Shown here piece by piece: positions 1 through 24,939 of a stretch of DNA of 24,939 nt. The stretch is from a virus, in the IMG/VR virus record IMGVR_UViG_3300029922_000287, positions 1 to 24,939 of that record. One strand, 5' to 3'. Position numbers and translations under genes: made by a program. The notes under the pieces are model-generated. The model was not told the origin of the DNA. It ran no database searches and saw nothing but the letters and a program-made list of their open reading frames with translations. The stretch's first letter is position 1. The number at the start of each line of letters is the position of its first letter.

Positions 1-44
1 TCCATAACGATCAAATTCAGGATAGGAAATTTGATCGTTATGGA
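1..44. repeat. Perfect 17-bp inverted repeat, 10-base loop
   Basis: TCCATAACGATCAAATT at 1-17 is the exact reverse complement of 28-44, with a 10-base loop at 18-27. It touches the window edge, so the arms may be longer. There is no T-tract on the visible side. It lies within the partial minus-strand gene, so it is not an ordinary intergenic terminator on present evidence. Confidence 0.85.
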
Positions 45-63
45 GGCTGATAGTTTTAGGCAT
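1..63 (-). CDS. Partial small protein, unknown function (5' end only)
   Basis: An open minus-strand frame begins with ATG at 63-61 and reads MPKTISLHNDQISYPEFDRY before leaving the window. The start is supported by an AAGGAA Shine-Dalgarno about 7 bases upstream. The same 16-bp initiation region (60-75) precedes the neighbouring gene at 291. It starts 12 bases after the stop of that gene, so the two should be co-transcribed leftwards. A perfect inverted repeat lies inside the reading frame. Only about 21 codons are visible, so no function can be given. Confidence 0.55.
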   Translation of the reverse strand, partial: MPKTISLHNDQISYPEFDRYG

Positions 64-75
64 GTTTGGTTCCTT

Positions 76-291
76 TCAAGCTATAGCGGCGACGATTTCG
101 CCCGCTTCTTTGTTTGCTTCTTCGATCCAAGCGTTGCGGCTTTTGAGCGTTTTAAACCCATAAACTGCACCCGCTTTACGATCCATCTTCACGGCGTATT
201 CATCCACGCTTGAACCTGTCAGCATATTGGTTGAAACGAATTGAACGCTGAAAGAGTAGTCTTTGATAACTTTTGCGGTATATTTTTGCAT
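76..291 (-). CDS. Small hypothetical protein, 71 aa
   Basis: This minus-strand gene encodes MQKYTAKVIKDYSFSVQF and on to a C-terminus rich in Ala and Glu (EEANKEAGEIVAAIA). It has no transmembrane segment and no recognisable catalytic motif. The N-terminal half alternates hydrophobic and polar residues, suggesting beta strands; the C-terminal third (KSRNAWIEEANKEAGEI) should be helical. The ATG at 291-289 has a GGAAGG Shine-Dalgarno at proper spacing. It sits between two other small minus-strand genes and probably shares their transcript. Its position on the divergent arm suggests an early or accessory phage gene. That is inference from layout only, and I do not recognise the family. Confidence 0.65.
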   Translation of the reverse strand: MQKYTAKVIKDYSFSVQFVSTNMLTGSSVDEYAVKMDRKAGAVYGFKTLKSRNAWIEEANKEAGEIVAAIA

Positions 292-336
292 GTTTGGTTC
301 CTTCCGTGAATAATTGAGAGCGGTTTTGACAACGGT

Positions 337-579
337 TTAATCGCAGTTACAGAGCACAAGGCAGAGTTCATATGGGATGCCTGTCTCTTCCGCCATGATT
401 GCAGGTTCATCGCCCGGGCGGCCAACCTGAGGAACCACAAGGGCAACGCTCTCGTTAGCTTCGCGCTTGGCGATTTCTTCGACAATCAGGGGATTAGAAT
501 TGCCACCAGCGACAAGGGCTTTCAGTTGAGCCAATGTATAAGCGGGGAATTTCCGGTTTGATTTGTATGCTGCGTCCAT
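337..579 (-). CDS. Small hypothetical protein, 80 aa
   Basis: The protein starts MDAAYKSNRKFPAYTLAQLK and ends in a short Cys-containing tail (ELCLVLCNCD). The middle (TLAQLKALVAGGNSNPLIVEEIAKREA) looks like two helices joined by a Gly/Asn turn. A segment EEIAKREANESVALVVPQVG follows. The ATG at 579-577 has a GAGG motif about 8 bases upstream. It is the first gene of the leftward unit, and the palindromic operators begin 60 bases upstream of it, so it is probably controlled by whatever binds them. No function can be assigned. The C-x-C near the C-terminus is too short to call a metal site. Confidence 0.65.
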   Translation of the reverse strand: MDAAYKSNRKFPAYTLAQLKALVAGGNSNPLIVEEIAKREANESVALVVPQVGRPGDEPAIMAEETGIPYELCLVLCNCD

Positions 580-638
580 CTTAAACCTCGTTTTCAGTTC
601 CAGCCTTTCAGGGCCGTTTATCTAATAACGACTATATA

Positions 639-701
639 CCTTTCATTGTGAAAGGAAAGAGAATAATGAGCAATATTGTTGCTTTCTTTCAGTGTGAAAG
701 G
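639..701. promoter_or_regulatory. Paired palindromic operators (CTTTCA-N3-TGAAAG)
   Basis: CCTTTCA-TTG-TGAAAGG at 639-655 is a perfect 7-3-7 palindrome. CTTTCA-GTG-TGAAAG at 686-700 repeats it 46 bases away. A further half-site CCTTTCA lies at 604-610. On the minus strand, the 639-655 palindrome exactly fills the 17 bases before a TATATA -10-like box (638-633), although the -35 there (CTCTTT) is poor. This is what a dimeric phage repressor site over a leftward promoter would look like. The cognate regulator is not identified in the window. Confidence 0.6.
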
Positions 702-730
702 TAATAAATAGTTAACAACATGCTTCTGGT

Positions 731-885
731 AAACAATTGCAAACAATTATTCATGAACAAAATCATACTACTTACTATATGTATTCTATATTAAATAGTA
801 TATTTTTAAATAGTAGTGTTCCCCCTACTTCTCCCCCCATACTCTCCCCCCCCCTTACTCTCGCGCAAACGTGCAAACAATTATT
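731..885 (+). repeat. Short direct repeats, AAACAATT / TGCAAACAATTATT
   Basis: AAACAATT occurs at 731-738, 741-748 and 875-882. The last two are part of an identical 14-bp repeat TGCAAACAATTATT (738-751 and 872-885) placed 134 bases apart, either side of the C-rich tract. They could be protein-binding iterons, for example for TerS or a regulator; the role is not shown by the sequence. Confidence 0.5.
819..856 (-). other. C-rich tract; G-quadruplex motif on the minus strand
   Basis: Runs of 5, 6 and 9 cytosines (821-825, 833-838, 846-854) are separated by two 7-base pyrimidine-rich linkers. Read on the minus strand, the 9-G run can supply two G-tracts, so the tract meets the usual G3+N1-7 pattern for an intramolecular G-quadruplex. 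It stands out sharply from AT-rich flanks. Folding and function are unproven. Confidence 0.6.
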
Positions 886-1002
886 AATTCACTTTTCCCT
901 TTATAATCGCTTGTAATTAACCCGAATTATCGCTTTTAAAGGGAAATCAATTATTTTGCGTGAAACAGTCGCGTGAAACTTATTATCTGCTTAACAGTAG
1001 TG

Positions 1003-1036
1003 TTGTGCAGATGAAACGGATGTTATAAAATAACAT
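1003..1036 (+). promoter_or_regulatory. Candidate promoter with palindromic operator before terS
   Basis: TTGTGC (1003-1008), a 17-base spacer and TAAAAT (1026-1031) form a plausible sigma70-like promoter about 60 bases before the terminase small-subunit-like gene. A perfect palindrome ATGTTAT-AAA-ATAACAT (1020-1036) covers the -10, and ATGTTAT recurs at 1058-1064. The 10-mer ATGTTATAAA is also found at the -10 of the promoter at 3907. Confidence 0.4.
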
Positions 1037-1099
1037 GCTTGATGCTGGTCTCGTGTAATGTTATATTGTTTCATGGTAACAACTTATTGAGATTAAATC

Positions 1100-1735
1100 T
1101 TGCCCTTCCCTGACGATTACAAATCTCCTGGCCGTCCCCCAAGCGTCTGGGCGGGCCAAGCAGACGTTTCTGAGCGACTTTTGGACAAATACACCCCCGA
1201 CGAGATAATCGCGCTGGCGGGCGATACAAAGCGAATGAGCAAGGAGCTTTCCAGCTTTCAAGCAATAATCCTGATCCAACTCGCCAACGCCCTCTCCGCC
1301 CGAGACAACAACGACAATGCGCTAGAGCGTGAACGCTTGCTTGATCGTGTTGTGGGGAAGCCTGTTTCTCGTACTGAGCTGACCGGCAAGAACGGTGCGC
1401 CGCTTCAGATCAATGTTATAACTGGCGTTAATGCTGTTGATGCCGAGTTTGTTGAGGTTGTTACGGATGCAATCGAGGATCAGCGCGAACCGTCTTCAAG
1501 CCTGGATGAAACAAGACATCAAACGCCTAAGACTAAGAACAAGCATGTTCCGCCTGACGGGTGGGAAGCTAGAGCCGATGCAGCGCAGGCAAAGCTTGAG
1601 GTTCGTCGTGCTTATAAGCGAGAGTATCATCGCAAGCGTAGAGCTAGGCTTAATACGGATAAACTTAATACTGATAATACGGATGGTCAGAGTATGGCTG
1701 ATACTAAACCTGATGACTTACCTAAAAACCTATAG
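1100..1735 (+). CDS. terS: Terminase small subunit-like protein
   Basis: The predicted 211-residue protein lies where the DNA-recognition subunit of the packaging motor is expected, upstream of terL. A central stretch (about residues 75-100) reads RERLLDRVVGKPVSRTEL followed by a Gly/Asn turn, a pattern I associate with phage small terminases; the N-terminus (SPGRPPSVWAGQADVSERLL) fits a DNA-binding region. The C-terminus is very basic (RRAYKREYHRKRRARLN) and ends in an LNTD repeat. The start is a TTG at 1100, the first codon after an in-frame TAA at 1094-1096. No ATG is available before residue 46, and the Shine-Dalgarno is weak, so the start is uncertain. It is separated from terL by an RHH gene and an HNH endonuclease gene. 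The role rests mostly on position, hence moderate confidence. Confidence 0.6.
   Translation: MPFPDDYKSPGRPPSVWAGQADVSERLLDKYTPDEIIALAGDTKRMSKELSSFQAIILIQLANALSARDNNDNALERERLLDRVVGKPVSRTELTGKNGAPLQINVITGVNAVDAEFVEVVTDAIEDQREPSSSLDETRHQTPKTKNKHVPPDGWEARADAAQAKLEVRRAYKREYHRKRRARLNTDKLNTDNTDGQSMADTKPDDLPKNL
1651..1684 (+). repeat. Three TAATAC[G/T]GAT repeats inside terS
   Basis: TAATACGGAT (1651-1660), TAATACTGAT (1666-1675) and TAATACGGAT (1675-1684) encode the repeated LNTD/NTD residues at the end of the TerS-like protein. In some headful-packaging phages such as P22 the pac site lies within the small terminase gene, so the repeats are a candidate recognition site. They could also be simple coding expansion. 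Confidence 0.55.
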
Positions 1736-1826
1736 ATAAACTTCAGAATATCTTGCTTTGATAGGGGTGGGTCGTGTTTATAGGTTTGGACAATGTACTA
1801 CACCCTATTCACGTATTTTGCCCAAT

Positions 1827-1914
1827 TTACAATTTGTAATTACATAAGGAAAATTCGCATTTGTATTTTTTACTTTTTCTGTTGCCAAAAATGTAATTAC
1901 AATATACAATTACA
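1827..1914. promoter_or_regulatory. Operator sites (GTAATTAC core) for the RHH gene
   Basis: The 10-bp palindrome TGTAATTACA occurs at 1835-1844 and 1892-1901. A nested palindrome TTACAA-T-TTGTAA lies at 1827-1839. The arms TGTAATT (1892-1898) and AATTACA (1908-1914) form another inverted repeat across the promoter. The 8-bp core GTAATTAC returns at 2055-2062, at the RHH stop. RHH proteins commonly bind such short palindromes and repress their own genes, so autoregulation is likely. Confidence 0.6.
1882..1910 (+). promoter_or_regulatory. Strong sigma70-like promoter of the RHH-HNH cassette
   Basis: TTGCCA (1882-1887), 17 bases, then TACAAT (1905-1910) match the -35 and -10 consensus at five of six positions each. 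Transcription would start near 1916-1918, essentially at the ATG at 1918. The palindromic operator at 1892-1901 lies in the spacer. Confidence 0.65.
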
Positions 1915-1917
1915 CTC

Positions 1918-2058
1918 ATGAGCAAAAAAGAAGTCTTCCAAATTAGAATTGATGCACGATTAAAAAAGGCTGCTTTGGCTGAAGCAGATCGTCGTGGCGT
2001 CTCTTTGGCTGAACTTGTGCGTGATTTTCTTAAGGAGATAGCTAAGTGCAAAAAGTAA
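1918..2058 (+). CDS. Ribbon-helix-helix DNA-binding protein, 46 aa
   Basis: This small gene encodes MSKKEVFQIRIDARLKKAAL, then AEADRRGVSLAELVRDFLKEI. The beta strand FQIRID, followed by a helix, a Gly-Val-Ser turn and a second helix, is the standard RHH (MetJ/Arc, RelB/DinJ N-terminus) pattern. At 46 residues it is just the DNA-binding unit, without an antitoxin tail. It probably dimerises and binds the GTAATTAC palindromes before it. There is no Shine-Dalgarno before the ATG, and the promoter places the RNA start at the ATG, so the mRNA is probably leaderless. Its 3' end carries the strong AAGGAGA Shine-Dalgarno of the HNH gene and overlaps that gene by 13 bases. It may limit expression of the endonuclease; a toxin-antitoxin pairing is possible but not shown. 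Confidence 0.75.
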   Translation: MSKKEVFQIRIDARLKKAALAEADRRGVSLAELVRDFLKEIAKCKK

Positions 2059-2582
2059 TTACTGAAGATCAAAAAATAAAAAGGAGAGCAGCTGTTGCTA
2101 AGTGGAGAAAAAATAATCCAGAGGCAGATAAAGCAGCAACAAAAGCTTGGAGAGAAAGAAACCCTGATAAAGTTGCGGGTCAGAGAAGCCGATACAGAAA
2201 GAAACATCCAGAGAAAAAGATTTTAATAGCAGCGTGGCACAAAGCCAATCCTAATAAGATAAAGAAAATTATGAGAAAATATTATGATAATAACTACGAG
2301 AAAGTTTATGCGAGATGTCGAACACGACAAGCAAATGTAAGAGGTGCTGCTGGTAAATTCTGTGACAAAGATATTAAGATAATTTTAGAACGGCAGAAAT
2401 ATAAATGTGCCGAATGTAAAACATCCATTAAAGATTACTATGAGGTAGATCATGTAATGCCAATTGCTCTTGGTGGCAGTAACTGGCCAAAGAATTTGCA
2501 ATGTTTATGCAGAAAATGTAATAATCGTAAAAGAGCCAAACACCCCATAGACTGGGCGCAAGAGAACGGTAGATTGCTATGA
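2046..2582 (+). CDS. HNH endonuclease, homing type
   Basis: The 178-residue protein ends in a zinc-stabilised HNH nuclease domain. C121-x2-C124 is followed by EVDH with the catalytic-type D135-H136, N150, and C155-x2-C158-N-N. The first 85 residues are five repeats of about 15 residues with an aromatic-basic start (W20, W35, Y50, W64, Y79: WRKNNPEA, WRERNPDK, YRKKHPEK, WHKANPNK, YYDNNYEK). These are likely DNA-binding helices of a free-standing homing enzyme. The start is a GTG at 2046, chosen because AAGGAGA lies 8 bases upstream; it overlaps the RHH gene. Its stop overlaps the TerL start (ATGA). Phage HNH proteins next to terminase can also assist cos cleavage, but the repeat-rich N-terminus favours a homing element inserted between terS and terL. 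Confidence 0.85.
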   Translation: MQKVITEDQKIKRRAAVAKWRKNNPEADKAATKAWRERNPDKVAGQRSRYRKKHPEKKILIAAWHKANPNKIKKIMRKYYDNNYEKVYARCRTRQANVRGAAGKFCDKDIKIILERQKYKCAECKTSIKDYYEVDHVMPIALGGSNWPKNLQCLCRKCNNRKRAKHPIDWAQENGRLL

Positions 2583-3910
2583 CCAATATCAACCTTAATT
2601 ACACGCCGAGGAAATGGCAGGCGAAGTGTCATGCTAATCCTGCGCGTTTCCGCGTATTTGCGCTACATCGTCGAGCAGGAAAAACGGTTATGGCTACGAT
2701 GGAATTGATTGATGCTGCGTTGAAATGCAAGCTTGATCTTGCGCTGTTTGTTTTTATTGCGCCGTTTTTATCACAGGCGAAAAACATTGCGTGGGGAATG
2801 ATTAAATTTCGCTTGATGGAACTGATTAAACTTGAAGCCGTTCACGTTAATGAGGCCGAGCTAACGATTACGTTTAAGAATAACGGGGCGAAGTTAAAAC
2901 TTTTTGGGGCTGACAACCCAGATTCGCTTCGTGGCGTGCGCTTGGATGGGGTTGTGCTAGATGAAGTCGCGCAAATGAAGCCCGTTGTGTGGGACGATAT
3001 TATTCAGCCTGCGTTATCCGACCGGAAAGGGTGGGCTATCTTTATCGGCACGCCATCGGGCGTGAATATGTTTAGCGAAAAGTTTTTTAAGGCCAAGGAA
3101 TTGCCTGATTGGAGTAGCGATTTATTTACGGTTTATGATACAGACGCGATGGATAAGGACGAGGTCGAGCGGTTAAAGCGTGATTCTTCAACAACATCTT
3201 TTGCGCGTGAGTATCTTTGTGATTTTAGTGCTGCTGGTGAGGATCAATTAATATCGTTGGATGAAGTTGATGTTGCGTCGAAGCGCATTTTGAAGGTTGG
3301 GGAGTGTGATTATGCTCCAAGGATTATCGGAGTTGACCCAGCCCGTTTTGGGGACGACGCGAGTGTGATAATGAAGCGTCAGGGGTTCCAGTGTTTCGAT
3401 CCTATTGCTTTTCAGGGTATGGATAATATGGAATTGGCGAATCAGGTTATTTATCATATTAATGAGTGGCAGCCCGATGCTGTTTTTGTAGATGCTGGCA
3501 ACGGTTCCGGTGTGATTGATCGGATTAGGCAGTTGGGGCATGAGGTGATCGAGGTTCCGTTTGGCGGGAAGTCCGGAGATCCTAAGTTCAAGAATAAGCG
3601 TATAGAAATGTACTGTAATTTAAAGGATTGGCTCAAAGAAGGCGGGGCGATCCCAAACCATATGAGATTGAAGCAGGATTTGGCGACGCCAAGATACTGG
3701 TTTGAGGCAGGAAGTGGCAAAATGGTTCTTGAGCCAAAAGATGATATTAAATCACGCGGTCTTCCCTCTTCGGATTATTCGGATGCGCTTTGTCTTACAT
3801 TCGCCCATCCTGTTTCTATAAAGAATAAGGGACGAGTATTTGGCAAGAGCAAGAACACGTTTACGAATGATTATAACCCTCTTGACGATAAATATATTTT
3901 AGTTAGTTGA
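2579..3910 (+). CDS. terL: Terminase large subunit (packaging ATPase-nuclease)
   Basis: TerL translocates DNA into the procapsid and cuts it. The 443-residue protein has the whole architecture. A Walker A variant HRRAGKT is at 30-36 and the Walker B segment VVLDE at 125-129, with the catalytic Glu next to the Asp. A coupling segment FIGTPSG follows at about 155-161. The RNase H-like nuclease domain contributes acidic residues at D253 (GVDPARFGDD), D305 (VFVDAGNGSG) and D402 (SDYSDAL). The length is in the normal range, so it appears intact. The ATG at 2579 overlaps the HNH stop by four bases, implying coupled translation. Its last codons contain the -35 box of the next transcription unit. It acts with TerS and the connector at 6217. 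Confidence 0.95.
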   Translation: MTNINLNYTPRKWQAKCHANPARFRVFALHRRAGKTVMATMELIDAALKCKLDLALFVFIAPFLSQAKNIAWGMIKFRLMELIKLEAVHVNEAELTITFKNNGAKLKLFGADNPDSLRGVRLDGVVLDEVAQMKPVVWDDIIQPALSDRKGWAIFIGTPSGVNMFSEKFFKAKELPDWSSDLFTVYDTDAMDKDEVERLKRDSSTTSFAREYLCDFSAAGEDQLISLDEVDVASKRILKVGECDYAPRIIGVDPARFGDDASVIMKRQGFQCFDPIAFQGMDNMELANQVIYHINEWQPDAVFVDAGNGSGVIDRIRQLGHEVIEVPFGGKSGDPKFKNKRIEMYCNLKDWLKEGGAIPNHMRLKQDLATPRYWFEAGSGKMVLEPKDDIKSRGLPSSDYSDALCLTFAHPVSIKNKGRVFGKSKNTFTNDYNPLDDKYILVS

Positions 3911-3936
3911 CATACCAATAATACTAATGTTATAAA
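3907..3936 (+). promoter_or_regulatory. Sigma70-like promoter of the accessory operon
   Basis: A perfect TTGACA (3907-3912) overlaps the terL stop codon. TATAAA follows at 3931-3936 (18-base spacer), or TTATAA at 3930-3935 (17-base spacer). The predicted RNA start falls at about 3942-3944, and the next gene starts at 3944, again suggesting a leaderless message. Confidence 0.65.
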
Positions 3937-3943
3937 TCATATC

Positions 3944-4066
3944 ATGAAAATACGTTGCTCATTCACATTGTCGCCGGAAGCTTATGCTATTTTGAAAAAA
4001 CTGGCGAAGTCCGGCATTAAGTTGTCAACAGTTATTGAGCAGTTATTGATGGAGAAGAAAAAATGA
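3944..4066 (+). CDS. Small RHH-like DNA-binding protein, 40 aa
   Basis: The gene encodes MKIRCSFTLSPEAYAILKKL then AKSGIKLSTVIEQLLMEKKK. The strand IRCSFTL, a helix beginning SPEAYAILKKLA, a Gly-containing turn and a second helix (STVIEQLLME) match the minimal ribbon-helix-helix fold. It has no Shine-Dalgarno, and the promoter at 3907 would begin transcription at its ATG, as with the RHH gene at 1918. The two share fold and promoter layout but little sequence, so they are probably distinct regulators. It overlaps the next gene by ATGA and heads a chain of eight overlapping or abutting small genes, for which it is the obvious candidate regulator. Its short length means the call rests on the pattern of hydrophobic residues. 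Confidence 0.7.
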   Translation: MKIRCSFTLSPEAYAILKKLAKSGIKLSTVIEQLLMEKKK

Positions 4067-4206
4067 AAAATAATGCTTATGATAAACTTTCTATCTTTTA
4101 TAGAATGCAATTATTATGGGCAAGAATTAGACAAGAAACACATTTTACAGAATGTGAAAAGAAGATGTGGGTTGTGAAATTTTTTGACTGGTTATCTGAA
4201 AGGTGA
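4063..4206 (+). CDS. Small hypothetical protein, 47 aa
   Basis: The protein is rich in aromatic and basic residues (KLSIFYRMQLLWARIRQETH, then MWVVKFFDWLSER). It begins with ATG at 4063 in an ATGA overlap with the RHH gene, and GGAG about 8 bases upstream supports the start. Two amphipathic helices with many Trp/Phe residues are likely; neither is a clean transmembrane segment. It could be a peripheral membrane or protein-binding peptide. Nothing identifies a family. Confidence 0.6.
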   Translation: MKNNAYDKLSIFYRMQLLWARIRQETHFTECEKKMWVVKFFDWLSER

Positions 4207-4210
4207 AGGA

Positions 4211-4408
4211 ATGAAAGTCATTGGATTGGAGAGATGCATTCATTTTGGTTCTATTGACAGGTTAATTGAGAATGATCCTACGCTTGCTATGAAGACGGCT
4301 GATGGGGTTAATTTTTTTTATTGTCGAGTGGATTGTGAATGTGAGGAATGTAGGGCGGCTAATGCGAGAGAAGAAGAAATTAAACTGCTTGAAAGGAAAA
4401 AACCATGA
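4211..4408 (+). CDS. Small Cys-cluster protein, 65 aa
   Basis: The ATG at 4211 is preferred over an upstream start because AAGG lies 7 bases before it. The protein contains C38-x3-C42-x-C44-x2-C47 in the segment FYCRVDCECEECRAA, which could bind a metal such as zinc; C9 and H11 may add ligands. The C-terminal helix (ANAREEEIKLLERKK) is highly charged. It ends in an ATGA overlap with the signal-peptide gene at 4405. The spacing does not match a classical zinc finger. Function unknown. Confidence 0.65.
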   Translation: MKVIGLERCIHFGSIDRLIENDPTLAMKTADGVNFFYCRVDCECEECRAANAREEEIKLLERKKP

Positions 4409-4674
4409 AATACGTTTTACTGTTTTGTTTATTGAGCATTCCTGCATTTGCGCAGGATAAAAATGATAACGATTATGTATCGGGCTATACACAAGGTTAT
4501 ATTGGGGCGGCTGATCCGGAGCGAGATGGAACACTGTATGGTTCTGGTTATGATGATGGGGTACGGGCTATGCATCGCGAACAAAAAAGCGATCAGGGTT
4601 TAACCACCTATGATCCCCAGCCGCATTATAATTCTTTTCCTGAATATAATCCTTTACCTGATTACATGAGATGA
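4405..4674 (+). CDS. Secreted small Tyr/Gly-rich protein, 89 aa
   Basis: The first 16 residues, MKYVLLFCLLSIPAFA, form a textbook Sec signal peptide with an AFA cleavage motif before Q17. The mature part is polar, with a Tyr/Gly-rich segment (YVSGYTQGYIGAA, then YGSGYDDG) and a Pro/Tyr-rich tail (YNPLPDYM), and is probably flexible. It should act in the periplasm or at the envelope. There is no lipobox at the cleavage site, so it is not a lipoprotein. A Shine-Dalgarno GAAAGGA precedes the ATG. An exported phage protein encoded between terL and the connector, near a glycosyltransferase, suggests a role in altering the infected cell's envelope, for example superinfection exclusion. That is inference from context. 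Confidence 0.75.
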   Translation: MKYVLLFCLLSIPAFAQDKNDNDYVSGYTQGYIGAADPERDGTLYGSGYDDGVRAMHREQKSDQGLTTYDPQPHYNSFPEYNPLPDYMR

Positions 4675-4841
4675 AAACGACAAAATACCATGTTCTTAAA
4701 AGGCTTCCTCCAAGGATGGCTCCGAAGCCGAATGTATATTTATACTTTGGCAAAGATGTGGACAAGATGACTGAGCGACAACTAAGGACAGCCTTCAAGC
4801 GCTTGATGGACTACGCGGTGAGAAGTTATTGTGGAAAATAA
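4671..4841 (+). CDS. Small basic hypothetical protein, 56 aa
   Basis: The gene begins with ATG at 4671, overlapping the previous stop (ATGA), and encodes MKTTKYHVLKRLPPRMAPKP then a segment NVYLYFGKDVDKMTERQLRT and a final helix. It is basic overall, with an N-terminal beta-like part and a helical end (TERQLRTAFKRLMDYAVRS). It has no signal peptide or known motif. Its 3' end overlaps the next gene by 11 bases. Function unknown; the overlaps argue that it is real. Confidence 0.6.
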   Translation: MKTTKYHVLKRLPPRMAPKPNVYLYFGKDVDKMTERQLRTAFKRLMDYAVRSYCGK

Positions 4842-5025
4842 ACCAGTCATAATCCCCGCCAACGATCTTCCCACATCTAACATGAAGCTTCGCATGTCGT
4901 CTGCTAATGGCATGTTGACGCTTGAGTTTGAGAAATCCGTTTCGTATCTGCAATTCAATAGCGTCGATGCGAAACGGCTCGTGAATGGAATGATTGCTCA
5001 GATAAATGCGATGGAGTCGAATTGA
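4831..5025 (+). CDS. Small hypothetical protein, 64 aa
   Basis: A GTG at 4831 starts the protein MENKPVIIPANDLPTSNMKL, followed by alternating residues typical of beta strands (LRMSSANGMLTLEFEKSVSYLQF) and a final helix (DAKRLVNGMIAQINAME). The GTG overlaps the upstream gene by 11 bases and has GTGAGA upstream. An internal ATG (residue 18) is an alternative start. It abuts the glycosyltransferase gene with no gap. No family recognised. Confidence 0.6.
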   Translation: MENKPVIIPANDLPTSNMKLRMSSANGMLTLEFEKSVSYLQFNSVDAKRLVNGMIAQINAMESN

Positions 5026-5706
5026 ATGTTCATTCTCCCAACAATGTCGCGTCCCGATAACGTGCGCGAGATATTGGGGCGGATAAAGGCGAGTGGGTGT
5101 ACGTCGAAGGGAATTGTATTTTTCGATGGTCAATATGACATGAGTTTGAATAACTGTGTTTTTCCTGAAGGATGGGTTTCTTTTTTGGGTGATAGAAACT
5201 ATGGCTGCATTGGTGCATTAAATAAAGTTTTTGAGATGTTTCCGAACGAACCTTGGTATGGATTTCTTGCCGATGATGAATTTCTATTAGAGGGTAATCC
5301 TGACGACATCGTGAAGGCTGCTGGATCGTGGGATATTGCACACGGATGGGATGATTTGCATAAGGGCGCGAGATTGCAGGGTTATGTAGTTTTTGGCGGT
5401 GAACTGGTTCGCGCTGTTGGGTATTTGGGCGTTAAAGAATGTTTTCATAATTTTGGGTTTGATTCTGCATGGGAATGGCTTTGTTCTCCCTACACAGTAT
5501 TGGGGGGATGCAACGCAGCTAAAATATATTTGGTTGATAGAGTCCGCATAGAGCATCGTCATGCTGGTTGGGGAAAATCTAAGAATGATGAATGCTACCA
5601 GAAGGGATTTTCAACATTTGAGGATGATCGCAAGAGATTTGTCGATTGGCAGAATGGGGATATGAGGAAAGCGGCGGAGAGGATAAAAAATGCAAGAAAA
5701 TCCTAG
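5026..5706 (+). CDS. GT-A-like glycosyltransferase, 226 aa
   Basis: This protein probably transfers a sugar from a nucleotide donor. It begins MFILPTMSRPDNVREILGRI, the start of a nucleotide-binding Rossmann-like half. It continues with SFLGDRNYGCIGALNKVFEM and has an acidic DxD-like motif LADDE (D83-D84-E85), expected to hold the metal ion and sugar nucleotide. The region around residues 140-185 (FGFDSAWEWL, then VRIEHRH) resembles the acceptor half, with His residues after the last strand. The start follows the preceding stop directly, with GGAG about 10 bases upstream. The length is short but sufficient for a single GT-A domain. It may modify the host envelope or the virion. Neither donor nor acceptor can be read from the sequence. 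Confidence 0.75.
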   Translation: MFILPTMSRPDNVREILGRIKASGCTSKGIVFFDGQYDMSLNNCVFPEGWVSFLGDRNYGCIGALNKVFEMFPNEPWYGFLADDEFLLEGNPDDIVKAAGSWDIAHGWDDLHKGARLQGYVVFGGELVRAVGYLGVKECFHNFGFDSAWEWLCSPYTVLGGCNAAKIYLVDRVRIEHRHAGWGKSKNDECYQKGFSTFEDDRKRFVDWQNGDMRKAAERIKNARKS

Positions 5707-5869
5707 AGAAAGATTCCCTGTTTGGGAGAAACAAACTCATAAAGAATTTATTTCTCAGTGTGTAGAATGGCATAAGAAAAATACACCTGAAGGGGATTTA
5801 AAAGATTCGATGAATTACCCAAAGCCAAAGCAACCGTTATTCATGCCCGTGGACAATATGCGCGGTTGA
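5690..5869 (+). CDS. Small hypothetical protein with possible -1 frameshift product
   Basis: The zero-frame product has 59 residues (MQENPRERFPVWEKQTHKEF onward), starting at an ATG with a strong GGAGAGG Shine-Dalgarno inside the end of the glycosyltransferase gene (17-base overlap). At codons 37-38 the mRNA reads T-TTA-AAA, a canonical -1 slippery heptamer. The -1 frame then stays open for 40 codons to a TAG at 5923-5925. The zero-frame tail (DSMNYPKPKQPLFMPVDNMR) looks less protein-like than the -1 tail (RFDELPKAKATVIHARGQYA and a charged helix). The true product may be the 78-residue fusion, made by programmed frameshifting or in an unmutated ancestor. Function unknown. Confidence 0.6.
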   Translation: MQENPRERFPVWEKQTHKEFISQCVEWHKKNTPEGDLKDSMNYPKPKQPLFMPVDNMRG

Positions 5870-5925
5870 AGGAAATTTTTAAGGATCAGTTACAGGAATT
5901 TATTAGAGACACAGCTAAACTTTAG
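5797..5925 (+). other. Candidate -1 ribosomal frameshift site and -1 extension
   Basis: TTTAAAA at 5797-5803 is in the exact phase X-XXY-YYZ relative to the gene at 5690 (codons TTA at 5798 and AAA at 5801). After a -1 slip, reading resumes at 5803 with AGA and continues for 40 codons to TAG at 5923. An AAGGGG sequence lies just upstream at 5790-5795. I see no strong hairpin downstream. A single-base deletion or a sequencing error would look the same. Confidence 0.5.
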
Positions 5926-5937
5926 TACAATATCTAA
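5919..5937 (+). promoter_or_regulatory. Repeated 19-bp element, copy 1 (before connector unit)
   Basis: ACTTTAGTACAATATCTAA occurs here and, with one mismatch, at 9733-9751. Both copies stand in short intergenic gaps before major structural transcription units. This copy contains a TACAAT -10-like hexamer, but no good -35 is seen. It may be a phage-specific promoter or RNA-processing site. Confidence 0.5.
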
Positions 5938-5993
5938 AATCTATTGAGTTTGTTAAACTACCACCCAAATTAACTTTTTGCGTGGGAATTTCT

Positions 5994-6215
5994 ATGGGCT
6001 TTGGCGGATCAACCCCCTCTTATACCCCTCCGCCAGCGGCTCCACCTATCGCCGCACCTGCGACCGTTGCGACATCATCTATGGCGTCTGCTCAGCAAAA
6101 ACAACTCAATGCAACTGAAGCCGCAGCACAAGATGTTGGTACGTCAGGGGGCGCTCAGGGTGTGTCACCTCAGAGCGTAACTACGGGGAAATCTACGCTC
6201 GGAGGCGTTCAGTGA
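5994..6215 (+). CDS. Small Pro/Ala/Gln-rich protein, 73 aa
   Basis: The ATG at 5994 is preferred over a GTG four codons upstream because GTGGGA lies about 6 bases before it. The N-terminus MGFGGSTPSYTPPPAAPP is followed by an Ala/Gln/Ser-rich stretch and a Gly-rich end (SGGAQGVSPQSVTTGKSTLG). It is low-complexity and likely disordered. Small proteins with a GFGG-Pro-Tyr start are often encoded beside podovirus connector genes, but their role is not known to me. The stop at 6213-6215 immediately precedes the connector start, so the two are translationally linked. It could be a minor virion or assembly factor. Confidence 0.65.
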   Translation: MGFGGSTPSYTPPPAAPPIAAPATVATSSMASAQQKQLNATEAAAQDVGTSGGAQGVSPQSVTTGKSTLGGVQ

Positions 6216-6216
6216 G

Positions 6217-8043
6217 ATGGAATTAGTTGATTCCATCAGTCACTATATAAAAAGCTCGCCCTTACTCTTGGCGCAGCAAGCCCCTACGCAAGGCAAAAAA
6301 CCTAATTTTATGCCTGAAGATGTTTGGGTTTCGACTTACGACCATCTGTCAGCCAAACTAAACTCTCTTTATGCATGGCGACAAACTTGGTGGAGTACGA
6401 ACTGGAATGATATTGCTAGGTATATAGCACCGAGGCGTTCTCTTTTTCTCACGCAAGGTTCTGGCGGTCTTCCCACGCCCAATTCCATGATGCGCGGCAT
6501 TCCGATTAATAATCAAATTGTTGATCCTGCTGCAACATTAGCTTTGCGGTATTGCGCTGGTGGTATGGCTTCAAACTTGGCAGGGCCACAACGTCCTTGG
6601 TTTAAGGTTATTCCACTGATGCAGGGTGTTGAACTTGATGATAATGCGCGGCAATGGATTGAGAATACCGAAAACCGTATTTATGGCGTTCTTTCAATTT
6701 CAAATTTTTATAATCAATTCGTTCAGGAATGCGAAGATATTGCTTCGTATGGCACATCCCCTGCAATTATTTATGAGGATGAAGAAAATGTTATTCGTGT
6801 GCATGTTCCTTGTGTTGGCGAATATTATCTTGATGTGGATGCCTCCAACCGAGTGATCGGACTTTATCGTTTAGTCTTGATGACAGTTGAACAGCAAGTC
6901 GATTTCTTTGGAATTGATAATGTTTCAGAGGCTGTTGCGAAATTATGGAATGGTAAGGGCGCGGGATTACAAAACGAAAGTATTATTGCCCATGCGATTG
7001 AGCCTAATTATGCGGTTGGACAAAACAAAGATTGGAAATTGCCCGGTGGATTTCCGTGGCGCGAAGTTTACTGGTATTACGGTGAGGCTAACAAACAGCC
7101 ACTAGCAACTCGTGGATATTGGGACAAGCCCTTCAATGCTTCGCGTTGGGCGACACAGGGCAACGATGCCTACGGTCGCTCGCAGGGTATGGATGTATTG
7201 CCGGATGTTAAGCAGTTGCAAGTGATGACACGACGTATGGCCGAGGCTATTGAAAAAATGGTAAGGCCACCGCTTATTGCCGATGAAAAGCTGAAAAATC
7301 AACCTGCTTCTGGGCTTCCTGGCCATGTGACGTTTATGCCGGGGCTTGATGCTCATAATGGAATGCGCTCGATTTATAACGTGAATCCTGATGTAAATGC
7401 GCTAGCTCAGAATATAGAAAAAATTACTGATCGTATTAATAAAGGATTTTTCAAAGATATTTTCATGGCGATCTCTGATCTTAAAGGCGATCAAAGAAGT
7501 GCTACTGAGATAAACGCCCGTAGAAGTGAAGCAATGCAAGTAATGGGGCCGGTTGTTGAGAATCTTATTACTGAAAATCTTCGTCCAAAATTAAAGCGTA
7601 TTTTTTCGATTATGCAGCGCAAGAAACTGATTGATCCGATGCCGAAGTCGCTTCAAGGTTTGCCTATCGGGTTCAGCTTTGTAAGCACGTTGGCCTTAGC
7701 TCAGAAGAGCGCATCAATTGGAAGCATGGAACAAATGATTTCCATCATTTCTAATCTTATTCCTTCCTTTCAAGAAGCTAAGGACAAGGTGAATATAGAT
7801 ATTCTAATCGACGAAATGGGCGAAATGCTTGGTACGCCTCCGACTATATTGTTCGATGCCGACCATGTTGCCAAGGTTCGGGCCGGTCGTGCACAAGTTC
7901 AGCAACAACAAATGCAGCAACAGCAATTGCATAATGCCGCTAGTACGGCAGAGACTGCTAGTAATGCGGCCCAGAATTTGTCTGCAACCCAGATTGGCGG
8001 GGGCGCGTCGGCACTTTCTGCGTTAATCGGGAATAAGCAATAA
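6217..8043 (+). CDS. Head-tail connector (portal) protein, T7 gp8-like
   Basis: The 608-residue protein has the hallmarks of the podoviral head-tail connector family. It has an N-terminal YDHLSAKLNSLYAWRQTWW helix region, then the IARYIAPRRS segment. The conserved AGGMASNLAGPQRPWFKV sits around residues 113-130. A stem region IEKMVRPPLIADEKLKN follows, and then the crown helix SATEINARRSEAMQVMGPVV. The C-terminus is Gln/Ala-rich (VQQQQMQQQQLHNAAS), as in many connectors. Twelve copies would form the channel through which TerL pumps DNA and to which the adaptor at 14230 binds. The ATG at 6217 follows the previous stop by one base. Its Shine-Dalgarno is weak, so coupling to the upstream gene is likely. 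Confidence 0.93.
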   Translation: MELVDSISHYIKSSPLLLAQQAPTQGKKPNFMPEDVWVSTYDHLSAKLNSLYAWRQTWWSTNWNDIARYIAPRRSLFLTQGSGGLPTPNSMMRGIPINNQIVDPAATLALRYCAGGMASNLAGPQRPWFKVIPLMQGVELDDNARQWIENTENRIYGVLSISNFYNQFVQECEDIASYGTSPAIIYEDEENVIRVHVPCVGEYYLDVDASNRVIGLYRLVLMTVEQQVDFFGIDNVSEAVAKLWNGKGAGLQNESIIAHAIEPNYAVGQNKDWKLPGGFPWREVYWYYGEANKQPLATRGYWDKPFNASRWATQGNDAYGRSQGMDVLPDVKQLQVMTRRMAEAIEKMVRPPLIADEKLKNQPASGLPGHVTFMPGLDAHNGMRSIYNVNPDVNALAQNIEKITDRINKGFFKDIFMAISDLKGDQRSATEINARRSEAMQVMGPVVENLITENLRPKLKRIFSIMQRKKLIDPMPKSLQGLPIGFSFVSTLALAQKSASIGSMEQMISIISNLIPSFQEAKDKVNIDILIDEMGEMLGTPPTILFDADHVAKVRAGRAQVQQQQMQQQQLHNAASTAETASNAAQNLSATQIGGGASALSALIGNKQ

Positions 8044-8064
8044 AGAATTCATAAAGAAATAGTC

Positions 8065-8093
8065 TTGACCACTACCAGTTGTGTTGATATACC
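8065..8093 (+). promoter_or_regulatory. Weak candidate promoter after the connector gene
   Basis: TTGACC (8065-8070) is followed 17 bases later by TATACC (8088-8093). The -35 is good and the -10 weak. It lies in a 78-base gap before the gene at 8122 and could start a transcript for the small head-region genes, but read-through from upstream is equally possible. Confidence 0.35.
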
Positions 8094-8121
8094 TTGGTCT
8101 ATCAATTGGCGGTATGTTCTC

Positions 8122-8358
8122 ATGAAAATCAAGGTAGACCAGAACGTCCAGCGTACGCAGGTCATAGTAGCCGTGGAGCTTTTGGAGGCTTTGAATCAGG
8201 CGTCCGGAGGTTGCGAACAAATGACTTTTCAACGCCGCGATCCGCGTTTTTTGCTCATGCGGGATGGACTGGAAGCTTTAAAGCAATTCTGTATTGCGAC
8301 GTTACCGAAGAGTATTCGGAAGGGCGAGAGAGAAAAGAAAGTGATACTTGTAAAATGA
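8122..8358 (+). CDS. Small hypothetical protein, 78 aa
   Basis: I chose ATG 8122 because GGCGG precedes it at suitable spacing and the in-frame codons upstream cross a possible promoter. The protein (MKIKVDQNVQRTQVIVAVEL onward) has a strand-helix start and a basic end (KSIRKGEREKKVILVK). No motif is recognised. It overlaps the next gene by ATGA. Its place between connector and scaffold suggests a minor assembly or head-associated protein. Confidence 0.6.
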   Translation: MKIKVDQNVQRTQVIVAVELLEALNQASGGCEQMTFQRRDPRFLLMRDGLEALKQFCIATLPKSIRKGEREKKVILVK

Positions 8359-8588
8359 ACCCACTCCTCAAATACATCCTCAAAAAAACCGGAATTTACC
8401 AGTCCATCTGGAATGAATTTTGCGATAAATACCCAGTTAGAATAAATGCTGAAACTCCCGAATTAAAGAAATTTATGGAAGAGAACAATAAAGCTTTCAT
8501 GGATATGATGATTTACGGTTTTGGTTGCGTACAGCATGTAGACCCAAGAATAATAAACCCGAACATAAAAGATGTGGTGCGGCATTGA
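8355..8588 (+). CDS. Small hypothetical protein, 77 aa
   Basis: The gene starts at an ATG overlapping the previous stop (ATGA) and encodes MNPLLKYILKKTGIYQSIWN, then a charged helix (TPELKKFMEENNKAFMDMM) and a His-containing end (HVDPRIINPNIKDVVRH). A longer frame reaches upstream to a TTG, but the extra part is the shifted shadow of the gene at 8122, so the short version is kept. No family recognised. Confidence 0.6.
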   Translation: MNPLLKYILKKTGIYQSIWNEFCDKYPVRINAETPELKKFMEENNKAFMDMMIYGFGCVQHVDPRIINPNIKDVVRH

Positions 8589-8593
8589 GTGGA

Positions 8594-8845
8594 ATGAATT
8601 CGCATGAGAGTATGGAACGCATAGACCAGGGATTATTAAGAGCCGCATCTTGTTGCAGAGAACTATGCGTAATGACGAAAATAAACTCATGGGTTGATTT
8701 GTCTCGTCAATTATTGCTTATGAGAAAAAAGGCTAAGGTTATGTACGAAGGCGCTCCCTTATCTGAAGTTCAGGTTCAGGTAATGGTCACAAATTTGGAG
8801 ATAGCCCAGATCGCAGCCGGTAGATTGAGGGAGATGCATGGTTAA
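8594..8845 (+). CDS. Small helical hypothetical protein, 83 aa
   Basis: The ATG at 8594 is taken as start, shortly after a GAGTGGA sequence; ATG 8612 (residue 7) is an alternative. The protein is mostly helical, with MERIDQGLLRAASCCRELCV, SWVDLSRQLLLMRKKAKVMY and VQVMVTNLEIAQIAAGRLRE. It overlaps the next gene by 8 bases. It probably forms a helical bundle. No catalytic signature is seen. Confidence 0.55.
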   Translation: MNSHESMERIDQGLLRAASCCRELCVMTKINSWVDLSRQLLLMRKKAKVMYEGAPLSEVQVQVMVTNLEIAQIAAGRLREMHG

Positions 8846-9155
8846 TCGTCGCATTAAAATTGGTAAATTAACTGATAGGGCAAACTGGAACTTTCTTCCC
8901 GGACAGATGAATCGTTTGCGTCGTGATGAATACTCACTAAGTATGCTTACAACGCAAGATGTGATTAGGGGTATTCAGCGTAAAAATGCGATAGATAGGG
9001 CCGTTGGTAGAATTATTAAAAATTGGATTGTTGCTCAAATCAAAGAATATAAAACCAAATACGGAAAAGAAGGAGATAATTTTTGGGTTATGGAAAATTT
9101 CTGGTTCCGTAGGTTGGTTCAGGATGAGTTTCGCAAGATTATGAGTGCTTCATAA
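8838..9155 (+). CDS. Basic hypothetical protein, 105 aa
   Basis: The protein (MVNRRIKIGKLTDRANWNFL onward) is basic and rich in Arg and Asn. A central segment RRDEYSLSMLTTQDVIRGIQ is followed by a helix RKNAIDRAVGRIIKNWIVAQ and an aromatic C-terminus (NFWVMENFWFRRLVQDEF). The start lies inside the end of the previous gene. The stop overlaps the ATG of the Bbp19-like gene (TAATG). Its basic surface could fit nucleic-acid binding, but I cannot place it in a family. Confidence 0.6.
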   Translation: MVNRRIKIGKLTDRANWNFLPGQMNRLRRDEYSLSMLTTQDVIRGIQRKNAIDRAVGRIIKNWIVAQIKEYKTKYGKEGDNFWVMENFWFRRLVQDEFRKIMSAS

Positions 9156-9520
9156 TGGCTGACACAATCGACAACGAAATTGCATATGACGAGCAGGCAC
9201 AAGCATTCGATGCGAATGATCCGGATGCTATTCAAGCTGCTGAAAAAAACAATGCTCGGTTGAAAGCCAAAAAACTTCGTGTAGTTGAGGCCATTATGTC
9301 GAATGAAGATGGTCGCGCTTGGATGTTTGATGTTCTTGGTAATAATTGTCATGTTTTTTCTGATAACCCAATGAGGGACACGCCGGAGCGCAATGCAAGG
9401 TTTGAGGGCGAACGTGCTGTGGGGTTAAGGCTTCTCGAAGAAATTATGATTGCTGCACCAGAGATGTTCTGGAAAATGCGTATCGAACATTTAGAAAGGG
9501 ATCGCAATGCCTCACAATGA
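9155..9520 (+). CDS. Bbp19-like phage protein, 121 aa
   Basis: The middle of the protein fits the pattern of the Bbp19 family named after Bordetella phage BPP-1. It has EAIMSNEDGRAWMFDVLGNN, then a Cys-His-Val-Phe segment, an ARFEGERAVGLRLLEEIMIA helix and an acidic/aromatic end (PEMFWKMRIEHLERD). Members lie near the capsid genes of podoviruses, but their biochemical role is not established. The N-terminal 40 residues are acidic and Ala/Asp-rich. The gene starts within the preceding stop (TAATG), and its 3' end overlaps the HTH gene by 14 bases. Assignment is by residue pattern only. Confidence 0.7.
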   Translation: MADTIDNEIAYDEQAQAFDANDPDAIQAAEKNNARLKAKKLRVVEAIMSNEDGRAWMFDVLGNNCHVFSDNPMRDTPERNARFEGERAVGLRLLEEIMIAAPEMFWKMRIEHLERDRNASQ

Positions 9521-9713
9521 ATTTGAATTGAGGCCACGCGAGATTGAGATTCTCAATCTTGTGTCCGAAGGAAATTCATATAAGCATGTTGCTCGTATTC
9601 TTGATTTATCTCTTCCAACAATAAAAGTTTATATCGGACGCGCTAAGGAAAAAATGGGAGCTAAAAGTATTTGTCATGCGATAGCATTGTGGGTCAGCGA
9701 GACGGAAGAATAG
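9507..9713 (+). CDS. LuxR-type (GerE) helix-turn-helix protein, 68 aa
   Basis: Residues 8-62 form a complete LuxR/FixJ-type DNA-binding domain. LRPREIEILNLVSEGNSYKH matches the first two helices, with the Glu and Gly of the family pattern. VARILDLSLPTIKVYIGRAK contains the helix-turn-helix, and KEKMGAKSICHAIA matches the dimerisation helix. There is no receiver or ligand domain, so it would act alone. Phages seldom place a transcription factor inside the head gene cluster. The gene overlaps the Bbp19-like gene and precedes a repeated 19-bp element and the scaffold gene, so it may control late or capsid expression. The target is unknown. Confidence 0.88.
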   Translation: MPHNEFELRPREIEILNLVSEGNSYKHVARILDLSLPTIKVYIGRAKEKMGAKSICHAIALWVSETEE

Positions 9714-9732
9714 TACACCTAAGAATACTTAT

Positions 9733-9751
9733 ACTTTAGTCCAATATCTAA
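9733..9751 (+). promoter_or_regulatory. Repeated 19-bp element, copy 2 (before scaffold/capsid)
   Basis: ACTTTAGTCCAATATCTAA differs from the copy at 5919-5937 at one position. It lies in the 90-base gap after the LuxR-type gene and about 50 bases before the scaffold start. This copy is wholly non-coding, so its conservation is not due to protein coding. Confidence 0.5.
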
Positions 9752-9777
9752 TTCTAAGAAATTCAAATAATATGATG

Positions 9778-9796
9778 CCACTGTTGTACTCAGTGG
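9778..9796 (+). promoter_or_regulatory. Hairpin sequestering the scaffold ribosome-binding site
   Basis: CCACTG (9778-9783) pairs with CAGTGG (9791-9796) around a 7-base loop. The 3' arm contains GTGGA, the only good Shine-Dalgarno for the ATG at 9804. Folding would hide it, so translation of the scaffold could be tuned by this stem. The stem is only 6 bp, so the effect may be small. Confidence 0.45.
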
Positions 9797-9803
9797 AAAT
9801 AAT

Positions 9804-10571
9804 ATGGCCGACGAAGCAATTGTAGCAGCTGCCGCCCCAACACCCGTAGTTGAGGCCGCTCCTATTGCGCCAATCGTTGAAGCTGCTCCCGCAGTTGCCC
9901 CTGTTGTCGAAGCCCCCGCCGCTCCTGTAGTTGAAGCTGCACCAGTTGTTGAGGCTCCTATTGAAGCAGCCAAGCCACTCTTGGCTCCCGAAGAAGCCAA
10001 ACCAGCCGATGCGCCAATTGCCGAAGCGCCTAAAGTTGAAGCTGAACCAGTTCCTCTGCCAGTTTATGAATTTAAGCTGCCAGAAGGCGCACAGGTTGAT
10101 AATCCTATTTTCAAGTCATTCCAGTCAAAACTGGGCGAATTCCAGAATCTTTCCAAAACCGAGCAAGTTGCTGTGCAAAAGTTCGGTCAGGAAATGATCG
10201 ACATGCATCTTGAGGATGTTAAGGCAGTTGTTGAGAACGCCAACAAATCAGCTTGGGATTGGTTCAATAATCGCAACAAAGAATGGCTCGAAAATGCCAA
10301 AAAAGACCCAAAAATCGGCGGCGAAAACTGGGATCAAACTATCAACTCGGCCTCGCAAGCCATATCACTCTACGGTGGCACAAAAGCTGAGCAACTCGAA
10401 ACAGCCAAGCTTTTGCAAGAAACTGGTGTCGAAAATCATCCCGCAATTCTTCGCTTCTTGGCGAACATCACTCGGACGGCTGCTAAAGAGGGCACGCCGG
10501 TAGTATCTCAACCCGCACCCGCGCAGAAGCAAGGAATCGCCCAGGCTATGTACGGGAGCACAAGCAAGTAA
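9804..10571 (+). CDS. Probable capsid scaffolding protein, 255 aa
   Basis: Scaffolding proteins guide capsid assembly and then leave. This gene lies immediately before the major capsid gene, the usual place. The first 85 residues are a low-complexity Ala/Pro/Val/Glu stretch with repeats like PVVEAAP, likely disordered. The rest is helical and charged: YEFKLPEGAQVDNPIFKSFQ, then SKLGEFQNLSKTEQVAVQKF, and a later section GGENWDQTINSASQAISLYG with a final ENHPAILRFLANI helix. This order (short beta motif, long helices, NHPA segment) is familiar from podovirus scaffold genes. The last residues are basic (QKQGIAQAMYGSTSK), fitting a capsid-binding tail. Confidence 0.8.
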   Translation: MADEAIVAAAAPTPVVEAAPIAPIVEAAPAVAPVVEAPAAPVVEAAPVVEAPIEAAKPLLAPEEAKPADAPIAEAPKVEAEPVPLPVYEFKLPEGAQVDNPIFKSFQSKLGEFQNLSKTEQVAVQKFGQEMIDMHLEDVKAVVENANKSAWDWFNNRNKEWLENAKKDPKIGGENWDQTINSASQAISLYGGTKAEQLETAKLLQETGVENHPAILRFLANITRTAAKEGTPVVSQPAPAQKQGIAQAMYGSTSK

Positions 10572-10590
10572 TCTTTAACAGGAGAATAAA

Positions 10591-11649
10591 ATGACTTTAT
10601 TCAACAATAGCGTGCCCAACCTTCAAGATTGGGCGATGATGGCAAGTCCCGATGGCACTATCGGTTACATCGTCAATTTGATGGCGCAATGTAACAACGT
10701 GGTCGAGGACGCGATTGCCAAGCCAGGCAACCTCCCGATGGGCCACGAATGTTCGGTTGTTGCTGGTTTGCCGCAACCTTCATGGAAAGCCAATAACCAG
10801 GGTATCGCAGCTACGAAACCGCTCTTTGGTAAAGTCAAATTCTCCATCGGCATCTTGCGCGATTACGGCATGGTCGATAAGGACGAAGCTGAATTGAACG
10901 GGGAAGTAGCCCAGTTCCGTTTACAGCAAGCCAAGACCCATATTCAGGGTATGGCGCAAAAAGTTGCAAACTCGATCTACTACGCGAACGAAGCAACGCT
11001 TCCTTCTTCGACGACTGGCTTGACGCTGTATTACAACTCGCTGGAAACTGCGACTGCAATGACGGCATCGAATGTCATCAATGCTGGTGGCACTGGTAGC
11101 TCGAACGCTACGTTGTGGCTCCAAGGCTGGAGTGATGAAGGTGGTACGGCGCTGTTGTTCCCCAAGGGATCGGCTGCTGGTCTTATTCATGAAGACAAGG
11201 GCGACATCGTTCCTCTGTATGACGTTAATGGCCTTCGTTATGAAGGTTATACGGATGTGTTCACTTGGAAGCTTGGCGTTGCGGTTGACAACTGGCAGTT
11301 CAATGTTCGTGTCTGCAATATTGACACGACTACATCGGCTGGTGGTCTGCTTTCGACCACGCCTCCTGATTTGTTCGCCCTGATGAGTGCGGCAATCAAT
11401 CTGGTTCCGCATACGACTCCTCGCGCTTCCGGCATCGTGAAAACTGATGATCCTAATGGCAACATTGGTCACAAGTTTGCATGGTACTCTAACCGTACCG
11501 TGAAGACAGCGATGGAAATTCAGGCAATCCGCAACAAGAATGTTCTGATGTCGCCGGTTGAGTTTGCCGGTGCTCCGGTTCTGAATTGGAGAGGCGTCCC
11601 AATACGATTAAATGACCAGCTTACCAACACCGAAACGGTTGTTTCGTAA
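10591..11649 (+). CDS. Major capsid protein, 352 aa
   Basis: This is the main head subunit, inferred to have the HK97 fold as in related podoviruses. It follows the scaffold with a strong AGGAG Shine-Dalgarno. The N-terminus (MTLFNNSVPNLQDWAMMASP) is followed by an arm with a GHECSVVAGLPQPSWKANNQ segment. A spine helix lies around residues 100-130 (EVAQFRLQQAKTHIQGMAQK). A glycine-rich beta region follows (LYYNSLETATAMTASNVINA). A later part, ATLWLQGWSDEGGTALLFPK, precedes the typical strand pair and C-terminal VPIRLNDQLTNTETVVS. The length and the adjacent cement gene match BPP-1-like capsid cassettes. It should be the most abundant virion protein. Confidence 0.88.
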   Translation: MTLFNNSVPNLQDWAMMASPDGTIGYIVNLMAQCNNVVEDAIAKPGNLPMGHECSVVAGLPQPSWKANNQGIAATKPLFGKVKFSIGILRDYGMVDKDEAELNGEVAQFRLQQAKTHIQGMAQKVANSIYYANEATLPSSTTGLTLYYNSLETATAMTASNVINAGGTGSSNATLWLQGWSDEGGTALLFPKGSAAGLIHEDKGDIVPLYDVNGLRYEGYTDVFTWKLGVAVDNWQFNVRVCNIDTTTSAGGLLSTTPPDLFALMSAAINLVPHTTPRASGIVKTDDPNGNIGHKFAWYSNRTVKTAMEIQAIRNKNVLMSPVEFAGAPVLNWRGVPIRLNDQLTNTETVVS

Positions 11650-11671
11650 ACAATAAAAAGGAGTTACCTCT

Positions 11672-12199
11672 ATGGCATATATCGAGAATTCCAGCGGCTC
11701 GACGCTCTCTTCGGCCCAGGCGATCACAACCTCAGTAGCATCCACGAACATCTTTGATGTGACGGGGTTTGGTTCTGGGAATACCCCTAACATTATTGGT
11801 GCGCAGGGGCTTAGTACGGCCCTTGGTATTGATATTGGTACGGGTCAGACCGTAGCCCATCCAGGCGTATTGTTTACTGTGACCACGGCTGGTACGGGAT
11901 CGGGAACGATTTCTTTTGCAATCGAAGCTGCTCCAGATAATGGCAGCTATAACCCAGGCACTTATACGCTTTTGACGCAGAGCCAAGCTTTTGTTGGTAC
12001 GGCTCTCACAAAGGGTTTGCAGGTTTACTTGCCAGTTCCTCCTGTACCGTCGAACTATTCTGGTTTGCCGCGCTTCTACGAAGCTTATTACACTGTTACT
12101 AATACGGCGACTGTTTCGGTTACAGCGGAATTCATGCTGAATCCTCCGAGTGTTACCTCTGTCCAGCAGTATGGCAACAACTTTACCAGTGCTTACTAA
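11672..12199 (+). CDS. Capsid cement protein, Bbp16-like, 175 aa
   Basis: The protein is nearly all beta strand, rich in Thr, Gly and Ser. It has an N-terminal SSAQAITTSVASTNIFDVTG, a middle GTISFAIEAAPDNGSYNPGT, and an aromatic YTLLTQSQAFVGTALTKGLQ segment followed by RFYEAYYTVTNTATVSVTAE. These features match the Bbp16 family of capsid cement proteins, which decorate and stabilise podovirus heads. An AGGAG Shine-Dalgarno lies 11 bases before the ATG, and the gene directly follows the capsid gene, so both should be made in large amounts. The exact place on the capsid cannot be read from sequence. Confidence 0.75.
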   Translation: MAYIENSSGSTLSSAQAITTSVASTNIFDVTGFGSGNTPNIIGAQGLSTALGIDIGTGQTVAHPGVLFTVTTAGTGSGTISFAIEAAPDNGSYNPGTYTLLTQSQAFVGTALTKGLQVYLPVPPVPSNYSGLPRFYEAYYTVTNTATVSVTAEFMLNPPSVTSVQQYGNNFTSAY

Positions 12200-12209
12200 G
12201 GGGTCTTGA

Positions 12210-12725
12210 ATGTCTAATCTTTTTACGTTTCCTCCGCAGAAAACGTCGAAGCTGAATGTTCCTGATGACGAACCAATTTATCGTGTCACAGGCAAAGGTT
12301 TCTTCGATGGTGCGTCTTTGCTTCCAGAGTTTGATGATCTTGGTCGCCCGACGCTGATTGCTTTTGATGGGGAACCCAATTTCAATCTTTTGCCAATGAA
12401 TGAACTGGCTTTGAAGGCAGTTGAGAAGTGGCTGGAGAAATTGAATGACGGTAAAGCGATGACGGAGAAAATGGAAGATTACTCTAAAGAGGGCGGTGCG
12501 CGTAGTGGCGTGATGACTCAGGATATTGAGATTCGTGCCTATATGAAGCGCATTGCTTCGAGCGAAAGGTTCGATCCCAAGCGTGTTGAGCCTGCTATTC
12601 TTTCTCATAAAGTTAATAAGGCAACTGCTCGTGTTATTGAACAGACGCAGATTGACACGCCGGAAATCAAGAATGTTGGATCTAAGAAACGCGACCAAAC
12701 TGCTATGGTGAACGAGCGTGGCTGA
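12210..12725 (+). CDS. Hypothetical head-region protein, 171 aa
   Basis: The protein starts MSNLFTFPPQKTSKLNVPDD and continues with a beta-like segment (PIYRVTGKGFFDGASLLPEF, GRPTLIAFDGEPNFNLLPMN). The second half is helical and charged (ALKAVEKWLEKLNDGKAMTE, then EIRAYMKRIASSERFDPKRV). I recognise no catalytic motif. AAGGGG precedes the ATG. The final 8 bases overlap the next gene, which starts at a GTG. A structural or assembly role is inferred only from its place between cement and tail genes. Confidence 0.65.
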   Translation: MSNLFTFPPQKTSKLNVPDDEPIYRVTGKGFFDGASLLPEFDDLGRPTLIAFDGEPNFNLLPMNELALKAVEKWLEKLNDGKAMTEKMEDYSKEGGARSGVMTQDIEIRAYMKRIASSERFDPKRVEPAILSHKVNKATARVIEQTQIDTPEIKNVGSKKRDQTAMVNERG

Positions 12726-12948
12726 TAAGAAGAAGAAATGGATTGAAAGTCTTGATAAGGGTGGCTTGCATCGCTCTTTGGGCATTCCTGAAGGACAGGA
12801 TATTCCAGAAGAAAAAGTTCGCGGTGCACTTAAATCAAAAGACAAGAAAGAACGCAAACAGGCTCAAGCAGCTTTAGTTCTAGAGAAATTTCATCCTGCT
12901 GCTAAAAAGAGAAGCGGCGCAGAGCTTTTGTATGGAGCTAAAAAATGA
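12718..12948 (+). CDS. Small lysine-rich protein, 76 aa
   Basis: The gene starts at a GTG inside the preceding gene and encodes MADKKKKWIESLDKGGLHRS, LGIPEGQDIPEEKVRGALKS and a helix DKKERKQAQAALVLEKFHPA. The combination of a Trp-Ile N-terminus, a LHRSLGIPEGQ-IP-x-K loop and basic helices is common in small phage proteins of unknown function. It may bind nucleic acid or another virion protein. It overlaps the His/Met-rich gene by ATGA. Confidence 0.65.
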   Translation: MADKKKKWIESLDKGGLHRSLGIPEGQDIPEEKVRGALKSKDKKERKQAQAALVLEKFHPAAKKRSGAELLYGAKK

Positions 12949-13289
12949 GCAAACAAGCTGAGAAAATGTACGGCAACTCACCAAAGCTCGAACGAGATGA
13001 GAAGAGTGGTGATATGGCTGTAAAACGCAAGGAAAAGCCCGAAGAAAAAGCTGAAGGCGAAGATCAAGGATCTGCTGAGGGTGGTATTCCCGTAACTGCG
13101 CGTCATGCGATGGATCGTACAGAAATGCACATGAAACATGCGCGTGAACATATGATGCATGATGCAGGTAAACACGGCGATAAAAAAGAAATGCATGGTC
13201 GCCATGAGGAAGAAATGAAGATGATGCACAAGCGTCATGAAAAAGAACTTGGAACTAAAGAAAAAACGCCTGAGATGGGTAAAGATTAA
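12945..13289 (+). CDS. His/Met-rich small protein, 114 aa
   Basis: This protein holds 10 His and 13 Met in 114 residues, with all His between residues 54 and 98 (RHAMDRTEMHMKHAREHMMH, then EMHGRHEEEMKMMHKRHEKE). HxM, MH and HxxxH spacings on a long charged helix could bind soft or transition metals, though a coiled-coil role is equally possible. The N-terminal half has MYGNSPKLERDEKSGDMAV and a Lys/Glu-rich linker. The ATG overlaps the previous stop. I have a general memory of similar His-rich proteins near podovirus capsid genes, but no proven function. Confidence 0.65.
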   Translation: MSKQAEKMYGNSPKLERDEKSGDMAVKRKEKPEEKAEGEDQGSAEGGIPVTARHAMDRTEMHMKHAREHMMHDAGKHGDKKEMHGRHEEEMKMMHKRHEKELGTKEKTPEMGKD

Positions 13290-13325
13290 GCCTATCTTCG
13301 CAAACATCAGAGTGGAGTATAAATT

Positions 13326-13892
13326 ATGACGACACCCGTACCTGTAGCTTTTTCCTCGCCTATTAGTGGCAATTTAATGCTTCGCGCCTTTGGGGTGGCT
13401 GGCAATAGTCAACCAAGTGGTGAGGATTTTCTGGTTACTGCTGCACAAATCGCAGCTTTATCTGGCTCTAATCCGAGCGCACCTATTGCGGTTGGCGCTT
13501 CGGCAACTGCTGTTATTGGCAAAACATATTTGCTTAATACGGCTTCGGGTTCAGTTCTGACTCTTCCTGCTGCTACTGGAACGGGCGGTACTATCAAGAT
13601 TTTCGTCACGACGACTACAACGAGCGGTGCGCATAAAGTTCTGGCTAATTCGACTGCCGACTTTCTGAATGGCAATGTTACCGGCCAACATAGCAATACG
13701 CCTCTGCAATTTTCTGCCGCTGCTTCAACTGCTCACGCGCTGCAAATGCCCTTTACTGGTTCGCAGCCGAGCGGTGGGTTTATTGGCGACTGGTTCGAGT
13801 ATCAGGATGTTGCCACAAATCTGTGGGAAGTTAATGGCATGTATCAGGCTGGAACCACTCCGACTACACCATTTAGTGCAACCAATACCTAA
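13326..13892 (+). CDS. Beta-rich probable virion decoration protein, 188 aa
   Basis: The protein is low in charge and rich in Thr, Ala, Ser and Gly, with repeated strands: NLMLRAFGVAGNSQPSGEDF, IGKTYLLNTASGSVLTLPAA, GGTIKIFVTTTTTSGAHKVL and GFIGDWFEYQDVATNLWEVN. This is the look of a small jelly-roll or beta-sandwich surface protein such as a capsid decoration or head-fibre protein. It has GGAG 11-14 bases upstream of the ATG, within a short intergenic gap. It is not recognisable as a particular family. The role is inferred from composition and place. Confidence 0.6.
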   Translation: MTTPVPVAFSSPISGNLMLRAFGVAGNSQPSGEDFLVTAAQIAALSGSNPSAPIAVGASATAVIGKTYLLNTASGSVLTLPAATGTGGTIKIFVTTTTTSGAHKVLANSTADFLNGNVTGQHSNTPLQFSAAASTAHALQMPFTGSQPSGGFIGDWFEYQDVATNLWEVNGMYQAGTTPTTPFSATNT

Positions 13893-13904
13893 TAGGGTAA
13901 TGTG

Positions 13905-14207
13905 ATGAAGTCGTTTCCGCAAATGACCGACATGAAGTCAGAAAAACCACCAGATCCTATGGGTTTGGTTGGGCCAACAGAAGGCGTGGATTACGACTAC
14001 GGTCTTTGTGGTTCTTTCAACAAAGAATCTCTCGATAAACTTAAGCTTGATAGCGATGTGCATGTTGGGGATTACTTGGAAATTCATTCGTTCGCCAAAG
14101 TGACTGGCGTACACATGAAGGCTGGTTCGGACGAGATAGATCGCGTGGATTTTTGTATGTGCCACATAAGCTGCGACGATGAATCAGATGAAGATGAGGC
14201 ATCATAG
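13905..14207 (+). CDS. Probable capsid staple-like protein, 100 aa
   Basis: ATG 13905 is chosen over the GTG one codon upstream because AGGG lies 7 bases before it. The protein has a central pattern DYGLCGSFNKESLDKLKLDS then VHVGDYLEIHSFAKVTGVHM. This matches my memory of small podovirus proteins called capsid staple proteins: a [Y/L]GL strand, an ESLDKL helix, VGD, and an A-K-V-T strand. An N-terminal extended, Pro-rich arm (SEKPPDPMGLVGP) would fit binding across capsid subunits. The C-terminus is acidic (DDESDEDEAS), with Cys residues at CMCHISC. The family call is tentative. Confidence 0.55.
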   Translation: MKSFPQMTDMKSEKPPDPMGLVGPTEGVDYDYGLCGSFNKESLDKLKLDSDVHVGDYLEIHSFAKVTGVHMKAGSDEIDRVDFCMCHISCDDESDEDEAS

Positions 14208-14229
14208 CCTCTAATATGGGGGTTATTAG

Positions 14230-14988
14230 ATGCCTAATCAAATAGACATTTCAAATCGTGCCCTTGCAGCAGCCGGTGCTCGTGAGCAAATTATATCTTT
14301 TAATGAAAATTCTGAATCCTCCATACAATGCAACTTGCTCTTTCAGCCAACTTTTGAAGAATTAGCGCGAAAAGCATTATGGAACTGCCTTCGTCTACAG
14401 ACTGGCCTTACTCTCCTAAAGGCCGCGCAAGGAACGCCTGAAAATCAAACTGGCACGATACTACCCATACCGCCTCAACCGTGGCTGTATGAATATCTAC
14501 TGCCGACTGATTGCCTCTATGTACGTTATCTGCGTCCGTTAATCACGCAGGGCGCAACTCCTGTTCCTATCTTTCCGTTTCCAAGTTCTGTTTGCCCGAC
14601 TCGCCCTCCTTATGGTCAGATAGATTTCGCTGTTGCAACGGATTATGTCTCCAATTCGCTTACGAAAGTTATTCTTACAAATCTTTCTATGGCGCAAATT
14701 GTTTATACGCAGAATAATCCAAATCCCGATTTTTGGGATTCTGATTTTCAGGCTGCTATGGTTGCTTCATTGGCAGCTTATCTTATACCGCCACTTAATT
14801 TGAACATGAACTTGCTGGCCAAGCAAACCCAGATTGCTGAAAATATTGTAGCAACGGCGCAGTCGAGGGATGCGAATGAAGGGGTTACGACTCAAGATAG
14901 GACTCCTGATTGGATTCGTGCGAGAGGTGCTGGCAATGAAATTGATTATGTAGGGGAGTGGGACACGCAATCATGGGGTGGTTGGTAA
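14230..14988 (+). CDS. Tail tubular protein A-like adaptor, 252 aa
   Basis: This protein should form the ring joining connector and tail nozzle (T7 gp11 or P22 gp4 role). The N-terminus has the typical start ISNRALAAAGAREQIISFNE, then SSIQCNLLFQPTFEELARKA and LWNCLRLQTGLTLLKAA, a helical bundle common to these adaptors. The middle is beta-like, with PQPWLYEYLLPTDCLYVRYL, and the C-terminal part has DFQAAMVASLAAYLIPPLNL. A GGGGG Shine-Dalgarno precedes the ATG. It lies directly before the nozzle gene, the usual order. The exact subgroup cannot be told by eye. Confidence 0.8.
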   Translation: MPNQIDISNRALAAAGAREQIISFNENSESSIQCNLLFQPTFEELARKALWNCLRLQTGLTLLKAAQGTPENQTGTILPIPPQPWLYEYLLPTDCLYVRYLRPLITQGATPVPIFPFPSSVCPTRPPYGQIDFAVATDYVSNSLTKVILTNLSMAQIVYTQNNPNPDFWDSDFQAAMVASLAAYLIPPLNLNMNLLAKQTQIAENIVATAQSRDANEGVTTQDRTPDWIRARGAGNEIDYVGEWDTQSWGGW

Positions 14989-14991
14989 TCC

Positions 14992-17916
14992 ATGAGTTTT
15001 CCCTTTTTCCAAAACTCTTTCATTGCCGGTGAACTTTCTCCAGCCGTTTATGGCCGTACCGATATGGCGAAATTTCATCTTGGTGCTACAACCATGCGAA
15101 ATTTCTTTGTTGGGTATCGAGGCGGCGCTTATTCGCGTCCCGGTCTTGCTTATGCTTGTATTTGTAAGCAATCAGGATCTGCTGCTCCTCCGCGTGATAT
15201 TACTTTTCAGTTTAATAACTATCAGGGTTTTGCGCTTGAATTTGGTGACAATTATATGCGCGTTAAGTCGAACGGCGCGTATGTCACAGAATCCGCGCAG
15301 AACGTAACTGGAATAACGACCGCGAACCCAGGCGTTATTACGATTGATGGGCATGGTTGGTCAAATGGGGATTGGGTTTTTGGGGAAAATATTGGTGGCA
15401 TTCCGGCATTGAACGGCCTGACATGGATTGTCCAAAATGTCACAACGAATACATTCACTTTAACTGATTTATTCGGAAATGTCGTCAATACGACAAATTG
15501 GGGAACTTATACATCTGGAGGTACTTTTGCGCGGATTTATACGCTTGCAACGCCCTACGCTGCGGTTGATTTGCCATATCTGAAATTCGTTCAGTCTGCG
15601 GATACGATGACGCTTGATTGCGTTAACCCAAATACGCTGACTGGTTTGTCTCCCGTTGAATATCCTTCTTATAATTTGGTTCGCACGGGGGCGGCAAGTT
15701 ATACGCTGACAGAAATATCGTATGCATCCTCGATTTCTGCGCCGACGAGTTGCGCCGCGACTGGAACAAATTCAACAACGATTGATACGCATTATCATTA
15801 TGTGGTCACAGCAATAGATGATACTGGTTCGGAAAGTATTGCGTCTAATATTGCCTATGTTGCAAATAATGATATTTCAATAAATGCGGGAACGAACACC
15901 ATAACATGGAGTCCTGTTGCTGGCGCAGCCTATTATAATGTTTATAAAGCTACGCCATTTTATGTAGCTAGTGGGCCGGATGTTTTGCCTGTTGGCGTTC
16001 CTTATGGCTATATCGGTGATGCTTTTGGAACAAGCTTTGTCGATACCAATATCACGGCTGATTTTACACAAATTCCCCCTACACATCAAAATCCTTTTGC
16101 GCGTGGACAAATTACTGATGTGAATGTGGTTAGCCCCTCAAGTAGTCTTACCGCAGTTTCTTATACGATAAACACATCTACTGGATCAGGTTTTATGGGG
16201 ACACCAATTTTATTAAATGGTGGATTAAATGGATTTTATATTCAGGACGGAGGGGAGAATTATGCCCCAGGTGATACAATTTCATTCACAGGTACTGGAG
16301 GCTCGAATCCTACGGGGACTCTTACTATAGGGCCACAAACCGGAACCTATCCTGCCGTTCCTTCGTATCTTTTTCAACGTGCAGTTCAAGCTAATACTCT
16401 TAATCAGCCAGATGATTATTTTATGAGTCAACCTGGTCGGTATCTCAATATGGATTCGTCCATTCCTATTACGGATGGTGATGCGATCATTGGAAATCCT
16501 TGGTCGCAACAGATTAACGGCATCCAGTTTATTCAGCCGATGTTAAGCGCGGCGGTTGTATTCACAGGCGGTGGCACATGGTTACTAGCAGGTGGCGGTG
16601 GTGTCGGAACACCGTTCACGCCGACAAGCCAACAAGCAACCCCGCAGGAATATAACGGATGTTCTTCGATTGTGCCGCCAATTCCAGTGAACAGCGAGAT
16701 TTTATATATTCAGTCTCTTGGCAGCGTGGTCAGGGATCTATCGTATAATTATTTCACGCAAAGATGCACAAGCACAGATGTGACTGTTCTTTCATCGCAT
16801 TTGTTTAATAATTATCAGATTACACAATGGGCTTATGCTCAAAATCCGTACTATTTATTCTGGTGTGTCCGTAATGATGGAACGGCATTATCATTCACGT
16901 TCATCAAGGAGCAGGAAGTTCAAGGATGGGCTAGAAGTGATACGAACGGATTGTTTGTGGGGGTTTGCTCTGTTACAGAACCTCCCGTTAATGCTGTTTA
17001 TTGGATCGTGAAGCGTTTTTTAAATGGCAACTGGTATTATGTGTCCGAACGGTTTGATAATCGCTTATGGAATACTGTTGAAGATAGTTTTTGTGTTGAT
17101 GCTGGATTATCTTATCCACAACCAGCGCCAAATGCCACTCTAACGCCATCTGCTGCGACTGGCACGATTACGTTGACTGCCAGTGCTGCGGTATTCACGA
17201 GTGCAAATGTAGGCGATGTTGTGCGTGTTGGCGGCGGTATTATGGATGTGACGGCTTATGTGTCCACCACGGTATTGACGGCTGTTGTGCGTGGGAATCA
17301 GGAAATTACGGCAACTGTTCCGAATGATCCTAACAACACTCCAATTCCGCAAGCTGCTGGTCAATGGACAATCACGACACCAGTGACGGTTGTTACTGGG
17401 TTAAATCATTTAATTGGTTTAGAGGTTGCTATCTTGGCAGACGGCGGTGTGGTTAATAATCAAACTGTTGTGGCGTTTTCTAATGGCACTGTCGGCATTA
17501 CATTGCCACAGCCAGCATCGTCAATCACGATTGGATTACCGTTCTTACCGCAATTGCAGTCAATGTATCTTGATCCGCAGATGCAGGGAACGGCACAGAC
17601 GAAACGCATGAGCATTAATGCTATGGCGGTTCGTGTTGAGAACACTCGCGGTATTAGTTGTGGAACGAATCAGCCAGATCAATCAACTACACCAGGCGGC
17701 GGGAATCCTGTGTGGTCAAATATGACAGAGTTGAAGATGCGAAATTCAACAATCTTTGCAGGACAACCAATACCGCTGGAGAGTGATGATTTCTATCTTC
17801 CTGTTAATGGTGGGTGGAACGAACATGGTCAGGTTTGCATTCAACAATCTTACCCATTGCCGGCCAATATATCGGCAATTGTCTCGTACTTTCAATTAGG
17901 TGATTCTAGCGGGTGA
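14992..17916 (+). CDS. Tail tubular protein B-like nozzle, 974 aa
   Basis: This large protein should form the distal tail tube (T7 gp12-type nozzle). It begins with the family start SFPFFQNSFIAGELSPAVYG, then RTDMAKFHLGATTMRNFFVG and a GGAYSRPGLAYACICK segment. Residues of about 248-325 (STTIDTHYHYVVTAIDDTGS to ITWSPVAGAAYYNVYK) look like an inserted fibronectin III-like domain. A second Gly-rich insertion follows (about 375-450). The central part contains SSIVPPIPVNSEILYIQSLG and FIKEQEVQGWARSDTNGLF, typical of the nozzle platform. At 974 residues it is longer than T7 gp12 (about 790), in line with the insertions. The end (GWNEHGQVCIQQSYPLPANI) is also typical. Confidence 0.85.
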   Translation: MSFPFFQNSFIAGELSPAVYGRTDMAKFHLGATTMRNFFVGYRGGAYSRPGLAYACICKQSGSAAPPRDITFQFNNYQGFALEFGDNYMRVKSNGAYVTESAQNVTGITTANPGVITIDGHGWSNGDWVFGENIGGIPALNGLTWIVQNVTTNTFTLTDLFGNVVNTTNWGTYTSGGTFARIYTLATPYAAVDLPYLKFVQSADTMTLDCVNPNTLTGLSPVEYPSYNLVRTGAASYTLTEISYASSISAPTSCAATGTNSTTIDTHYHYVVTAIDDTGSESIASNIAYVANNDISINAGTNTITWSPVAGAAYYNVYKATPFYVASGPDVLPVGVPYGYIGDAFGTSFVDTNITADFTQIPPTHQNPFARGQITDVNVVSPSSSLTAVSYTINTSTGSGFMGTPILLNGGLNGFYIQDGGENYAPGDTISFTGTGGSNPTGTLTIGPQTGTYPAVPSYLFQRAVQANTLNQPDDYFMSQPGRYLNMDSSIPITDGDAIIGNPWSQQINGIQFIQPMLSAAVVFTGGGTWLLAGGGGVGTPFTPTSQQATPQEYNGCSSIVPPIPVNSEILYIQSLGSVVRDLSYNYFTQRCTSTDVTVLSSHLFNNYQITQWAYAQNPYYLFWCVRNDGTALSFTFIKEQEVQGWARSDTNGLFVGVCSVTEPPVNAVYWIVKRFLNGNWYYVSERFDNRLWNTVEDSFCVDAGLSYPQPAPNATLTPSAATGTITLTASAAVFTSANVGDVVRVGGGIMDVTAYVSTTVLTAVVRGNQEITATVPNDPNNTPIPQAAGQWTITTPVTVVTGLNHLIGLEVAILADGGVVNNQTVVAFSNGTVGITLPQPASSITIGLPFLPQLQSMYLDPQMQGTAQTKRMSINAMAVRVENTRGISCGTNQPDQSTTPGGGNPVWSNMTELKMRNSTIFAGQPIPLESDDFYLPVNGGWNEHGQVCIQQSYPLPANISAIVSYFQLGDSSG

Positions 17917-17925
17917 ACGATAGGG

Positions 17926-18756
17926 ATGTTGTATCTTGCATCAACAGATGATAATCTTCGCGTTCAAACAACGTGGAGCGGTGTCATGTCTAAAAAACGT
18001 AATGGCGTAATGGTTAATCTTGAATGTTCTGGCTGCAAGAAAATTTTCACAAAAATTGCATGTGATGTAAGACCAGAACAGAAGTATTTTTATTGCAGTA
18101 GAGATTGTATGGTGAAGCCAAAAGAAGAAAAACTTATTGGGAGAAGGGCAAATAATAAAAAATATAGAGAGAATAATCATGATCGGGTTGTGGAAAATCA
18201 ACGCAGGTGGCGTAACGAAAACCCAGATAGAATAAAGGCCATGAAGAGGGCTGATTGGGTAAAACATCGTGATAAATATATTGCCAAACAAAAAGCATAT
18301 ACTCAACTTAACAGGGAAATAATATGCAAAAAACAGGCGGCATATTATTTGAAGAACAGGGATCTAATTAACAAAAAAGCATGTGAATGGCAGAAAAATA
18401 ACCCAGAAAAGGTTATTGCTCGTCGTGAAAAGTTTAGGCTTGAAAATAGGACATCTCTAATGTTGGCAAGAAGTAAGGTATCCGCAAGGATGCGCAAGGT
18501 AAAATTCGATCTAACGCATGATTGGTTTCGCGTTCGCCTCGATGCCGGAGTTTGTGAACTTTCTGGTGTCCAGTTCGATATGGTTGGCAAGAGAACGCCA
18601 AATTCACCTTCTGTAGACAGAATAAAACCTAAAGGCGATTACACGATGGATAATTGCCGTATAATTCTTTGGTCTATCAATCATGCTTTGCGTGATTGGG
18701 GCCAAGACTATCTTTTTGATGTGTTTAAGAAGATTTTTGAGCGTGAACCGAAATGA
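17926..18756 (+). CDS. Homing endonuclease, HNH-like, with zinc finger
   Basis: The 276-residue protein has three parts. An N-terminal zinc-finger-like unit uses C34-x2-C37 and C57-x3-C61 (LECSGCKKI, FYCSRDC). About six repeats of about 15 residues follow (Y80 YRENNHDR, W95 WRNENPDR, W111, Y125, Y140, W155 WQKNNPEK, F170), like those of the HNH protein at 2046. The C-terminal nuclease domain has CELSGVQFD and then SPSVDRIKPKGDYTMDNCRI and LWSINHALRDW, the D-R, N and N-H residues of an HNH variant common in phages. The start at 17926 adds 21 residues before MSKKRNG (17989), and either could be real. It sits between nozzle and ejection genes and is likely a free-standing mobile element. Confidence 0.85.
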   Translation: MLYLASTDDNLRVQTTWSGVMSKKRNGVMVNLECSGCKKIFTKIACDVRPEQKYFYCSRDCMVKPKEEKLIGRRANNKKYRENNHDRVVENQRRWRNENPDRIKAMKRADWVKHRDKYIAKQKAYTQLNREIICKKQAAYYLKNRDLINKKACEWQKNNPEKVIARREKFRLENRTSLMLARSKVSARMRKVKFDLTHDWFRVRLDAGVCELSGVQFDMVGKRTPNSPSVDRIKPKGDYTMDNCRIILWSINHALRDWGQDYLFDVFKKIFEREPK

Positions 18757-19214
18757 CCCTCAACGAACCAACAATCGTCAAAACAACCGTTGAGCATATC
18801 AGGCTTCTTTGTGCCAACATGCGTGATGACGATCTACAGGAAGCCAAGGATGATGGCATCACGCCCTTTAAAGCTTTATGGCGCAGTTATCGGAATGCTG
18901 AATTTTGCCATTCGTGCTTTATTGGCGATAGGATTATGGCAATTGGCGGCCTAGACGGCTCTGTGCTTGGTTTTGTTGGCCGTCCTTGGCTTGTGACATC
19001 TAAAGTAGCCGATGAATACCCTTTTGTTTTTGCTCTACTATATAGACGCGAGACGCATAAAATGTTAAAACAATACCGTGTGTTGGAACGGTATGTCGGC
19101 ATGAAGTACGTCAAAACAATCAAGCTTATGAAGATCGTAGGTTTCAAAGAGCGTGAGGTTGTTCCGGCCAAGAGCGGAATGCTTGTACGGCTTGAGATGG
19201 AGGCGGTGGCATGA
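18753..19214 (+). CDS. Internal virion protein A-like (T7 gp13-like), 153 aa
   Basis: The protein has the GNAT-like outline of the T7 gp13 family. It has an N-terminal VEHIRLLCANMRDDDLQEAK segment, a strand CFIGDRIMAIGGLDGSVLGF, a GRPWLVTSKVADEYPFVFA region, and YVKTIKLMKIVGFKEREVV near the end. The usual acetyl-CoA loop (Q/R-x-x-G-x-G/A) is not evident, so it is probably not an active acetyltransferase, as expected for gp13. It is the first of the ejection-module genes and overlaps the endonuclease stop (ATGA). gp13-type proteins help to assemble the internal core or tail. Confidence 0.75.
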   Translation: MTLNEPTIVKTTVEHIRLLCANMRDDDLQEAKDDGITPFKALWRSYRNAEFCHSCFIGDRIMAIGGLDGSVLGFVGRPWLVTSKVADEYPFVFALLYRRETHKMLKQYRVLERYVGMKYVKTIKLMKIVGFKEREVVPAKSGMLVRLEMEAVA

Positions 19215-19672
19215 GTGTGGTTATTAGGAAGTGTACGGTTGGGGAGATTGAGGCCGCATCAAATTTCCCTGATCTTTTGGCCGAATACGCGGCAGAATTA
19301 GTGGTTGATGGTGCGCCTCCGTTCTCTGCGAAAATGGAGATGTATCATATCCTAGAGAATGCAGGAGCTTTGCAGGCTATTGGGGCTTATCTCGAAGATT
19401 TGCTTGTTGGCTTTGTGACAGTGCTGGTGTCGATTTTGCCCCATGTCGGCGTCCTTATGGCAGTTACGGAAAGCCTGTTTGTCGCAAAAGAACATCGTAA
19501 AACTGGGGCTGGATTAAAACTTATCAAAGCCGCAGAGAATTGTGCACAAGAACGTGGTACAAATCGCATATTTATTAGTGCGCCTTTTGGCGGTAATCTG
19601 GCTGAGGTTTTGCCCCATGTTGGCTATGTAGAAACCAATCGTGTATTTTTTAGGAGTTTAGCAAATGTCTAA
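19211..19672 (+). CDS. GNAT-family acetyltransferase-like protein, 153 aa
   Basis: The central region TESLFVAKEHRKTGAGLKLI followed by KAAENCAQERGTNRIFISAP is a good GNAT motif A: a strand, then R-K-T-G-A-G in place of the pyrophosphate-binding Q/R-x-x-G-x-G/A, then a helix. The closing strand-loop GGNLAEVLPHVGYVETNRVF also fits GNAT ends (GY near the C-terminus). Unlike the neighbouring gp13-like protein, the cofactor loop appears intact, so acetyltransferase activity is possible. The start overlaps the previous stop (ATGA) and the end overlaps the next gene by 8 bases. The substrate is unknown; it may also be a structural relative. Confidence 0.75.
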   Translation: MSVVIRKCTVGEIEAASNFPDLLAEYAAELVVDGAPPFSAKMEMYHILENAGALQAIGAYLEDLLVGFVTVLVSILPHVGVLMAVTESLFVAKEHRKTGAGLKLIKAAENCAQERGTNRIFISAPFGGNLAEVLPHVGYVETNRVFFRSLANV

Positions 19673-20126
19673 TTTGGCTATTTCTGAAAATCATATTTCA
19701 ACCATGAGCGAAGTGGCTATTAACAAAGTACGCCAATACGAAGCTTTGGTTCTTAGTGTTCCGCAGACTAAGATCCCAACACATCACCTTCTTCATGCGG
19801 GGATGTATTCTAGAACAATTATGATACCTGCTGGTAATACACTGACTGGCGTGCTGATGAAAATTTCAACGATACTTATTCTGTCTGGCGATTTTATTCT
19901 TTTTGCTGGTGACGAAGCTGTAAAGCTAAGCGGATATAATGTTTTGGCTGGTTCGCCTAATCGTAAACAAGCTGGTATTGCCATAACCGATACATGGGCA
20001 ACAATGTTATTCCCAACAAATGCTAAGACTGTTGAGGAAGCGGAGAATGAATTTACTGATGAGGGTAATATCCTCTGGTCGCGTTACGATGATGCGATAA
20101 ATCATGTTACTATTACGGGGCAATAA
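19665..20126 (+). CDS. Cupin-like conserved phage protein, 153 aa
   Basis: The protein shows a strand-rich core that resembles a cupin or small beta barrel: THHLLHAGMYSRTIMIPAGN, then TLTGVLMKISTILILSGDFI, LFAGDEAVKLSGYNVLAGSP and NRKQAGIAITDTWATMLFPT. The end is acidic and conserved-looking (AKTVEEAENEFTDEGNILWS). The H-x-H and Gly-Asp segments hint at a metal site. I recall similar proteins in podovirus tail and core regions, without a proven role. The ATG overlaps the previous gene by 8 bases, and the 3' end is two bases from the gp14-like start. Confidence 0.65.
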   Translation: MSNLAISENHISTMSEVAINKVRQYEALVLSVPQTKIPTHHLLHAGMYSRTIMIPAGNTLTGVLMKISTILILSGDFILFAGDEAVKLSGYNVLAGSPNRKQAGIAITDTWATMLFPTNAKTVEEAENEFTDEGNILWSRYDDAINHVTITGQ

Positions 20127-20128
20127 AG

Positions 20129-20767
20129 ATGTCTGGTGGAGCAAGTGCAACAACAGTGGCGGCGGTAGCGGGAGCTTCATTAGCTGCCGTAGGAACTGGC
20201 GTCAGTGTCATGGGGCAAATGCAACAAGCATCTGCGGCCAAAGCTGCCGCTAACTATCAGTCAGAAGTTGCAGCAGGAAATCAACAGATTGCCACGCAGA
20301 ATGCGGATTATGCTGGTGCGTCAGGAGAGCAGACTGCTGCTGCTTCTGAAATGAAAACCCGCACACAAATAGGCCAGATTGAGGCGGGGGAAGCCTCGTC
20401 AGGTGTAGATATTAACAGCCCAACATCATCGGCCTTACGTTCATCGCAGGATTTAACAGGTCAGCTTGATGCGCAGACGATCCGCTCGAACGCGGCGAGA
20501 CAGGCTTATGGATATGAAACGCAGGCAACAGGTTTTGAAAATACTGCATCTGCGGAAACTGCTACTGGAGAGAATGCTCAGACCGCTGGCGAAGTTGGCG
20601 CAGGCGGTTCTTTGTTGAGCGGCGTGGGCAATGAAGGACTGAATTATGCTGGTGTTATGAATAAGGCGAGTGGGCTTGATACAGGCAATTCAATTAATGA
20701 AGGATCGGCATCTAATGCCTCCCTTAACCAAACCCCAACCGGATATGTTGGTGGCGGAGGCCCATAA
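20129..20767 (+). CDS. Internal virion protein B-like (T7 gp14-like), 212 aa
   Basis: The first 35 residues (MSGGASATTVAAVAGASLAA then VGTGVSVMGQMQQASAAKAA) form a hydrophobic Ala/Gly-rich segment that could insert into the outer membrane, as T7 gp14 does on ejection. A long polar helix follows (NYQSEVAAGNQQIATQNADY and EMKTRTQIGQIEAGEASSGV), then a conserved-looking SPTSSALRSSQDLTGQLDAQ. The C-terminus is Gly/Ser/Asn-rich. The position before a large transglycosylase-bearing protein fits the gp14-gp15-gp16 order. A GGGG Shine-Dalgarno precedes the ATG, and the stop overlaps the next start (TAATG). Confidence 0.8.
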   Translation: MSGGASATTVAAVAGASLAAVGTGVSVMGQMQQASAAKAAANYQSEVAAGNQQIATQNADYAGASGEQTAAASEMKTRTQIGQIEAGEASSGVDINSPTSSALRSSQDLTGQLDAQTIRSNAARQAYGYETQATGFENTASAETATGENAQTAGEVGAGGSLLSGVGNEGLNYAGVMNKASGLDTGNSINEGSASNASLNQTPTGYVGGGGP

Positions 20768-23625
20768 TGGCAGCTAACGACATCCCCTATAATTCCGTTC
20801 CCACTGTCGCGCCTTCAATGGATGGCACGGGCGCAAAGCCCGTTGAAGTTCCTGCTGCTAATGCAGAAGCGTTTGGTGCTGGCATTGGTACGGCGATGGA
20901 GGGTGCTGGAGATCAAGTAAATAAACTCGCTGATAAATTTGCTCAAATATATAATCAATCTACAGCGCGGGATGCGACGACAAAAACTGCACAACAGATG
21001 GCCGATGCTGAAGCTGCGTTTCATCAGTTGAAAGGCAATGATGCTGTTAAGGGTCTAAAGCCTTTTCAGGATCAAATTAGTCAGATCGTGAAGGATAATA
21101 GTAGCGGTCTTTCTCTGAATGCTAAGTCTATGTATCAAGCAGATTCGGCTAGTCTTGTGAATAATGCCACATTCAGGGCCGGAGCGCATGTTGGCGAACA
21201 GGCTGAGAAAGCACAGACCGATTCACTGAACGCATCAATGGCTACTAATGTTAATCAGTTTTCTATGAATGCGACAAATCCAACTGGCCAATCGTATCTT
21301 AGTAAAATCCAAGATGATTCTTTAACATATGCACAGCATATGGGTGTTACTGACCCCAATGTTGCAGATCAATTGGTTTCCAAGAATTATGGGGAAGCTT
21401 TTGCTGCCGCTATCAAAACAAATATGCAGAGCAATCCTGACGCGGCGCAGAAGCTTTGGGATCAGGCGTCCAATGGCGTTATTACAAAACCTGACGGAAC
21501 AACGGTTCCTTATTTAGACGCAGAGCATAGGGCGAGTATAGCTAGTGAGATGCAGGGAGAGTTTAGGCGGCAAGCGCAAAATACATTGTGGGATGCGAGC
21601 AGTCTTGCCAGCGCAGGCGATGATTATAATAAAGATGCTGTGACTAGCTCAATGCTTCGCGCTGGCTACAGTAAAGAAGACGTTGATGCTCATATTACCC
21701 ATCTTGATAATGTTCAGTCTAATTTTGGCGCAGATCAGGCGCGTTATGATTTAAGCCAAGCCTATAAGAATGACGAGGCTTTAGCTAATGCTGGGAAATC
21801 CCCAGTCGGCGTTTATGATCCTGCTACAGTCCAAAAAGCATTTCGCAAAGATCCAGATAAAGCACAAGAATTTCTAAACCAAGTAAATCAGCTTCACCAA
21901 GTCGCTGGATTTGTTGGCGGGATGCCCACACGAACGCCTGCTCAAAATCAGGTGGCGTTAGATGCGTTCTCTCCTCACGGCATGTCGATTGCCGATTCCA
22001 TCCACCAACAAGAATCTGGTGGTAAATCGAATGCCCCGGCCAATGGTGTATCTGTGGGTGGCTGGCAGGTCACTCCTGGTACTTTTGCACAATATGCGAA
22101 GCCAGGAGAGGACATAAATAATCCTAAGGATAATGAGGCGGTTGGTCGTCGCATTATTGATGATCTATCAACCAAGTTTAACGGCGATCCATCAAGAATC
22201 GCGGTTGGGTATTTTTCTGGTGCTGGAAATGTTGCTCCTGCCGGAAGTCCTACGCCTTGGATAAATAATACATCAGATAAGAACGGTAAAAGCGTTTCTT
22301 CTTATGTTGCTGATGTCACTGGACGCATGAGCGGTTCGCAGAACTTCGGTGAACAGTCAGATTTGTATGGCAAAATGCAGAAAGCGGCTCAGGACTATTA
22401 TAAGCAACTAGGCGATGATCCTGCTGGAGTAATAACTAGCAATGATATTAAATTAAGCAGTCAATTCCAAGATGCTGTGCAGGATACCAAGAACCCGCAG
22501 AAAATGGTTGATTACGTCAATGCTGTGGCGGCTCGTCAGGAAGCGTTGCAAGTCCCAGAAGCTAATCGTTCGGTTTTGCCTGTGGCTTATGCTGCATCTA
22601 TTACCAATAGCCTAATTGCCAACCCAGAATCATCTCCTACGCAGCTTGCGAAGATGGCGACTGATTATGGGAATGTCTGGCCTAAAGTTTACCAATCCCT
22701 TGTGCAACAGGGTGGTATGCCGCCTGCTTATCAAATTGTGCAGCAATTGGGTTCAGACCCGACTACGGATAAATACGGCACGATGTTTGCTCGTTATCTC
22801 GGCTCTGATGAAACGAAAGGCAAGACCGATGAAGTATTAATGGGCGGGGCTGCGCCATTGAAAGAATTAAACGAGGCTGTTGCCGGTAATTCAGATGTTA
22901 AGAGTTTAACATTATCTCTTGCGCGAAGCGGAGCATCTCCCACACAGGTTGCGGGAACTGTAGGGAGTGTGCAGAAACTTGCTATGGCTATTCATTTCTA
23001 CGATCCTTCTGATAGCAATCCTGCTGCAACGGCGATTAAGGCTATGACTTCAAAATATGCCTATTTGCCTGATGGTGGTGCGCGAGTTCCGATTGATAAA
23101 TTAGACTCAATATCCAGCAATGCACAGACTAAACTTGATAATATAGAAAACATAATGTCACCTGCGCAATTTGTTTCAAATACTTATGCAAACCGTCAGC
23201 AGTATATTGATGATGTAAAATCTTCACCGTCATGGGTTACGCGAGGTGCAGATAGTAAAATCTATCTATACGATCATTTTGGCCGTGCTGTTGAAGGGTT
23301 GGATGGTAAACAAATATCCGTTGGATTTGATGATCCTGTGATTCGTTCTACAAAAGCAACGCCTCCAGAGCTTACAGAACAACCTAATTCAAATGTAGGG
23401 CGTGGCGAGATTGCCGCTAAAGGCTCTCTTGCTGATGTTCTTTCCAAAACGCATCCTGTAGATGCTGTGGTTAGTAAAGCATCTTCTGTAGCTGAAAATA
23501 TTTCTGCGAAAGCAAAAGAAAAAGAATCCCAACCTTCTGGGTTTGTTGGTCAGCCTGATGAAAATGTTGGTCGTGGAGAAATTGCCAGAAAGGGTTCTAT
23601 CATTGATATTATGGGTGGCAACTAA
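20767..23625 (+). CDS. Internal virion protein with lytic transglycosylase domain, 952 aa
   Basis: This ejection protein probably forms part of the channel across the cell wall. A soluble lytic transglycosylase domain lies at about residues 408-490. The catalytic-type Glu is E416 in SIHQQESGG, followed by VGGWQVTP (about 431-438) and AVGYFSGAGNV (about 478-488), the three SLT motifs. The domain should cut peptidoglycan during entry. The flanks are helical and charged, typical of T7 gp15/gp16 core proteins. Near the C-terminus a 22-residue unit is repeated (about 871-892 and 928-949), sharing NVGRGEI-A-KGS. The gene starts in the preceding stop (TAATG) with GGCGGAGG upstream. Confidence 0.88.
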   Translation: MAANDIPYNSVPTVAPSMDGTGAKPVEVPAANAEAFGAGIGTAMEGAGDQVNKLADKFAQIYNQSTARDATTKTAQQMADAEAAFHQLKGNDAVKGLKPFQDQISQIVKDNSSGLSLNAKSMYQADSASLVNNATFRAGAHVGEQAEKAQTDSLNASMATNVNQFSMNATNPTGQSYLSKIQDDSLTYAQHMGVTDPNVADQLVSKNYGEAFAAAIKTNMQSNPDAAQKLWDQASNGVITKPDGTTVPYLDAEHRASIASEMQGEFRRQAQNTLWDASSLASAGDDYNKDAVTSSMLRAGYSKEDVDAHITHLDNVQSNFGADQARYDLSQAYKNDEALANAGKSPVGVYDPATVQKAFRKDPDKAQEFLNQVNQLHQVAGFVGGMPTRTPAQNQVALDAFSPHGMSIADSIHQQESGGKSNAPANGVSVGGWQVTPGTFAQYAKPGEDINNPKDNEAVGRRIIDDLSTKFNGDPSRIAVGYFSGAGNVAPAGSPTPWINNTSDKNGKSVSSYVADVTGRMSGSQNFGEQSDLYGKMQKAAQDYYKQLGDDPAGVITSNDIKLSSQFQDAVQDTKNPQKMVDYVNAVAARQEALQVPEANRSVLPVAYAASITNSLIANPESSPTQLAKMATDYGNVWPKVYQSLVQQGGMPPAYQIVQQLGSDPTTDKYGTMFARYLGSDETKGKTDEVLMGGAAPLKELNEAVAGNSDVKSLTLSLARSGASPTQVAGTVGSVQKLAMAIHFYDPSDSNPAATAIKAMTSKYAYLPDGGARVPIDKLDSISSNAQTKLDNIENIMSPAQFVSNTYANRQQYIDDVKSSPSWVTRGADSKIYLYDHFGRAVEGLDGKQISVGFDDPVIRSTKATPPELTEQPNSNVGRGEIAAKGSLADVLSKTHPVDAVVSKASSVAENISAKAKEKESQPSGFVGQPDENVGRGEIARKGSIIDIMGGN

Positions 23626-24939
23626 TGCCCTTTCAAGATTTCATAGAAGATGGCCCACGTTGGCAAAATCCTAGTGCTGGAGCTGCATCTGAATTTGCTC
23701 AAGAAGCGCCCAGTACAGCCGCATTATTTGGTAATGAAGTAACGAGCGGATTCACTCGTAAGGCTGGCTCTTTCCTTGCGGAGAACGTAGATACAGCGAT
23801 AGACGCGACATCCAATGCTCTTGGGTTAGACCTTCCTAACACACAAAAAATTTCCTCCGACCAAATCAACGCATCTGCCCCTATCGGCAACGATGACAAG
23901 CCTACGCATATCACCGACGAGCCGATGTATGAGAACGTCGCCAATATGCTTATTAAAGATAAGCAGCGGCAATTAGTTAATGAGAATATGACGGTTAGGT
24001 ATAGCAATGCCAACGGTATGTTGCCTACATTTGCTGTAGGTGCGGCTTCATTTATGGCCGATCCATCTAATCTCGCCATGACATCCTATGGAGGGGCCGT
24101 ACTAGGTGGCAGCAAGGTTTTGGCTGGCCTTGGTGCTATGGGCGTCGATACAGCCACTACAGCAGCCAGAGTGGGTGCGAGGGTCATCTCAGGCGCAGCA
24201 GGTGGCGCGGCTTCCATGGTGCCATTGGCGGGGGCGCAATTAGGTATCAGCCAATATCAGGGCGGCGACTATGATATGCACTCTGCCCTTAATGATTTGG
24301 CGTTCGGGGCGGTTGGTGGGGCATTAATTCATGGTGGGTTTGGAAGCGCATTGCATGAAGGTGGATTGCTGAAGCCTGATGAGTTAATGAGAGCGCAAAA
24401 CCTAAAAACAGATTTTCAGGCTCAGGCTTCTGATATAGTCCGTTCTCCGGCTCCAGTAAAACAAGCAGCTATAAATTCTACTGTTGCTGATATTGTTAAT
24501 GGTCGCCCTGCCGATCCCGAATCCATCATTGGTCGCGGTGGTCAACCACCTGATGTTTCGCAAGTCGCTGATGATAGGACGCGCCAAAATCAAAATGGCT
24601 ATTCCCCTAATATGACGGCAGAGGAAATAGCGGCTGCAAGAAAGACTATTCTTCCTAATGGTCTGAAGGTCGAACCAAAATCGTCGCGTCTGCCTGATGA
24701 AGAAATTAATCGTTATAAGGAAACGGTTCAGACTGAATTGCAAAACGCTGGCATCACAAATGTTGATGATAGCGTTGTTCAAGAAATAGCTAGAATTAAG
24801 GCTGAGCAGATTAATCCTGAAGGTGCTGCTAAACCGCGTCCGTTGGCAGAGGTTGAGAAGGTTCTACCGCCCAAGAATGCTGTTGCTGTTGAGGCCGCGC
24901 CCGCTGAAGTTGCTCCTCGTGCTGTTCCTGCCGCAGAAG
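23625..24939 (+). CDS. Internal virion protein D-like (gp16-like), 5' part only
   Basis: The ATG at 23625 overlaps the previous stop (TAATG), and the frame is open for at least 438 codons to the window end. The product starts MPFQDFIEDGPRWQNPSAGA. A long Ala/Gly-rich hydrophobic region lies around residues 125-230 (LPTFAVGAASFMADPSNLAM, GGAVLGGSKVLAGLGAMGVD, VISGAAGGAASMVPLAGAQL, then FGAVGGALIHGGFGSAL). It may insert into the inner membrane on ejection, as T7 gp16 is proposed to do. An Ala/Pro/Val-rich stretch ends the visible part. The gene continues beyond the window. Placement after the SLT protein supports the largest core protein of the ejection module. Confidence 0.8.
   Translation, partial: MPFQDFIEDGPRWQNPSAGAASEFAQEAPSTAALFGNEVTSGFTRKAGSFLAENVDTAIDATSNALGLDLPNTQKISSDQINASAPIGNDDKPTHITDEPMYENVANMLIKDKQRQLVNENMTVRYSNANGMLPTFAVGAASFMADPSNLAMTSYGGAVLGGSKVLAGLGAMGVDTATTAARVGARVISGAAGGAASMVPLAGAQLGISQYQGGDYDMHSALNDLAFGAVGGALIHGGFGSALHEGGLLKPDELMRAQNLKTDFQAQASDIVRSPAPVKQAAINSTVADIVNGRPADPESIIGRGGQPPDVSQVADDRTRQNQNGYSPNMTAEEIAAARKTILPNGLKVEPKSSRLPDEEINRYKETVQTELQNAGITNVDDSVVQEIARIKAEQINPEGAAKPRPLAEVEKVLPPKNAVAVEAAPAEVAPRAVPAAE

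Follow-up and report, generated by a model that had tools for sequence, protein, structure and literature searches.

An epsilon15-like podovirus with a candidate −1 programmed frameshift at a C_CCA_AAG heptamer of an ORFan accessory gene

The −1 frameshifts known in phages lie mostly in tail chaperone genes, and in T7 gene 10A/10B it is the major capsid gene of a podovirus that receives a −1 extension. In phage lambda G/GT, as in other tail-assembly-chaperone shifts, a small product ending at an early stop is accompanied by a −1 extended product, and the gene that we describe here would likewise give such a pair. The −1 frameshifting of heptamer motifs was measured in E. coli by Sharma et al. 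2014 (PMC4066793). The top three motifs were C_CC.A_AA.G, G_GG.A_AA.G and A_AA.A_AA.G, with 54% frameshifting for C_CC.A_AA.G combined with the IS3 pseudoknot (PMC4066793), and the Atkins review also presents C_CCA_AAG as highly shift-prone in E. coli (PMC5009743). In cassettes of the IS3/IS911 type, a hairpin conforming to empirical rules begins 4-10 nt past a motif of the NNNAAAG class (PMC4066793), and the same arrangement is predicted at the locus studied here.

The window, i.e. the whole stretch of DNA analysed, is a viral record of 24,939 bases from IMG/VR. Its portal protein (gene at 6217-8043) is ~30-35% identical to the portals of epsilon15-type podoviruses and of other phages, and matches the PHROG family phrog_332 (1.7e-113). 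Upstream of the portal gene lies a small accessory gene whose zero-frame ORF (5690-5869, + strand; ATG at 5690, stop TGA at 5867-5869) codes for 59 aa. We tentatively propose that two products are made by −1 frameshifting from this gene of an epsilon15-like podovirus. Its start overlaps by 17 nt the end of a glycosyltransferase-like accessory gene (5026-5706, + strand; PHROG phrog_14945, E 1.4e-10), and an SD-like GGAGAGG stands immediately 5′ of its ATG. Downstream, before the portal gene, comes the gene of a conserved small protein (5994-6215, + strand), which is also open from GTG 5982 and is 62% identical in the relatives L003 and L004. The closest phages (portal 72-81%) lack the small accessory gene; the terminase-portal segment, a variable slot, holds different small genes in each close relative.

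The phage relatives of the glycosyltransferase-like gene in the annotated collection are only 21 Streptomyces phage records (24-31% identity), which is odd for an epsilon15-like podovirus, and none were found in viral contigs. The small pre-portal protein has at its C-terminal end a TGK..TLGG-like motif, with similar ends in relatives and in epsilon15 gp3. Further along the window, a GNAT-like gene and a gene of 153 aa stand in tandem (19211-20126); by eye, they are homologous to the pair of genes situated between terminase and portal in the Manatee Spring podovirus ctQRb9 (5197-6107), relative to which they appear to have moved. Limnohabitans phage DC33 (PQ492659.1) has a portal protein of podovirus type although its record places it in Inoviridae, a taxonomy line that looks wrong. 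Finally, a search of bacterial genomes with the portal yielded no prophage.

The sequence-only reading had proposed that two reading frames of this gene are joined at a T_TTA_AAA heptamer (5797-5803, + strand), and we could confirm its description of the region. The heptamer is in phase with ATG 5690, TTA being codon 37 and AAA codon 38; an AAGGGG lies just upstream at 5790-5795; no rule-conforming hairpin follows; and the −1 frame is open for 40 codons past the heptamer up to TAG 5923-5925, giving a fusion of 78 aa. This −1 frame, which would provide the C-terminal tail of the fusion, is preceded by TGA 5788-5790 and is open over 5791-5925 (+ strand). The N-terminal part of the gene has a codon score of 0.116 in the zero frame versus −0.53 and −0.79 in the other two. 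A separate start within the −1 frame was rejected, only ATT and a late TTG being on offer.

Codon usage was tabulated from 19 larger genes in the window; by this table, the 40 codons of the −1 frame score 0.153 per codon, a level attained by 73.5% of true gene stretches. Among 26,465 off-frame stretches of 40 codons from the same genes, 16% are open, and a score of at least 0.153 is reached by 1.9% of the open stretches and 0.3% of all; frame-specific controls match the tail in 0.08% of cases at offset 1 and in none at offset 2. When the region was shuffled 5000 times with its dinucleotides preserved, 6% of the shuffles were open and 0.02% (0.0002) were open and equally good. The site was picked for its open frame, so a look-elsewhere correction is due (a handful of such heptamers occur in small ORFs), which leaves ~1-2% under the stricter control. 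The −1 frame has no stop across the heptamer and remains coding-like past the zero-frame stop. The 18 codons beyond this stop score 0.237, approximately the on-frame median, and an open frame with an equally good score occurs in 0.8% of off-frame stretches. Since it has the codon usage of this phage, and in a degree rare among off-frame stretches and shuffles, the −1 tail is probably coding. The earlier proposal that this tail is part of a real protein is in this respect favoured by codon statistics; the slip site that came with it, TTTAAAA, was probably the wrong choice.

These figures bear on the reading in which the gene is the 59-aa zero-frame ORF alone, the −1 frame being open by chance and nothing being joined. 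Such a coincidence is in line with a survey of ORFs of at least 50 aa called mechanically in a set of phage loci, where 2504 of 4805 have a −1 extension of at least 15 codons, with the frequency of in-phase heptamers, and with the codon score of the zero-frame tail, which is also coding-like (0.13). We nevertheless consider it unlikely, given how the −1 tail is composed, especially past the zero-frame stop, and given that an end at 5869 leaves a gap of 124 nt before the next gene (ATG 5994) within a tightly packed cluster. AlphaFold2 also argues against it, predicting two helices for the −1 piece (pLDDT 84-89 over the second half) and no structure for the zero-frame tail (pLDDT 54-58), although these are single-sequence models of two single-frame pieces and as such weak evidence.

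When the whole window was scanned for in-phase heptamers, with any X and Z allowed, a second one emerged in the same overlap, which the sequence-only reading had missed: C_CCA_AAG at 5818-5824 (+ strand), 21 bases past TTTAAAA, in phase (TAC CCA AAG) and followed 14 codons later by the zero-frame stop. C_CCA_AAG and T_TTA_AAA are thus both in-phase slippery heptamers. From codon usage, C_CCA_AAG is expected 0.0013 times in the 25-codon overlap; 7126 codons contain 3 top-three motifs (~1% per 25 codons) and 12 motifs of the wider efficient set (~4% per 25 codons). In comparison, in-phase X_XXY_YYZ heptamers in which Y is A or T number 22 in 6917 codons of the phage, and the TTTAAAA heptamer by itself is not beyond chance. 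U_UU.A_AA.A lies outside both the 18 selected motifs and the high-efficiency rule established in E. coli, whereas U_UU.A_AA.G is in both and U_UU.A_AA.U is in the efficient list (PMC4066793). All these motif efficiencies are E. coli values and may not be those of the host, with its own tRNAs.

We also asked codon usage where the frame changes. The switch-point likelihood forms a plateau of about 10 codons, from ~5806 to 5836, and lies 0.26 nats from the best point after CCCAAAG (5824) and 1.99 nats after TTTAAAA (5803), which makes a switch at CCCAAAG 5.6-fold likelier. Between 5804 and 5824 the zero frame scores better (0.212 versus −0.053 for the −1 frame), and between 5824 and 5865 the −1 frame does (0.165 versus 0.089 for the zero frame). 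Codon statistics mildly prefer a switch at CCCAAAG, and a lesion anywhere on the likelihood plateau fits the codon data as well.

Programmed −1 frameshifting at T_TTA_AAA, with AAGGGG as stimulator, would open the same −1 frame from an in-phase heptamer, and an SD-like sequence does adjoin it. This element, AGGGG (5791-5795, + strand), ends 3 nt ahead of the second base of TTTAAAA, a spacing that, according to the counting method, is just at the published minimum or below it. Moreover, an in-phase TTTAAAG is also present in the terminase gene, where no plausible extension goes with it. In-phase heptamers being common, the motif being off the efficient list and a hairpin being absent, TTTAAAA is weak evidence for a slip site, and with its 5.6-fold deficit in likelihood we regard frameshifting there as very improbable. 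CCCAAAG is the better slip-site candidate and the likeliest join.

Downstream of CCCAAAG, a hairpin of 38 nt is predicted at 5831-5868 (+ strand; stem CAACCGU/GCGGUUG, −8.9 kcal/mol). Its 7-bp stem, which contains an inner loop, begins 7 nt past the heptamer (6-nt spacer), and part of the zero-frame stop lies within its 3′ arm. The hairpin rules derived from IS3 place the start 4-10 nt past the motif and call for a G-C first pair and at least 7.6 kcal/mol, with a threshold of 0.09 kcal/mol/nt for the energy excess (PMC4066793). The predicted hairpin satisfies 4/4 of these empirical rules. Over the 197 nt downstream, no other window of 38 nt is as strong per nt, and the excess is 0.148 kcal/mol/nt. 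Its energy is ordinary when compared with dinucleotide shuffles (z −0.2 to −0.3), and the hairpin rule is satisfied at 38% of the coding positions of the phage and in 15% of the segment shuffles, 4.5% being equally strong per nt. The pairing probability of the stem is 0.19 in the full transcript context, where another fold competes, and 0.84-0.93 without the upstream sequence. Removing everything 5′ of 5825 mimics a ribosome positioned on the site, and the probability then rises to 0.93. An SD-like stimulator, which is an optional feature, was not found at the published spacing of 6-17 nt upstream of CCCAAAG.

Among the 2504 surveyed ORFs with a −1 extension, an efficient motif falls in the overlap of 58 and a top-three motif in that of 21 (0.8%), some of these being near-identical copies and some perhaps real. 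Three ORFs (0.12%) have both a top-three motif and a hairpin, so the combination occurs in ~0.1% of comparable ORFs. Two other heptamers were noted along the way. In the gene at 8065-8358, an in-phase T_TTA_AAG (8277-8283) has a rule-conforming hairpin, and its −1 frame enters the downstream ORF up to 8588; it is not kept in the relatives G002 and G006 and is therefore probably due to chance. In L003 and L004, an in-phase G_GGA_AAG at ~4772, near the end of the small pre-portal gene, comes with a hairpin and a 53-codon −1 extension; it is probably explained by a conserved Gly-Lys in the pre-portal protein, and the window's own copy of the gene has GGGAAAT, out of phase.

The homologue search that the sequence-only reading had called for gave chance matches only. 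The 78-aa fusion at TTTAAAA was compared with phages, plasmids, viral contigs, genome contigs, PHROGs, Pfam, NCBIfam and the PDB, and the fusion at CCCAAAG with phages, PHROGs and Pfam, again with nothing beyond chance; in these searches, no relatives of either fusion, of either half or of the zero-frame protein were found. Likewise, an exact-DNA scan that allowed 0-8 bases where the frames join at TTTAAAA retrieved no copy, and Rfam gave no credible match. A Pfam match to EAD1 (E 0.02, below the cut-off) was taken as chance, and a 'PLWELLTHKEF' motif seen in phage proteins of ~200 aa, when viral contigs were searched with degenerate DNA patterns, was rejected, as the likeness ends after a dozen residues.

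As no relatives were found, a frame lesion has to be retained as a rival. A one-base loss within 5791-5866, either a mutation of the lineage or a metagenomic assembly error, would have broken an accessory gene of ~78 aa, and the heptamers would be coincidental. This reading, to which we give a little less weight than to recoding at CCCAAAG, explains two coding-like halves in adjoining frames without any mechanism. It also agrees with the flat likelihood of the switch point, and the loss would be tolerable, as the slot is variable and relatives do without the gene. On the other hand, it leaves to coincidence (~0.1-1% by chance) that the overlap contains a top-three motif and, after it, a hairpin that obeys the rules. 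Furthermore, the contig is not error-rich: the window's other conserved genes align to G002 or G006 without any visible frame break. Finally, the favoured switch points do not coincide with the homopolymers most liable to indels, GGGG (5792-5795) and AAAA (5800-5803).

A priori, a functional frameshift in a non-tail gene is less likely than a lesion or chance. Together, motif and hairpin shift these odds roughly 50- to 100-fold, before any discount for the several features examined; the weights that we give to the four readings are our own judgement and no computed result. On balance, we put forward CCCAAAG as a candidate site of −1 programmed frameshifting in an ORFan accessory gene, a proposal that we make with reserve. 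The reading frames, the motif with its phase, the predicted hairpin and the coding-like −1 tail are seen in the sequence; from them we infer slippage and both products, and any role of the protein would be inferred too. Ribosomes would start at 5690 and most would end at 5869, yielding the 59-aa protein. Some would slip at C_CCA_AAG, the tRNAs on CCA and AAG re-pairing on CCC and AAA, and slippage would be aided by the hairpin whose stem begins at 5831. The slipped ribosomes would end at 5925, yielding a 78-aa protein with a predicted helical C-terminus (MQENPRERFPVWEKQTHKEFISQCVEWHKKNTPEGDLKDSMNYPK + AKATVIHARGQYARLKEIFKDQLQEFIRDTAKL).

If true, this would be one of the rare −1 frameshifts that belong neither to tail genes nor to transposons; it would lie in an accessory gene that changes fast, and annotation pipelines would truncate such a protein. 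It would also show that one may settle on a wrong site by taking whichever in-phase heptamer comes first. If false, the locus is a good example of an ORFan frame lesion that mimics recoding.

Compared with the known systems, the gene is not placed like tail assembly chaperone G/GT, which in long-tailed phages stands between the major tail gene and the tape-measure gene. Unlike lambda G/GT, it is not beside a tape-measure gene, is carried by a podovirus, lies between terminase and portal, and is absent from the relatives examined. It also differs from the IS3/IS911 cassettes in that no pseudoknot is shown, no SD stands at the right spacing, no transposase is encoded and the hairpin is modest. 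A non-tail podovirus accessory gene with a strong C_CCA_AAG and a hairpin may have 59-aa and 78-aa forms, recoding having perhaps been adopted by a recently gained small gene. With T7 10A/10B it would share a −1 extension in a podovirus, here of an ORFan accessory gene and not of the major capsid gene.
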